A stretch of DNA of 64,000 nucleotides from Aquificota bacterium. Its GTDB lineage: Bacteria > Aquificota > Aquificia > Aquificales > Hydrogenothermaceae. Where the stretch lies: NCBI GenBank assembly GCA_013153635.1, contig JAADDZ010000010.1, forward strand, positions 1 through 64,000, in the 5' to 3' direction. Of the stretch, positions 1 to 64,000 are shown in pieces. The notes under the pieces are model-generated. The model was not told the DNA's origin, searched no databases, and saw nothing but the letters and a program-made list of their open reading frames with translations. Each line of letters opens with the position of its first letter. The first letter of the stretch is position 1. The position numbers and the translations under genes were made by a program.

Positions 1-575
1 TTGCGAGTTTAGTAATTTTACTTTATTTAGATTTTTCTAAAAAGAAAAATCTATTATTTTTTCCTGTAGTTTTAATAATCAGTATTACTTTAGTAGGATT
101 AGTAATAAAATACAGAATGTCATCTCTATCCATTGAGGATATAGATAGATTTCATTTTTTAATGGTGTTCTTAAAAGAAACTCATGGCTGGAATATTTTA
201 GACTTTCTATTTGGAAAGCATCCATTAACTCCATTAAGTTATGAAAGTTGCCAAGAGTTATCATTTTATAAATCATTATTCAGCTATTCAGGTGATAACA
301 TTTGTTATGTAATTATTTTACATTCTTACATTTTAAGAATTATATTTAATCACGGTGTTTTTGGGTTTTTATTTGTATTTATATCAATTTATAAGATAAT
401 ATTACTATCTGGTTATTCGAAAAAGGAGGCTTTTATTGTTCTTTTACTTCTACTTATAAACGGATTATCAGTTTCTTCTGTAAATAATATTTTTACTTTG
501 ATGGGAATATTATTTTTAACAAATCTTGGATACTATAAAAAAAGGGTATCACAAAATGTACCAAGATTTATCTAA
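1..575 (+). CDS. O-antigen polymerase/ligase-like membrane protein, C-terminal part
   Basis: The reading frame is open from base 3 at the window edge, so the start lies outside. The visible part has a hydrophobic segment before residue Arg at 114-116, then a polar loop of about 80 residues with scattered Cys, then three closely spaced membrane segments. The pattern of a long periplasmic loop followed by a His-Ser-Tyr...Asn-His-Gly motif and terminal helices is typical of Wzy/WaaL-type proteins, which polymerise or ligate lipid-linked glycans. The neighbours downstream are polysaccharide genes, which fits. Family assignment is by topology and context; sequence in this family diverges too fast for more. 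Confidence 0.6.
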   Translation, partial: ASLVILLYLDFSKKKNLLFFPVVLIISITLVGLVIKYRMSSLSIEDIDRFHFLMVFLKETHGWNILDFLFGKHPLTPLSYESCQELSFYKSLFSYSGDNICYVIILHSYILRIIFNHGVFGFLFVFISIYKIILLSGYSKKEAFIVLLLLLINGLSVSSVNNIFTLMGILFLTNLGYYKKRVSQNVPRFI

Positions 576-1107
576 ATTTAGACTTCCTAACGACTTTAGA
601 GGAAAACCCGGTTGGTATGTTCAACTTTGGTGGATAGTTCAAGATACTTTATTTAGATGGTCTCCACAATTTATGTACGGGTGGAGAAGGTTCTTGCTAA
701 GACTTTTTGGTGCAGAAATAGGAAAAGAAGTCATAATTAGACCTACAGCAAGAATAACTTATCCATGGAAAATAAAAATAGGAGATTATAGCTGGATAGG
801 TGATGATGTAGTACTTTATTCTCTTGGAGAAATTGAAATCGGTAACAATGTTGTTATTTCTCAAAGGTCATATCTCTGTACCGGAAGCCATGATTATACT
901 AAAATAGATTTTCCTATATTTGCTAAAAAAATAATAATAGAAGACGAAGTTTGGTTAGCTACAGATGTTTTTGTAGCTCCGGGAGTTAAAATAGAAAAAG
1001 GAACAGTTGTTGGAGCAAGGAGTAGTGTATTTTCCAGTTTACCAAAAGGTAAAGTTTGTATAGGAAACCCTGCAAAACCTGTAAAGGATAGAATAGTTCA
1101 TGAATAA
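556..1107 (+). CDS. WcaF-type hexapeptide-repeat acetyltransferase
   Basis: Putative colanic-acid-type sugar O-acetyltransferase using acetyl-CoA. The protein starts with the family-typical Trp/Tyr-rich lead (GWYVQLWWIVQ), then left-handed beta-helix hexapeptide repeats from about residue 60, the family motif GSHDY that supplies the catalytic His, and ends with GNPAKPVKDR. I chose ATG 556 because a GGG ribosome site at 544-546 precedes it; a TTG at 526 would add 10 residues and has no such site. The start overlaps the end of the upstream polymerase-like gene by 20 bases, and the end overlaps the next gene by 8, so the three are probably co-transcribed. The exact acceptor sugar cannot be read from sequence. 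Confidence 0.85.
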   Translation: MYQDLSKFRLPNDFRGKPGWYVQLWWIVQDTLFRWSPQFMYGWRRFLLRLFGAEIGKEVIIRPTARITYPWKIKIGDYSWIGDDVVLYSLGEIEIGNNVVISQRSYLCTGSHDYTKIDFPIFAKKIIIEDEVWLATDVFVAPGVKIEKGTVVGARSSVFSSLPKGKVCIGNPAKPVKDRIVHE

Positions 1108-2317
1108 AAACATAACAATTATAGGTATAAACTTTTATCCAGAAGATACCTCAACGGGTCTATACACAACGCAAATGGCAGAATATTTACAAGAAAAAGG
1201 ATTCAATGTTTCTGTTATAACTGGATTCCCTTACTATCCCCAGTGGGAAATCTGGAAAGATTATAAAGATAAACCAAAGTATCTAGAGGAAACGTATAAA
1301 GGTATAAAAATATATAGATATAAGCAATTTACACCGAAAAATCCAAACTTTAAAAATAGAATTAAACATATCTTGAGCTTTACCTTTGGAAGCTTAAATA
1401 ATCTAAAAAAAATTAAAAATGCAGATTTAGTCATATCGATAGTTCCTTTCACCATGGATATATGGTTAGCTCAAAGACTATCTAAGAGAACAGGTGCAAA
1501 AATTTGGGTTCATGTACAAGACTTTGAATTTGATGCGGCATTTGAAACAGGTGTAATAGGAGATAATAAATTAAAAAATATAATTAGTAAAATCTTGTAT
1601 AAAACGGAAAAAAATCTTTTAAATAAATCAGATATAGTAAGCACCATCAGTTATTCTATGCTTGAAAAAGCTAAGAAGAAAACCAATACAGAGCTCTATT
1701 ATTTTCCAAATTGGATTGATAAAAATTTCATAAATCCAGAAAAAGCGAAAATACACCCTTATCTAAAATCAAACAAATTCAAAATCCTATATTCTGGAAA
1801 TATAGGAGCTAAACAAGATTGGGAAACCTTTATTAAGATTGTAGAGTATTTCAAAAACAGAGAAAATTTAGAATTTATTGTCGTTGGAGATGGGGCAAAA
1901 AAAGAATGGTTACTTCAACGCATAAAAAATCTAAAGAATGTGAAATACTACCCTCCTATTCCCTATAAAGAGCTACCCGACCTTTTATGCAGTGCTGATT
2001 TGCATATTCTCTTCCAAAAAGAAAATGTAATAGATACTGTTATGCCCTCTAAGCTTCTAGGAATGATGGCAAGTGCTAAACCTTCATTAGTTACAGGAAA
2101 TAAAAAATCAGAGGTATATAGAATAATAAAAGAATCTAAAGGTGGAAAATTTTTCAACTCACAAGAATTCAACTCTATTACCGAATTTATATCTAAACTA
2201 GACAAGGAAACTGCAAAACAGTTTGGTTTAAACGCAAGAGAATATATAATAAAATATTTTTCTAAAGAAAAAGTTTTAGGAAATTTGTACGAAAAAATAC
2301 TTGATATAACAAAATAA
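1100..2317 (+). CDS. WcaI-type glycosyltransferase (GT4 family)
   Basis: A 405-residue cytoplasmic GT-B glycosyltransferase, probably adding a sugar to the lipid-linked repeat unit. The N-terminus (NFYPEDTSTGLYTT followed by an EYL helix) and the segment with WVHVQDFEFDAAFETG are characteristic of the colanic acid WcaI family. The C-terminal half carries the GT4 nucleotide-sugar site: the GNIGAKQDW stretch near residue 232, and an 'ENVIDTVMPSKLLGMMASAKP' like segment where the usual E-x7-E pair is partly replaced. It begins 8 bases inside the acetyltransferase gene, a pairing also typical for wcaF/wcaI neighbours. Donor sugar is unknown; GDP-fucose or GDP-mannose are likely because the pathway genes follow. 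Confidence 0.85.
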   Translation: MNKNITIIGINFYPEDTSTGLYTTQMAEYLQEKGFNVSVITGFPYYPQWEIWKDYKDKPKYLEETYKGIKIYRYKQFTPKNPNFKNRIKHILSFTFGSLNNLKKIKNADLVISIVPFTMDIWLAQRLSKRTGAKIWVHVQDFEFDAAFETGVIGDNKLKNIISKILYKTEKNLLNKSDIVSTISYSMLEKAKKKTNTELYYFPNWIDKNFINPEKAKIHPYLKSNKFKILYSGNIGAKQDWETFIKIVEYFKNRENLEFIVVGDGAKKEWLLQRIKNLKNVKYYPPIPYKELPDLLCSADLHILFQKENVIDTVMPSKLLGMMASAKPSLVTGNKKSEVYRIIKESKGGKFFNSQEFNSITEFISKLDKETAKQFGLNAREYIIKYFSKEKVLGNLYEKILDITK

Positions 2318-2330
2318 AAGGATTTGAAAA

Positions 2331-3506
2331 ATGAAAAAAAGAGCATTAATCACTGGTATAACAGGACAAGATGGAGCATATTTAGCAGAATTGTTATTAA
2401 ACAAAGGGTATGAAGTCCATGGTATAAAAAGAAGGACTTCTCTTTTTAATACAGAAAGAATTGACCATCTATACAAAGACCCACATGAGGAAGATGTTAA
2501 CTTTTTCCTCCATTATGGAGATTTAACGGATAGTTTAAATCTGACAAGACTGATAGAGAAAATACAACCAGATGAGATTTATAACCTTGCCGCCCAATCT
2601 CATGTAGCTGTATCATTTGAGCAACCAGAATATACTGCTAACGTTGATGCAGTAGGGACATTACGAATATTAGAAGCAGTAAGATTATTAGGGCTAACAG
2701 ACAAAACTAAAATATATCAAGCTTCAACTTCCGAGCTTTATGGAAAAGTCCAAGAAATACCTCAAAATGAAAAAACACCTTTCTACCCAAGAAGTCCCTA
2801 TGGTGTTGCAAAACTATATGCTTATTGGATAACGGTTAATTATAGAGAGGCATATAACATGTTTGCCTGTAATGGAATACTGTTCAACCATGAAAGTCCC
2901 ATACGTGGAGAAACTTTTGTAACACGTAAAATAACAAGAGGAGCAACGAGAATAATATTAGGATTAGATAAAAAACTCTATCTTGGTAATTTGAACGCAA
3001 AAAGGGATTGGGGTCATGCTAAAGATTATGTGGAAGGAATGTGGTTGATATTACAGCAAGATGAACCTGACGATTATGTTCTGGCAACTGGTAAAACCGT
3101 CGAAGTACGGGATTTTGCAAGGAAAACTTTTACTGAAATGGGAATAGAAATAGAGTTTATAGGAGAAGGTGTTGAGGAAAAAGGGATAGTAAGGGACGTA
3201 AAAGAAGAAATATTAACAAGTAAATTACAAAAAATAGGAGCCGAGCAAGTAGAAAGTATTATAAAACATGCAGTTTCTCTAATAGGAAAACCTGTTATAG
3301 AGGTTGACCAAAAGTATTTTAGACCTGCAGAAGTAGATATACTTGTTGGAGATGCATCAAAAGCAAAAGAAAAGCTTGGGTGGGAACCAAAACATACTCT
3401 AGATGATTTAATCGAAGAAATGGTAGAAAGTGATTTGGAAAAAAACTATAAAGAATTAGTACTAAAAAGATGTGGTTTTGAAGTTCCAAAGAGTTGTGGG
3501 TTGTAG
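2331..3506 (+). CDS. gmd: GDP-mannose 4,6-dehydratase
   Basis: Converts GDP-mannose to GDP-4-keto-6-deoxymannose, the first step to GDP-fucose or GDP-rhamnose. It is an extended short-chain dehydrogenase: [14 protein letters not shown] binds NADP near the N-terminus, the STSELYG stretch supplies the catalytic Thr/Ser and Glu, and [12 protein letters not shown] holds the YxxxK pair. [20 protein letters not shown] is the Gmd signature. At 391 residues it is somewhat longer than the usual 345-375; extra residues lie around 285-330 and at the Cys-containing end ([12 protein letters not shown]). Start is 14 bases after the glycosyltransferase stop with AAGGA upstream. The downstream fcl would complete GDP-fucose synthesis, separated by the four-helix-bundle insertion. 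Confidence 0.95.
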
Positions 3507-3510
3507 GGAG

Positions 3511-3573
3511 GGTAATTGGTAATTAGTCATTAGTAGTTTAGGTATTAGTGATTAGCTATTGGTTATTTGTAGG
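3511..3573 (+). repeat. Heptameric STRR-like repeat, left arm
   Basis: About nine degenerate 7-8 base units of consensus RGTNATT run directly after the gmd stop (for example GGTAATT GGTAATT AGTCATT). The last units, TATTGGTTATTT at 3557-3568, are an exact inverted match to 3951-3962 on the far side of the four-helix-bundle gene. Similar short tandemly repeated repetitive (STRR) heptamers are known from cyanobacteria; the relationship here is by resemblance only. Confidence 0.75.
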
Positions 3574-3581
3574 TTAGAGGT

Positions 3582-3956
3582 GTGGGAAATTTGGAATTAG
3601 GAAAGTTGGAAGTTTATAGGTTGGCTTTGGAGATAAGTGAGAAGGTGTGGGAAATTTATATAAATTTGGCAAATGATTTAAAATATAGTATTGGAAGTCA
3701 GGTTATTCGTGCTGTTGATTCAATTGGAGCTAATATTGCTGAAGGATATGGTAGATATTACTACAAAGACTCTGTAAAGTTTTATTACTATGCAAGAGGT
3801 TCATTATGGAAAACGAAACATCGGATTTATTTACTATATAAAAGAAATTTAATAAAAGAAGCAGTATATAAAGAAATCATAAAAAACCTTGAAATATTAG
3901 GAAAAAAACTAAACGCTTTCATAAAAAACATAAGGGAAAAAAATGCAAAAAAATAA
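3582..3956 (+). CDS. Four-helix-bundle protein (23S rRNA intervening-sequence protein family)
   Basis: A 124-residue all-helical protein with the family hallmarks: [16 protein letters not shown], then [19 protein letters not shown], then FYYYARGSL, and a final long helix. Relatives are encoded inside 23S rRNA intervening sequences in some bacteria and as Avd accessory proteins of diversity-generating retroelements, but no rRNA or reverse transcriptase is present here. Function of free-standing copies is unknown. The start is uncertain: GTG 3582 gives full length, but AGAGG at 3576-3580 is better spaced for TTG 3591. The gene splits gmd from fcl and is bracketed by inverted heptameric repeats, suggesting that it arrived as a unit. 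Its end overlaps the fcl start by 14 bases. Confidence 0.85.
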
Positions 3957-5214
3957 CCAATATACCAATGACCAATACACCAATACACCAATGACTAAAA
4001 CAAGCAAAATTTATGTCGCAGGTGGGACAGGTTTAGTTGGAAGCGCAATAATAAGGAATTTAAAAGAAAAAGGATACACGAATATAATTTCTACATATCA
4101 TAATAGAAAACCCATAGACACAGATGTTAAATGGTTTAAAGTAGATTTGACAAATCAAAGAGATGTAGAAAGTTTTTTTAGGAAAGAAAAACCTGAATAT
4201 GTATTCTTAGCGGCGGCAAAAGTTGGTGGAATATGGGCTAACAATGTCTATAGAGCTGATTTTATTTATCAAAATTTACAGATACAAAATAATGTTATTC
4301 ATCAAAGTTATTTAAATAAAGTAAAAAAGCTTTTATTCTTAGGAAGTACATGTATATATCCAAAAAACTGTCCTCAACCTATGAAAGAGGAATACTTGCT
4401 TACAGCACCTTTGGAATACACAAATGAGCCTTATGCCATTGCTAAAATAGCCGGTATAAAGATGTGTGAAAGCTATAATCTTCAGTATGGAACCAATTTT
4501 ATTTCCGTAATGCCAACAAATTTATATGGATATTATGATAATTTTGATTTAGAGAAATCTCACGTATTACCAGCACTAATAAGAAAAATGCATTTAGGCA
4601 AAGCTTTAGAAAATGATGACTGGGAAGAAATAAAAAGAGATTTAAAGGGAACAAAGGTTGTTATTGGTAATTTGTCATTAGTAATTGGTGAAAATAGCTC
4701 AAAAGAGGAGCTTTTAAAAGTATTAAATTATTTCGGTATCAAATACACTAACAACCAATCAACCAATAACCAGTTAACCAATAACAAATCCACTAAAGTT
4801 TCCGTTGAAATCTGGGGTAGTGGAAAGCCAAGAAGAGAGTTTTTATGGTCAGATGATATGGCTGATGCTTGTGTTTATTTAATGGAAAAGATAGACTTTG
4901 TAGATATTGTTAAACAGATGTATCCAAACATAGATAAAGATAAGTTAAGACTATCATATCCAAATTTAGAAATAAGAAATACACACATAAATATTGGAAC
5001 AGGAGAAGATATATCTATCAAGGAATTAGCTTATTTAATCAAAGATATTATCGGTTTTAAAGGAGACTTAACCTTTGATACTTCCAAACCAGATGGAACA
5101 CTAAGAAAAGTTACTGATATATCAAAACTCCACTCTCTAGGTTGGAAACATAAGGTATCTTTAGAAGAAGGTATAAAGAACCTATATAACTGGTACACTG
5201 AAAGAAATTTTTGA
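3943..5214 (+). CDS. fcl: GDP-L-fucose synthase with repeat-derived insertions
   Basis: Epimerises and reduces GDP-4-keto-6-deoxymannose to GDP-L-fucose. The NADP site GGTGLVGS, the SDR Ser in GSTCIYP and the YxxxK pair in PYAIAKIAG are present, as are [15 protein letters not shown] and [11 protein letters not shown]. The protein has 423 residues against roughly 310-370 in the family. It has a 16-residue N-terminal extension ([11 protein letters not shown]), and residues 239-250 and 268-285 ([16 protein letters not shown]) are read from heptameric repeats, flanking a normal family segment [19 protein letters not shown] 3943 is supported by AAGGG about 10 bases upstream; Met17 at 3991 matches the family start but has no ribosome site. 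It may well be active, since the insertions sit in a variable loop. Confidence 0.93.
3951..3998 (-). repeat. Heptameric STRR-like repeat, right arm
   Basis: Read on the - strand this is a run of 7-8 base units such as GGTGTATT, GGTCATT, GGTTATT, the same type as 3511-3573 in opposite orientation. AAATAACCAATA at 3951-3962 pairs exactly with 3557-3568. It overlaps the last codon and stop of the four-helix-bundle gene and is translated as the N-terminal extension of Fcl. Confidence 0.75.
4657..4694 (+). repeat. Heptameric repeat inside fcl (forward)
   Basis: Units GGTAATT, TGTCATT, AGTAATT, GGTGAAA in tandem, same orientation as the left arm at 3511. Translated in frame as [12 protein letters not shown], which replaces the polar residues normally seen at this variable loop of long-form GDP-fucose synthases. 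Confidence 0.7.
4744..4800 (-). repeat. Heptameric repeat inside fcl (inverted)
   Basis: On the - strand the units read TGTTATT, GGTTAACT, GGTTATT, GGTTGATT, GGTTGTT. The + strand reading gives an Asn/Thr/Gln-rich stretch, residues 268-285 of Fcl, with no counterpart in ordinary family members. It stands in inverted orientation to the copy at 4657-4694, about 50 bases away. Confidence 0.72.
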
Positions 5215-5252
5215 ATTATTATCATAATAATGACCTAATCTGGAGGAAAGAG

Positions 5253-6665
5253 ATGAAATCTATAATCCTAGCAGGAGGAAGTGGGACAAGGCTTTTTCCT
5301 TTATCAAGGAAAAATTACCCAAAACAGTTTTTAAGCTTTGGGGATAAGGATACATTACTCCAAAAAACTATAAAACGAAATTTAAAAGTAGCACAAGATA
5401 TAGACAACATAGTTATAATCACAAATAATGCTTATCAATATCATGTAAAGAACCAACTAGAAAAAGTGCTAGATAAAGCTATATCTAACATAATCCTTGA
5501 GCCAATAGGTAGGAATACTGCTCCTGCAATAGCTTTAGCTGTTAAATATTTGATAGAAAAATTAAATACACCTGAAGATGAAGTTTTATTTATTTCCCCT
5601 TCTGACCATATAATATCTCCAGAAGAAGATTTTGTAGAGTATGTAAAACAAGCACAAACATTAGCAAAAGAAGGCTATATTGTCACTTTTGGTATAAGAC
5701 CTACTAAACCAGAGACAGGTTACGGATATATAGAAGTAGACCAAGCTATAGGAAACGGATACAAAGTTTCTAAATTTCATGAAAAACCAGACCTACAAAC
5801 AGCCCAAAGATATGTTATCTCTGGGAAATTTTATTGGAATAGTGGAATGTTTGCCTTTACTATTAAAACGATTTTAGAAGAACTAAAAAAACATTCTCCA
5901 GAGATTTATGACCAGCTTAAAAATCAAAGTTTTGAAGAGCTAATTATGAACTTTGAAGAGATGCCAGATATATCTATAGATTATGCAGTTATGGAAAAAA
6001 CAGATAAGAGCGTAGTATTACCGTTAGATATTACTTGGTCAGATGTTGGTTCATGGGATAGCCTATACGATGTGTTAGATAAAGATGAAAATCAAAATGT
6101 TAAAATAGGAAAAGTCGTAGATATAGACACCAAAAATTCTCTTATCATAGGAGAAAAAAGACTCATAACTACTATTGGTATAGAAGACCTTATAATAATA
6201 GAAACTCCTGATGTAATAACTATAGCAAAAAAAGGACACAGCCAAAAAATAAAAGATTTGGTAAAGATTCTTCAAGAAAATCCACAAACCAAAGAATTAA
6301 CAGAGTTTCACGTCACAGTATATAGACCTTGGGGAAGTTATACAGAACTAGAAAAAGGAGAAAGATACAGAATAAAAAGAATCACTGTAGAACCGGGGGA
6401 ATCTCTAAGTTTACAAATGCATTATCACAGAAGTGAACATTGGGTTGTAGTAAAAGGCACTGCAAAAGTAATTCTTGAAGATAAGGACGGAAAACTAAAA
6501 GAATATTTTATCCATGAAAATGAAAGTATTTTTGTACCTAAAACGGCACAGCATAGGTTGATAAATCCGGGAAAAGTCCCATTAGAGCTTATAGAAGTAC
6601 AAGTTGGAGAATATGTAGAAGAAGACGATATAGTTAGAATAGATGATGTATACAAAAGAACTTAA
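5253..6665 (+). CDS. manC: Mannose-1-phosphate guanylyltransferase / mannose-6-phosphate isomerase
   Basis: Bifunctional type II enzyme of 470 residues that supplies GDP-mannose to Gmd. The nucleotidyltransferase domain opens with LAGGSGTRLFPLSRKNYPKQF, followed by EPIGRNTAPAIA and the FHEKP sugar-phosphate site. The C-terminal cupin isomerase domain begins at VYRPWGSYTELEKG and holds the metal-binding HYHRSEHW and the QLHxN-like segment LQMHYHR. I chose ATG 5253 because TGGAGG lies 8 bases upstream; an earlier ATG at 5211 has no ribosome site. It follows fcl by 38 bases, likely in the same transcript. Length and domain order are ordinary for the family. Confidence 0.95.
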   Translation: MKSIILAGGSGTRLFPLSRKNYPKQFLSFGDKDTLLQKTIKRNLKVAQDIDNIVIITNNAYQYHVKNQLEKVLDKAISNIILEPIGRNTAPAIALAVKYLIEKLNTPEDEVLFISPSDHIISPEEDFVEYVKQAQTLAKEGYIVTFGIRPTKPETGYGYIEVDQAIGNGYKVSKFHEKPDLQTAQRYVISGKFYWNSGMFAFTIKTILEELKKHSPEIYDQLKNQSFEELIMNFEEMPDISIDYAVMEKTDKSVVLPLDITWSDVGSWDSLYDVLDKDENQNVKIGKVVDIDTKNSLIIGEKRLITTIGIEDLIIIETPDVITIAKKGHSQKIKDLVKILQENPQTKELTEFHVTVYRPWGSYTELEKGERYRIKRITVEPGESLSLQMHYHRSEHWVVVKGTAKVILEDKDGKLKEYFIHENESIFVPKTAQHRLINPGKVPLELIEVQVGEYVEEDDIVRIDDVYKRT

Positions 6666-6706
6666 TCATTTCTTCAGAAAATTATTCTAGGAACATTGAT
6701 TTTTCC

Positions 6707-6735
6707 TTGTAAAAAGACAAATTTAAATTTATAAT
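6707..6735 (+). promoter_or_regulatory. Predicted sigma-70-type promoter for the phosphoglycosyltransferase gene
   Basis: TTGTAA at 6707-6712 and TATAAT at 6730-6735 are 17 bases apart, which predicts a transcript start near 6742. It lies in the 143-base gap after manC and would transcribe the mini-ORF and hairpin before the next gene. Confidence 0.55.
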
Positions 6736-6762
6736 TATTTGCTTATTAAGCTATAGGAGATT

Positions 6763-6780
6763 ATGTACGAAAATAAGTAG
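6763..6780 (+). CDS. Five-codon mini-ORF (MYENK), possible leader peptide
   Basis: ATG at 6763 follows a good ribosome site (TAGGAG at 6754-6759) and is closed by TAG at 6778-6780 after five codons. It lies in the leader of the phosphoglycosyltransferase gene. TACGAAA at 6766-6772 and TTTCGTA at 6786-6792 form an inverted repeat that overlaps the mini-ORF and ends seven bases before the next ribosome site. A translating ribosome would open this hairpin. Whether it is translated is inference. Confidence 0.35.
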   Translation: MYENK

Positions 6781-6808
6781 GTATATTTCGTATGCTGTGG
6801 GGGTTCCA

Positions 6809-9326
<2,518 letters not shown>

Positions 9327-9414
9327 CTTTTTCCCTTATTGGTTACTCTTCATTTCCTTAATTTTAACAGAACAGTTATAATAAAAAAATTATAACTCTA
9401 AGACAATAATCAAA

Positions 9415-12153
9415 ATGAGTATATACAAAGTCTTTTATTTTGAAGATTTAGAAGAGGAAAAGGTCAAAATCCGCTGTCCGGTGTGTGAGAGACTAAAAAG
9501 AAATTTCATAGAACCGGTGGCGGTTATTCTGGAAGAGGGGGATTATCAAAAGTTTGAGGGTAAGCTTGAAAAAATAAAACAGGATTTTAGAGAAAGTCAA
9601 AATATAGACGCTCTTAAAAATAGATTAAAAATAGATAAGATTTATGAAGAAATCTTAAACAAAGATGATTTAGTCTGTATTCTTCATCAAAATAAAGAGG
9701 GCGAACACTGGGAAGAGGATACGGAAGAGTTTAAGAAGTGGAATGAGAAAGTAAAAGAACTTGCTTTTATGGAAGAATTAACAGATGGAGATATAGAAAG
9801 TCTTGATAAGAATAATCTTGTTAATCAATTCTGGCGTAGGGTTAGGGCTTACAGATTTGCTGTTGATTATAAAAGTTTATGGAAAGAAGCAGGGCAGGAT
9901 TGGGAAAGTTTTAAAGGGAAAATAAAGAGCAAGATAGATTTAGAGGAGTTAGAGAAAAATATAGAAGTATTAAAGCTGTATTTAAAAAGGGAAAATTGGA
10001 TAAGAGAAAACAATATTTATGACTTTAGAAAAATTAAATTTCCTTTATTTTATGATGATCAGGATTTAATTAAAAAAGAAAACGAAAATTGGAAAACTGA
10101 AATAAATCTAAACTTCTGGTATAAAAACGAAATATTAGCATTCCAAAATAAGCCTTATTTCAGTAGGGCTATATTCCAAAAAGAGGCTTATTTTAGCAAG
10201 GCTACATTCAAAAATATGGCGTTTTTCATCAACACCATATTCCAAAATGTGGCTAATTTCAGCAGTGCTACATTCCAAAATGGGGCTGTTTTCAGTGAGG
10301 CTACATTCAAAAATGTGGCTTATTTCAGCAGTGCTACATTCCAAAATGGGGCTGTTTTCAGTGAGGCTACATTCCAAAATGAGGCTTCTTTCAGCTGGGC
10401 TATATTCCAAAACAAGGCTGATTTCAGTAAGGCTACATTCAAAAATGTGGCTTATTTCAGCTGGGCTATATTCCAAAACAAGGCTGATTTCGGGAGGGCT
10501 ACATTCAAAAATGTGGCTTATTTCAGAGAGACTACATTTCAAAATGAGGCTTATTTCGGTTGGGCTATATTTGAGAAAGAAGTTTACTTTAGAGATTGCA
10601 ATATGGCTAAATTTGTTTTAGATAACATTAATCTTTACGAAGAAACTTATTTTGAGATTAATAACTGCAACTTTATAGCTTTAAAATTTGCAAATTTCGT
10701 TAATCATACAAATAACTTTTTAGTTTTAAATTCTGGAATAGACACAGGCTTAAAAAAGGAGTTTACAAAAGCAAAATTAAAGCAGTTTTTGGGCAAATAT
10801 CTGGAAATCAAAGATGAAAAACTTGAAAATGCTGTAAATCTCTTTTTAGAAGACATAGAAAAATCTTTTAGTGATGGTATAAATAAAGTAAGAAAGTTAA
10901 TAGGAACTGAAGATAATGAAGACAAAGTAAAAGAGGAATTTCAAAGATTAGTTGAAAGCGTCAATACATATTTTGCAAAATTTTTATTTGAAAACTTCTT
11001 AACTATAAAGCAACTTAATACACAGCCAGCAATAAGAGAACTGTTTATTCCTAAAAAAAGGAAAGAAGAAGAAATAATTCAAGTCTTCAAAAGGAAAAAG
11101 GAAATAATCATTGATATTTTACGGCTTATTACTTCTTTTTCTTATCTTGAAATAGACAACTGTATACTTAACAATATGAAGTTTTCAAACTGTGATTTTT
11201 CACAGGCAGACAGGATAACAATAAAAAAGTCTATTATTGAGGATATTTCATTTAATAATATAGATTGGGGAGAGATTACAGAGAACAGAATAAATCCAGA
11301 ACTGTTTAGAGAAGACCCAAAGTCTGCAAGGGAAACTTACAGACAGATAAAATATGTTTTGGACAAACAGGCAGACCACATCAACGCAAACTGGTTTTAT
11401 GCTCTGGAAATGCGGGCTTATGAAAGGTATCTGGATAACTATCTAAATATAAAAGGACGCTGGAAAGTTTTTAAAAATTATGTTGCTGATACTCTTAAAA
11501 GAAAAGTAGGACTATCAAAAAACTGGTTTAAAAATTTACTGGAAAGGATTAAAAACAACGGCGGTGGGTGTCAGCAGAAAGAAAGTGAACTAGTAAAAGA
11601 TTTTATCATTTTTAAGATACACAAAAACATATCAAACTTTGGACAAAGCTGGGTTAGACCGCTGGCTTTAATTGTTTTAACTACTATTTTTATGCTTGGA
11701 TTTGGGGTAAAGGTAAGTAACTCATCTTGCTTAGAAAGTTCTAACTTTTCTTCTTTAAAAGATGTAGAAAATGCCTATTATCTGATACCTTTTTTTGAAA
11801 TTTCATTTTGGGCGATTTTAACAATAGTCTTTATAGCGATGTTTGCTATAAAATTTCTTATAAAGAGTATTTCCATCTTTAGTCTGTCTATTTTTATGGC
11901 TATCTTTTTACACATAACAGGCCATCTGTGGTTATACACAGACAAAAACATACTTCAAGCCATCTTCTCTTTTTTAGATAGTTTTGCAGTTACTTTGAAT
12001 ATTTTTAGGATATTTACCAATTTTTCCCAAACAGACAAAACCCTTTATAGCCTATATCCCGGGTATCTATTTTTATACAAGATTTATGCAGTTTTTATAC
12101 TTGTTCTTGTATATCAATTTATTCTCGCTATCAGGCGAAGAGTGAGAAGATAA
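9415..12153 (+). CDS. Membrane-anchored pentapeptide-repeat protein with N-terminal zinc-binding region
   Basis: A 912-residue protein of unknown function. Residues about 20-110 contain CPVC and CILH, a likely C2CH zinc site, followed by a charged helical region. Residues 241-394 form 14 units of 11 residues (type ATFQNGAVFSE), a right-handed beta-helix pentapeptide pattern; a second, diverged patch around residues 580-620 follows a long helical stretch. After about residue 740 come four or five hydrophobic helices and a basic end (RRRVRR). Related bacterial proteins couple pentapeptide solenoids to channel-like membrane domains. There is no clear ribosome site before ATG 9415; TATAAT at 9377-9382 may be its promoter. 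No operon partner is evident. Confidence 0.85.
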   Translation: MSIYKVFYFEDLEEEKVKIRCPVCERLKRNFIEPVAVILEEGDYQKFEGKLEKIKQDFRESQNIDALKNRLKIDKIYEEILNKDDLVCILHQNKEGEHWEEDTEEFKKWNEKVKELAFMEELTDGDIESLDKNNLVNQFWRRVRAYRFAVDYKSLWKEAGQDWESFKGKIKSKIDLEELEKNIEVLKLYLKRENWIRENNIYDFRKIKFPLFYDDQDLIKKENENWKTEINLNFWYKNEILAFQNKPYFSRAIFQKEAYFSKATFKNMAFFINTIFQNVANFSSATFQNGAVFSEATFKNVAYFSSATFQNGAVFSEATFQNEASFSWAIFQNKADFSKATFKNVAYFSWAIFQNKADFGRATFKNVAYFRETTFQNEAYFGWAIFEKEVYFRDCNMAKFVLDNINLYEETYFEINNCNFIALKFANFVNHTNNFLVLNSGIDTGLKKEFTKAKLKQFLGKYLEIKDEKLENAVNLFLEDIEKSFSDGINKVRKLIGTEDNEDKVKEEFQRLVESVNTYFAKFLFENFLTIKQLNTQPAIRELFIPKKRKEEEIIQVFKRKKEIIIDILRLITSFSYLEIDNCILNNMKFSNCDFSQADRITIKKSIIEDISFNNIDWGEITENRINPELFREDPKSARETYRQIKYVLDKQADHINANWFYALEMRAYERYLDNYLNIKGRWKVFKNYVADTLKRKVGLSKNWFKNLLERIKNNGGGCQQKESELVKDFIIFKIHKNISNFGQSWVRPLALIVLTTIFMLGFGVKVSNSSCLESSNFSSLKDVENAYYLIPFFEISFWAILTIVFIAMFAIKFLIKSISIFSLSIFMAIFLHITGHLWLYTDKNILQAIFSFLDSFAVTLNIFRIFTNFSQTDKTLYSLYPGYLFLYKIYAVFILVLVYQFILAIRRRVRR
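10135..10596 (+). repeat. 33-base tandem coding repeats of the pentapeptide solenoid
   Basis: Fourteen units of 33 bases encode 11-residue turns. Two units of the form GCTACATTCCAAAATGGGGC at their start are identical over the full 33 bases and lie 66 bases apart, and other units differ mainly at codons for the two variable residues. This indicates recent duplication of one- or two-unit blocks. Confidence 0.9.
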
Positions 12154-12171
12154 CCAAAAATATATACCTTT

Positions 12172-12199
12172 TTGAATCTACATACCTAAATTATATAAT
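12172..12199 (+). promoter_or_regulatory. Predicted promoter for tgt
   Basis: TTGAAT at 12172-12177 and TATAAT at 12194-12199 with a 16-base spacer. The predicted transcript start near 12206 leaves only about six bases before the TTG at 12212, which matters for choosing the tgt start. Confidence 0.6.
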
Positions 12200-12208
12200 T
12201 TGGTATAA

Positions 12209-13357
<1,149 letters not shown>

Positions 13358-13379
13358 AAACCACAATGGAGGACAATAA

Positions 13380-13814
13380 ATGCCTTACAAAAAAATTCTT
13401 CTAGGATACGATGGTTCACAGCCAAGCAAAAAAGCTCTAGAAAAGGCAGTAGAATTAGCAAAACGATTAGAAGCTCAACTCCACATTGTAGGAGTAATCA
13501 AACCATTCGAATTTGCGGCAATAGACTACATACCACCAGAAGAGATAGAAAAATACGAAGAAGAAGAACTGAAAAAAGAAGAAATTATTCTAAAGGAAGC
13601 TATAGAGTTTGCAAAGAAAAAAGGTATAGAAGTAATCACAAAAGTTATGGAAGGAGAACCAGCAGAAGAACTTATGACCTACGCAGATGAAAACGGTTGC
13701 GATTTGATAATAGTAGGTAAAAGGGGGAAAGGAGGTTTTAAACGGTTATTACTAGGTAGTACAGCAGGAAATTTAGTAAAATACGCAAATCAATCAGTTT
13801 TGGTTGTAAAATAA
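13380..13814 (+). CDS. Universal stress protein, UspA family
   Basis: A single-domain 144-residue Usp fold protein: strand KKILLGYDGSQPSKKALEKA at the N-terminus and the ATP-binding signature GKRGKGGFKRLLLGSTAGN near residues 116-134 (G-x2-G-x9-G-S). Presence of this motif suggests an ATP-binding, UspFG/MJ0577-like member. A GGAGG ribosome site lies 9 bases before ATG 13380. It may be co-transcribed with tgt, 22 bases upstream, and is followed by a perfect 9-base-pair hairpin. Its physiological role cannot be told from sequence. Confidence 0.9.
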   Translation: MPYKKILLGYDGSQPSKKALEKAVELAKRLEAQLHIVGVIKPFEFAAIDYIPPEEIEKYEEEELKKEEIILKEAIEFAKKKGIEVITKVMEGEPAEELMTYADENGCDLIIVGKRGKGGFKRLLLGSTAGNLVKYANQSVLVVK

Positions 13815-13831
13815 GGATTATAGTAGATAGG

Positions 13832-13853
13832 GAGGTTCTCCTAAGAGAACCTC
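13832..13853 (+). terminator. Hairpin between convergent usp and ferredoxin genes
   Basis: GAGGTTCTC at 13832-13840 and GAGAACCTC at 13845-13853 form a perfect 9-base stem with a CTAA loop. There is no good T-tract on either side, only TATATATT on the + side, so it may be a weak or bidirectional terminator or an RNA-stabilising end. Confidence 0.5.
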
Positions 13854-13869
13854 TATATATTAAAAGAAT

Positions 13870-14109
13870 TTACTCTTCTATAACTTCGGTTATAAGAGAA
13901 CCTGATGGGCATTCTTCCGTTACTTCTAGAACTCTTTCGCAAACATCTTCGCCTATTTCAGAACAGTCTATTATAGCCCCATCTCCGCCTATTTCTTCTC
14001 TAACAGCGGCGATACCGTCACCTATGTCTACATATACTTCTGGAACTTCGTCATAGCACAACGCACAGGCGGTACATGTATCTTGGTCAACCATTACTTT
14101 CAGTTTCAT
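13870..14109 (-). CDS. Single [4Fe-4S] ferredoxin, copy 2
   Basis: A 79-residue acidic ferredoxin. CTACALC supplies three cysteines (C-x2-C-x2-C) and CPSG near residue 67 the fourth, as in one-cluster ferredoxins of thermophiles; Cys49 and Cys57 may form a disulfide or be spare. It is a close duplicate of the gene just upstream, differing at about seven positions, mostly Val/Ile swaps plus an Arg-Glu for Asn-Asp change. Likely role: low-potential electron donor, for example to reductive TCA cycle 2-oxoacid synthases, if the host is an Aquificota member as inferred. It has its own AGGAGG site and a 26-base gap from copy 1. Confidence 0.93.
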   Translation of the reverse strand: MKLKVMVDQDTCTACALCYDEVPEVYVDIGDGIAAVREEIGGDGAIIDCSEIGEDVCERVLEVTEECPSGSLITEVIEE

Positions 14110-14135
14110 TACAAATGACCTCCTAATCTAAGGAT

Positions 14136-14375
14136 TTACTCTTCTATCGTTTCAGTTATGAGAGAACCTGATGGGCATTCTTCTGTTATCTCTAGAACTC
14201 TTTCGCAGATGTCCTCACCTATTTCAGAGCAATCTATTATAGCTCCATCTCCGCCTATTTCATCGTTAACCGCCGCGATACCATCGCCTACATCTACATA
14301 AACTTCTGGTATTTCGTCGTAGCATAATGCACATGCAGTACAAGTGTCTTGGTCAACCATAACCTTTAATTTCAT
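14136..14375 (-). CDS. Single [4Fe-4S] ferredoxin, copy 1
   Basis: First of two tandem 79-residue ferredoxin genes. The cluster ligands are the three cysteines of CTACALC near the N-terminus and the Cys of ECPSGSL near the C-terminus; the rest is strongly acidic, which suits docking to oxidoreductases. AGGAGG lies 8 bases before the ATG, and a well-formed promoter lies at 14410-14438. The Cys count (six) exceeds the four needed for one cluster, and the two extra positions are conserved in both copies. The pair is probably transcribed together. Confidence 0.93.
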   Translation of the reverse strand: MKLKVMVDQDTCTACALCYDEIPEVYVDVGDGIAAVNDEIGGDGAIIDCSEIGEDICERVLEITEECPSGSLITETIEE

Positions 14376-14409
14376 CTATTAAACCTCCTAATTCGAATAT
14401 TCTTTTGAT

Positions 14410-14438
14410 AGTATAGGACAATACAATAAAAATTGCAA
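14410..14438 (-). promoter_or_regulatory. Predicted promoter of the ferredoxin pair
   Basis: On the - strand TTGCAA (14438-14433) and TATACT (14415-14410) are separated by 17 bases, with a predicted start near 14404 and a leader of about 28 bases carrying AGGAGG. Confidence 0.6.
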
Positions 14439-14535
14439 CACAAGTAAAACATTGTTTGATTTATTGTGGGAATAAAAAGTTCCTGTATCAATCCGATAAT
14501 AAAACTATTCAAAAATAAATAAAAAGGGTAATAAA

Positions 14536-14784
14536 ATGTGTCCTTACTGTGGTGATGATAACTATGTAAAAAATGGAAAGGTGAACCAAAAGCAGACTTA
14601 CCTATGTAAGACTTGCAGAAAAAGGTTTGTTAAAAATAGAGAGAAAAATGCTTACGGAAAGCTCATCAGAGAAAAAGCTCTGAATCTATATAAAGAAGGG
14701 CTTTCTCTTCGTAAGATTTCCAAGCTTACAAACATACCCCATACAACGATAAACTATTGGGTGAGGAAATACAAATTACAATAG
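14536..14784 (+). CDS. Small zinc-ribbon plus helix-turn-helix protein, IS1/InsA-like
   Basis: An 82-residue protein. Residues 2-27 form a CPYC...CKTC zinc ribbon with the KxxQ(T)YxCKxCxKRF pattern of IS1-type InsA and related transposase N-termini. Residues 40-80 form a helix-turn-helix (LYKEGLSLRKISKLTNIPHTTINYWVRKY). No catalytic DDE domain follows and no terminal inverted repeats were seen, so this is either a transposase remnant or a domesticated DNA-binding protein. It has an intact frame, an AAAAGGG ribosome site and a proper stop, which favours a functional gene. The promoter of the downstream dksA-like gene starts just after it. Confidence 0.7.
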   Translation: MCPYCGDDNYVKNGKVNQKQTYLCKTCRKRFVKNREKNAYGKLIREKALNLYKEGLSLRKISKLTNIPHTTINYWVRKYKLQ

Positions 14785-14814
14785 TGGTATAATTATAGTC
14801 TTATCAGGACTATA
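14785..14814 (+). promoter_or_regulatory. Extended -10 promoter with palindrome at the start site
   Basis: TGGTATAAT at 14785-14793 is an extended -10 element. Directly after it TATAGTC (14794-14800) and GACTATA (14808-14814) form a perfect 7-base inverted repeat across the expected transcript start, followed at once by the GAGGGG ribosome site of the dksA-like gene. It could be an operator. Confidence 0.45.
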
Positions 14815-14829
14815 GAGGGGTGATTTTTA

Positions 14830-15180
14830 ATGGAACATCTCACAAAAGAACAGATAGAAGAGCTTAAAAACATCTTATTAAAGTGGAAGGAAGAATTACT
14901 AAAAGATACTCAAGAATCAGTGGGAGAGCCTCTATCTTATGAAGGTGGTGATGAGATAGACAGAGCTGATGCGGAAGCTGAAAGGTTCTTGACTTTGAGG
15001 ACTTTGGATAGGGAACGAAAACTCCTAAAGAAGATTGAATACTCTTTAACCAAGATTGAGTACGGTACTTATGGAATATGTGAGATTTGTAGCAAAGAGA
15101 TTCCTTACGAAAGGCTAAAAGCTAGACCAGTAGCCAATCTGTGTATAGACTGTAAAGAAGCTCAAGAAGAAAATGAGTGA
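14830..15180 (+). CDS. DksA/TraR-family C4 zinc-finger protein
   Basis: A 116-residue protein of the DksA/YocK type. An N-terminal coiled-coil (residues 1-70, KEQIEELKNILLKWKEELL and ERKLLKKIEYSL) carries acidic residues near its tip (GDEIDRADAE), then GTYGICEICSKEIPYERLKARP and CIDC form the C4 zinc finger. Such proteins enter the RNA polymerase secondary channel and tune transcription with ppGpp. It is shorter than E. coli DksA (151 residues) and the acidic tip is DxxDxAD-like, so a DksA-type role is plausible. Its stop abuts the stop of the convergent TusA-fusion gene with no gap. Confidence 0.88.
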   Translation: MEHLTKEQIEELKNILLKWKEELLKDTQESVGEPLSYEGGDEIDRADAEAERFLTLRTLDRERKLLKKIEYSLTKIEYGTYGICEICSKEIPYERLKARPVANLCIDCKEAQEENE

Positions 15181-15765
15181 TTATCTTTGTTCCAATTCTA
15201 AGCTCTTGTAAGTACCTTTATCTTTTTGATATACGTCTTCTACCAAAAATCTATTATCCCTTAGTATGCTAAAAATCTCTAACGCCCTTTCTTTGTTTTT
15301 GACGCCTAGAACTAGCCCACAGTAGGGATAAATCTCATCTGGAACTGGTAATACAGTGTAGTCTGTTATATTCTGTTCTTTTAACCATCTATCTGCTCTA
15401 AATCCTTCTGGTATAGATACAAAAGTTATTAGGTATTTTGGCTCTCTTTTGGTTAATTTTAGTAGATACTGTACTATGTGCAGTTTTATTCCTATGGATA
15501 TGAACTTTACTTTTTCTAAAAAATCATTTCCGTGAAAGCCTTTTCCTCTTTCTATTACAGCTATATAATTTTGACCGTCTTTTTTAAACTCTACCAGTCT
15601 GTTTCCTGTCTCTAATGCCCAGATTTTTATCTCTTTTTCAAAAGCTTCGTTATCTACTATCACTCTTAGACGCTCTCCTACAGGGATACTTTTTAGCTCT
15701 TTTGATACATAGGTCAAAGGTAGTGGACAGAATAGTCCTCTTATATCTATCTCTTTCATTTGCAT
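15181..15765 (-). CDS. TusA-like sulfur carrier fused to a DUF3343-like domain
   Basis: A 194-residue protein with two parts. Residues 1-75 are a TusA/SirA-like domain: DIRGLFCPLPL carries the sulfur-accepting Cys13 in CPxP. After a middle segment, residues about 105-175 match DUF3343 (putative Se/S carrier): a strand LITFVSIPEG, then VLPVPDEIYPYCGLVLG with Cys149 in the conserved CG. Both domains thus carry a candidate persulfide cysteine. It is the last gene of miaA-hfq-hflX-HIT-tusA-like, overlapping the HIT gene by 10 bases. ATG 15765 is preceded by AGGA 8 bases away; ATG 15759 overlapping the HIT stop is the alternative. Substrate and partner are unknown. Confidence 0.8.
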   Translation of the reverse strand: MQMKEIDIRGLFCPLPLTYVSKELKSIPVGERLRVIVDNEAFEKEIKIWALETGNRLVEFKKDGQNYIAVIERGKGFHGNDFLEKVKFISIGIKLHIVQYLLKLTKREPKYLITFVSIPEGFRADRWLKEQNITDYTVLPVPDEIYPYCGLVLGVKNKERALEIFSILRDNRFLVEDVYQKDKGTYKSLELEQR

Positions 15766-16103
15766 ACTAATCTTCCTAGAGGTTCTCCACCTAAAAGATG
15801 CCAATGGATATGAAAAACTTCTTGACCGGCATCTTTACCGTTGTTTACTATTAGTCTAAAACCTGTCTGTGCTATATTTTTCATTTTTGCTATTTCGTTG
15901 GCTTTTAGAATTAGATGTCCTATTAGTGTTTTGTGTCTTCCTTCTAGGTATAAATTGTTTGGAATATGTTCTTTTGGAATTATTAATGTGTGTACTTTTG
16001 CTTGGGGGTTAATGTCCTCAAAGGCGATAATCAGGTCATCTTCATAGACTATATCAGCGGGTATCTCTTTTTTTACAATTTTACAAAAAATACAGTCTTC
16101 CAT
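15756..16103 (-). CDS. HIT-family nucleotide-binding protein (Hint type)
   Basis: A 115-residue histidine-triad protein. CIFCKIVKKEIPADIVYEDD at the start and HIHWHLLGG at residues 98-105 (catalytic HxHxH) define the Hint branch, which hydrolyses purine nucleoside phosphoramidates such as aminoacyl-AMP. CxxC at residues 4-7 may bind zinc. ATG 16103 is preceded by GGAGG at about 6 bases; upstream in-frame codons have no site. It begins one base after the hflX stop and overlaps the next gene, so translation is probably coupled. Confidence 0.95.
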   Translation of the reverse strand: MEDCIFCKIVKKEIPADIVYEDDLIIAFEDINPQAKVHTLIIPKEHIPNNLYLEGRHKTLIGHLILKANEIAKMKNIAQTGFRLIVNNGKDAGQEVFHIHWHLLGGEPLGRLVCK

Positions 16104-16104
16104 A

Positions 16105-17226
16105 TTAGACCTCCATATGGTAGTAACTTTTTTGAATTGCATATTTTTCCAATATATCACGGAGCTTATCTAGATTCCATTTTTTCTCTGCTGATATTAC
16201 TATGGTCTCTCTTCCTAGTGCTAGTAGTGTTTCATCTTCTTCATCGATGTAATCTTTGGAGGGGATTACTTTGTCTATCTTGTTTAGTACTAAAACTGTA
16301 GGTTTTGTGTCTAGGTTTAGTTTTTTTAGTATATTTTCTACCGCTTCTACTTTGTCTGTCCAGTTTTCATCGGATACATCAACAGTATGTAATATCAGGT
16401 CTGTTTCATACAGCTCTTCTAAGGTTGTCATAAATGCTTCTAGTAATGATTCAGGTAAGTCTTTCACAAAGCCTACTGTGTCTGTGATAAGTACTTTTTT
16501 GTTTATTTGGGGAATATATATATAAGAAGTTTTAGTATCTAAAGTAGCAAATAGTTTATCTGAAATATAGGTATCTCTCTTTGTTAATCTTTTTAGTAAA
16601 GTTGACTTTCCAGCGTTTGTATAACCTACTAAGGATACTTTTAGTGTATTTGGGTCTTTGTTTCTTGACTTTCTCTGCTGGTAGTTTTGACTCTTTATGT
16701 TTTTTAGCTCTTTTTTTATTTTAGAAATTCTCTCTTTTATTCTTCTTACTTTAATCTCTCCAAGTTTTTCTCCTGCACCTTTTGTTTTGTATCCTCCTCC
16801 TATTCTAGATAGGTGCTTTCCCCGTTGGTTGTATACTCTTGGAAGCTCATGCTCTAAAACAGCTAACTCTACTTGGAGTTTTGCCTGCTTTGTTTTGGCT
16901 CTCTTTTCGAATATTGATAAAATCAGGTCTGTTCTATCCAAGATGGAAACGTTGGTTATCTTTTCCAAGTTTGATATTTGTACTGGGGTTAGCTCTGTAT
17001 CTATGATTATTGTGTCGGCTTTTGTTCCTTCTGCTATTTGAGCTAGCTGTTTTGCCTTTCCTTTACCTATAAAGGTAGAAGGTTCTGGAATGTCTTTTTT
17101 TTGGACTAGTTTTCCGATTACCTTTCCATTTAGAGCTTTTACTAGTCCTTCTAGTTCTTGTATAGATTCTTTTAACTCTTTTGGTCTTTTTTCTTTTGTG
17201 TGTAAACTTACTAAAATTGCTCTCAT
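16105..17226 (-). CDS. hflX: Ribosome-associated GTPase HflX
   Basis: A 373-residue GTPase that binds and splits stalled 70S ribosomes. The N-terminal HflX domain includes TFIGKGKAKQLA and DTELTPVQISNLEK; a linker with RVYNQRGKHLSRIGGGYKTKGAGE contains the Gly-rich stretch typical of the family; the G domain has GYTNAGKSTLL (G1), DTVGFVKDLP (G3) and NKID (G4). Genomic setting miaA-hfq-hflX is the classical arrangement, here on the - strand. The gap from hfq is 26 bases and the HIT gene follows after one base. Length is normal. Confidence 0.96.
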   Translation of the reverse strand: MRAILVSLHTKEKRPKELKESIQELEGLVKALNGKVIGKLVQKKDIPEPSTFIGKGKAKQLAQIAEGTKADTIIIDTELTPVQISNLEKITNVSILDRTDLILSIFEKRAKTKQAKLQVELAVLEHELPRVYNQRGKHLSRIGGGYKTKGAGEKLGEIKVRRIKERISKIKKELKNIKSQNYQQRKSRNKDPNTLKVSLVGYTNAGKSTLLKRLTKRDTYISDKLFATLDTKTSYIYIPQINKKVLITDTVGFVKDLPESLLEAFMTTLEELYETDLILHTVDVSDENWTDKVEAVENILKKLNLDTKPTVLVLNKIDKVIPSKDYIDEEDETLLALGRETIVISAEKKWNLDKLRDILEKYAIQKSYYHMEV

Positions 17227-17252
17227 ACTAAAGCAAATATATGCAAAGGTAC

Positions 17253-17444
17253 TTAGTCTGCAACGATTGTACTAATGGCATGCTTGTATATGAGCTGTTT
17301 TTGTCCGTTTACATCTACCAAAATCGTAAATTGGTCTGCGGCTACGATTTTGCCTGTTATCCTTGTTCCTCTAGTGAGATATATAGTTACCTCTTTTCCT
17401 TCTTCTTTGAATTCTTCTAGAAGTTCCTCTTGTATTGACATCAT
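17253..17444 (-). CDS. hfq: Hfq-like RNA chaperone, copy 1 (acidic rim variant)
   Basis: A 63-residue Sm-like protein in the classical miaA-hfq-hflX position. The Sm1 strand region VTIYLTRGTRITGKI, AADQFTILV and the Sm2 motif YKHAIS match Hfq; Gln5 corresponds to E. coli Gln8. The lateral rim, which is basic in E. coli (RRER), reads KEEGKE here, so RNA annealing by the rim is probably weak. The C-terminal tail is absent. Its ATG overlaps the miaA stop in an ATGA, with GGAGG 8 bases upstream. A second, more canonical-looking Hfq is at 60586-60825. It presumably forms a hexamer; its RNA targets are unknown. Confidence 0.9.
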   Translation of the reverse strand: MMSIQEELLEEFKEEGKEVTIYLTRGTRITGKIVAADQFTILVDVNGQKQLIYKHAISTIVAD

Positions 17445-18361
17445 GTCCGTACCTCCTTTTGTATAGTTTTTACTATACCCTGTAAAGCTTCTTGGCTTCC
17501 TCTATCAGTCAGATTTATAGGGATAAGGTCTTCTTTCTTTTTAAGTGTCTTTATCTGCCTTTTTGCAAAGAGTTTTGTATTTTTTATTATATCTTGGATA
17601 CTCTCCTCAAGAGATTGTTTTTTTTCTAAATAAGGCAATAGCTCTTTGTACCCTATAGCTTGGGAAGAAGTTATAGCCTTTTTGTATCCCATATCTATCA
17701 GATTTTTAAGCTCTTCTACCAAACCTTTCTGTATCATGTTAAAAACCCTTTTTTCTATCCTATTTTCTATCTCTTTTTTTTCTCTGGTGATATTAAAACC
17801 TATAAAATCATATCTCCTATTTTTAAAACTATGTTCTTTTATAAAGTTTGAAAAGGGTTTTCCTGTTAAATAAAAAACTTCTAATGCTCTGATTATTCTT
17901 TTTTTATCATTTTTATGGATTTTTTTGGCATAGCTTTGGTCTATTTTTACTAATCTTTCAAACAGTTCTTCTGTGGAGAATCTGTACAGTTCTCTTCGTA
18001 AACTCCAGTTGGCTTTGGGAGCTTTGGACAGACCGTACAAGAGAGCTTGTATGTACAGCCATGTCCCTCCCACTACGATGGGTACTTTTCCTTTTTTTTG
18101 TATCTTTTTTATATGTCTGTCTGCCAATTCAATAAATTCTTTGGCTGAAAATATTTCATTAGGCTCTTTTATGTCAATTAAGTAATGAGGTATGTTCTGT
18201 CTTTCTTCTAAAGATGGCTTCGCTGTGCCTATATCCATGTACTTATATACCATCATAGAATCAGCACTTATTATCTCTCCATCAATGATTTTTGCTAACT
18301 GTATCGATATATCTGTTTTCCCTGTGGCTGTTGCTCCAGTAATGATTACTATTTTTGCCAT
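17441..18361 (-). CDS. miaA: tRNA dimethylallyltransferase
   Basis: Adds dimethylallyl to A37 of tRNAs that read UNN codons. P-loop GATATGKTD near the start, DSMMVYKYMDIGTAKPS, IPHYLIDIKEPNE, GGTWLYIQALLYGL and the tRNA-binding KKRIIRALEV are all present, and the length (306 residues) is normal. The ATG at 18361 fits the family start; another ATG at 18379 would add six residues and neither has a good ribosome site. First gene of a five-gene - strand operon leading into hfq through a 4-base overlap. Confidence 0.95.
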   Translation of the reverse strand: MAKIVIITGATATGKTDISIQLAKIIDGEIISADSMMVYKYMDIGTAKPSLEERQNIPHYLIDIKEPNEIFSAKEFIELADRHIKKIQKKGKVPIVVGGTWLYIQALLYGLSKAPKANWSLRRELYRFSTEELFERLVKIDQSYAKKIHKNDKKRIIRALEVFYLTGKPFSNFIKEHSFKNRRYDFIGFNITREKKEIENRIEKRVFNMIQKGLVEELKNLIDMGYKKAITSSQAIGYKELLPYLEKKQSLEESIQDIIKNTKLFAKRQIKTLKKKEDLIPINLTDRGSQEALQGIVKTIQKEVRT

Positions 18362-18419
18362 ATCGCATAAAATATACATTGGAAGGAAATATTTAGCAAC
18401 TTAATTTATAATGGAATAG

Positions 18420-18442
18420 TTAGTTATGTGGTAATTGGTGAT
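18420..18442 (+). repeat. Heptameric repeat remnant before the IclR-type gene
   Basis: Two to three units including GGTAATT GGTGATT, matching 3511-3526 with one mismatch over 16 bases. It ends four bases before the ATG at 18446 and provides the only GGTG-like ribosome site there. Confidence 0.5.
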
Positions 18443-18445
18443 TAG

Positions 18446-19120
18446 ATGGCTCGAAAAAAAGAGAAAAAGACTTCAGTGGAAAAAGCTTTAGACTTGATAG
18501 AGGTTCTAAAAGCTAAAGATGACCTAGGGGTTACAGAGCTAAGTAACGAACTTGGATTAAACAAAAACAATGTATTTAGACTTTTGGCTACTTTAGAGGT
18601 AAAAGGAATAGTAGAGCAAGATGAGGACACTGGTCATTACAAGCTAGGTAAAAAGGTTTTATACCTTGAATATGCCTATCTAAAAAATCTACCATACATC
18701 AAAAGTTTTAGACCATATCTAAGAGAGATTAGAAATCTCACCCAAGAAACTGTTTATCTATCTAAATACCACGACAATAACATCATCTATATATACTCTG
18801 TAGAGAGTAAAGCCGCTGTTCACGTCCATTCTAGACTAGCTAGGAGGTACAAAGCATCTGAAATAGCTCCGGGTAGAGCATTCAAGAGAGCCAAAAAAGA
18901 AAAAGGCTTCATTTTTGAATACGATATAGAAACTGTAGAAACAGAAGTGAGTGAAGGGGCAACTATTATAAAAGATGAATATGGAAATCCTTTGGTTGCT
19001 CTATCTATCGTAGCTCCTATAAATAGAATGGGTGAAAAAAGATTAAAAACCCAGATAAAAGATATATTAAAAGAGTACTCTCAAAAGTTAGAAAAGCTAT
19101 TAACTCCCACTTTGAAATAG
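18446..19120 (+). CDS. IclR-family transcriptional regulator
   Basis: A 224-residue regulator. After a basic lead (ARKKEKK) comes the winged helix-turn-helix (ALDLIEVLKAKDDLGVTELSNELGLNKNNVFRLLATLEVKGIV), the wing DTGHYKLGKKVLYL, and then the IclR ligand domain with TVYLSKYHDNNIIYIYSVESKAAV and ALSIVAPI. The ligand domain is shorter than usual and lacks the typical Pro-His-type residues near GR(a/s)FKRAKKE, so the inducer is unknown. The neighbour genes run the other way, so no target is suggested. TATAAT at 18407-18412 may be its promoter. Its last 21 bases overlap the end of lptD on the other strand. Confidence 0.9.
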   Translation: MARKKEKKTSVEKALDLIEVLKAKDDLGVTELSNELGLNKNNVFRLLATLEVKGIVEQDEDTGHYKLGKKVLYLEYAYLKNLPYIKSFRPYLREIRNLTQETVYLSKYHDNNIIYIYSVESKAAVHVHSRLARRYKASEIAPGRAFKRAKKEKGFIFEYDIETVETEVSEGATIIKDEYGNPLVALSIVAPINRMGEKRLKTQIKDILKEYSQKLEKLLTPTLK

Positions 19121-21136
19121 CTTAGGAGCTAAGAAAGGTACTGCATACTCTATATCTAAAAAGTCGATAGCAAGAACAAAATTAGCATAAGTTTTGTTAG
19201 TCTCTTTATTGTAATCTTCTATGTATTTGATTTTTAAACTCCAGCATTTTCTATCAATAGCTACGCTTAGTCTCTTTTGCTGTATGTATCCATCTTTTAT
19301 GTTATTTAAGACAGACCCTTCAAAAATAAAATTTTTATATCTAAGTTTTACTTTGTTATTTATCTGGTTTACTCCCGGTTGTTCTTCTCCATCTCCTCTA
19401 TCAAAAGAGTGAGTCATCGTGTACTCAAACCAGCTTGTAAAAGGAAAATAAAAAGATGTTATCGAACGAACTACCCTTTTTATAGAAAAATCAAAAAATA
19501 GGTTATTTTCTCCTGTCCACTTTCCTATCTTGAAATAGAAATTATTCCTAATGGCTTTTAGGCTTGCATTAAAAACTTGTTCACCTATCTGATATTTTCC
19601 AGTAAAAGAGTAACCAGTGTATATAGACCATCTGAAAAAGTCATCACCTTGTTTAAAATTTAGGATATTGTGAACAGCAAAATCAATATCTTTTCTCTCA
19701 AAAATATTATCTTCCCTATCAAAAATAGCCTCTTCGTTATCATTTATCTTAGTAAGATAAGAAAAAGTTAGCTCTGGGATAATAATATGGTTGAATCTAT
19801 TAAGTACTCTAACAAAACTCCTTCTAAGCTTTTCTTCAAATAAGATACTATTTTTTGAAGTTACAGAAACATCTGCTCCCTCTGACCGCAGGTAAAAGGT
19901 AGCTCTAGGGGTAATATCAAAATAGGAGTTAAAACCTAATAAATGATAGTAGAGCTTTAATCTAAGCTGATTATCACTTCTTACGGCTTTATCCCCTATC
20001 TCTCTATAAAAATGTGTGTTCACAGAAAGAAAATCAAAATATATAGGAAAATACTTTAGTATCTGTCTTTGTTTTACATAAAAGCGAATCTCTGGAAGTC
20101 TTTGGAGAGTGTATGTATTTGTTGTAGTGGTCAAATCATACAGATAATCAAAATTCACTTCAGAAGTAAACCAGCCCCCATCGTATTGGGCAAGGAGTTG
20201 AGATTTTGTATAAGCCAAATATCTCAAACTGCTACTACTGTAGAAATCTTCGAAAAAGAAATGGTCACTTGGTAGGTCTAAATTAAAGAAAACTTTCCAC
20301 CCTCTCCATCTAAAAGATGTATTTGCCTTTATCCTCCATCTGTTCTTCAAAGGAGATACATCTCTTCCTTCCCACCAGTATCCTTCACCATTTTCTCTAA
20401 AATAAAAAACCTCACCGGTAAACAAGCTCCTTTTGGAAAATCTATTTCTGTACTCTACATCTATACCTTGTCCCTGCTGATTCCTAAAATCATAGGTAAA
20501 AGTCACATCACTGTTTTTGTTTATCACGTAGAAGATAGGAATTCTAAACATAAAAGTGTTGTAAGTATCCTGTCCGATAGTAGGTACTAAAAGACCAGAT
20601 TTTCTATTGTAGGTTGGATAAGCAAAGAAAGGAAGATATACAACTGGGACTCGAAAGAAAGACAACCTCAAGTTATAGGCATACATATAGTCATCTTTTT
20701 TTAGTCTTATTTTTGATGATTTCATGTACCAATCATACTGATTAAAAGGACACATAGAGAACTCGCCAGAATAGATATAGAAAATGTCTGCTTTTTTCTC
20801 TAGTTTGCTAGCTTTTATGTAAAAACGATTATCTAGTATCCCCTCTACAAAGCTCAAAACACCTTCATTCGTTGATAAGTTCCAATAACCTTCGTAACCT
20901 TTTACCTGTATATTGTTAGAAACCAAGATAAAATAATCTAACAGTCTCAATATTTTGGTGTTCTGGTCAAAAATAAGTCTATTGGTTTGAACTATCGTAT
21001 CACCAAAACTAAATCTAACATCTCCCCTAATGTACACAGTATTTTTATCAATCTCTAAAGAGTAAGCCTCTATATATACATCTTCAGCTCTCGCAAAGAA
21101 AATCAAAATCAGTACAGCTAAAAAAATCCCAACCAA
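19100..21136 (-). CDS. lptD: LPS-assembly outer membrane protein LptD (OstA)
   Basis: Inserts lipopolysaccharide into the outer leaflet. A signal peptide (VGIFLAVLILIFFARA) precedes the OstA/LptA-like domain (residues about 20-140: VYIRGDVRFSFGDTIVQTNRLIF, the jellyroll repeat pattern), followed by the LptD barrel with CPFNQYDWYMKSSKI, VVYLPFFAYPTYNRKSGLLVPTIG and many alternating aromatic strands. At 678 residues it is a little short of E. coli LptD. Only one Cys (in CPF) is seen in that loop, so the disulfide pairs of E. coli LptD are not conserved. The start is TTG 21136 with AGGGAG six bases upstream. Confirms a Gram-negative envelope. Confidence 0.92.
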   Translation of the reverse strand: MVGIFLAVLILIFFARAEDVYIEAYSLEIDKNTVYIRGDVRFSFGDTIVQTNRLIFDQNTKILRLLDYFILVSNNIQVKGYEGYWNLSTNEGVLSFVEGILDNRFYIKASKLEKKADIFYIYSGEFSMCPFNQYDWYMKSSKIRLKKDDYMYAYNLRLSFFRVPVVYLPFFAYPTYNRKSGLLVPTIGQDTYNTFMFRIPIFYVINKNSDVTFTYDFRNQQGQGIDVEYRNRFSKRSLFTGEVFYFRENGEGYWWEGRDVSPLKNRWRIKANTSFRWRGWKVFFNLDLPSDHFFFEDFYSSSSLRYLAYTKSQLLAQYDGGWFTSEVNFDYLYDLTTTTNTYTLQRLPEIRFYVKQRQILKYFPIYFDFLSVNTHFYREIGDKAVRSDNQLRLKLYYHLLGFNSYFDITPRATFYLRSEGADVSVTSKNSILFEEKLRRSFVRVLNRFNHIIIPELTFSYLTKINDNEEAIFDREDNIFERKDIDFAVHNILNFKQGDDFFRWSIYTGYSFTGKYQIGEQVFNASLKAIRNNFYFKIGKWTGENNLFFDFSIKRVVRSITSFYFPFTSWFEYTMTHSFDRGDGEEQPGVNQINNKVKLRYKNFIFEGSVLNNIKDGYIQQKRLSVAIDRKCWSLKIKYIEDYNKETNKTYANFVLAIDFLDIEYAVPFLAPKLFQSGS

Positions 21137-21202
21137 AATCTTCTCCCTGAAAAACTAACTGTTATAATTATAAAAAACTTTTTGCCTTTAGATTTTCGGA
21201 AA

Positions 21203-21985
21203 ATGACACAAAAACCAAGAGAATGGCTTAGAGAAAAAAGTATAGCAAAAAAAATACTGAATGAATCAGATATAATACTCCATGTAATCGATGCCAGAAT
21301 ACCATCAGACACGAGAAATAAAGTTATAGAACAGTTAGCAAAAGGCTCAAACAAAAAACTTATTATTGTATTAAACAAGGCAGACCTTGTTCCTGAAGAT
21401 TTTTTGAAAAAAACTGTAGATAAAATAAAAAAGGAATATCCAGTTATCGTATTTTCTGCCCATAAAAACAAAGGGACAAAAGAGTTAATCGAAACAATTA
21501 AAAACTTGTCAAAAAACAAAAACTTGATAAAAGTTGGAGTACTAGGATACCCAAATGTAGGAAAATCCTCTTTGATAAACACCTTAAAAAAGAAAAAAGT
21601 AGCCTCCACATCTCCAAAACCGGGAATGACAAGAGGAGAAAAATTAATAAAACTAGATAAAAACATCTATCTAATAGACACTCCCGGTATAATAACTTTG
21701 GAATTCCAAGACGACCTTGCCCTAAAAGGCTCTTACATTCCAGACAAACTAGAGTACCCAGTGGAAACAGCTCTTAAATTAATCGAAAAGATACTAAAAA
21801 CAGACAAAGAAGTCTTAGCAAAAACATATCAGATACAGCCAAAAGATGAGCCATTAGAGACCTTAGAACAGATAGGAGAAAAACTAAATTACAAAATAAA
21901 AGGTGGAGAGATAGATTTAGACAGAACAGCAAAAAAAGTTCTATGGGACTGGATAAAAGGTCATATAAAAGCATATTGGGAGTGA
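21203..21985 (+). CDS. RbgA/YlqF-like circularly permuted GTPase
   Basis: A GTPase of about 260 residues in which G4 (NKADLV) precedes G1 (GYPNVGKSSLIN) and G3 (DTPGI), the circular permutation typical of RbgA/YlqF, which matures the 50S ribosomal subunit. The start KPREWLREKSIAKKIL is family-like, as is HVIDARIPSDTRN. The C-terminal domain after about residue 180 is shorter and different from Bacillus RbgA. ATG 21203 is chosen over TTG 21182. TTATAATTATAA at 21162-21173 may drive both this gene and lptD. It ends four bases before the convergent gph stop. Confidence 0.88.
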   Translation: MTQKPREWLREKSIAKKILNESDIILHVIDARIPSDTRNKVIEQLAKGSNKKLIIVLNKADLVPEDFLKKTVDKIKKEYPVIVFSAHKNKGTKELIETIKNLSKNKNLIKVGVLGYPNVGKSSLINTLKKKKVASTSPKPGMTRGEKLIKLDKNIYLIDTPGIITLEFQDDLALKGSYIPDKLEYPVETALKLIEKILKTDKEVLAKTYQIQPKDEPLETLEQIGEKLNYKIKGGEIDLDRTAKKVLWDWIKGHIKAYWE

Positions 21986-21989
21986 AAAT

Positions 21990-22627
21990 TTACAAAGTTA
22001 AGACCTCTTTTAATGAAGAAATTATATAATCTGGCTTGTAGCTAACAGCTAAATCTTTTTTCCCATATCCAAATGTAACAAGACAGGTCTTGGTATTTGC
22101 TTTCTTTCCAGATATTATATCTGTTTCGCTATCTCCTATCATCAATGTATCTTTTGGTTTATCACCAAAACTTTCAATAGCAAAAAGAACAGGTTTTGGG
22201 CTTGGCTTTTTTTCTTCTAGTGAATCTCCACCAATTACCATATCTATGTAATCATTTAATCCTAACTTTTTTAAAATCTCCTTAGAGACATTTTCGTATT
22301 TATTTGTTATTACCGCTAGTTTTTTGCCTTCCTTTTTTAGCTTTTCCAAGAGTTCTACAGCGTTTGGATAAGGCTGTGTATACACTACTGGATTTTCAAA
22401 GTAGTACTCTCTAAATATAGATACAGCTCTATCTATAAGCTCTTGGTCGCTTTTACCTAAGACACCTTCTAAAAGTTTCCTTCCTCCATAACCTACATGC
22501 TTCATTATTTCTTCTTCTGGCATAGGAGAGTATCCAAGAGCTTGTAAGGTATAGTTAGTTGCCTGTGCTATGTCCTTACTAGAGTCTATCAATGTTCCAT
22601 CTAAATCAAAGAAATATGCTTTAAAGT

Positions 22628-22631
<4 letters not shown>
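21990..22631 (-). CDS. gph: HAD-family phosphoglycolate phosphatase
   Basis: A 213-residue haloacid-dehalogenase phosphatase: motif I FFDLDGTLIDSS, motif II VITNKYE, motif III Lys in KKPSPKP and motif IV MIGDSETDI. The cap domain (residues 17-80, AITNY...GGRKLL) is of the Gph type. Likely removes phosphate from 2-phosphoglycolate, although HAD substrate range is hard to read. Start overlaps the ftsB-like stop in an ATGA, so it is translationally coupled. Confidence 0.88.
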
Positions 22632-24302
<1,671 letters not shown>

Positions 24303-24401
24303 TCACAGAATTTATATATAAATAATATTAACATCAAAATCTCAATTTGGCTTGTATAGTATAATTATTTTACTTAAATTTGCCGAAAATAATGGGAAAA
24401 A

Positions 24402-25844
24402 ATGAAAACAAAAGCGATAATCCTTTCAGCAGGTAAAGGAACAAGGTTCAAATCTAAAAAGCCAAAAGTACTACATGAGATACTTGGTAAACCTATGCTG
24501 TTCTATGTAAAAACAGCGGTACAGTGGATAAAACCAGATGAAGTTATATTTGTAGTAGGACATAAGAAAGATGAAGTTATCAAATATATAGACTGTAACA
24601 GATGCGTAGTTGTAGAGCAGAAGGAACAGCTAGGAACTGGTCACGCAGTAAAAGAAACATTACCGTACTGGGAAGATTTTGACGGATTTTTGATAATTTT
24701 AAATGGAGACACTCCTTTAATAAAAGGACAGACTTTGAAAAACGCCTTAGAATATGCTAAAGCTATGCTCTTGTACGAAGGAGCAAACATAGACACTTAC
24801 TCTCCAAGTTACAAAAACGAAAAGTTTGCTGGCGTAGTCCTCACAGCAAAAGTTCCAAATCCACAAGGGTACGGAAGAGTTATAAAAGACAAAAATGGAA
24901 AAGTGCTAAAAATAGTAGAAGAAAAAGACGCTACCTTAGACGAAAAAAAGATAAACGAAGTAAATTCTGGAATCTATATATTCTATGCTCCTTATTTGAA
25001 GGAAGTAATCCATAAACTATCAAACAAAAATGCCCAAGGAGAATACTACTTAACAGATGTTATAGAGCTACTAAAAAGAGAAGGAAAAGAAGTATACGCT
25101 CTAGAGATACCAGACTATACCCAAATACTCGGAGTTAACGATAGATGGCAGTTATCCTCTGTGGAAAATATACTAAAGATGCAGTATCTACACTTTTGGG
25201 CTTTAAATGGTACTACTTTTCACAACCCTGAAAGTATATGGATAGAGTTCGATGTACAATTTTCTCCTGATGTAGAAATTTTTCAAAACTGTATATTCAA
25301 GGGTGAAACGATAATAGGCGAAGACTGTGTAATCGAAGCTAACTGTATTATAAAAAATTCAAAAATAGGAAAAAATGTTAAAATACTGGCAAATTCCATA
25401 ATAGAAGACAGTATTATAGAAGATGGAGCTGTGATAGGACCTTTTGCTAGGTTAAGGCAAAATACAGTAATAAAACAAAAAGCTGTGATAGGAAACTTTG
25501 TAGAAATCAAAAACTCTCAAATAGGAGAAAAGACTAACGCTAGACATCTATCTTATCTAGGTGATGCTACCGTAGGAAGAGAAGTAAATATAGGAGCTGG
25601 AACTATCACTTGTAATTATGACGGCTTTAAAAAGCACAAAACAGTAATAAAAGATAAAGCTTTTATCGGCAGTGATACGATGTTAGTAGCTCCTATAACT
25701 GTAGAAGAAGAAGCTATGACAGCTTCAGGTTCAGTAATAACGAGAAACGTCCCCAAAAAAGCTCTTGCTATAGAAAGAACCCCATTAAAAATTATTGAAA
25801 ACTACGTGGAAAAAAGGAGGAAAAAGTATAAGGATAATGAATAA
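24402..25844 (+). CDS. glmU: Bifunctional N-acetylglucosamine-1-phosphate uridyltransferase / glucosamine-1-phosphate acetyltransferase
   Basis: Makes UDP-GlcNAc for peptidoglycan and lipid A. Uridyltransferase domain: LSAGKGTRFKSKKPKVLHEILGKPM, GTGHAVK, LNGDTPL, and EVNSGIY. Acetyltransferase left-handed helix from about residue 255: IGPFARLRQNT, GNFVEIKNSQIGE, HLSYLGDATVG, NIGAGTITCNYDGFKKHKT with the catalytic His. Length (480) is slightly above average because of insertions near residues 125-150. TATAAT at 24360-24365 may be the promoter. The next gene starts inside its end, which suggests an operon with the SurA-like gene and trpD. Confidence 0.97.
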   Translation: MKTKAIILSAGKGTRFKSKKPKVLHEILGKPMLFYVKTAVQWIKPDEVIFVVGHKKDEVIKYIDCNRCVVVEQKEQLGTGHAVKETLPYWEDFDGFLIILNGDTPLIKGQTLKNALEYAKAMLLYEGANIDTYSPSYKNEKFAGVVLTAKVPNPQGYGRVIKDKNGKVLKIVEEKDATLDEKKINEVNSGIYIFYAPYLKEVIHKLSNKNAQGEYYLTDVIELLKREGKEVYALEIPDYTQILGVNDRWQLSSVENILKMQYLHFWALNGTTFHNPESIWIEFDVQFSPDVEIFQNCIFKGETIIGEDCVIEANCIIKNSKIGKNVKILANSIIEDSIIEDGAVIGPFARLRQNTVIKQKAVIGNFVEIKNSQIGEKTNARHLSYLGDATVGREVNIGAGTITCNYDGFKKHKTVIKDKAFIGSDTMLVAPITVEEEAMTASGSVITRNVPKKALAIERTPLKIIENYVEKRRKKYKDNE

Positions 25845-26718
25845 ATACAAATTTTTGTTTATGTTAATTTTAGTTCTAAGCTTTAGTTTTCCATCTCTTG
25901 CAGAAAAAAATAAAGAAATACAGCTAGTAGACAAAATAGTTCTCATTATAAACGGTGAGCCTATATTACTCTCTGAAATAGAGCTTGCAAAGCTTTGGTT
26001 TAAAACTGATGATACAAAAAAAGCTGTAGAGGAACTTATAAACCTAGTGTTAGTCTCCCAGCAGGCAAGAAAACTTGGGATAACAGTATTCCCTGATGAA
26101 ATCAACGAAGCTCTCTTGAAGGTAGCCAAAGCAAATGGATTTAGCTCTCTGGACGACTTTAAGAAAAAGTTAGAGAAAGAAGGTATCGTGTTTTCTGAAT
26201 TTAGAACTTTTGTAAGAAGAGAAATCCTACGGACAAAGTTCATTCAAGGCTTTGTAAGACCAAAAGCTCTAAAAGGTGTAAAAGAAGGAAAAATAGAAAA
26301 AGTTAGAAAAGTTAGAATCATCTACATAGATAAAAGCAAACCCGGTTATATGGATAAATTGGAGCAGTTAGAAAAAAATCTAACAAAAGAAAACTTTGCC
26401 AAAATGGCAAAAAAATTCTCTGATGATGAATTTACAAAAGATAATGGAGGTCTCCTTGGAGAAGTTAGAAAAGGTGAACTTCTAAAGATATTAGACGAAA
26501 ATATATGGAAACATAAAGTAGGAGACATTTTTGAAATAACAGGAGCAAAAGGTACATATTTTGTATATATAGAAGAAGAAAAAGATATAGTCGTTCCAGT
26601 AAACGAAGTAGATGAAGAGTTTATGAAAAAGTTAGAGAAAGAATACAACCTTTTAGTTAAAAAACTAAGAGAAAACGCTTATATAGAATATCTAGACCCT
26701 AAATACAAGGTGGAATAA
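25837..26718 (+). CDS. SurA-like periplasmic chaperone / peptidyl-prolyl isomerase
   Basis: A 293-residue exported protein. A signal peptide ([20 protein letters not shown]) is followed by a SurA N-terminal domain ([23 protein letters not shown], the standard SurA opening) and helices, then one parvulin-like domain around residues 170-260 ([36 protein letters not shown]). SurA escorts outer membrane proteins such as LptD. Only one parvulin domain is present instead of two. The start ATG 25837 follows AAGGA and overlaps the glmU end by 8 bases. Its place beside glmU, with lptD and several barrel proteins in this window, fits envelope biogenesis. Confidence 0.87.
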
Positions 26719-26720
26719 AA

Positions 26721-27737
26721 ATGAGAGACTATATAAGAAAGGTTACTGAATTTCAAGACCTAACCTCAAAAGAAGTAAAAGACCTCTTTAGTACGATTAT
26801 GGAAGGAAAGGCAACAGACGCACAGATAGGGGCTATCTTAACAGGTCTAAAAATGAAAGGGGAGACAGAAGAAGAAATATCATCAGCCGCATCAGTAATG
26901 AGAGAAAAAGCTGTAAAAGTTCCTATAAAAAATAGAGAAAACCTTGTAGATACTTGTGGTACTGGGGGAGACAAGATAAACACCTTTAATGTTTCTACTA
27001 TAACAGCTTTTGTTATAGCTGGTGCAGGAGCAAAGGTAGCAAAACACGGAAACAGGTCTGTATCTTCAAAATGTGGAAGTGCAGACCTTATGGAAGCTTT
27101 AGGTATAAAGATAGATATGACTCCTTCCCAAGTAGCCTATGCTATTGAAGAGATAGGACTTGGGTTTTTATTTGCTCCTATATATCACCCAGCGATGAAG
27201 AATGTAGTAAGGCAGAGAAAAGAGCTAGGAGTAAGAACTATATTCAATATACTTGGACCTTTGTCAAACCCCGCTGGGGCAAAATATCAACTTTTGGGAG
27301 TTTATGACAAAAATCTTGTAGAACCTCTTACAAAAGTCCTAATGCTGTTAGGAATAGAGAGAGCTTTTGTAGTTCATGGACTTGAAGGATTAGATGAGAT
27401 TTCTATTACTGGAGAGACCCTTATTGGAGAACTAAACTATCAAGATATTTCTATATATAAAATCAGCCCAAGAGATTTCGGTTTAAAGGAATCTTCCCTA
27501 AATGAGATACAAGGTGGCGACTTAGAAGACAATAAAAAAATCGCTATGGATATTCTTACAGGGAAAGACAAATCCTCAAAAACTGATATGGTTGTTCTAA
27601 ACTCTGCATTTGCTCTAAAAATAGCAGGCGTTGTATCCTCTATAGAGGAAGGAATAGAAAAATCCAAAGATAGCATACATTCAGGAAAAGCTTATACAGT
27701 CCTTGAAAAACTAAGAGAATACTCAAAAAACCTTTAA
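26721..27737 (+). CDS. trpD: Anthranilate phosphoribosyltransferase
   Basis: Second step of tryptophan synthesis: joins anthranilate to [23 protein letters not shown] binds [25 protein letters not shown] and [14 protein letters not shown] bind anthranilate, and [17 protein letters not shown] and [10 protein letters not shown] complete the family pattern. Length 338 is normal. It starts two bases after the SurA-like stop; no other trp gene is in the window, so it is a scattered pathway gene. Confidence 0.97.
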
Positions 27738-27746
27738 TCTCTACTT

Positions 27747-28625
27747 ATGAAAAAAACCTTACTGTTTATATATGTATCACTACTGTGTCTGTACAGATAT
27801 GTATATGCCGTAAACATAGAGATAGGAATCGGTCAAACAAACCTAAACATAGATGGGAAAGTAACTCTAGAACAAGAGAATATGACATTAAACTCTCAAA
27901 GTAGTCCATCAGTGAAACATTTTTACATAAATCTAGAATTTCCGGGTACATTGATACCTTCGTTTAAATTTGAGTACATATCCCATACTCATGAAGGAAC
28001 AGCGAGTTTAGATGCAAAACTTCCAATAGTTATAAAAGAAATCCCCCTATCGTCTTTATACACAACCTTTTATCCTCTATTTGAAAGAAGTACAAAGCTA
28101 ATAAAGGCAGATTTTTATAAAGATATAAAAATCGGAGCTGTAGATGTAAAACAAGAGACAAAAGCGTACGAATACGACTATATTCTATACTACAAATTCT
28201 ACCTTTCTGACTATCTAGTACCAAAATTAGGAGTAGCGATTAAAGACCTAAAAGTACGAACAAGGTATACGATAAAAGCTCCTTTGTTTTCTTTTAAAAC
28301 TTCTGATGAAATATCTTTTAACAAAACGATACCCCTTGTGTACTATGGATTAGAGGTTTATATCCCTTTAATACCACGGATATTAACTGTAGAATGGAAC
28401 ACAGAGGGAAAAGAGATTTACGCAAATGAAAACTTTGTTTTAGATTTAAAAAGTATGGTCAAGTTCAGATTTTTAAGCTATGTATACCTAAAAAATGTAT
28501 ACCTAGCGCTAGGCTACAGACATTGGAGGTTAGATACAAAAACCACATCAAAAAAAGCCAAACAAGATATACACGAAGACTATAGATGGTACGGGTTTTT
28601 CACGGAAATAGGTATGATGTTTTAA
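27747..28625 (+). CDS. Predicted outer membrane beta-barrel protein
   Basis: A 292-residue exported protein with a signal peptide (LFIYVSLLCLYRYVYA), many alternating hydrophobic/polar strands ending in a terminal Phe (FFTEIGMMF), which is the BAM insertion signature. The overall pattern resembles the TIGR04219-type outer membrane proteins, but I cannot confirm that family by eye. Function unknown. It lies 9 bases after trpD and could be part of the glmU operon. Its end overlaps the convergent PilZ-domain gene by 26 bases. Confidence 0.65.
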   Translation: MKKTLLFIYVSLLCLYRYVYAVNIEIGIGQTNLNIDGKVTLEQENMTLNSQSSPSVKHFYINLEFPGTLIPSFKFEYISHTHEGTASLDAKLPIVIKEIPLSSLYTTFYPLFERSTKLIKADFYKDIKIGAVDVKQETKAYEYDYILYYKFYLSDYLVPKLGVAIKDLKVRTRYTIKAPLFSFKTSDEISFNKTIPLVYYGLEVYIPLIPRILTVEWNTEGKEIYANENFVLDLKSMVKFRFLSYVYLKNVYLALGYRHWRLDTKTTSKKAKQDIHEDYRWYGFFTEIGMMF

Positions 28626-30429
28626 CAATATCTGAAAGTATATATCTAAAACTGTGATTTTTATAGGTTTCCATCTTTTCTTTCTGAAATGGAACATCTT
28701 CAAAAAAACCGTCTAGTTCTTCCAAAAGAAGAGTTTTTAAAAATTCGTAACTTTGAGATTTATTGAAAAATGATGGTATATCAACTATGTATGGATTTAT
28801 GAGTTTATATAAATCTGGATTTTTAAAATCCAAAAACGAATCTGTAGAATATGTACTAAAGACAAAACCTTCAAACTCTCTCCAAATCTTTGTAAAATCT
28901 CGATACAAGGAAGATGGAAGAAGGTCTACATCTTTGAAAATAACTATATCAAACCCTTCAAATAGATTTGCATCTAATCCTTCATTATCGATATTTTTAC
29001 ACGGTACAATACAAAAACTTTTATTTTTAAAATCTAAATCCTGTGCATTTAAAAACATATCTATCAAAAAAGAGACAAACCACCTATCTTCATGCCTAAA
29101 TGATACTCTCTTTGTACTGTTTACTAGCTGTAGTTTTTCTAATAGATAGGAAAAGTATATATTTTTAGGAAACCTGTCTTTTAGAGAACTCTTATAACTT
29201 GGAATAGAAGCAGTTTTTATACTTCTTCTAAGACCCATGTTAGACAAAGCATTATTCCCAGCACTAACGATAGAATTTATGTATTCTAAAGCTTTTCCAA
29301 TCTCCATACCAAATCTAGATAACCTATTTAAACTTATGTACATATACCTTCTATCCCTTTGAATAACCCCAATAGTAGATATAAAGGTGAGATATGCTAC
29401 ATAAGCAAACCTAAGTTTCCTCTGGGAAAGAGTAACCTTTAGGTTTCCCAAATCAAGGTACGGATTTAAGAATATATGAGCTAAGATGTATCCATCGTAC
29501 AGATACTTAAAAAACCCCAAATAATCTACAAAGTAACTCTTCCCTAGGTGTAGTAAATCTATACCCATCAGCTCTGTTTCTATAACCCTAGAAAAGCCAT
29601 GATAAATCCTCTTAGGATTCTTATAAAACCTCTTTATCTCTAGATTTTGATTGGTAAAATACGAGAGGATAGCCGTCTCTGTTGATAAAAGAGTTCTACC
29701 TTCATTTTTAATATCCTTAAAGGAAAATAAAGGAGCTGTTTCCTTGAAAAAAATCGTTTTAAAGATATTAAAAGCTTCAAAATACTCAAAAAAAGATAAA
29801 GAGTTCTCATCTAGAGATATTTTTCTGTTTACCACATCTCTAACTATCTTCTTTAGCTTATTAAATCCTAAACGGGCAATAGCAGTACATAAATCTTTTA
29901 TCTCTACTACCGCCTTTTCTTCCACACTGTTAGCCAAATCTAATATCTCTATCTCTAAGTCAGGTATCTGTCTTATGTAGGTAATCATCTTTTCAGAAGT
30001 GGTATTAGGGTCTTCTAACTCTGCTAAAAGATTGATAACCGCCCTAAGAGTATCGTTTTTAGAGCATGTATCAAAATCTATATTTTCTAGAACTTGTTGA
30101 GAGTCTCCCTGTGTCAAAAGGTAAACATTATTTTTGATAAAATCAAAATCTTCAAAACTATCTAAAAATTCAATAGAAAACTCATCTTTTCTATCTTGAA
30201 CAACTCTAGCATTTATCTTTTTGTTGTTTATGGTTATCTGAAAGAAATCTTTCTTTATCTCTGAAGAAGACTCTTTTTTTAATCTCGCTCCAGATTTTGA
30301 AATATCTATCAACTCCTTGTCTTTTACCAAATATCTATCGTATCTTCTACTGTTTAACCTAATTTGCTCTGTTTTATTAGAAACATCTTTCTTCTTTTTG
30401 TCTTTTTTTCCTATAGAAAAAAATCCCAT
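28600..30429 (-). CDS. PilZ and HDOD domain regulator with AAA-like C-terminal region
   Basis: A 609-residue cytoplasmic protein. Residues 20-110 look like a PilZ domain: R24-x3-R28 and DISKSG at 42-47 (DxSxxG) would bind c-di-GMP, although the spacing between the two motifs is shorter than usual. Residues about 125-320 fit an HDOD domain (MITYIRQIPDLEIEILDLANS, AIARLGFNKLKKIV). Residues about 480-590 contain IVIFKDVDLLPSSLYRDF and FVFSTYSTDSFLDFKNPDL, which resemble the Walker B and later parts of bacterial enhancer-binding AAA domains, but no P-loop is visible. It may couple c-di-GMP to motility, adhesion or virulence-type traits. A monocistronic gene flanked by the cytochrome-porin gene. 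Confidence 0.7.
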   Translation of the reverse strand: MGFFSIGKKDKKKKDVSNKTEQIRLNSRRYDRYLVKDKELIDISKSGARLKKESSSEIKKDFFQITINNKKINARVVQDRKDEFSIEFLDSFEDFDFIKNNVYLLTQGDSQQVLENIDFDTCSKNDTLRAVINLLAELEDPNTTSEKMITYIRQIPDLEIEILDLANSVEEKAVVEIKDLCTAIARLGFNKLKKIVRDVVNRKISLDENSLSFFEYFEAFNIFKTIFFKETAPLFSFKDIKNEGRTLLSTETAILSYFTNQNLEIKRFYKNPKRIYHGFSRVIETELMGIDLLHLGKSYFVDYLGFFKYLYDGYILAHIFLNPYLDLGNLKVTLSQRKLRFAYVAYLTFISTIGVIQRDRRYMYISLNRLSRFGMEIGKALEYINSIVSAGNNALSNMGLRRSIKTASIPSYKSSLKDRFPKNIYFSYLLEKLQLVNSTKRVSFRHEDRWFVSFLIDMFLNAQDLDFKNKSFCIVPCKNIDNEGLDANLFEGFDIVIFKDVDLLPSSLYRDFTKIWREFEGFVFSTYSTDSFLDFKNPDLYKLINPYIVDIPSFFNKSQSYEFLKTLLLEELDGFFEDVPFQKEKMETYKNHSFRYILSDIVKTSYLFP

Positions 30430-30512
30430 ATATATTCCTTTCCGTTATCGTTCTAATACATAGATTATCGGTTGGTTTTAAAAATTTGTGAAAATTTATG
30501 AGGGTGTTTTCT

Positions 30513-31688
30513 TTAGAAAGCTCCAAAGAACATAAGAACCATCTTATTATCAGGAAGAAGGTCATTGTAATATTTGGAATAGTCAAACTGAAGCTCTATA
30601 TTCCTAAAGGGTATATATTTGAATGATACGGTAACCGCATTGTCGTCTTCACCATTTTCATTTTTTGCATCTCTATAAGCAAACCCTACATTTATCACAT
30701 CTTTTATAACACCTATTTCTACCAACCCTACTAGCGCTCTTTTATCACTATCCCCCGGAGAAAATATAGAATGTTGGTCTCCTTTTGCGTGGGCATATGT
30801 TATAAAAACACCTATTGGGTATCTATCTAAATGTCCCATAGCTTGAAAATCAAAAGCAAAAGCTTCTGTTTTAATCTCTTCTTGGACATTATACTCTTCT
30901 ATAACTGATTTTCCTGACCAAATCTGTAAACCTGTGCCTATATCCCAGTGGGATATGTGGGGGGTTACTACAGCTCTAAAGTAATGGGAAAACTGTTTAA
31001 CCTTTACCTTCCCGTGTTTTGCTATCCATGGAGAGTAAACCACATGCCATAAATCGTTATATAAGTACACTCCTAACCCTTCTGCTGGGGTGTCTGTTCC
31101 TATATACTGCTGGGCTGAAGTTTCGTTTTTGAACTCTACTATCCTTATGTTCCTCACAGCTCCTGTGTTTAAAACTTCAAAAGAGAAAGCAGAACCAAAT
31201 TTGTCTGTGAGATACGGTACTACTCCTAAAACAAACTTTTCTTTTGGTTTGAATATAAATGGTACTTTCAAAGAGCTAAACAGGTTAACTTCATTGTTTT
31301 CTGTATTCCCAAAAGTAGCAAACTCAAAAAGAAAACCTCCATTTTTTGCTATTCTACCTGCAAGATACAAAGAACCTTCCTCTGGAAGTTGTAGTTCTCC
31401 AGTTTCTCCCTCTGCTTTAAAATACCTAAGCTTAAAAATCAAAGATGGGTTGAGATTCTGTACTATAGATAAAAGGTCTCCTTCTTCTATCAGCTTTTGG
31501 ACTTGGGTATTTACATACACAAAACCGTTTGCTTTAAATAATCTCCCAAACGGCGTTAGTGATGGGTGATTGTGATGAGAATGACATTTGTGGCAGGTAA
31601 AACCTGTCTGTCTTGAGAATGAAGGAATAGCAGTGCTTATCTCCATTAGGAGCAATATTATTAATAAAGCTATATTTATCTTCTTCAA
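30513..31688 (-). CDS. Exported monohaem cytochrome fused to an outer membrane barrel
   Basis: A 391-residue protein with a signal peptide (IALLIILLLMEISTA), then FSRQTGFTCHKCHSHHNHPSLTPFGRLFK, in which C32-x2-C35-H36 is a c-type haem site followed by the motif seen in cytochrome/porin-type outer membrane proteins of chemolithotrophs and Proteobacteria. The remaining 330 residues are alternating strands ending in Phe, as in 16-stranded barrels. It might carry electrons or bind a substrate at the outer membrane. Start is TTG 31688 with a GAGG ribosome site 8 bases away. The CAGAGG containing this site can pair with CCTCTG about 20 bases upstream. Confidence 0.75.
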   Translation of the reverse strand: MKKINIALLIILLLMEISTAIPSFSRQTGFTCHKCHSHHNHPSLTPFGRLFKANGFVYVNTQVQKLIEEGDLLSIVQNLNPSLIFKLRYFKAEGETGELQLPEEGSLYLAGRIAKNGGFLFEFATFGNTENNEVNLFSSLKVPFIFKPKEKFVLGVVPYLTDKFGSAFSFEVLNTGAVRNIRIVEFKNETSAQQYIGTDTPAEGLGVYLYNDLWHVVYSPWIAKHGKVKVKQFSHYFRAVVTPHISHWDIGTGLQIWSGKSVIEEYNVQEEIKTEAFAFDFQAMGHLDRYPIGVFITYAHAKGDQHSIFSPGDSDKRALVGLVEIGVIKDVINVGFAYRDAKNENGEDDNAVTVSFKYIPFRNIELQFDYSKYYNDLLPDNKMVLMFFGAF

Positions 31689-31786
31689 AGTTAAACCTCT
31701 GTTTTTTATTATTTAATATTCCAGAGGAAATTTTTTTTGTAAAGATTTGTTTTACATCAAAATTGTACAGATGTCGATGTATGGTA

Positions 31787-32686
31787 TTAATAATATTGGC
31801 TTGTGTTTAGTAACCTGTTTAAAAATTCATTTTCTACCGCTGAAAGTCTAATGTTTTTCTGGGTTATAAAAGAGAAGTCTCTCTTTATTGAAAAATCTTC
31901 GATGAATACTTTCTTTAGATTACCTTTCTTTAGGTCTTCTTCTACCACTATTTCTGATACAAAAGCTATTAAATCTGTTCTTTTGACGATATTAGATATA
32001 GCTTTGCTACTTCTTACTTCCATAACTATATCTAGTTCCTTTAAGATGTCGTATTTTTTCAGATAAGTTTCTATTATATTCCTTGTACCAGAGCCTACTT
32101 CCCTGAATATAAATTTGTAATTGACAAGGTCGTATATATCTATCTGTGAAGGTATAGGGTTATGTTTTGAAGCTATCAGTATTATTTCATCTTTGTAGAA
32201 ACTTTTGATAAATAGTTTGTTAGATGAGATTTCGTCCTCTATTAGACCTATGTTAAACGTCTTTGATAGAACCCCTTCTTCTACTTCTTTTGAATTACCA
32301 ATAAATACATTTATTTTTGTATCTTTAAACTCTTTCCAAAACTTTGCAAGAACAGAAGGCAGGAAGTATTCCCCTATCGTAGTACTAGCTCCAATAGTTA
32401 GATGCTGTTTTATATTGTCTTTTATAGATAAAAGCTCTTTTTCCATTAATATGTAATCTTCTAGTATCTTCTCTGCATATTTGTAAAGTACTTTCCCCTC
32501 TTGTGTTAGCTCTACTTCGTTCTTCTTTCTGTAAAAAAGGGTAACTCCAAGATAATTTTCTAACTTTTTTATCTGGAGGGTTACTGTTGGTTGGGCTAAA
32601 AATAGTAGCTCTGCGGCTTTAGAAAAGCTTTTCAGGTCTGCTACCGTTTTAAATATTTTTAACCTGTGATAATCAAGTACTTCCAT
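31787..32686 (-). CDS. LysR-family transcriptional regulator
   Basis: A 299-residue regulator: N-terminal winged helix (DYHRLKIFKTVADLKSFSKAAELLFLAQPTVTLQIKKLENYLGVTLFYRK) and a LysR substrate-binding domain (HLTIGASTTIGEYFLPSVLAKF, then VGSGTRNIIETYLKK). This resembles CysB/YeiE-like regulators that sense small anions or amino acids; the effector is not known. It begins two bases after the tlyA stop, so the two genes are co-transcribed. The downstream cytochrome/porin gene, same strand and 98 bases away, is a possible target or co-transcript. Confidence 0.93.
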   Translation of the reverse strand: MEVLDYHRLKIFKTVADLKSFSKAAELLFLAQPTVTLQIKKLENYLGVTLFYRKKNEVELTQEGKVLYKYAEKILEDYILMEKELLSIKDNIKQHLTIGASTTIGEYFLPSVLAKFWKEFKDTKINVFIGNSKEVEEGVLSKTFNIGLIEDEISSNKLFIKSFYKDEIILIASKHNPIPSQIDIYDLVNYKFIFREVGSGTRNIIETYLKKYDILKELDIVMEVRSSKAISNIVKRTDLIAFVSEIVVEEDLKKGNLKKVFIEDFSIKRDFSFITQKNIRLSAVENEFLNRLLNTSQYY

Positions 32687-32688
32687 TT

Positions 32689-33498
32689 TTAACCTCTTGT
32701 TTGTTTGTATTTTTGGTGTGCTTTTTCTACAGTGTTATATACTTTTTCCTCATTTACAGTTTTGTTTTCTTTTCCTTTCTTTATATATATCAAAAACTCT
32801 ATGTTACCTTCTGGTCCCCAAGTTTCTGAAAAATCTATATCTAAAACCGTATAACAGCTCTCTTCCAGACCCTCTATCACTTTTTTTATAGCTTCGATAT
32901 GAAGGTGTTTATCTTTTACTACTCCTCCTTTGACCTTCTTTTTTGACAGTTCAAACTGTGGTTTTATAAGCACTATACCGTAAGCTCCATCTTTGAGGAG
33001 GTTGCATATATTTGGCAGTATTTTTAGTACTGATATAAATGAAACATCACAAACCACAAAATCTACCTTTTCAGGTATCTCTTTTTCTGACAAATAACGA
33101 GCATTTGTTTTCTCTAAAGATACCACTTTTGGATTTAATTTTAATTTTTCGTGTAACTGATGTTTTCCTACATCTACCGCATACACTTTTTTGGCACCGT
33201 ACTGTAAAAGGCAGTCTGTAAAACCTCCTGTAGATGCTCCTATATCAAGACAGGTTTTACCATCTATTGCAGGCTGGAAAGCTTTTATACCCTTTTCTAG
33301 TTTAAAACCTCCTCTTGATACAAACTTTGGTTTTTCTTTAAGCTCTATATTTGAGTCTATGCTTACTTTAGTACCTGCTTTTGTTATTTTTTGGTTATCA
33401 ACATATACAGCACCACTCATAATGAGCCGCTGGGCTAACTCTCTACTTTCTACTAAACCTCTATCTACAAGTAATTTATCTATTCTTTCTTTTTTCAT
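32689..33498 (-). CDS. tlyA: TlyA-family rRNA 2'-O-methyltransferase
   Basis: Methylates 2'-OH of cytidines in 16S and 23S rRNA. An S4 domain (KERIDKLLVDRGLVESRELAQRLIMSGAVYVDNQ) is followed by a Rossmann methyltransferase: VSRGGFKLEKGIKAF with the catalytic Lys, CLDIGASTGGFTDCLLQYGAKKVYAVDVG as the SAM site, then VDFVVCDVSFIS and LIKPQFEL. Length 269 is typical. Upstream of lysR with a 2-base gap. Confidence 0.95.
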   Translation of the reverse strand: MKKERIDKLLVDRGLVESRELAQRLIMSGAVYVDNQKITKAGTKVSIDSNIELKEKPKFVSRGGFKLEKGIKAFQPAIDGKTCLDIGASTGGFTDCLLQYGAKKVYAVDVGKHQLHEKLKLNPKVVSLEKTNARYLSEKEIPEKVDFVVCDVSFISVLKILPNICNLLKDGAYGIVLIKPQFELSKKKVKGGVVKDKHLHIEAIKKVIEGLEESCYTVLDIDFSETWGPEGNIEFLIYIKKGKENKTVNEEKVYNTVEKAHQKYKQTRG

Positions 33499-33568
33499 AC
33501 TGATTGATTATTCTAATAGTATTAGAAGATTTTTGCCATTTGTTCCTAATTTATATAAAATTAAAACT

Positions 33569-33871
33569 ATGAAAAGGTTAAATATAAAAATCCTACTGCT
33601 TATAGGTATAGTTTTCTCAACATTTCACGATTACGTTTTTTATAATATAGACCCATGTATGAGTGAGCTTTCTTTTGTTATAGAGTTTGAGAAAGGAAAC
33701 AGTAATGACCCTCTATGTGATATACATCATGAGCTTCATACACCTGTGACTACTGGATTTGATACTGTGTCTGTGGTAGAACTCGAAGATAGATTTGACC
33801 TTTTTTATATAAAGCCAATGAATCTTCCTCAACCAAAAGAAATCTTCAAACCCCCTAGACAGTTAGTCTAA
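33569..33871 (+). CDS. Small exported protein at the head of the metal-efflux operon
   Basis: A 100-residue protein of unknown family. Residues 1-18 form a signal peptide or anchor (LNIKILLLIGIVFSTF), followed by a polar part with potential metal ligands: Cys at about 30 and 49, and His in DIHHELHTPV. It begins at ATG 33569; the frame is open further upstream, but that part is antisense to tlyA. It lies 51 bases before the TolC-family gene and so heads the efflux operon. It may be a periplasmic metal-binding accessory protein; this rests on position and residues only. Confidence 0.6.
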   Translation: MKRLNIKILLLIGIVFSTFHDYVFYNIDPCMSELSFVIEFEKGNSNDPLCDIHHELHTPVTTGFDTVSVVELEDRFDLFYIKPMNLPQPKEIFKPPRQLV

Positions 33872-33922
33872 AGTTTTCACAGGTGTAGTCTGTCTTTTTT
33901 CAACCAAAAAGGAGGTTTTAAC

Positions 33923-35104
33923 ATGTATAAGATATTGTTTGCAGTACTCTTCAGCGTCATATGTGTAAAAGCACAAACCTTAGACCAGATACTAAAGATA
34001 GCAGAGGAAAACAGCCCATATCTAAAGGCAAATCTCTTTAAGATAAAAGCAACAGAAGGTCAGCTCTTTCAAGCTAAAGCTGTACCAAACCCCCAGATGA
34101 ATATAGAGTTTGGGAGAATCATATCCCAAACAGAAAGCGGATTGAATTTAACAGGATTTTCTATCCAGCAGCAGCTTCGTCTGTGGGGAGAAAAGAAATT
34201 CGCCATAAATTCAGCGAATCTTAAAAAGAAAGCCCAAGAATTTTATTACGATTTTCAAAAAAATATTCTATATGGACAGATATACACCAATTTTTATAAT
34301 GCTTTGTACTATAAGCAGTTGATAAATTTAAAAAACCAAGAATACAATTTATACAAAGAGATTTTAGCTTTTATCAAGAAGAGTTACAAGCTTGGAGAAA
34401 GTACCCAACTAGATTTGTTAAGGGCGCAAAGGGAACTAGATTTTGTCAAACTCCAGCTAGACAACCTAAACACAAAATATAAAACATACCTAAACACCTT
34501 GTCTGCTCTAGCAGGAGAAAATATATCAGACATAGAAGGTGATTTTTTTCAAATAAGTCCCTTATATGAAATAAATCTGGCAAACCACCCTCTTTTAAAA
34601 TATTATGACCTAATATCCCAGTCTATCGATGAAGAGATAAAAAGATACAAAGCTTTAGCAAAACCAAAAATTTCTATAGGTTTTGTCGCCAGTGAAGACG
34701 AAGTGGACTTGGGGAAATATGACTTTGGACTGTCAATAAATTCTACAATCCCTGTCTTCTATAAAAACAAAGGTCAGATAATATCTGCAATCTACAGAAA
34801 AAAGACAAACATACAGCAAAAACAACAGCAAATCCTAAAATTAAAAGCAGACCTAAAAACTATAGAACAACAATACCAAGTCATAAAAAAACAGCTTAAA
34901 ACTCTACAAGAACAGACCTTACCAAAAGTACAAGAGACTTTAAAACTAGGTGAAAAAAGTTTCAAAAATAATGTTATCTCGTTCTTTGAGTACTCTTCTA
35001 TCAATAAACAGTACTTTGATACCGTTGCGTTTAAACTTCAGCTTTTGAACCAACTACATCTACTAAAAGGAGACTACATAAAAATAGGAGGTTTTAATCA
35101 ATGA
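33923..35104 (+). CDS. TolC-family outer membrane channel of a heavy-metal RND pump
   Basis: A 393-residue outer membrane efflux protein (CusC/CzcC type). Signal peptide (YKILFAVLFSVICVKAQ), then the two alpha-helical repeats with TLDQILKIAEENSPYLKAN at the start of the first and FQAKAVPNPQMNIEFG following, and ESTQLDLLRAQRELDFVKLQLDN in the first long hairpin. It lacks a lipobox. GGAGG is 7 bases upstream. The stop overlaps the adaptor start by 4 bases. Together with the next two genes it forms a complete tripartite pump spanning the envelope. Confidence 0.92.
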   Translation: MYKILFAVLFSVICVKAQTLDQILKIAEENSPYLKANLFKIKATEGQLFQAKAVPNPQMNIEFGRIISQTESGLNLTGFSIQQQLRLWGEKKFAINSANLKKKAQEFYYDFQKNILYGQIYTNFYNALYYKQLINLKNQEYNLYKEILAFIKKSYKLGESTQLDLLRAQRELDFVKLQLDNLNTKYKTYLNTLSALAGENISDIEGDFFQISPLYEINLANHPLLKYYDLISQSIDEEIKRYKALAKPKISIGFVASEDEVDLGKYDFGLSINSTIPVFYKNKGQIISAIYRKKTNIQQKQQQILKLKADLKTIEQQYQVIKKQLKTLQEQTLPKVQETLKLGEKSFKNNVISFFEYSSINKQYFDTVAFKLQLLNQLHLLKGDYIKIGGFNQ

Positions 35105-36171
35105 AGACTTTAATAACGTTTATAACTATATTCCTCTTTATAAACAGTTTTGCTGAAGAAGAAAATATCGTTTCAAAGACAAACTACATTCCCCCCGAAG
35201 TCCAAAAACAGTTAGGAATAAAAACAGAAAAAGTTATAAAAAAATCTATAAAGATAACAAAAAAATACCCAGCAGTGGTCAAAGATGATTTAACCCTCTC
35301 ACAAGCAGTATACTCACCAGTAAACGGGATAATAAAAAAACTCTTTGTAAAAGAAGGAGACAAGGTGAGAAAAAATCAAAAGCTAGCTTACATCTACTCT
35401 CCAGAGATAGCTATGATATTAACCCAGATAAAACAAGCCCAAGTACAAGTTAAGACCTCAAAAGAACTATTTCAAAGAGAAAAACAGCTTTATGAAGAAA
35501 AAATAACCACCTACACTAGATTTTTTCAAGCAAAAATAAACTATGAAAATGCTCTAGCAAGGCTAAAAGCGTTAGAAGAAAGCCTAAATATTTACGGAGA
35601 ACTAGAAAATAACTTTTTAGTACTAAAAAGCCAGATAGAAGGATACATCGCAAAACAAAATGTTATACTCGGAGACAGTGTGAATATAGAAAAATTGATG
35701 TTCAAGATACATTCTCATGAAATCCTGTGGGCTGTAGCCTATGTACCAGTAGTAGAAATCAAAAACATAAAAACCAAAACAAAAGCAGAAGTAATCTCAC
35801 CCTTAGGAAAAACAAAAGGGATTATAGATTTTATAAGCCACAAAGTAGACCCAAAAACAAAGAGAGTCGAAGTAAGGATAATAGCAGACAACAAAAATGA
35901 AGTTTTAAAACCAGAGATGTTCGTAGATGTAAAAATACCTTTTAAACATATATACGGCATAATAATCCCTGCAAGTGCAGTAGTACTCCAAGGAGACAAA
36001 TATTTCGTCTTTGTAAAAGAACAAGACAAATTCTACCCAAGAGAGATAGAAGTACAGCAGAGAATAGACGGATTTTATCTAGTAAAGTCAGGCTTAAAAG
36101 AAGGAGAAATCATAGTAACAGACGGTACTATACACCTAAAAGCTAGATTCTTCGCAGAAGCAGAAGAATAA
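35101..36171 (+). CDS. RND periplasmic adaptor (CusB/CzcB-like)
   Basis: A 356-residue membrane fusion protein. Signal peptide (TLITFITIFLFINSFAEE), then the barrel-sandwich lipoyl half YSPVNGIIKKLFVKEGDKVRKNQKLAYIYSPE, an alpha-hairpin (residues 105-170), the second lipoyl half (LKSQIEGYIAKQNVILGDSVN) and the beta-barrel/membrane-proximal part VDVKIPFKHIYGIIIPASAVV. Metal-type adaptors share this NxPxE-like opening (NYIPPEVQKQLGIKTEKV). There is no Met-rich N-terminal region as in CusB, so copper is not specifically indicated. Starts 4 bases inside the channel gene. Confidence 0.93.
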   Translation: MKTLITFITIFLFINSFAEEENIVSKTNYIPPEVQKQLGIKTEKVIKKSIKITKKYPAVVKDDLTLSQAVYSPVNGIIKKLFVKEGDKVRKNQKLAYIYSPEIAMILTQIKQAQVQVKTSKELFQREKQLYEEKITTYTRFFQAKINYENALARLKALEESLNIYGELENNFLVLKSQIEGYIAKQNVILGDSVNIEKLMFKIHSHEILWAVAYVPVVEIKNIKTKTKAEVISPLGKTKGIIDFISHKVDPKTKRVEVRIIADNKNEVLKPEMFVDVKIPFKHIYGIIIPASAVVLQGDKYFVFVKEQDKFYPREIEVQQRIDGFYLVKSGLKEGEIIVTDGTIHLKARFFAEAEE

Positions 36172-36184
36172 AAAGGAGGCAAAT

Positions 36185-39100
36185 ATGGTATCAATAATAT
36201 TGAAATATAGATTGTTAGTACTGTTTGTGCTTATTGGCTTAATCGCATATGGTTATTATTCATTTAAAACAATACCAGTAGACACCTTTCCAGACCCAAC
36301 ACCTCTACAGGTAAACATATACACAGAAGCTCCCGGCTATTCTGCTGAAGAAGTAGAAGCCCTAATAACAAAAAGAATAGAAACAGTTATGTCAGGTATA
36401 AAAGATGTAGAAAAGGTAAGAAGTGAAAGTATACCCGGGCTATCCTATGTATCTTTGTTCTTCAAAGACGGTACAGACATATACTTTGATAGAAGACTAG
36501 TAATGGAAAAACTCCCAGAGGCTCAAAGCCAACTCCCAGAAGGGATAGTACCCATAATGGGACCTAACACTTCAGGACTTGGAAACGTTCTACTGTATGC
36601 AGTAATCGATGAGACAGGGAAATACACCCTCACAGACCTAAAGGCTATAGAAGAATGGACTATAAAGCCTCTTATAAAATCTATCCAAGGTGTAGAAGAC
36701 ATCTCCCAATGGGGTCCAGACAAAGCATTTTTGGTAAAACCAGATATAGAAACCCTCCTAAAATACCAGCTAACCTTAGAAGATATATTTACAGCTATAG
36801 ATAAAAATGGAGGGCTTGCAGGGGGAGGTTATACAAAAACACCAGAAGGAGACCTTGTTATAAGAGCTGTAGGAAGCATAACAAATATAGACCAAATCGA
36901 AAATATACCAGTAAAAGTAGATAATGGTCAGATAATCAAAATAAAAGACACAGCAAAAGTGGAAGAAGGAGAAGTTCCCCAAAGAAGAGGAGCATTCACA
37001 TTAAACGGAAGAGAAGTTCAAGGAAATATAGTTCTAAAAAGAATAGGTACCAATACCCAAGAACTCGTAAAAAAACTAAAACAAGAAATAGAAAGGATAA
37101 ACAAAGAGATACTGCCAGAAGGAGTAAAAATAAAGATACTGTACGACCAATCGTACCTAACACAAAAAGCATTATCCACAATAGAAAGAGCATTACTAGA
37201 AGGAATAATACTCGTCTCTATCGCAATGGTAATATTTCTAGGCAATGTGAGAGCCGCTTTACTAGTTATACTCTCAATACCTTTTACCCTATTAATCTCA
37301 TTTATACTAATGAAACATTACGGTCTTACAGCAAACCTTATGTCCCTAGGAGGATTAGCTATAGGTCTAGGACTCTTCGCAGATGCGACTGTAGTAGTAA
37401 TAGAAAACATATTCAGACATCTAAGTCACTGTTCATCAGCTAACGAAAAATTAACAAAACTAGAAATCATAAAACTTTCAGTACAAGAGATAACAAAACC
37501 AGTAGTATTCGCCATACTAATAATAATGGTAGTCTTCCTTCCTATCTTTAGCTTTGAATCAGTAGAAGGAAAATATTTTAAACCATTAGCCCTTACTATT
37601 ATCTTTGCACTTGGTTCATCTTTATTCGTTGCCTTAATTACTATGCCAGTTCTAGCGTACTTTATACTTAAGCCGGGAAAAGAAACAAACATAGTAATGG
37701 CAACGATAGAAAAAATCTATCTACTCCTTCTAAAAGGGGCTATGAAAATAGGCATAGTCCTATTTGTTCTAACAGCTGTTCTCTTTGGAGTGAGCCTATA
37801 CCTATTAACAAAAGTAGGTACCGAGTTCACACCTGAACTAGATGAGGGAGCTGTACTATTAGAGACATATCTAGACCCAAACATATCTTTGGCAGAATCA
37901 AAAAGAGTAGCAAACTTCATAGAACAGCAAGCAAAAAGCTTTGATATTGTTACAAATGCCTTTACCAACATAGGAAGAGCAGAAAAAGGAGAGATACAAG
38001 ATGTTAACTACATGGAAACATGGATACTCCTAAAACCATACAAGGAATGGAAAAAACTAAAAACAAGAGAACAGTTTGAAGATGCTCTTAGAGAAAAACT
38101 CAAAGACTTACCAGTAGCAGGACTGATATTTACCCAGCCAATAGCTATGAGAATAGAAGAACTCTTATCTGGAGTTAAGGCAACTGTGGCGGTAAAGATA
38201 TTTGGAGAAGACCTAAAAAAAATAAACGAGATAGCATACAAAGTAGAAGAGGTTGCAAAAAATACAAAAGGAGCGATAGATGTAGAAACAGAAGCACAAA
38301 CAGGAAAACTCCAACTCCAGATAATCCCAAAATATCAAACCTTGTACAAATATGGATTCAACACAGAACAGATACTATCTTTAGTAGGAAACTACATGGC
38401 AGGAACAAAAGCTAACGAACTAAGAAAAGGACTGATAAGCTTCCCAATTATGATAAAAGTCCCATACACCTACTTAAACGATATAGACAAAATAAGAAAA
38501 ATCCCTATCTACAAAACCACAGATGGAACTTTACTAAGACTACAAGACATAGCCCAGATAAAAATCGTTCCCGGGTTCTTTAAAATTCGCCACGAGAATG
38601 GACTTAGATACGCTCTTGTCCAGCTTAACATAGCAGGTAGAGACCTAGGAGGTTTTATAAAAGAGCTAAGGCAGAATATAAACACAAAAATAAAACTCCC
38701 AGAAGGATATTTTATCCAGTTCGCAGGACAGTTTGAAAATCAACAAAGAGCGATGAAAAAACTATCTATTATAGTACCTATAGCAATATTACTCATATTC
38801 TTACTTCTCTATATAAACTACTCCTCAATAAGAGACGCCCTTATCATAATGTTAAATGTCCCATTTGCTACAATAGGAGGGATATTAGCTCTGTATTTCT
38901 CTGGTTTTCATCTTTCTGTTCCAGCGGCGATAGGTTTTATAGCGGTGTTTGGTATAGCTACCTTAAATGGAGTAGTTCTCGTCTCTTACATACGACAGAT
39001 GCTAGACAAAAAACTCACTATAGATGAAGCGATACAAAGAGCAACCAAACTTAGATTACGACCTATCTTAATCACTGCTACCGCCGCTTCATTAGGTCTA

Positions 39101-39247
39101 GTACCGATATTATTCACACAAGATATAGGTTCAGAAATACAAAAACCTATAGCAACTGTAGTAATTGGAGGGATATTCACTTCTACATTTTTAACTCTTA
39201 TTCTACTTCCAATTGTCTATAAAATGGCTTATAGATTCTCAAAATAA
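36185..39247 (+). CDS. Heavy-metal efflux RND transporter (CusA/CzcA family)
   Basis: A 1020-residue proton-driven inner membrane pump. It has 12 membrane helices in the 1+5, 1+5 arrangement with two large periplasmic loops. VDTFPDPTPLQVNIYTEAPGYSAEEVEALITKRIE is the HME-family opening. TM4 GLGLFADATVVVIEN has the single Asp characteristic of HME pumps (AcrB-type pumps have two). FTPELDEGAVLLETY and ELLSGVKATVAVKIFGEDL are family landmarks. The substrate metal cannot be fixed by eye: the CusA Met ladder is not evident. It follows the adaptor by 13 bases with AGGAGG and ends at a strong terminator hairpin. Confidence 0.94.
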   Translation: MVSIILKYRLLVLFVLIGLIAYGYYSFKTIPVDTFPDPTPLQVNIYTEAPGYSAEEVEALITKRIETVMSGIKDVEKVRSESIPGLSYVSLFFKDGTDIYFDRRLVMEKLPEAQSQLPEGIVPIMGPNTSGLGNVLLYAVIDETGKYTLTDLKAIEEWTIKPLIKSIQGVEDISQWGPDKAFLVKPDIETLLKYQLTLEDIFTAIDKNGGLAGGGYTKTPEGDLVIRAVGSITNIDQIENIPVKVDNGQIIKIKDTAKVEEGEVPQRRGAFTLNGREVQGNIVLKRIGTNTQELVKKLKQEIERINKEILPEGVKIKILYDQSYLTQKALSTIERALLEGIILVSIAMVIFLGNVRAALLVILSIPFTLLISFILMKHYGLTANLMSLGGLAIGLGLFADATVVVIENIFRHLSHCSSANEKLTKLEIIKLSVQEITKPVVFAILIIMVVFLPIFSFESVEGKYFKPLALTIIFALGSSLFVALITMPVLAYFILKPGKETNIVMATIEKIYLLLLKGAMKIGIVLFVLTAVLFGVSLYLLTKVGTEFTPELDEGAVLLETYLDPNISLAESKRVANFIEQQAKSFDIVTNAFTNIGRAEKGEIQDVNYMETWILLKPYKEWKKLKTREQFEDALREKLKDLPVAGLIFTQPIAMRIEELLSGVKATVAVKIFGEDLKKINEIAYKVEEVAKNTKGAIDVETEAQTGKLQLQIIPKYQTLYKYGFNTEQILSLVGNYMAGTKANELRKGLISFPIMIKVPYTYLNDIDKIRKIPIYKTTDGTLLRLQDIAQIKIVPGFFKIRHENGLRYALVQLNIAGRDLGGFIKELRQNINTKIKLPEGYFIQFAGQFENQQRAMKKLSIIVPIAILLIFLLLYINYSSIRDALIIMLNVPFATIGGILALYFSGFHLSVPAAIGFIAVFGIATLNGVVLVSYIRQMLDKKLTIDEAIQRATKLRLRPILITATAASLGLVPILFTQDIGSEIQKPIATVVIGGIFTSTFLTLILLPIVYKMAYRFSK

Positions 39248-39253
39248 AACATC

Positions 39254-39276
39254 AAGGGGCATCTGCCCCTTATTTT
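39254..39276 (+). terminator. Bidirectional rho-independent terminator
   Basis: AAGGGGC (39254-39260), loop ATCT, GCCCCTT (39265-39271), followed by ATTTTAT on the + side and preceded by A-rich sequence that gives a T-rich tail on the - strand. It separates the metal-efflux operon from the convergent aminotransferase gene. Confidence 0.85.
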
Positions 39277-40417
39277 ATAGATATTGATTTATAATCTGCT
39301 GTGCTTTTTTTACTCCTTTTCCTAGCTCGACAGGGACTCCTGTTTTTAATAGAGCAAACTCTACACCAGCAATAACTTGAATCATATCCATAACATCAAA
39401 ATATCCCATATGGGCTATTCTAAAAATCTTTCCTTTTAGATGGTCTTGTCCTCCAGCTACTCTAAAACCAAGCTTTAACAAAACTTTTCTAAAAGAATCT
39501 GCATCAATCCCTTCTGGGGTGTAAGCACCAGTAGCCGAGTTTGAAGGACTTTGGGATAAAAGCTTTAGACCTAACTCTTGCAAAGCTTCTCTGGTAGCTA
39601 GAGCCATTATTTCATGTCTCTTTGCTAATTGAGGAAGACCCTCTTCTAACATAAGCTTTAGACTCTCATTTAGAGCGATTATCAAATTTATCGCTGGAGT
39701 ATAAGCTGTCTGTCCCTTTTCCTGTTTTTTACTCTCTGCTAAAACAGAGAAATAATACTTTTCTATGTTAGATTTTTTTAGTCTATCTTCTGCTTTCTCA
39801 CTATACCAGAGTATAGACAAACCCGGAGGGAGCATCAGAGCCTTTTGAGAACCAGTAACGAGAACATCTATCCCAATATCTTCTGGATAAACTTCATAAA
39901 CCCCTACAGAGGTAATCCCATCAACTACTAAAATACAATCCTTTAATTTTTTGGATATTTTAGCCAGATAATCAACATCGTGCAGTGTAGTAGTTGATGT
40001 ATCAGAATGCTGAACGAGTATACCTTTTATATCTGGGAATTCTTCAGTAATCTCTACTATCTTCTTTTTATCATAAGTTTTTCCCCACTCTATCTCATAG
40101 TCTATGACTTTTAATCCGAAAGTTTTTGCCAAATCTCTCCATCTTTGTCCGAACTTCCCTGCATTTATAACTAAAACTCTATCTCCCTTTTTGAAAAAGT
40201 TAGTTATAGATGCTTCCATAGCTCCTGTCCCAGAAGAAGCAAACAAAATAGGAGCTTTATCAGTTTTTAGTAACTGTTTCAATTTCTCTCGAACAGCCAA
40301 AAATGTTTGGGTAAATTCTGGCGTCCTATGGTGAATAATCTGCTGACCTAGAGCTTTAATCACTTCTGGAGGTAGAGGAACAGGACCCGGGGTAAAAAGT
40401 CTCTCCTTTATTTTCAC
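39275..40417 (-). CDS. Alanine-glyoxylate / serine-pyruvate-type aminotransferase
   Basis: A 380-residue PLP enzyme of aminotransferase class V. LFTPGPVPLPPEVIKALGQQIIHHRTPEF is the family start; FASSGTGAMEA binds PLP phosphate, VDGITSVG holds the PLP-ring Asp and TGSQKALMLPPG the Schiff-base Lys. It likely interconverts glycine/serine and 2-oxoacids (as in archaeal and Aquificota relatives). The start is GTG 40417 with AGGAGG 6 bases upstream. A promoter lies at 40451-40479. Close relatives include aspartate-type and phosphoserine forms, so the amino donor is uncertain. Confidence 0.9.
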   Translation of the reverse strand: MKIKERLFTPGPVPLPPEVIKALGQQIIHHRTPEFTQTFLAVREKLKQLLKTDKAPILFASSGTGAMEASITNFFKKGDRVLVINAGKFGQRWRDLAKTFGLKVIDYEIEWGKTYDKKKIVEITEEFPDIKGILVQHSDTSTTTLHDVDYLAKISKKLKDCILVVDGITSVGVYEVYPEDIGIDVLVTGSQKALMLPPGLSILWYSEKAEDRLKKSNIEKYYFSVLAESKKQEKGQTAYTPAINLIIALNESLKLMLEEGLPQLAKRHEIMALATREALQELGLKLLSQSPSNSATGAYTPEGIDADSFRKVLLKLGFRVAGGQDHLKGKIFRIAHMGYFDVMDMIQVIAGVEFALLKTGVPVELGKGVKKAQQIINQYL

Positions 40418-40450
40418 TTTTTCCTCCTTATATTTGACAGTATGAAACGG

Positions 40451-40479
40451 ATTATAGCTTATTGGAAAACAGAGGGCAA
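40451..40479 (-). promoter_or_regulatory. Predicted promoter of the aminotransferase gene
   Basis: On the - strand TTGCCC (40479-40474) and TATAAT (40456-40451) are 17 bases apart, upstream of the GTG start at 40417. Confidence 0.55.
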
Positions 40480-40495
40480 ATTTTAAAATCTTCTA

Positions 40496-40975
40496 TCAGC
40501 ACAATTTATCTAACTGTTCTATAACTTTATCTACATGACCTTTTACTCTCACATTTCTCCATTTCTTGGCTATTGTCCCATCAGGCTTTATTATAAAAGT
40601 AGAACGGATAACCCCTACGGTGGTTTTCCCATACATTTTTTTCTCTCCCCAAGCATCATAAGCTTGGAGAACTTTTTTATCTGGGTCGCTAGCTAGATAA
40701 AAATTTAGGTTATATTTCTCTTTAAATTTTTTGTGACTTTCTACACTGTCCGGGCTTACCCCTATAACCACTGCCTTTTCTCCTATTTTATTAAAGTTAT
40801 CTCGAAAATCACAGGCTTCTTGTGTACAACCGGGAGTATTGTCCTTTGGATAAAAATATAGAACAACACATTTTCCTTCTTTTAGAAAATCCTTTAGACA
40901 TATCTCTGTCTCGTTACCTTCTGGGTCTAAACCTTTCAAACAAAACTCGGGAGCTTTATCACCTTCATTTATCAT
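40496..40975 (-). CDS. bcp: Thioredoxin-dependent peroxiredoxin (Bcp/PrxQ)
   Basis: A 159-residue peroxide reductase. DKAPEFCLKGLDPEGNE opens the fold, FYPKDNTPGCTQEACDFRDNF holds the peroxidatic Cys (in PGCTxEAC, with a second Cys five residues later as in PrxQ), and SPDSVESHKKFKEKYNLNF, VIRSTFIIKPDGTI complete the pattern. The GGAGG at 40986-40990 is 9 bases from ATG 40975 and only 3 from ATG 40981, so the shorter start is preferred. Confidence 0.95.
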   Translation of the reverse strand: MINEGDKAPEFCLKGLDPEGNETEICLKDFLKEGKCVVLYFYPKDNTPGCTQEACDFRDNFNKIGEKAVVIGVSPDSVESHKKFKEKYNLNFYLASDPDKKVLQAYDAWGEKKMYGKTTVGVIRSTFIIKPDGTIAKKWRNVRVKGHVDKVIEQLDKLC

Positions 40976-41037
40976 AAACATTAACCTCCTAATTTTTTAT
41001 AATTTTATAACCAAATTATAAACCAAGAGGTAGCTAG

Positions 41038-41385
41038 ATGCCCTATATAATAAGAGTAAGAAAGGAGTTCGAAGCCGCTCATTTCTTGACAGACTATCAC
41101 GGAAAACCAGAGCCTTTACACGGTCACACATGGTTAGTAGAGCTGTTCATTAGAGCAGACAAACTTGATAAAGGGGGAATGGGGTTTGATTTTGTGGAGA
41201 TAGATAGATTCTTAGATAAGATTTTACCAAATTACAAATGTATGAACGAAATCTATGATTTTTCTCCAAGTGCTGAAAATGTAGCTAGGTATCTGTACGA
41301 TAAAGTTAAAGAAAAGTACCCAACCTTACAGAAAGTAGTAGTATGGGAAACCAAAAAAGGTGGAGCAGAATATTACGAAGAGTAG
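41038..41385 (+). CDS. 6-pyruvoyltetrahydropterin synthase homologue (QueD/PTPS-III-like)
   Basis: A 115-residue T-fold protein. His15, His28 and His30 (AAHF and HGH) are the zinc ligands. The Cys that precedes HGH in QueD and eukaryotic PTPS is missing; instead Glu25 stands three residues before the HGH (PEPLHGH), as in PTPS-III, the type reported to replace dihydroneopterin aldolase in folate synthesis. Hence a folate role is at least as likely as a queuosine role, although tgt occurs elsewhere in the window. GAGGT lies 6 bases before the ATG. Convergent with moaD. Confidence 0.82.
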   Translation: MPYIIRVRKEFEAAHFLTDYHGKPEPLHGHTWLVELFIRADKLDKGGMGFDFVEIDRFLDKILPNYKCMNEIYDFSPSAENVARYLYDKVKEKYPTLQKVVVWETKKGGAEYYEE

Positions 41386-41631
41386 CTATCCTCCACTTAC
41401 CGGTGGTATTAGGGCTACAGTGTCTCCATCTTTTAGAGTTTGTGTTTTGTCTACATATTCTTCGTTTACAGCTACCATTACTTTATCAAAAAACTGTTCT
41501 ATGTGAGGATATTTCTCTTTTAGAGTATTTATTAGGTCGATTACTGTACTGTTTGCTGGTATGTTTAGCTCTTCTTCAGCTTTTTGTAATTTGTCTTTTA
41601 TCAAAGAAAAGTATAGTACTTTTACTCGCAT
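41386..41631 (-). CDS. moaD: Molybdopterin synthase small subunit MoaD-like
   Basis: An 81-residue ubiquitin-fold sulfur carrier ending in VSGG. VKVLYFSLIKDKLQKAEEELNIP and DGDTVALIPPVSGG are the MoaD signatures; the terminal Gly-Gly becomes a thiocarboxylate that supplies the dithiolene sulfur of molybdopterin. No moaE, moeB or other moa gene is in the window. It is the last gene of the ilv-headed - strand run, 50 bases after the RibD-like gene, and abuts the convergent PTPS gene. Confidence 0.9.
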   Translation of the reverse strand: MRVKVLYFSLIKDKLQKAEEELNIPANSTVIDLINTLKEKYPHIEQFFDKVMVAVNEEYVDKTQTLKDGDTVALIPPVSGG

Positions 41632-41681
41632 AGAAAACCTCCTAAACAGCGAAGGCTGTATGGATTTGGTTTGCGTTCTTG

Positions 41682-42344
41682 CTAATCAAAAATGATTTCC
41701 CATTCGGTTATAAGATGATTCCCTCTCATAAAGTGGGCTCTTAGTTTTGTTTTTACTATCTCATCTAGGGAATTAAAACCTTCACCTCCAACTAAGGTTG
41801 GAGTACTGATTCCTCCGACTACAAAGGGCATATGTATTATCCTAATCTCATCTACCAAACCTAATCTTATCATTTCCCAATTTATCCGTGAACCACCTTC
41901 TACTATTAGGCTTTTGATGCCTCTTTTGTATAGAGTATCCATCATTTTGACAAGGTCTACTTTTTCATCACCACATCGTATAACTTCTACTTTTTCTTCT
42001 AGATTTTTTACTTTATCTTCTGGGGCTTTTTCTGAAGTGAAGATAATAGTTGGGGCGTCCTTTTCTAAAATATTCGCATTTATAGGTATATCTGCCATTG
42101 CGGTAGGAACTATTCTCGTCGGGTTTTTTCCTTCTACATGTCTTACTGTAAGGAATGGATTGTCTGTTCTTATAGTTTCTGCACCTACCATGATTCCGTC
42201 AACTTTTGCTCTAAGCTCATGGAGGTATCTAACTGCATCTTCGTCCATAAATTTCATTATCTCTTTGGAAGACACCCCTTTTTTTAAGGTAAGCTTGCCG
42301 TCTACCGTCACTTCAGAAACTATTATTGTGTATGGTCTACTCAT
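41682..42344 (-). CDS. RibD C-terminal-type pyrimidine reductase (riboflavin synthesis)
   Basis: A 220-residue DHFR-like reductase, family of 2,5-diamino-6-ribosylamino-pyrimidinone 5'-phosphate reductases. RPYTIIVSEVTVDGKLT, VDGIMVGAETIRTDNPFLTVR, SLIVEGGSRINWEMI and the C-terminal PTLVGGEGF are typical. It has no deaminase domain, as in archaeal and yeast-type enzymes. NADPH-dependent reduction of the ribosyl side chain is the likely activity. It lies 13 bases after the CDP-alcohol transferase gene. Confidence 0.9.
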   Translation of the reverse strand: MSRPYTIIVSEVTVDGKLTLKKGVSSKEIMKFMDEDAVRYLHELRAKVDGIMVGAETIRTDNPFLTVRHVEGKNPTRIVPTAMADIPINANILEKDAPTIIFTSEKAPEDKVKNLEEKVEVIRCGDEKVDLVKMMDTLYKRGIKSLIVEGGSRINWEMIRLGLVDEIRIIHMPFVVGGISTPTLVGGEGFNSLDEIVKTKLRAHFMRGNHLITEWEIIFD

Positions 42345-42357
42345 TATTAGTATCCTT

Positions 42358-42981
42358 TTAATCGTATTCTTTATTGTACCTTATGTAAAGGTAAATAACT
42401 CTCTGGGCTAATGACAAAAATGTCAGTGTAGCTATTATTATATACCCTGTTTCAAGACCACCTAATATATTGAATCTCTCAAGTACAGCAAAAAATATAA
42501 TCGCCATCATAGTCTCTGGTCTTCCAAAAAAACCTATGCCTTCTAAAGGGTCATTTATCTTTCCTTTTTCTCTTCGCGAAAAACCTATCTCTGCATAAGC
42601 AACTGGTTTTATGAATGTGTGGAGCATATTAAATATTATAGTCAAGGCTGTAAGGATAGGGGTTGAGTATGTGATGCCGATAAAAAACAGTACAATCCCA
42701 TCTACAAATTTGTCTGCCAGCCAGTCAAAAACTGCTCCAAATTTTGAGGCTTTCTCTGTTTCTCTTGCTACTACTCCGTCCATTAAGTCCATAAAACCGC
42801 TCATAAATAAAAGAGTAGCCCCAGCAAGAGGCATCTTTTGATAAAAAAATACAGCAGATAGTACTCCAAGTATAACAGATATAATGGTAATTATATTTGG
42901 AGTAAGGTGTGTTTTTACAAGGAGTAAGCCTATTGGTTCATATAGTTTTTTTAAGCTTTTTCGTTTTGAAGTTAGGTTCAT
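42358..42981 (-). CDS. CDP-alcohol phosphatidyltransferase family protein
   Basis: A 207-residue membrane enzyme with about six hydrophobic helices. The catalytic motif DGVVARETEKASKFGAVFDWLAD matches D-G-x2-A-R-x8-G-x3-D-x3-D. It joins a CDP-linked lipid to an alcohol, most often glycerol-3-phosphate, serine or inositol phosphate. The head group is not evident. Starts 10 bases after ilvC. Confidence 0.9.
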   Translation of the reverse strand: MNLTSKRKSLKKLYEPIGLLLVKTHLTPNIITIISVILGVLSAVFFYQKMPLAGATLLFMSGFMDLMDGVVARETEKASKFGAVFDWLADKFVDGIVLFFIGITYSTPILTALTIIFNMLHTFIKPVAYAEIGFSRREKGKINDPLEGIGFFGRPETMMAIIFFAVLERFNILGGLETGYIIIATLTFLSLAQRVIYLYIRYNKEYD

Positions 42982-42991
42982 GTTTTACCTG

Positions 42992-44005
<1,014 letters not shown>

Positions 44006-44019
44006 TTAGAAAAATGTAT

Positions 44020-44649
44020 TTAGTATTTTTTTATCAAAATCTGTTCTATTTTATAATTTTCTAACAAAAATTTAAATAGAGTTACCGCTTGTTCTTTGTT
44101 TAGGTATATAGAATTAAGACCTATGATAACCTTCCCTAGGTCTATTACACTGTCTTTTGGTGAACTGTTCTTTTGGACTGCTGGTTTGTAATACACGAGT
44201 ATATCCCCTTTTTGAGATTCTATTTTGTACTGGGAATATCTAGGTTTAGTCTTGGTCTTTATCAATATGTATACTTTTTTCTCTTTTTTCTCTTTTAGAT
44301 AAAAATCTCCTAATTCTTCAAATAGCTGGTTTAATGTTTTATACAGGCTTTCTCCATCTCTTGCTAGCATACATACTATTTTTAGGGTGTACTGTTTACT
44401 GCTCAAGAGTTCTAAACATAGGTTGTAATCAGTTCCTATCCAGCTTATAAAGGGTCTAATGATTAGTGAATACTCTTTTGTAGGTAAAAAGTAGTCTGCA
44501 TCATTTAGGTTGTTTACTACAAAGTCTGTTAGTACTTTTCCGTATTCAGAAAGTACATTTGCAGTTTGGGTATCTTGTATCCCTATTTCAGCAGGTTTTG
44601 TTTTTACAAAAAGTAGTAAACAGATAACTAAACTTATAAAAAGTTTCAT
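44020..44649 (-). CDS. Exported protein of unknown function between ilvN and ilvC
   Basis: A 209-residue protein beginning with a signal peptide (LFISLVICLLLFVKTKPA), followed by a soluble alpha/beta part with no family I recognise. It contains two Cys in the first half and a charged EKKEKKVYILIK segment. It overlaps ilvN by 4 bases (ATGA) and lies 29 bases before ilvC, so it is translated with the branched-chain pathway, although its predicted location is outside the cytoplasm. Some weak resemblance to TolB-like or FlgO-type periplasmic proteins (an 'LxxxLxDxVVNNLNDADYF' opening) is noted but not convincing. Confidence 0.6.
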   Translation of the reverse strand: MKLFISLVICLLLFVKTKPAEIGIQDTQTANVLSEYGKVLTDFVVNNLNDADYFLPTKEYSLIIRPFISWIGTDYNLCLELLSSKQYTLKIVCMLARDGESLYKTLNQLFEELGDFYLKEKKEKKVYILIKTKTKPRYSQYKIESQKGDILVYYKPAVQKNSSPKDSVIDLGKVIIGLNSIYLNKEQAVTLFKFLLENYKIEQILIKKY

Positions 44650-45209
44650 TCTACATATTTTGCGTACTTATGTTTCGCTGATTCTCTAGATATGGCTAAT
44701 GTTCCAGTTCTTGCTAAATCTTTTATTCCAAAAGGTCTAAGCAGGTCTATGAATGCTTCTATCTTGTCTATATCTCCTGTAACTTCTATTGTATATGTAT
44801 CTGTTGATACATCTACTATCTTTGCTCTAAAGATATTTACTAACCTCATTATTTCGTCTCTGGCTTTTTCGTCTCCTGTATGAACCTTTATAAGGACTAG
44901 CTCCCTTTCTATATGAGGAATACAGGTTATATCTCTCACTCTAAGGGTTTCAATTAGTTTTCTTAACTGTTTTATAATCTGTTCTATTATCCGTTCATCG
45001 CCTTTTACTACTATGGTTATTCTAGCTATGTTAGGTTCATGGGTAACTCCTACTGTTAGACTTTCTATGTTATACCCTCTACTGGCGAATAGATTGGTTA
45101 TACGAGCTAAAACTCCAAAGTTGTGCTGAACTCTCACTACTATTACATGTCTTCCTATCTTTTTGGGAGGTTCTGGTCTTATTTTGACAGTTTTGATTTC
45201 CTGTTCCAT
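44646..45209 (-). CDS. ilvN: Acetolactate synthase regulatory subunit
   Basis: A 187-residue small subunit with an N-terminal ACT domain (RHVIVVRVQHNFGVLARITNLFASRGYNIESLTVGVTHEPNIARITIVV) that binds valine for feedback inhibition, and the second ALS_ss_C domain (ERELVLIKVHTGDEKARDEIMRLVNIFRAKIVDVS...). The N-terminus is about 15 residues longer than usual. Starts three bases after ilvB. Confidence 0.96.
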   Translation of the reverse strand: MEQEIKTVKIRPEPPKKIGRHVIVVRVQHNFGVLARITNLFASRGYNIESLTVGVTHEPNIARITIVVKGDERIIEQIIKQLRKLIETLRVRDITCIPHIERELVLIKVHTGDEKARDEIMRLVNIFRAKIVDVSTDTYTIEVTGDIDKIEAFIDLLRPFGIKDLARTGTLAISRESAKHKYAKYVE

Positions 45210-45212
45210 TAA

Positions 45213-46958
45213 TTACCCCACTAAATACATAGTTTCTGCTTTTCCTTTTTCTCCCGGATTTAAAATCATCTCTCTATAACTTTTTCCTGCTGGAACCATA
45301 GGGAGAACATTCTCTTCTCTGTCTACAGCCATATCTATTATAACAGGTCTATCGTTTATAGACATTGCTTCTTGTAGGACTTTTTTTACCTCTTTTGGTT
45401 TGGTTGCTCTAAGTCCTACCGCCCCAAAACTTTCTGCTAATTTTACAAAGTCTGGTTGAACAGACAAACATACACTTGCATATCTACTATCGTAGAAGAA
45501 CTCTTGCCACTGTCTAACCATTCCTAAGAATTCGTTGTTTATTATTACCACTTTTATAGGTATCCTGTACTGAACAGCTGTTGCTATATCTTGGATATTC
45601 ATAATAAAAGACCCATCTCCTTCTATAGCGAACACTTCTTTTTCTGGTCTTGCAATTTTTGCACCTATGGCGGCTGGGAAGCCATATCCCATTGTACCTA
45701 GTCCTCCAGAGTTTAAGAACTGTCTTGGGAAAGAATATTTGTAGAACATAGCTGTCCACATCTGGTGCTGACCAACCCCAGCAGTAATAATAGCATCTCC
45801 TTTTGTTACTTCATAGATTTCTTCTATTACGTATTGGGGTTTTATTATTTTGTCTGATTTTATGTAGGTTAGAGGGTGTTCCTTTTTCCAGTTTTCTATC
45901 TGTTTTAGCCAACTTTTTCTAGCTTTTTCCCACTGGATTGGGTTCTTTTTTAGTTCTTTTATTAATTTTTGTAAAACGATTTTAACATCACCTACGATAG
46001 GAACATCTACAGTAATATTTTTGCTTATAGATGCTGGGTCTATATCTATATGTATGATTTTTGCTTCTGGTGCAAATTCTTGTATCTTTCCAGTAACTCT
46101 ATCGTCGAATCTTGCTCCTACTGCTATTAGAAGGTCTGAATGATAGACAGCCATATTTGCGTAGTAAGTTCCGTGCATACCTAACATGTGGAGTGCTAGA
46201 GGGTGAGTTTCTGGGAATGCTCCTTTTCCCATATTTGTTGTGGTTACAGGTATCTTGGTAAGTTCTACTAGTTCTTGAAGTTCTTTGGAGGCATCAGAGA
46301 TGATAACCCCTCCTCCAACGTAGAGTACAGGTCTTTTTGCTTTTCGTATAAGTTCTGCGGCTTTTTTTATCTGTAGATAATTGCCTTCTACATGAGGTTT
46401 GTAACCGGGAAGGGATTTTTCTACTTCACTGTCGGTGGGGATTGTGTACTCTGATTTTTGCTGGGTTATATCTTTTGGTATGTCTACTAAAACAGGTCCC
46501 GGTCTTCCTGTTCTGGCTATGTAAAAGGCTTGTCTTATTACTAAAGGTAGTTCCTTTATATCAGTAACCAAAAAGTTATGCTTTGTTATTGGTCTTGTTA
46601 TACCGATAACATCTGCCTCTTGAAACGCATCTGTACCTATGTAATGTCTAGGAACCTGTCCAGTTATGGCAACCATCGGTACAGAGTCCATATATGCAGT
46701 GGCTAACCCTGTTACCAGATTTGTTGCTCCGGGTCCAGAGGTAGCCATTACTACTCCTACCTTTCCAGTAGCTCTAGCATAACCATCTGCCATGTGAGCC
46801 GCCGCCTGTTCGTGTCTGGTGAGTATATTTCTAAAAGGAGCGTTAAATAAGGCATCATATACCTCCATTATAGCCCCTCCGGGTAATCCAAAAACTGTAT
46901 CTACTCCTTCTGCATTAAGTACATCTACAATAATATCTGCACCTCTTTTAGCTGTCAT
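45213..46958 (-). CDS. ilvB: Acetolactate synthase large subunit
   Basis: ThDP enzyme (581 residues) that condenses two pyruvates, or pyruvate and 2-oxobutyrate. [38 protein letters not shown] with the catalytic Glu, [10 protein letters not shown], the FAD region [11 protein letters not shown], and the ThDP motif [19 protein letters not shown]...[12 protein letters not shown] are present. First gene of ilvB-ilvN-unknown-ilvC and probably of the whole run to moaD. Divergent from the ATPase/GNAT gene with a 98-base gap containing TATAAT-like sequences; no attenuator-like leader is obvious. Confidence 0.98.
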
Positions 46959-47056
46959 AATTAACTCCTTGAAATTTGAAAAGTTTTAAACTTATATTAT
47001 AAATCTATTAGCTATATTTTTATAACAGAAGTCATATAAGTAGAGGTTTATTTGTA

Positions 47057-48520
47057 TTGGAAGCAAAATTATCACTTAAAGACGACCTTAGATTATTGAA
47101 TCCAGCTTTAAAGTTTGGGTATGAGTACTGTATAAACGCTGGCTTAGATAAAGAATCAGCCTTAGAGTTTATACTCGCTTTTGATGAGCTTTTATCTGAT
47201 GTTATTCAGTTTGCATATCCAGAAGAAGAGGGAGAGATAGAGATAACTTTCAGAAATAATCTTTCTGAAGTAGAAGCTGTTATACAAGAGTTTGGTGAAC
47301 CTTTCGACCCAGAAAAGCATAGATTTAGCAAAGAAAAATTTATCAAAGAGGGAAGCTTTGAGGGAGCAGGTCTAGAGGTTATAAAACATTTTGTTGACAA
47401 CTTTATCTTTATGATAAAAGGTAAGGCAGGAAAAGAGTTTAGACTTGTCAAAAATATTAGACACCCTCATATAACAGAGATGTTTAAACCAGAAGGTATC
47501 AAAAAAGAAGAACCTGTAGGGGTAAGCTACAAACTTTTTCCAGTAAAACCTGAAGATGCAGAAGATATTGCAAAACTCATATATAGGGCTTACGGATACA
47601 CTTATCCGAAAGAAGATATGTACTACCCAGCTAAGATAAAGGAAGCATTAAGAGCCGGTCAAAAGTTCGGTGTTATTGTAAAAACAGAGAGAGGAGAGAC
47701 TGTAGGTTATTTTGCTGTTTTGATGAGTACTGATTCTAATATTGGTGAAGTTGGAGAAGTGGTAGTTTCACCTAAGCATAGAGGAAAAGGTCTTATGACC
47801 ATGATGATGAATGCATTGATAGATATGGCTAAAGAAAAGGGTCTTTTGGGACTGTTCGGTGAAGCAGTTACTGTCCATACTATAAGCCAGAAAGTAAATG
47901 CCAAATTTGGTTTTAAATCAACAGCTCTATTACTTGGTATGTTCCCCTACATTGAGTACAAAGGGTTTGATGTAAGACAGCCTCGTATCTCTGTAGTTAT
48001 TGATTTTTTACCTTTAGTTAAAAGAGAAAAAGCGAAAATCTATGCTCCTGCAAAATACAAGAACATCTTAGAACAGATATATAAAAACCTTGGAATTAAT
48101 CTGTCTTTTGGAAGGGAAAAAGCCCATCTAACTACAGAAAAATCTAATCTAAAGTTAGACATCAGTTTCAAATATCAAAATGCACTAATCGTAGTAAACA
48201 GATATGGTAAAGACTTTTTCTCTCGCATAGAGAAAAACCTAAAATCTTTAAAAGATAAAAAGATAGAAGCTATTTTTATAGATTTACCTTTAGACAATCC
48301 ATATACACGAACAGCGGTAGACAGACTAAATGAATTGGGGTTTATCTTTGGTGGAGTGATGCCCCTTTTTCATAAAGAAAAGGATTTTCTTCGACTTCAG
48401 TATGTAACTTTGGATTTTGATTCTAGATATGTATATGTTTACTCTGATATGGCAAAAAAGATAAAAAACAAAGTTTTTAGAGAATATAAAAGATGGTTGA
48501 AAAACAGAACAACAAGCTAA
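47057..48520 (+). CDS. RsbW-like ATPase domain fused to a GNAT acetyltransferase domain
   Basis: A 487-residue protein. Residues 1-135 resemble HATPase_c_2 anti-sigma kinases (FDELLSDVIQFAYPEEEGEIEITF and GAGLEVIKHFVDNF); the N-box Asn is replaced by Asp48. Residues about 155-300 are a GNAT domain with the acetyl-CoA site VVVSPKHRGKGLMTMMMNAL. The last 185 residues are unassigned alpha/beta, possibly a second, degenerate GNAT half. It starts at TTG 47057 (GAGG 9 bases upstream). It overlaps the STAS gene by 28 bases, so a partner-switching pair with a novel acetyltransferase output is suggested. Confidence 0.75.
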   Translation: MEAKLSLKDDLRLLNPALKFGYEYCINAGLDKESALEFILAFDELLSDVIQFAYPEEEGEIEITFRNNLSEVEAVIQEFGEPFDPEKHRFSKEKFIKEGSFEGAGLEVIKHFVDNFIFMIKGKAGKEFRLVKNIRHPHITEMFKPEGIKKEEPVGVSYKLFPVKPEDAEDIAKLIYRAYGYTYPKEDMYYPAKIKEALRAGQKFGVIVKTERGETVGYFAVLMSTDSNIGEVGEVVVSPKHRGKGLMTMMMNALIDMAKEKGLLGLFGEAVTVHTISQKVNAKFGFKSTALLLGMFPYIEYKGFDVRQPRISVVIDFLPLVKREKAKIYAPAKYKNILEQIYKNLGINLSFGREKAHLTTEKSNLKLDISFKYQNALIVVNRYGKDFFSRIEKNLKSLKDKKIEAIFIDLPLDNPYTRTAVDRLNELGFIFGGVMPLFHKEKDFLRLQYVTLDFDSRYVYVYSDMAKKIKNKVFREYKRWLKNRTTS

Positions 48521-48780
48521 TAGTAAAACCAGTATGGATTTTTAATACTTTCACCGTGTTTATTATTGAAAAAGAATTAGACAAATCTATAGATACTGTG
48601 GAAGTAGATTTAGTAGATACACAGCTTGTAGACACAGACGCCTTGAAGTTTTTGTACCAGTTGGCTGTAGGTGGTAGACAAGTGATAATTAAAAATCCTC
48701 CAAAGATAATGTTTGATGTACTTGAACTGTTAGATATTTTTGATGAGTTTTTCAAAGTTGTAAGGTTAACACGGAGTTAA
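48493..48780 (+). CDS. STAS-domain protein (anti-anti-sigma type)
   Basis: A 95-residue protein with the SpoIIAA/MlaB pattern: strand VEVDLVDTQLVDTDALKFLYQL, then GRQVIIKNPPKIMFDVLELLDI. The usual phosphorylated Ser in D-S/T-S-G is replaced (VDTDAL), with only a Thr in place. It would bind the ATPase domain encoded just upstream, with which it overlaps by 28 bases. The ends of this gene and the convergent tetR gene overlap by 15 bases. Confidence 0.75.
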   Translation: MVEKQNNKLIVKPVWIFNTFTVFIIEKELDKSIDTVEVDLVDTQLVDTDALKFLYQLAVGGRQVIIKNPPKIMFDVLELLDIFDEFFKVVRLTRS

Positions 48781-49368
48781 CAAAATAGATAACTGACTTG
48801 TAACTTCTTGAGCTTTCTTTCTTAGAGAATAATTCATACCTTGCAACATCCAGTTTAGGGTGCATGATATTATAAAACCCATGATTAGATTTGCTCCGAT
48901 TTCAACATCTATTTTTTTTATTTCTCCTTTTTTTATACCTTCTTGTAATATGCTCTTTATACCTTCTTTGTACAAGTCTATAACCGAAGCAAGAGCTTTC
49001 CTTTTTTCTGGGTCTCCAAGATGTATCTCATCAGAGAATATAACTCTAGGTAGTATCTTCGTTTTTTCTATCAGCTCAAAATGGTGTTCGTACAGAATCT
49101 TTAATTTTTGTATAGTATTTTTTCCTGTTTGGGCTTTGTTTAAAATATTTTCTAACTGCTGTTTTATATGAGAGATAAAATATACAAGCATCTGGTCTTT
49201 ATTTTTAAAGTATTTATAGATAGCAGGCTGGGATACACCCAGCCTTTTTGCTACCTCTGTAGTAGAAACTTCGGATAGACCTTTTTCTGCTATTATATGT
49301 GCTATAGCAAAAAATACTTCCTCTTTTCTTTCTTCTACTGGCTTTCTTTTTTTCAATAAAATCCCCAA
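48766..49368 (-). CDS. TetR-family repressor
   Basis: A 200-residue regulator: helix-turn-helix LSEVSTTEVAKRLGVSQPAIYKYFKNKDQML and an alpha-helical ligand domain. The start follows the DUF2231 stop without a gap, so it is co-transcribed with cytochrome c' and DUF2231 genes. The divergent RND operon and two palindromes at 50267-50288 and 50345-50366 make it the likely repressor of both directions, including its own operon. Confidence 0.93.
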   Translation of the reverse strand: MGILLKKRKPVEERKEEVFFAIAHIIAEKGLSEVSTTEVAKRLGVSQPAIYKYFKNKDQMLVYFISHIKQQLENILNKAQTGKNTIQKLKILYEHHFELIEKTKILPRVIFSDEIHLGDPEKRKALASVIDLYKEGIKSILQEGIKKGEIKKIDVEIGANLIMGFIISCTLNWMLQGMNYSLRKKAQEVTSQLSILLTPC

Positions 49369-49857
49369 TTAATCATCATCATCGTGTTTGTATTTGTATA
49401 CCTTTGAAGGCGTTTTGTCACATTTTACTCCTACTCCATAGTCGTAAACTAACTTTCCTCCAATCCTCCCTTGGTAACCTACGGCAATAGCTGTCAGTAC
49501 TGCCACTACTAAGTAAATCAAAAACAATTTATATATCTGTTTAATCTGGATAAATACTCTAAAGCCTCCTATCAACAGAACTATCCAAGGTAACAGCTCT
49601 CCTAACTCTTCATGTTTTTCAAGAAGTTCGTATGCTACTGTACCTTCTATAAATTCTTCTACCACCTCTTCTGCTTGAACACCTGTTACAAAAGCTCCAA
49701 ACATAGCTATAACTCCACCAACCATAGTCCAAAAACCAGCCTGCTTTAGAGAGTTTTTGTTTAGTATAGTGCCTAAAATATCAAAGATAACAGAAGTGAT
49801 GACCAAAGCAACAGCAAAGTGGACTATCGGTGGGTGAAATTGGGCTAAAAACTCCAT
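49369..49857 (-). CDS. DUF2231-type membrane protein
   Basis: A 162-residue protein with four membrane helices. FHPPIVHFAVALVITSVIFDILG is the DUF2231 signature (HPxxVHF), whose histidines may bind haem. The sequence ends in KYKHDDDD. Related proteins sit beside cytochromes and electron-transfer modules. ATG 49857 is 9 bases after an AGAGG that lies in the end of the cytochrome c' gene. It links the cytochrome and tetR genes in one operon. Confidence 0.87.
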   Translation of the reverse strand: MEFLAQFHPPIVHFAVALVITSVIFDILGTILNKNSLKQAGFWTMVGGVIAMFGAFVTGVQAEEVVEEFIEGTVAYELLEKHEELGELLPWIVLLIGGFRVFIQIKQIYKLFLIYLVVAVLTAIAVGYQGRIGGKLVYDYGVGVKCDKTPSKVYKYKHDDDD

Positions 49858-49859
49858 GA

Positions 49860-50246
49860 TTACCAACCTCTAAAAAGACTGTGACAGGACATACAACCTT
49901 GTACCATATTTGTATATTTTTTAAATGCTTCCTCTCTTTTTCCCTCTTCTATAAGATGAACTATATCCTCTGCAGAGCCATGTACTATTCTTTCAAAACT
50001 CTTCATGTTTTTAACAAATTCTTGTCTCTTTTCTGGAGGAATATACTTTGCGGCTCCTCCCTTTGGCATAGGGTGGTCAGCTATAGCTTTAGCTCCCTCT
50101 TTTACCATTAAGTCATTGTTCCAGATGAAACCTTGCAAGATTTTGAGAGTTTCAAAATCTACCTTTTGCATAACATCTCTCAAGGTTAAATCACCTGCCA
50201 TTGAAAAAGTTGATACTGCAAGAACAGTTGTGAGTATTTTTTTCAT
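49860..50246 (-). CDS. Cytochrome c' family protein
   Basis: A 128-residue exported monohaem cytochrome: signal peptide (KKILTTVLAVSTFSMA), a four-helix-bundle body, and the C-terminal haem site CMSCH at 118-122, the position used by cytochrome c' and c-556. Such proteins bind NO or CO or pass electrons. It heads the cytochrome c'-DUF2231-tetR operon, whose promoter carries a palindrome. It may protect from nitric oxide or sense redox stress; this is inference. Confidence 0.88.
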   Translation of the reverse strand: MKKILTTVLAVSTFSMAGDLTLRDVMQKVDFETLKILQGFIWNNDLMVKEGAKAIADHPMPKGGAAKYIPPEKRQEFVKNMKSFERIVHGSAEDIVHLIEEGKREEAFKKYTNMVQGCMSCHSLFRGW

Positions 50247-50266
50247 TACTAACCCTCCTAATGAAT

Positions 50267-50288
50267 TTAGTTATAAAATTATAACTAA
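50267..50288. promoter_or_regulatory. Palindromic operator O1 over the cytochrome c' promoter
   Basis: TTAGTTATAA, two bases AA, then TTATAACTAA: a perfect 10-base-arm inverted repeat. It overlaps the -10 element of the - strand promoter. The same arm occurs in O2. Confidence 0.8.
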
Positions 50289-50304
50289 TTTTATGGTGTG
50301 TCAA
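50278..50304 (-). promoter_or_regulatory. Predicted promoter for cytochrome c'-DUF2231-tetR
   Basis: On the - strand TTGACA (50304-50299) and TATAAT (50283-50278), spacing 15 bases, which is short. The -10 lies within the operator O1. Confidence 0.55.
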
Positions 50305-50317
50305 CTAGCTTGTCAGT

Positions 50318-50346
50318 TTGACATTTTGAAAATTTTATCCTATATT
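50318..50346 (+). promoter_or_regulatory. Predicted promoter for the second RND operon
   Basis: TTGACA at 50318-50323 and TATATT at 50341-50346 with a 17-base spacer, a near-consensus promoter. Operator O2 begins inside its -10 element and covers the expected start near 50353. Confidence 0.7.
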
Positions 50347-50366
50347 AGTTATAAACTTATAACTTA
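50345..50366. promoter_or_regulatory. Palindromic operator O2 over the RND promoter
   Basis: TTAGTTATAA, AC, TTATAACTTA: the same palindrome as O1 with one mismatch in the right arm. Centres of O1 and O2 are 78 bases apart. Presumed target of the TetR-family protein. Confidence 0.75.
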
Positions 50367-50380
50367 CTTAAGGTGAAAAG

Positions 50381-51640
50381 TTGAAGAAAGTATTGATAAC
50401 TTTACTAACTTTCTCTTTTAGTTTCGCAGTTACCGTCGATGAGCTAATAAAAGAAGCTGTTAAAAACAGTCCTTACATAAAAGAAAAAGAGATAGATATG
50501 CAGGTAAGTCATCTAGATAGGAAGTCTTCTTCTGCAAACAGATATGGAGAGATAAAACTTTACGGTAGCTTTTTTAGGTACGAAGATAATAGGGTTTTAT
50601 ACCCAATAGCTGTTCCATTAAACCCTGCTGATTTGGTAGGCGCTCAAGAACAGTTTATAGGAGGTATAAGCTATTTTGTACCTCTCTTTATGGGGTTTAA
50701 AAATATAGAAAATGTAAAAATCTCTTCTATCAAAGAAAACATATCAAAGATAGATTACAAACTTACAAAAAACCAGCTTGTATACAACATCAAATCTACA
50801 TACACAAAAATCCTAGAATTACAAGAACAGAGAAAAGCACTAACTAGTTATCTACAAGCTCTAAAAAAGCTAGAAGAAGACATAGCCTACTCTGTAAGTT
50901 TAGGAAGAAAAGCAGAGATAGACCTTCTAAAAGTCCAGTACAACATAAAACAGACCAAAAGCAACTTAGACAAGATAAAGAACTCTATCGAGTACCTCAA
51001 ATTTTCATTGAAAACTTTGGTAGGGAAAGAAGATATAGATACCTCTTCCTTAGAACAGATAGAGTTTCAAGATATAAACCAAGAAAAAGAAAATGTAGAT
51101 ATTCATTCTCTAGAGAAGATTAAAAAGATAGATGAGATAGAAAAACTCCAGCAAAAAAAGTTAAAAATAGCAAAAGGGGACTACTATCCTCACATATTTC
51201 TATTGGCTTCTGCCCAAAGAAATTATGGTAATGGAGAGTACAAAGACCTATACCAGATAGGCTTAAAGATAGATTATACATTGTTTGACTTTGGTAAAAG
51301 AAAAAGCAGATACCTAAAATCAAAACTTGAGTTATCAAAGGTGTATCTCCAAAAACGAAAACTAGTACTAGATACACAGGCTAAGATAAAAAAAGCTTTA
51401 GCCGATATAAAATCAGCTCAAAGCAAAATAGAAGCAACTAAAAAACAGTTAGAGTTAGCGAAAAAGATAGAAGAAACAGAAAAGGTGAAGTATGAAGAAG
51501 GGATTTCAGACCTTTACAACTATCTATATGCAAAAACCCAAGTGATTTCTGCCAAAAGTTCCTACTATACCGCTTTATATGAAAAACAAAGAGCCATCTA
51601 TTTTCTTCAATACATTTTAGAGGAGTTTAAAGATGAGTAA
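50381..51640 (+). CDS. TolC-family outer membrane efflux channel
   Basis: A 419-residue outer membrane factor. Signal peptide (KKVLITLLTFSFSFAV), then TVDELIKEAVKNSPYIKEKEIDMQVS and long helical hairpins rich in Gln/Lys/Leu; LGRKAEIDLLKVQYNIKQTKSNLDK and EEGISDLYNYLYAKTQVISAK are the typical equatorial/tunnel repeats. The start is TTG 50381 with AAGGTG 6 bases upstream. It shares only general features with the channel at 33923, so the two operons serve different pumps. Its stop overlaps the adaptor start by 8 bases. Confidence 0.92.
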   Translation: MKKVLITLLTFSFSFAVTVDELIKEAVKNSPYIKEKEIDMQVSHLDRKSSSANRYGEIKLYGSFFRYEDNRVLYPIAVPLNPADLVGAQEQFIGGISYFVPLFMGFKNIENVKISSIKENISKIDYKLTKNQLVYNIKSTYTKILELQEQRKALTSYLQALKKLEEDIAYSVSLGRKAEIDLLKVQYNIKQTKSNLDKIKNSIEYLKFSLKTLVGKEDIDTSSLEQIEFQDINQEKENVDIHSLEKIKKIDEIEKLQQKKLKIAKGDYYPHIFLLASAQRNYGNGEYKDLYQIGLKIDYTLFDFGKRKSRYLKSKLELSKVYLQKRKLVLDTQAKIKKALADIKSAQSKIEATKKQLELAKKIEETEKVKYEEGISDLYNYLYAKTQVISAKSSYYTALYEKQRAIYFLQYILEEFKDE

Positions 51641-52796
51641 AATCAAATTTCTAATAGCCTTAATAATAATAGTACTGCTGATAGTAGGTGGAGTAAAACT
51701 AGTTAAAAAGAGACAGCAAGAGCTTGCTAAAGAGAAAACACCCCAAAGACCTGTATATGTAGTAGATGCTGTTTATCCAAAGAAAGGGGAGATTGAACAA
51801 ACTAGCTCTTTTTTAGGATTCTTAAAGCCTCTAAATGTAATCACAGTTTTCTCTAAAAAACCAGCATATATCCAAAAGATTTATGTAGAAGTGGGACAGA
51901 CTGTTAAAAAAGGTCAGCTTCTCGTCCAGCTTGACAACAAAGATATAAAATCTCAAATAGAAACCTTGCAGATGGACATACAAAACACAAAGTTACAAAT
52001 CGAAGGTTTATTAGAAAAGAAAAAAGCTCTAGAAGAAGACCTAAAAGTCAAACAGAACACTTACAAAAGAGATTTAAAGTTGCTTGAAAAAAAGGCAGTA
52101 CCAGAAGAAAAAGTAGAAAGAAGTTTAACTATGGTCAAATTAGCAGAGGCAAACCTCCAACAGTTAGAGGCTAACATAAAACAGCTAGAAAACAATATAA
52201 AAAAATTAGAGGAAAAAATATCCTTTTTACAAAATGAACTGTCTTACTTCCAGATAAAATCATCTACTTATGGAACTATCCAAAATATCTTCCAAAGAGA
52301 GGGAAACTTAGCAATTATCGGCAAACCTGTTTTATCAATTGAAAGTAGCAGTTATGAACTAAATATCCCTGTACCTGAAACATTTCATTTAGACAAAAAT
52401 ACAAACGCATATATACATTTTGACAACCAAAAACTTCCATTAGTATTAGATGGATTTTACCCATCTTCCCAAAAAAATCTAAAAATCCTAAGAGGAATTG
52501 TTCATAGAAAACCAAAAGAACTAAAATCTAACTCATACATAAAAGTGACAATCTCCAAAAAAATAAGAGGAACAAAACTCCCTATAAACGCTATCCTAAC
52601 CTTAACCAACGGAAACTTTGTTCTTGTTTACAAAGATGGCGTGTTCCAAAAGATTCCTGTACATATAATCTCTCAAAATAGAGAGTTTGTCATAATTAAG
52701 GAAGAGTTAGACAAATTGCCAGTCGCCATTGCTGACGAAAGCAAACTTAGACTCTTAGCTACTGGACAGAAAGCAAAAATAGCTCTTAAGGAGTAA
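51633..52796 (+). CDS. RND periplasmic adaptor, second operon
   Basis: A 387-residue membrane fusion protein. One N-terminal membrane helix (FLIALIIIVLLIVGGVKLV) anchors it. KPAYIQKIYVEVGQTVKKGQLLVQLDN is the first lipoyl half; a very long coiled-coil hairpin (residues about 105-200, with LEKKKALEEDLKVKQNTYKRDL and IKQLENNIKKLEEKI) precedes the second half (IKSSTYGTIQNIFQREGNL). The long hairpin exceeds that of typical AcrA. It bridges the TolC protein and the pump encoded on either side. Confidence 0.9.
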   Translation: MSKIKFLIALIIIVLLIVGGVKLVKKRQQELAKEKTPQRPVYVVDAVYPKKGEIEQTSSFLGFLKPLNVITVFSKKPAYIQKIYVEVGQTVKKGQLLVQLDNKDIKSQIETLQMDIQNTKLQIEGLLEKKKALEEDLKVKQNTYKRDLKLLEKKAVPEEKVERSLTMVKLAEANLQQLEANIKQLENNIKKLEEKISFLQNELSYFQIKSSTYGTIQNIFQREGNLAIIGKPVLSIESSSYELNIPVPETFHLDKNTNAYIHFDNQKLPLVLDGFYPSSQKNLKILRGIVHRKPKELKSNSYIKVTISKKIRGTKLPINAILTLTNGNFVLVYKDGVFQKIPVHIISQNREFVIIKEELDKLPVAIADESKLRLLATGQKAKIALKE

Positions 52797-52800
52797 ACCT

Positions 52801-55800
52801 ATGAACCTGACAGAATATTTTCTAAAGAGACCTCACTTTGTTCTCACTCTTATTTTTGCGTTTAGTTTTTTGGGAATAATTGGATTTTTTAACATAAAGC
52901 AAAAACTATTTCCTGATGCTAACAGACCTTCAGTCGCAGTAGTTATAGTACAAAAAGGTGCATCAGCAAAAGATATAGCAGAAAATATAGCTATACCGGT
53001 AGAAAGAAGGCTATATACAATAGACAAAATCAGGTCTGTCTCTTCTGTTTCTAACGATGAGGTTGCTGTCATTACCGCTGAATTCGAATATGAAAAAGAT
53101 ATAAATCAGGCGGTAGTAGATGTTCAAAATGAGATAAACAAAATAAAGTCAAAACTTCCAAAAAACATAAAAGAACCTCAAATTTATAAAATTACAGAAG
53201 CTACCCAGCCAGTAATGGTGCTAGCAGTTTACCCAAAAGATAACTCTATTCCTCTAGCAGACGTTCGCCAAATAGCAGAGAACCAGATAAGGGACAAGCT
53301 ACTAAAATTAAGCGAAGTAGCAAATGTAGACATATTTGGAGGCTACAGAAAAGAGGTATTCCTAAAAATAGACAAAGACAAACTAAATGAATATCAGATA
53401 CCCATTTCTTTGGTATTAGAAAAAATCCAACAAACTAATGTAGACATTCCTATAGGATTCCTTGTATCTAAAAATGGAGAATTTCTAGTAAAATCTGTAA
53501 ACAAAGCACAAAACATACACCAGCTAAAAGAGATTTACATAACCCCAAACATAAAACTTGCCGATGTATCAAAAATAGAGTATGACTACCCAATAAACAA
53601 ATCCCTATACATAGGAAATGGGAAAAAAGCTATAGCTGTAGCTATACAAAGACAGCAAACAGGGGATAGCTTAAAAACTATTAACCAAGTAAAACAGATA
53701 ATTCCCCAGTTAAAACAAGAGTTCCCTCTATTTGAATTTGAGGTTACAGATACCCAAGAGAAGATAATCAGATTAAGTAATCTCAACATGCTAGAAGCTC
53801 TTAGAGATGCGATAATTATGACTTCTTTAGTCATATTTTTCTTCCTGTCTAACATAAGACAGATGATTATAGCAGGCATATCTATCCCCTTTGTCTACGC
53901 TATAACTATAGGACTTATGTGGATTTTTGGAATAGAATTTAATATCGTCAGCTTAACTGCTATAATCCTAGCTCTTGGAATGCTTATAGATGATGCTATC
54001 GTAGTTTTAGAAAATATAGAAAGACATCTGTATCAGCTAAAAGAAGATGTTAAAGACGCAGTTATAAATGGTACAAAAGAAGTTATCTTTCCTGTTCTAG
54101 CTGGAACTATCGCAACCTCTTCTGTTCTCGTTCCCCTTTTATTCGTAGGAGACTACCCAGAAAAGATATTTAGACCTTTGGCTGAAACACTTCTTATAGC
54201 TGTTATAGTCTCTTATTTTGTTTCCATATTCTTTATCCCAGTTGTGGCTCCCTTTTTACTCAAAAAAGATGCACACAACAAAAATCTAATAGAGAGAATA
54301 ACTCTCAAAATATCTACCTTTGTCCTAAACCCTTTAAAAAATCTCTATGTCTCTGCGGTTAATATCGCAATGGACAGAAAATCTATAGCGATTTTATACT
54401 TTTTAGGGGTGATTATAGTTTTTGTTCTTAGTGTTCGCATAATTATACCTTTAGTAGGCAGAGAAATTATGCCCCCAATGGATACAGGAATAGTAAAAGT
54501 AGATATAACAACCGACAGTAACTTGTCTATACAAAAAGTAGAAAAGATAGCAGAAAAAATATCAAAATTCCTACAAAAAGATGACAGAGTGATTATGTTT
54601 TCTCTCGCTGTAGGTTCTGAAGCAGGGGTTCTATCTATGTCTTCAGGAAAACCGACCCAATCTATATCTATAACGATTCACTACACAGACAGATTTCACC
54701 GCAAAGAGACAATATGGGAGATAGAAGACCAATTAAGAAAGGAGATATGGCAGATACCAGACCTAAAGTATGTACAAGTTTTTGATTATGGAGCAACTCC
54801 ACTAGCTTCAATAAAAGGAAACCTCGATGTAAGAATAAGCGGAGATGATTTACACACACTCTATTCGTTAGGTAACAAAGTTATGGATATAGCATACAAT
54901 ACAAAAGGTATAGTCTCTCTCTCAAAGAGCTGGGATTACGACAAAGTAGTGTACAGATTAGAGTTAGACCACCAAAAACTAACCCTTTACAGTGTTACAC
55001 CATATATGATAGCCTCCCAATTAGGTACAAAGATAAGGGGAAGTTACGTATCCATACTTAATGTCCCAAATGAGGAGAGCTTATTTATAAAAGTGGTATA
55101 CCCAAAAAAAGATAGAATCTCTACACTAGATTTGGAAAATTACTATATCGACACTCCCAAAGGTAAAATCCCTCTAACACAGATAGCAAGTCTTGAAAAA
55201 ACATTAGAACCTACAATTATTACACGACAAGACCTCGCCTATACCATTGATATTCTAGGATTTAGAGAAAAAGCCGCAATATCCCACATAGTAGACAGCT
55301 TTAAAACAGCATTAGAAAACTCAAAAATCTCTCTACCTGCAGGCTATACAATATCTAACGAAGGAGATTTAAAACAGCTAAATGACAGTATGAAAAGAAT
55401 GTTCATCGCCATTGGAATAGGTATTGTGCTGTTATTTTTAGCTTTAGCTCCAGCTTTTAACTCATTTTTAGCACCTATCGCGGTCATATTTGCTATACCT
55501 TTATCTATCATTGGAGCTTCATGGTCAATACTTTTGGCTAACTTCCATCAATCTATGCCCGGCTTAATGGGTATAATCCTATTGGCAGGAATCATCACAA
55601 AAAACTCTATTTTACTTATAGATTTTATACAAAAAGCCCTAGAAGAGGGCAAAAACCTAAAACAAGCGGTATTAGACAGTATTAAAATAAGAACAAGACC
55701 TGTACTAATGACAGCTTTTGGTACATCGGTTGGAATGATACCTATAGCTTTTGGGTGGGCTTTAGGTCTAGAAAGGCTAGCCCCTCTTGGGGTTGTAGCT

Positions 55801-55887
55801 ATAGGAGGGCTTATAATTGGTACATTTTTAACACTGGTATATGTTCCCCTTCTATATTACTTCTTGAGAAGAGCTACAAAAAGCTAA
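52801..55887 (+). CDS. RND efflux pump (AcrB/MMPL-like superfamily)
   Basis: A 1028-residue inner membrane pump. FLKRPHFVLTLIFAFSFLGIIGF begins TM1; LFPDANRPSVAVVIVQKGASAKDIAENIAIPVERRL is the RND porter opening. TM4 ILALGMLIDDAIVVLENIERHL carries the paired Asp used for proton transfer in multidrug-type pumps, unlike the HME pump at 36185. GIILLAGIITKNSILLIDFI marks TM10. The substrate is unknown. It starts 4 bases after the adaptor stop and ends 14 bases into the convergent epmA gene. Confidence 0.93.
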   Translation: MNLTEYFLKRPHFVLTLIFAFSFLGIIGFFNIKQKLFPDANRPSVAVVIVQKGASAKDIAENIAIPVERRLYTIDKIRSVSSVSNDEVAVITAEFEYEKDINQAVVDVQNEINKIKSKLPKNIKEPQIYKITEATQPVMVLAVYPKDNSIPLADVRQIAENQIRDKLLKLSEVANVDIFGGYRKEVFLKIDKDKLNEYQIPISLVLEKIQQTNVDIPIGFLVSKNGEFLVKSVNKAQNIHQLKEIYITPNIKLADVSKIEYDYPINKSLYIGNGKKAIAVAIQRQQTGDSLKTINQVKQIIPQLKQEFPLFEFEVTDTQEKIIRLSNLNMLEALRDAIIMTSLVIFFFLSNIRQMIIAGISIPFVYAITIGLMWIFGIEFNIVSLTAIILALGMLIDDAIVVLENIERHLYQLKEDVKDAVINGTKEVIFPVLAGTIATSSVLVPLLFVGDYPEKIFRPLAETLLIAVIVSYFVSIFFIPVVAPFLLKKDAHNKNLIERITLKISTFVLNPLKNLYVSAVNIAMDRKSIAILYFLGVIIVFVLSVRIIIPLVGREIMPPMDTGIVKVDITTDSNLSIQKVEKIAEKISKFLQKDDRVIMFSLAVGSEAGVLSMSSGKPTQSISITIHYTDRFHRKETIWEIEDQLRKEIWQIPDLKYVQVFDYGATPLASIKGNLDVRISGDDLHTLYSLGNKVMDIAYNTKGIVSLSKSWDYDKVVYRLELDHQKLTLYSVTPYMIASQLGTKIRGSYVSILNVPNEESLFIKVVYPKKDRISTLDLENYYIDTPKGKIPLTQIASLEKTLEPTIITRQDLAYTIDILGFREKAAISHIVDSFKTALENSKISLPAGYTISNEGDLKQLNDSMKRMFIAIGIGIVLLFLALAPAFNSFLAPIAVIFAIPLSIIGASWSILLANFHQSMPGLMGIILLAGIITKNSILLIDFIQKALEEGKNLKQAVLDSIKIRTRPVLMTAFGTSVGMIPIAFGWALGLERLAPLGVVAIGGLIIGTFLTLVYVPLLYYFLRRATKS

Positions 55888-56812
55888 TATTTTCCATATT
55901 CTTTATAACCATAAACAGCCTCTCTACCCCTAGGGAGGCTCCAGAACACGTAGGTAATTTTTTTACAGCTTCTAAAAAAGAAGGGTCTACCTCAAATGGT
56001 TTGCCTAACTCTGCCTGTTTTTTGTGTGCATCTTTTTGAAGTCTCTCTTCTATTATTTGAGGGTCTGTTTCTTCGTAGTAACCATTTACAAGCTCTATCC
56101 CGCCTATATACGCTTCGAACCTCTTTCCGTAGCCTCCTTCTATTTTTGCCAAAGCAGTGAGCTGGGGTGGGTAATCACATATAAACGTGAGTCTCTCTTT
56201 GCCTAAATTTTTTTCTATATAAAAGGCATAAATATGAAAAAAAAGCTCCTCCCAATCCTCTTTTTCAACGAAATTTGGCTCTCTTTCTTTTAAAAATCTG
56301 TTCATACTATCTATCGAGTTTATATCTACCTGTACAAAATCTCTAAAAGCTTGTTCTACCGTTATAATCTCATACTCTCTCATATCAAATCTTTTCCCTT
56401 TAAAAGTGAAAAAGGGACTTTTTTCTACTGTAGAAACGACGTTTATAAAAAGTAAGTGAGTATCATCTATAAGGTTAAGTAAGTTATATCCTACTCTATA
56501 CCACTCAAGCATAATAAACTCTATCTTATGTTTTATAGAGCCTTCATAATTTCTAAACACCTTTGTTAGCTGAAAAATATCTTTTTTCTCTTTTGCTAAA
56601 ATCTCTTTCATACGGTATTCTGGAGAAGTATGCAAATACTTCTTCTGTTTTTCTCTTTTTTCATTAAAAACAAAAAGCTCTACAGGATATACATGAGGGT
56701 CTAAATTAGGGTAGTTCATAAGAATATCCGTAAATACTTCAACTGCTCCTGTTTTGTAAAAATACTCCCTTATCGACTGAACAAAACTAGAAAATTCTAC
56801 ATACACACTCAT
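55874..56812 (-). CDS. epmA: EF-P (R)-beta-lysine ligase (EpmA/PoxA/GenX)
   Basis: A 312-residue class II aminoacyl-tRNA synthetase-like enzyme without an anticodon domain. Motif 2 is QLTKVFRNYEGSIKHKIEFIMLEWYR, motif 3 GASLGVERLFMVI; GYGKRFEAYIGGIELVNGYYEETDP is the lysyl-type substrate pocket. It attaches beta-lysine to elongation factor P to relieve stalls on polyproline. efp and epmB are not in the window, so the modification pathway must be completed elsewhere. It overlaps khtU by 4 bases, an unusual operon partner. A full-length lysS is at 61838. Confidence 0.93.
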   Translation of the reverse strand: MSVYVEFSSFVQSIREYFYKTGAVEVFTDILMNYPNLDPHVYPVELFVFNEKREKQKKYLHTSPEYRMKEILAKEKKDIFQLTKVFRNYEGSIKHKIEFIMLEWYRVGYNLLNLIDDTHLLFINVVSTVEKSPFFTFKGKRFDMREYEIITVEQAFRDFVQVDINSIDSMNRFLKEREPNFVEKEDWEELFFHIYAFYIEKNLGKERLTFICDYPPQLTALAKIEGGYGKRFEAYIGGIELVNGYYEETDPQIIEERLQKDAHKKQAELGKPFEVDPSFLEAVKKLPTCSGASLGVERLFMVIKNMENISFL

Positions 56813-58044
56813 GTGATATGTTCATCTTCTAAATTTATTTTTTGAGACTGGTAGTACTGATATTTTTTCTTTTTTCTTCTTTTTTTTGTTTTAGTTTTTT
56901 TAGGTGGAACGATTTTTTTAGCTATATGTGGAGCATACTGGGCAAAAATTATCCCTATAAAAGACATAATAAGGATATAAACCCCTATAAATGGGATATA
57001 TTCAGATTTTGCAAATTTACCCATAACCACAGAGAACTCTCCCCTGTTTATAATACTGAAACCTGTGATAAGAGCCGCTCTCTTTGGAAGACCGGCTAAT
57101 CTTCCTCCAATATATCCTGTTAAGAATTTACCTAAGATAGATAAACTTACTATTATTAGTATTGCAACCAACAATTTTTTATCAAAAGATACAGTAGCAA
57201 AATTTATAGATGTACCAAATATAAAGAAAAACATAGCAACTGCCCAATCTCTTATCGAGTATAGGGCTTTTTCTAGCTCTTCTTCTTTTCCTGATTCAGC
57301 GATAATAACCCCAAGTAAAAAAGCCCCCAAAGCTTCTGATAGACCTATAAACTGGGTGATACCTGCAAACAGGACTACAAAACCAAGAGCAAAAAGAATA
57401 AAAATATCTTCTTTTAAGATATCATCAATAAAAGAGGCTAACTTTTCTTTTACAAATTTGGCAAACAAAAATACAGCAATAAACACAACTAGTATCTTAA
57501 CAAAGATTATCCCTACAGATGTAGGGTCTATACTCCCAGATACATGAATAGCAGATAAAAGAGCAAGAATTACAGGAGCTATAATGTCCTCGAACACCAT
57601 CAATCCAAGTATTATCTCCGTTTCAGGAAATACTTGACGATGATTGTCTACTATTATTTTTGTAGTTATAGCTGAAGATGAGGCATACGCAACTCCTCCT
57701 GCAAGCAAAGAAGTAAACAAATCAAAACCAAGAATCAAAAAGACCCCAAATATCACAACAAAATTAAAGAAAAAATCCAAAAGTCCAATATGCCATATTC
57801 TCTGTGCAGTTTGAACTGCCCGCTGAAAGTTAAACTCTAACCCAAGATAAAAAAATAGAAGAACGATTCCTATCTCACTAAAGATATGAAAAGCTTCTTG
57901 ATACTCACCTATCTGTCCTGCGATTATCCCTATAAGGATATAAAAAACAATAGCTGGGAATTTTAAAAGTTTACCAATATATCCACCTACAAATAGGGCT
58001 AATGTGATTAGCCCAAACACCAATAAAAAAGAGACATCATGCAT
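56809..58044 (-). CDS. CPA2 cation/proton antiporter (KhtU/KefB-like)
   Basis: A 411-residue membrane protein with about 12 helices. IVLLFFYLGLEFNFQRAV and FEDIIAPVILALLSA are CPA2 landmarks, and INRGEFSVVMGKFAKSE matches the Kef family. The C-terminal nucleotide-binding domain of KefB is missing; instead there is a Lys/Arg-rich tail (KKTKTKKRRKKKKYQYYQ). The separate TrkA-C protein encoded just upstream supplies regulation, as in Bacillus KhtT/KhtU. It probably expels K+ in exchange for H+ under alkaline or electrophile stress. Confidence 0.9.
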   Translation of the reverse strand: MHDVSFLLVFGLITLALFVGGYIGKLLKFPAIVFYILIGIIAGQIGEYQEAFHIFSEIGIVLLFFYLGLEFNFQRAVQTAQRIWHIGLLDFFFNFVVIFGVFLILGFDLFTSLLAGGVAYASSSAITTKIIVDNHRQVFPETEIILGLMVFEDIIAPVILALLSAIHVSGSIDPTSVGIIFVKILVVFIAVFLFAKFVKEKLASFIDDILKEDIFILFALGFVVLFAGITQFIGLSEALGAFLLGVIIAESGKEEELEKALYSIRDWAVAMFFFIFGTSINFATVSFDKKLLVAILIIVSLSILGKFLTGYIGGRLAGLPKRAALITGFSIINRGEFSVVMGKFAKSEYIPFIGVYILIMSFIGIIFAQYAPHIAKKIVPPKKTKTKKRRKKKKYQYYQSQKINLEDEHIT

Positions 58045-58528
58045 TTATTTTAAACTCCCTAAAAAACCTCTTCATCTGTTCTCTTGTCCCTACTAAGATA
58101 AGAGTATCTCCTTGTTTTATAACTTCTTCTGGAAGAGGATTTGTTATTGTTCTATCTCCTCTAACGATTGATATAACAGTAACTCCTGTTTTTTTTCTTA
58201 TCCCTAGCTCCTCTATAGATTTTCCAACTAAAGACGAACCGGGTTCTACTTTAACCCATTCGATTGCAAGATTTCTAAGGAACAGCTCCCTTTCTTTTTC
58301 TTGTTCTGGTCTAAAGTATGTTCCCATAAGAACCGAACCTAGCTGGTTAGCCTCTTCTTCAGTTAGTACCACATCACAGTCAGGGTCTTCGTACTCTTCT
58401 CCTTCTTCAAAAATAAAAAGCTCCCTTTTACCTGTTATGTGTAAAACTACAGATATTATCGAACCTTGCTGGGTTTTTATTGTAAACTTTTTTCCTATTC
58501 CCGGAAGTTCTGATTCTTTAAACTCCAT
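58037..58528 (-). CDS. TrkA-C (RCK_C) regulatory subunit, KhtT-like
   Basis: A 163-residue soluble protein. The C-terminal RCK_C domain (AIEWVKVEPGSSLVGKSIEELGIRKKTGVTVISIVRGDRTITNPLPEEVIKQGDTLILVGT) binds a cyclic dinucleotide or ion in relatives. The N-terminal 70 residues match the KhtT-type domain (ELPGIGKKFTIKTQQGSIISVVLHITGKRELFIF). It overlaps khtU by 8 bases, starting after coaBC by three bases. Regulates the antiporter gate. Confidence 0.92.
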   Translation of the reverse strand: MEFKESELPGIGKKFTIKTQQGSIISVVLHITGKRELFIFEEGEEYEDPDCDVVLTEEEANQLGSVLMGTYFRPEQEKERELFLRNLAIEWVKVEPGSSLVGKSIEELGIRKKTGVTVISIVRGDRTITNPLPEEVIKQGDTLILVGTREQMKRFFREFKINA

Positions 58529-58531
58529 CTC

Positions 58532-59710
58532 TTACCCCACCTCTGAAAGTATTGTATTTAAAATAAATAAAGCAGAGCTTTCTTTGTCAAGTTCTGGAAT
58601 TTTTACAACTTTTTCATTTTTAAATATTATGTACCCAGTGTGGGTATTTTTACCAAAAACATTTAAATCGTTTGCCACGATAACATCAAGGTTCTTTCTA
58701 TTTAGTTTTTCTAGAGCGTTGTCTATAAGATTTTCACTTTCAGCCGCAAAGCCTATAATCATCTGATTTTTTCTTTTCTTTAGTCCTATCTCTTTAAGAA
58801 TATCTGGATTTGGTACAAACTCCACTGTAGGATTTTCTATATTTTTCTTCAGTTTTGAATCACTGTAACTCTTAGGTCTAAAGTCAGCAACCGCCGCATT
58901 CATTATAACAATATCTATATCTTTAAACCTTTTTATCACCTCTTGGAACATATCCTTCGCACTGACAACATCTACAGCCTCTACATTGTACGGTTTCTCT
59001 AAACATGTAGGAGCAGAGATAAGAGTTACATCTGCCCCTAATGCGTAAGCCACTTTTGCTAAAGAGTATCCTAATCTTCCTGAAGAAGCATTCGTTATAT
59101 ACCTAATAGGGTCAAAATATTCCCTAGTTCCCCCTGCGGTAATTAATACTTTTTTCCCTTTTAGAGGTTTTGGAAGTAAAGAGTACAATATCTGTGTTTC
59201 TATATCTTGTATCTGTGCCAACTTTCCAATACCTTCCTCTTTGCAAGCTAGCTCTCCTTCACAAGCTTCTACTATTATATGTCCCCATTTTTTCAATGTT
59301 TCTAGATTTTCTTTTGTGGCAGGATTTTCATACATTTTTGTGTTCATTGCAGGAGCGATAACCAAAGGTTTATCATATGCTAAAACCATAGATGTTAAAA
59401 AGTTATCACTTATTCCTGTTCTAAGTTTTGCTATAGTATTCGCAGATGCAGGAGCTATAACAAAACTATCAGCCCATCTTGCCCAGTATATATGCTCAAG
59501 ACCTGTTTCTCCATCTTTCCAGTCTGATAATACTTGATAGTTTGTAAGTGCTTTGAATGTAAGCTCCCCAATAAACTCTTTTGCTGAAGGAGTCAAAACT
59601 ACTCTTACATTAGCTCCTTTCTTTTGTAAGCTCCTAACTAATTCGGCAGATTTATAGCTAGCGATAGACCCGGTTACACCAACTACTATATTTTTTCCTG
59701 AAAAAATCAT
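58532..59710 (-). CDS. coaBC: Phosphopantothenoylcysteine decarboxylase / phosphopantothenate-cysteine ligase
   Basis: Two consecutive coenzyme A steps in one 392-residue protein. CoaC: FSGKNIVVGVTGSIASYKSAELVRSL with FMN, the APASANTIAKLRTGISDN segment, and PAMNTKMYENPATKENL with PXMNXXMW-like catalytic motif and the Cys flap CKEEGIGKLAQ. CoaB: KVLITAGGTREYFDPIRYITNASSGRLGYSLA, VIMNAAVADFRPK and GFAAESENLIDNA. ATG 59710 has CGGAG 6 bases upstream and matches the family start; the more upstream in-frame ATG adds 11 unrelated residues. Starts the four-gene - strand operon ending in epmA. Confidence 0.96.
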   Translation of the reverse strand: MIFSGKNIVVGVTGSIASYKSAELVRSLQKKGANVRVVLTPSAKEFIGELTFKALTNYQVLSDWKDGETGLEHIYWARWADSFVIAPASANTIAKLRTGISDNFLTSMVLAYDKPLVIAPAMNTKMYENPATKENLETLKKWGHIIVEACEGELACKEEGIGKLAQIQDIETQILYSLLPKPLKGKKVLITAGGTREYFDPIRYITNASSGRLGYSLAKVAYALGADVTLISAPTCLEKPYNVEAVDVVSAKDMFQEVIKRFKDIDIVIMNAAVADFRPKSYSDSKLKKNIENPTVEFVPNPDILKEIGLKKRKNQMIIGFAAESENLIDNALEKLNRKNLDVIVANDLNVFGKNTHTGYIIFKNEKVVKIPELDKESSALFILNTILSEVG

Positions 59711-59789
59711 TAAAAGCTCCGAAAATATTTGAAAAGTATACACAATAATATATTATTATAGATAGAATATAAAAAGGGGTAGTTTGGTA

Positions 59790-60581
59790 ATGGGAAAAAA
59801 ATCGATTCTCTCTTTTTTAATTTTTACAGTATTTATAGCTGTTCCTTATCAAAAAGCTTTCTCTATTAGCTTTGATGATTTTGGTGCTGTGTGGGGGGAA
59901 TATTTTGCAGAAGCTCTAAATGAGTTTTTAGATTTAGGTATTATTGATGAGGACGACTTAGAAGAGTTTTCCGATTCTTTTCCAGCAACAGTTGATGTAG
60001 AAGGAGCTACAGCTGATATAAAAGTCTTTCCTAATAGTTTATTTTTTGGAGCTTGGCCTGAAGGCTTTAGGTCTCCAAAGCTTCCTTTGATAGTTACCAA
60101 CGATGGTGTAGAACCTGCGATAATAAGGAAAGTGGAGATTTCCGGTGACCATGAAGACGATTTTAGAATCGAAAGTGAAGATTGTGAAGGTGAAACCTTA
60201 GGAAACGCTGACACTTGTGATATTAGAATATCTTTTAAACCTACAGATACAGGGGATAGAAAAGCTGACCTCGTTATCCATTGGTTTTCTGCTTCTCAAG
60301 GTTTTCAAGAGGTAACTGTTAATCTATACGGTATAGGTCTTCCGGGAGACCCTACTGATATATGTGATTTTGATGATTTGATTAATGGAGAGTGTGGTGG
60401 ATTTGACTTTCCTTCTCCTTTCTCCTCTGGAGAGCCAACTATAGCCGATTCACAAAAGTTAGAAAAAAGCTCTGTTAACGATATTGATGCAAGTGGTGGC
60501 TGTAATTTTGGGAGTGCTATTGTAGTTCCTATATATCTCTTGATTCCGTTTATACTACTCTTTAGAAGGATTAGAGGGTAA
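59790..60581 (+). CDS. Exported choice-of-anchor D protein with C-terminal sorting-like tail
   Basis: A 263-residue exported protein. A signal peptide (SILSFLIFTVFIAVPYQKAFS) leads to an acidic region, then an immunoglobulin-like ASH/choice-of-anchor D domain (residues about 70-190: IKVFPNSLFFGAWPEGFRSPKLPLIVTND...FKPTDTGDRKADLVIHW). The end has SGGCNFG followed by a hydrophobic helix and RRIRG, the tripartite form of Synerg-CTERM/JDVT-CTERM-type sorting signals. A processing protease is not in the window. ATG 59790 follows GGGG at 59776-59779. It is a solitary gene, convergent with hfq2; the ligand and surface role are unknown. Confidence 0.78.
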   Translation: MGKKSILSFLIFTVFIAVPYQKAFSISFDDFGAVWGEYFAEALNEFLDLGIIDEDDLEEFSDSFPATVDVEGATADIKVFPNSLFFGAWPEGFRSPKLPLIVTNDGVEPAIIRKVEISGDHEDDFRIESEDCEGETLGNADTCDIRISFKPTDTGDRKADLVIHWFSASQGFQEVTVNLYGIGLPGDPTDICDFDDLINGECGGFDFPSPFSSGEPTIADSQKLEKSSVNDIDASGGCNFGSAIVVPIYLLIPFILLFRRIRG

Positions 60582-60585
60582 ATCT

Positions 60586-60825
60586 CTAATCCTCCCCTTG
60601 TTCATATTCGAACTCTATATCTGTTTTAGGTATAACTGTGGTTATAGCATGTTTGTACACGAGTATCTGTCTTGGACCCTCTTTTAGTAGTATGGTAAAA
60701 GCATCAAAGTATCTTATCTTCCCTTCTAATTTGACACCGTTTACTAGATAAATCATAACTCTGATTTTTTCTTTTCTTAAAGCATTAAGAAACTGCTCTT
60801 GAAGTTTCCCTTTCTTTTTTGACAT
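60586..60825 (-). CDS. hfq: Hfq RNA chaperone, copy 2
   Basis: A 79-residue Hfq. [31 protein letters not shown] closely follows the proteobacterial protein, including Gln9, the basic rim (R17-K18-x-K20), Tyr26, and the Sm2 motif [10 protein letters not shown]. Gln41 of E. coli is replaced by Ala42 (FDAFTILL). An acidic tail ends in EYEQGED. It is the third gene of lysS-ADP-ribosylglycohydrolase-hfq, 17 bases after the glycohydrolase, with GGAGG. It differs from copy 1 (17253-17444), which has an acidic rim but keeps the Gln. Confidence 0.93.
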
Positions 60826-60841
60826 CTCTTTCCTCCTTTTT

Positions 60842-61792
60842 CTAATGATGTGGAGACACCTTATATAGTTTTTTTGCTATTTTTACTATCTGGGTATAAT
60901 CCTTTAACTTAGCTTTCCAGCTGTCAGGTATACTTTCTTCAGAATTGTAAGCCCCTGCTAAAGCTCCAGCTATCAATCCTATGGAATCTGTATCCCCTCC
61001 ATAATCTCCATAGGAGTTTACAGCATTTATTATGACTTCTTTTGTGTTTTCTGAATCTTTTAAAAAGATAAACAAAGCTAAAGAAAAAGCTTCAAGAGCG
61101 TACGAACCGTTACCAAGCTCTTTTATAGCATCTTCTAAAGAAGCCTCTCCCTTTAGGAGTAGTTTTACTTTTTCGAGGTAATCTTTGGTCTCTTTTTGAG
61201 AAACAAATGTCTGTAAAAGCCGTATAAAATAGGTATACTCATCTTTAAAATAGAATCTCCCTTGTAAAGCTTCCCCAATAGATACTGCCAATGCTGACGC
61301 TACATCAAGTACTATCTCATTTCTATGGGTGAGCATTACAACAGCTTTTGTCCCTTCTACCGCTAGCATTGGATTTGCATAGTGGTACATTCCTATTGGA
61401 ATAGCTGGTAAAGCTCCTTCTATAGAACTACTGTTTATAGTATGTTCTTTTCCTTCTTTTATGGAACGGATAGCCACGAGAAAAGCTGGGTCTACATACA
61501 TATGTAATTCTTCTTGCTCTTCCCATTTTATATATGCGTTTATTATGTCTTTTATGTCTATTTTCCCTCTTTCTGCTATTGATTTTGCTATCAATTTTAC
61601 TATCAGAAATTCGCTAGAATTTTCACCTGCTTTTAAGAAGTTTGCTGGGGATAATGGGTGAGGTTCACACGGCTCGGTAATTTTACCTCCGTAGTGTAAT
61701 ACCACTTCATCAAAAGGTATCTCTTCTACACACATTCCCATACTATCACCAATTGCGGCACCAACAAGACAGCCTGTAAACCTACTCTCCAA
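60842..61792 (-). CDS. ADP-ribosylglycohydrolase-family protein
   Basis: A 316-residue all-helical protein. [18 protein letters not shown] at the start and [17 protein letters not shown] at 265-281 are the family ends, the latter giving Asp267 and Asp269 metal ligands. The first metal motif, normally T-D-D-T, reads ENSSEF at residues 57-62, so the two-metal centre is probably incomplete. Ordinary members remove ADP-ribose from proteins; this one may bind another ligand or have a different activity. Sits between lysS and hfq2. Confidence 0.85.
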
Positions 61793-61837
61793 AGTATTCT
61801 CCTTATTCTGTATTATTACTTTAATATACGTTTTTAC

Positions 61838-63574
61838 TTATTCTTTTTCAGGTCTTAAAGTAGGGAATAATATTACTTCCCTTATTGAAGAGCTATCTGT
61901 AAGCATCATAACCAGTCTATCTATTCCTATCCCCTCTCCAGCTGTAGGAGGAAGTCCGTATTCTAAAGCCATTAAGAAATTTTCGTCAATTTCCATAGCT
62001 TCTTCATCACCTAACTCTTTTTCTCTAAGTTGCTGAAAGAATCTTTCTCTTTGTTCATCTGGCTCGTTCAATTCTGTGTACGCGTTAGCTATTTCTTGTT
62101 TGTTTACTATAAGCTCAAATCTCTCTACAAGGTCTGGGTCATCTCTGTGTGTCTTAGCAAGAGGTGAGAGTATCTTTGGAAAATCAATAACAAAGGTAGG
62201 TTGAATTAGGTCTTCTTCTATAAAATGTTCAAATAACTTATCTAACAATTTAGAATGGGTTAGTCCTTCTGCTTTTGGAATTCCTGATTCTATTGCGAAC
62301 TTTCTTGCGTTATCCTCTACGAGGAAGAACTCTTTATCTTTCCCTGTTTTTTGTTTTAATGCATCGAAAAACCTTATACGTCTAAATGGTTTTTCAAAAT
62401 CTAATTCTTGTTCATTCCATATGATATGTAACTTTCCTACTGTGTCTTTCAATATCTTTCTAAATAGGTTTTCGGTTAAGTCCATAAGGTCATTATAATC
62501 TAGATATGCCGCATAAAATTCGACCATAGTAAACTCTGGATTGTGAGTTGTGTCTATTCCTTCATTCCGAAAGTTTCTCCCTATCTCGTAAACCCTATTA
62601 AATCCTCCAACAATTAACATCTTTAGGTAAAGTTCTGGAGCTATACGAAGGTACATATCTATATCCAAAGCGTTGTGATGAGTTACAAAGGGTTTTGCCA
62701 TCGCACCAGAAGCTACTGACTGAAGTATAGGTGTCTCTACTTCCATAAAATCTTGACTTTCTAAAAATTCTCTTAGGCTCTTTATAGCTTTGGAACGGAT
62801 TTTAAAGATTTCCCTTGCCTTTGGATTAGCGATAAGGTCTAAATATCTATGTCTGTATCTTATCTCTGTATCTTTTAGTCCATGCCATTTTTCAGGTAAA
62901 GGTCTTAGAGATTTGGATAAAAGTTGTATGCTGTGTACTTCTACAGTTAGCTCACCTGTCATCGTTCTAAACAAGGTACCTTTTACCCCTACTATATCCC
63001 CTATGTCTAATATGTTTGTTATTTCTTTGTACTGTTCTTCTCCTAGAATATCCATCTTGAGGTATATCTGGAGTTTACCATCAGCATCTTGTATATGTCC
63101 AAATGCGGCTTTTCCTTGTTCTCTAAAAGAGATCAATCTCCCAGCTACAGAAACTATCTCTTTTGATGGCTCTTTGTCATAGGTCTGCTTTATGCTAAAG
63201 ACATCTGTCCCTTGTTCTGCTTCTACTATCTCATCAGCAACTAACGTTAGTTTTTGGTCTATTCTATCTAAATAACCTTTAAAAGCTATCACTGTATTTG
63301 GTGATAATTTACCCTTTTCTTGGGGTATGATTACTTGTATTTCTACAGGTTTCTCTAAATCTGCCAACCTTACGATATATCTATCATTTTTTTTTGAGAT
63401 TCTTTTTATTTTTCCTCTTATAACAAAAATCTTGTCTTTTTCTGGAGTTTTTTCATATTTTTTTCTAATTTCATCTATTTTATGAGTTACTTCAAATTTG
63501 TGGGGATATGGATTTATTCCTCTTTTCTTTAGTTCTTCTACAATTTTTTTTCTACTTTCTAGAACTTCTTCCAA
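61838..63574 (-). CDS. lysS: Lysyl-tRNA synthetase, class II
   Basis: Charges tRNA-Lys. An OB-fold anticodon domain (residues 40-150, IFVIRGKIKRISKKNDRYIVRLADL) precedes the catalytic core: motif 1 LREFLESQDFMEVETPIL, motif 2 YEIGRNFRNEGIDTTHNPEFTMVEFYAAY, motif 3 GEGIGIDRLVMMLTD. FVIDFPKILSPLAKTHRDDPDLVERFEL is diagnostic of LysS. At 578 residues it is longer than average (about 500), with additional residues around 110-140. Starts the - strand operon to hfq2; divergent from the partial membrane protein at 63640. Confidence 0.98.
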   Translation of the reverse strand: MEEVLESRKKIVEELKKRGINPYPHKFEVTHKIDEIRKKYEKTPEKDKIFVIRGKIKRISKKNDRYIVRLADLEKPVEIQVIIPQEKGKLSPNTVIAFKGYLDRIDQKLTLVADEIVEAEQGTDVFSIKQTYDKEPSKEIVSVAGRLISFREQGKAAFGHIQDADGKLQIYLKMDILGEEQYKEITNILDIGDIVGVKGTLFRTMTGELTVEVHSIQLLSKSLRPLPEKWHGLKDTEIRYRHRYLDLIANPKAREIFKIRSKAIKSLREFLESQDFMEVETPILQSVASGAMAKPFVTHHNALDIDMYLRIAPELYLKMLIVGGFNRVYEIGRNFRNEGIDTTHNPEFTMVEFYAAYLDYNDLMDLTENLFRKILKDTVGKLHIIWNEQELDFEKPFRRIRFFDALKQKTGKDKEFFLVEDNARKFAIESGIPKAEGLTHSKLLDKLFEHFIEEDLIQPTFVIDFPKILSPLAKTHRDDPDLVERFELIVNKQEIANAYTELNEPDEQRERFFQQLREKELGDEEAMEIDENFLMALEYGLPPTAGEGIGIDRLVMMLTDSSSIREVILFPTLRPEKE

Positions 63575-63639
63575 TGTTTTCCTCCAAAATCAGATATTAC
63601 AATATCTATTATAACTTTAATTTTGTACATGGGCTTTTT

Positions 63640-64000
63640 ATGATTAACAAAATCTTTTATTTAGGATTTTTGAGTGATGCTCCAATACTGGTAGCTATCT
63701 TTATGAGTGTGTATCCCAAATTCCAAAATGAGGTGATTTTTTATATCAGTGTTCTTATAGGTTTTGTATCTTTGATAGTATCTGTCAATCTTATAAAGAG
63801 ACTCAATATAGAACATTTTATCAGCTCTTTTTCAGTTTTAGATATGATAGGTTATCTTCTGTATATCTTGTTTATGTATGGGTTTGTTATCTATCTCTTT
63901 TTTACAGATAGACTGTATATGAAATGGGTAATTTTGGTTTATATATTGCTATATTTTTTATTGACTATATATTCTACCAGCCAAAACGAAGAAAGTGTGT
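63640..64000 (+). CDS. Membrane protein, N-terminal part (runs off the window)
   Basis: ATG 63640 opens a frame that continues to the window end, about 120 codons. It encodes four strongly hydrophobic helices (starting INKIFYLGFLSDAPILVAIFMSVYP, then VIFYISVLIGFVSLIVSV, a third around MIGYLLYILFMYGFVIYLFF and a fourth WVILVYILLYFLLTIY) separated by short polar turns. No family is recognised. GGG at 63631-63633 is a weak ribosome site. It is divergent from lysS with a 65-base gap. Confidence 0.6.
   Translation, partial: MINKIFYLGFLSDAPILVAIFMSVYPKFQNEVIFYISVLIGFVSLIVSVNLIKRLNIEHFISSFSVLDMIGYLLYILFMYGFVIYLFFTDRLYMKWVILVYILLYFLLTIYSTSQNEESV

Follow-up and report, generated by a model that had tools for sequence, protein, structure and literature searches.

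An altered Hfq paralogue at the miaA-hflX locus accompanies a canonical Hfq across the Aquificales

Genomes of the Aquificales carry an ancient pair of Hfq proteins. One member, copy 1, appears from its residues to keep only one of the three usual RNA-binding surfaces unchanged, and the other, copy 2, is by sequence simply a canonical Hfq. A division of labour between the two is plausible. We describe the pair starting from the window, the whole 64,000-nucleotide stretch of DNA that we analyzed, which lies on contig 22 of a draft genome of 1.69 Mb.

The Hfq pair in the window and across the order

The window's genome contains two Hfq genes, both on the reverse strand: hfq1 (17253..17444), encoding the 63-aa copy 1 (MMSIQEELLEEFKEEGKEVTIYLTRGTRITGKIVAADQFTILVDVNGQKQLIYKHAISTIVAD), and hfq2 (60586..60825), encoding a 79-aa canonical Hfq. 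A preliminary description of the window had named them as Hfq paralogues, which is borne out by PF17209 (cut-off 27; 76.4 bits for copy 1 and 96.5 bits for copy 2) and TIGR02383 (cut-off 61.7; 79.8 and 97.5 bits). Copy 1 is thus an Hfq by curated domain models. For the equivalog model NF001602 / PRK00395.1 (cut-off 95), copy 2 scored above the cut-off (101.6 bits) and copy 1 below it (62.7). Copy 1 also fell below the cut-offs of NF047718 (25.8 of 52 bits) and PF21979 (25.2 of 27) and is not a member of the mobile / cyanobacterial Hfq-related clade. Strong ribosome-binding sites are located 5' of both copies (AAAGGAGG), that of copy 1 being AAAGGAGGT. Among solved structures, copy 1 matched Listeria Hfq best (E=1.6e-12), and copy 2 matched 5szd, the Hfq of Aquifex aeolicus (E=7.5e-26). 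AlphaFold predicts an Sm fold for copy 1 with confidence (pLDDT 94.5), and the solved chains closest to this model were Hfq (TM up to 0.94).

Copy 1 occupies the miaA-hfq-hflX position, as first described, with both flanking genes on the same strand. Its 5' neighbour miaA (17441..18379, reverse strand, PF01715) overlaps hfq1 by 4 bases, and hflX (16105..17226, reverse strand, PF13167/PF16360/PF01926) lies downstream. Immediately upstream of hfq2 is an ADP-ribosylglycohydrolase gene (60842..61792, reverse strand, PF03747). A convergent ORF that adjoins hfq2 (59784-60581) contains an Ig-like HYDIN/CFA65-type domain (PF22544) and a hydrophobic C-terminal segment ending in RRIRG, and was recognised in the same genus only. 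Elsewhere in the window, an 82-aa ORF (14536-14784) resembles a zinc-finger and helix-turn-helix protein of an insertion sequence, by eye one like InsA of IS1, and is possibly a transposon remnant.

The preliminary description had left the retention of the two genes in relatives to be checked, and neither is commonly lost. Hfq was present in all 61 genomes of our initial search, with two copies in nearly all. In a phylum-wide search, at least two Hfq matches were found in 98 of the 112 genomes of families f1 (the window's own), f2, and f3, where genomes with one match or none were fragmented drafts, and two matches were found in each of the 12 single-contig genomes of the order that were searched. 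The nearest named carrier of copy 1 among the matches listed was a Sulfurihydrogenibium (Hydrogenothermaceae, Aquificota), and copy-1-like proteins may exist in other phyla too. Two genomes from family f4 of the same class (G112 and G113) had no Hfq match, though G113 is 95% complete, and Hfq may be absent from this lineage.

Copy 1 is under strong purifying selection. Its dN/dS ranged from 0.012 to 0.069 where dS was measurable, and comparison of the window with a genome of the same genus gave pN of 0.014 and pS of 0.95. Since pN is far below pS and the pair recurs across the order, we consider the observation more than chance.

RNA-binding surfaces of the two copies

We compared the surfaces of 42 copy-1 and 51 copy-2 sequences, using E. 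coli numbering. On the proximal face, Q8, D40, F/Y42, K56, and H57 were kept in all 42 copy-1 sequences, which agrees with the preliminary description, and the same residues were kept in copy 2 (n=51; one sequence with His at 42). The U-binding residues Gln8, Phe/Tyr42, Lys56, and His57 are all present in the window's copy 1, which also retains Gln38 (E. coli position 41), as had been reported. Judged by these residues, the proximal U-pocket of copy 1 is intact.

The rim differs between the copies. In E. coli, N13, R16, R17, and F39 form a lateral pocket seen with RydC (PMC5379935). The corresponding residues of copy 2 (N13, R16, K17, and F39) were each 96–100% fixed, and the window's copy 2 keeps its rim, with the segment RKEK, as originally noted. 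In copy 1, the commonest residues at these positions were E, K, E, and A, at frequencies of only 43–69%. The window's copy 1, in which residues 13-18 read KEEGKE, has Glu, Lys, Glu, and Ala in place of Asn13, Arg16, Arg/Lys17, and Phe39 (the last being Ala36) and does not have the lateral pocket; Phe39 is mostly gone from copy 1 in the window's family. Net charge over residues 13-21 ranged from -3 to 0 in f1 copy 1, compared with +3 to +5 in copy 2, and was mostly +1 in f2 and -1 to +1 in f3 copy 1. The initial claim that copy 1 lost its basic rim therefore holds for the window's family but only partly for f2, where some basic residues are kept (e.g., KRK) and N13 and F39 are lost.

The preliminary description had further read Ala42 of copy 2, at E. 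coli position 41, as a change complementary to the rim loss of copy 1. The residue was correctly identified but is unremarkable, as copy-2 orthologues have T, L, N, P, I, M, Q, S, or A at position 41, where the solved Aquifex Hfq has Leu and that of B. subtilis has Asn. Because this site varies freely in copy-2 orthologues and other normal Hfq, we rejected a defect of copy 2 at Gln41, and the idea of complementary changes in the pair is not supported. Copy 2 has the proximal pocket, rim, tail, and equivalog score of a canonical Hfq.

Uniform changes to the distal face and loss of the acidic tail, both omitted from the earlier account, also distinguish copy 1. The distal strand of the window's copy 1 is R25-G-T27-R28-I29-T30, equivalent to E. 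coli positions 28-33. Across copy-1 sequences, R28 and R31 occurred in 42 of 42, accompanied by T/N30, I32 (one Met), and T/V/S33, and copy 2 had N28 (one Ser), V/I30, K/R31, L32 (two Ile), and Q/E33. The residues at positions 28, 30, and 33 were wholly distinct between the copies. An apparent change at distal Gln52 was dropped, because a one-residue indel shifts that column between two alignments. The C-terminal tail is ~1 aa in copy 1, which does not have the acidic tail, versus family medians of 12–26 aa for the acidic tail of copy 2. The remade distal face is the most uniform change in copy 1 and, with the loss of the acidic tail, its order-wide signature. In Hfq, the acidic tip of the C-terminal domain acts on the basic rim. 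Since this domain is reported to inhibit non-specific annealing (PMC6561178), a joint loss of rim and tail makes sense.

Gene neighbourhoods, phylogeny, and origin

Each copy has its own conserved neighbourhood. A miaA / hflX neighbourhood marks the classic Hfq clade (PMC11607428); f1 copy 1 has both genes (miaA-hfq1-hflX-HIT-TusA), f2 copy 1 has hflX only (hfq1-hflX), and copy 2 has neither. The f3 copy 1 loci that we read had neither miaA nor hflX within 3 kb. In most genomes of f1 and f2, the ADP-ribosylglycohydrolase gene (PF03747) lies directly 5' of hfq2. The sister family f5 has a stand-alone Hfq with normal rim and tail, whose gene has miaA upstream at 21 of 21 loci and sits between miaA and hflX at four. 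This protein has an R/K28-G-T30-R31 strand in common with copy 1 but retains Q33 and the rim.

In a tree built on 60 columns, copy 2 formed a clade (support 99/98), and copy 1 grouped with a long-branched fusion domain from f5, apart from all canonical Hfq (99/98). The fusion domain's position, on a branch of length 2, may be due to long-branch attraction. Grouping copy 1 with the miaA-linked Hfq of f5 was allowed (AU p 0.79), as were other groupings with these 60 columns, and the tree leaves the orthology of these two undecided; the basis for proposing it is locus position and the shared R/K28-G-T30-R31 strand. We infer that the gene at the miaA locus is the resident one, that a duplication or transfer added copy 2 in the Aquificales stem, and that the resident gene lost its rim pocket, tail, and Q33 after copy 2 arrived.

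Other origins of copy 1 were considered and rejected. Plasmid matches covering most of copy 1 were ~51% identical or less, which argues against recent arrival by plasmid or phage, and two altered-rim plasmid Hfqs that we read were without R28 and T30. A firmicute derivation, in line with the best PDB match to Listeria, was set aside as the tree does not place copy 1 there. The altered rims of the plasmid proteins (L267:280-504 and L268:238-462; Bacillus subtilis and Rossellomorea) read TQTKKDNK and NQARRNGQ, which suggests that the rim is a recurrent site of divergence in extra Hfq copies.

A further observation concerns f5. In nearly all genomes of this family, genes that read as efp-accB-accC are followed downstream by a tandem pair encoding proteins of ~156–190 aa (L227:4857-5927, L229:3773-4741, L231:4315-5320, L233:4111-5108, L235:4568-5553, and L236:4611-5619). 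Both proteins carry an Hfq domain at the C-terminus (PF17209, E about 1e-11 to 1e-14). Pfam helix-turn-helix matches to the N-termini were all under cut-off. The genes look like an undescribed HTH-Hfq fusion pair, which we offer as a lead only; their Hfq domains are likewise without rim Arg/Lys16-17.

Possible roles of the pair and comparison with known systems

The explanation we favor, at a little less than an even chance, is that copy 1 is a specialised ring that holds U-tails without rim-based annealing and that copy 2 does the usual annealing. Copy 2 would act as a full-service RNA chaperone, equipped with the basic rim and acidic tail as well as the proximal pocket and distal face. Copy 1, at the ancestral miaA-hfq-hflX locus, would have become a specialised ring that should still be able to hold the U-rich 3' ends of RNAs on its proximal face but lacks both the acidic tail and the lateral pocket that aids sRNA-mRNA annealing. 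Its distal strand carries two invariant arginines per subunit, which would make twelve per hexamer. Such a homohexamer could hold or cap U-tailed RNAs, and its distal face could dock a partner of a non-standard kind, whether a protein or a further RNA, with no annealing promoted. What we show for copy 1 is its changed residues and their conservation, the selection on it, its gene order, and a confidently predicted Sm fold; hexamer formation, RNA binding, partners, and the division of labour we infer. The broader proposal is possible but rather less likely: an ancient, order-wide two-ring system, its resident gene rebuilt to give a U-tail-holding ring with a new distal interface, so that one ring holds RNA and another anneals it.

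Several results favor specialisation of copy 1. The pair is widespread, copy 1 has low dN/dS, and its proximal residues are invariant; its rim is relaxed, its distal R28 and R31 are invariant, its tail is lost, and the two copies separate at 99/98. Additionally, a canonical, rim-bearing Hfq sits at the same miaA(-hflX) locus in f5, and the rimless, short-tailed Hfq3 of Bacillus anthracis forms hexamers and acts via distal residues. Against this, rim strength varies in ordinary Hfqs, with K16 and A17 in S. aureus, and the Hfq3 precedent works by its distal, not its proximal, face (PMC5348863). T or S at position 33 also occurs in ordinary acidobacterial Hfq, and loss of annealing is perhaps not order-wide, as the f2 rim segment keeps basic residues.

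The invariance of the distal strand, unlike that of RNA-binding Hfq, could instead mean that copy 1 works mainly via a protein partner, its basic distal strand docking on a cellular machine in the way that Synechocystis Hfq docks on PilB1 (PMC4390875). By this analogy, which we consider improbable but the strongest of the alternatives, the full proximal U-pocket would not need to be invariant, as it also is; no partner gene is evident, and miaA and hflX are the usual neighbours of a classic hfq gene. Slightly less probable is that copy 1 is an mRNA-side regulator whose basic distal face binds RNA of altered sequence preference. Hfq3 would be the analogue, having the rim IEEQ, a very short tail, a distal face predicted to be more basic, and action through distal residues such as R27 (PMC5348863), but copy 1 has Thr/Asn for Ile/Val30, and a mutation at position 30 abolished E. 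coli Hfq activity (PMC5348863). Mixed hexamers had been raised in the preliminary description; in such rings, the mix of copies 1 and 2 would set how strong the rim is and how many tails are present. The near-identical β4-β5 region of the copies (QLIYKHAISTIV in one of them) makes a shared interface conceivable, but hfq1 and hfq2 are in different operons with different neighbours, and we consider this more doubtful still. Drift of a redundant copy 1 towards loss, which the relaxed rim and lost tail might suggest, is already disfavoured and very improbable given the low dN/dS (0.012-0.069), a core invariant across the order, presence in all 12 single-contig genomes, and a strong ribosome-binding site.

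If copy 1 is a specialised ring, RNA would be held by one ring and annealed by another within a single cell. The contribution of each Hfq surface is usually studied with point mutants, and copy 1 would offer a natural test, with an intact proximal face and altered rim, distal face, and tail, beside a canonical ring and across an order. Both are proteins of heat-loving bacteria and should purify easily, which makes the question directly testable.

One of the closest known systems is that of Aquifex. The hfq2 product of one genome (G061, locus L102) is identical to the 5szd chain over 71 aligned residues, and on this basis we regard the genome as that of A. aeolicus or of a very close relative. 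Copy 1 (NIQDELLNRFKQQGTTITVFLTRGNRIVGKVLDHDRYTILLEVEGQPHLIYKHAVSTIVEGG) is encoded there too, adjoining hflX. Aquifex aeolicus apparently keeps both versions, and work on "the" Aquifex Hfq therefore covers one of two proteins. Stanek et al. (2017, PMC5379935), who described the structure, mention no paralogue in their text, and our search of the open-access literature, with subscription papers outside its scope, found no report of a second Aquifex Hfq; copy 1 is a conserved paralogue that apparently has no description in the open literature we searched, and its general kind is already known. Copy 2 is an orthologue of the Aquifex Hfq in 5szd/5sze, which it matches in rim and acidic tail. For copy 1, the Sm fold of this protein is predicted (TM 0.93), but copy 1 is ~44% identical to it, has neither its lateral pocket nor its tail, and differs by distal R28/T30/R31/T33.

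Outside the Aquificales, Hfq3 of B. anthracis is a partial precedent for copy 1. It is plasmid-borne, has the rim IEEQ and a very short tail, forms hexamers, depends for its action on distal residues, R27 (= position 31) among them, and has a distal face predicted to be more basic (PMC5348863). Like copy 1, it is an extra copy with a replaced rim patch, a very short tail, Arg31, and the proximal Q and K kept. Going by the paper's description of Hfq3, copy 1 differs in being chromosomal, order-wide, and at the miaA-hfq-hflX locus, with R28, T/N30, and T/V33. Burkholderia cenocepacia has two functional Hfqs per cell, Hfq and Hfq2, whose expression differs during growth (PMC3474761); likened by description, that pairing is genus-scale, compared with order-scale for copies 1 and 2. 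In cyanobacteria, the main known contact of Hfq is a protein, as in Synechocystis, where it docks on the pilus ATPase PilB1 (PMC4390875), whereas copy 1 scores under the NF047718/PF21979 cut-offs and retains the proximal U-pocket.
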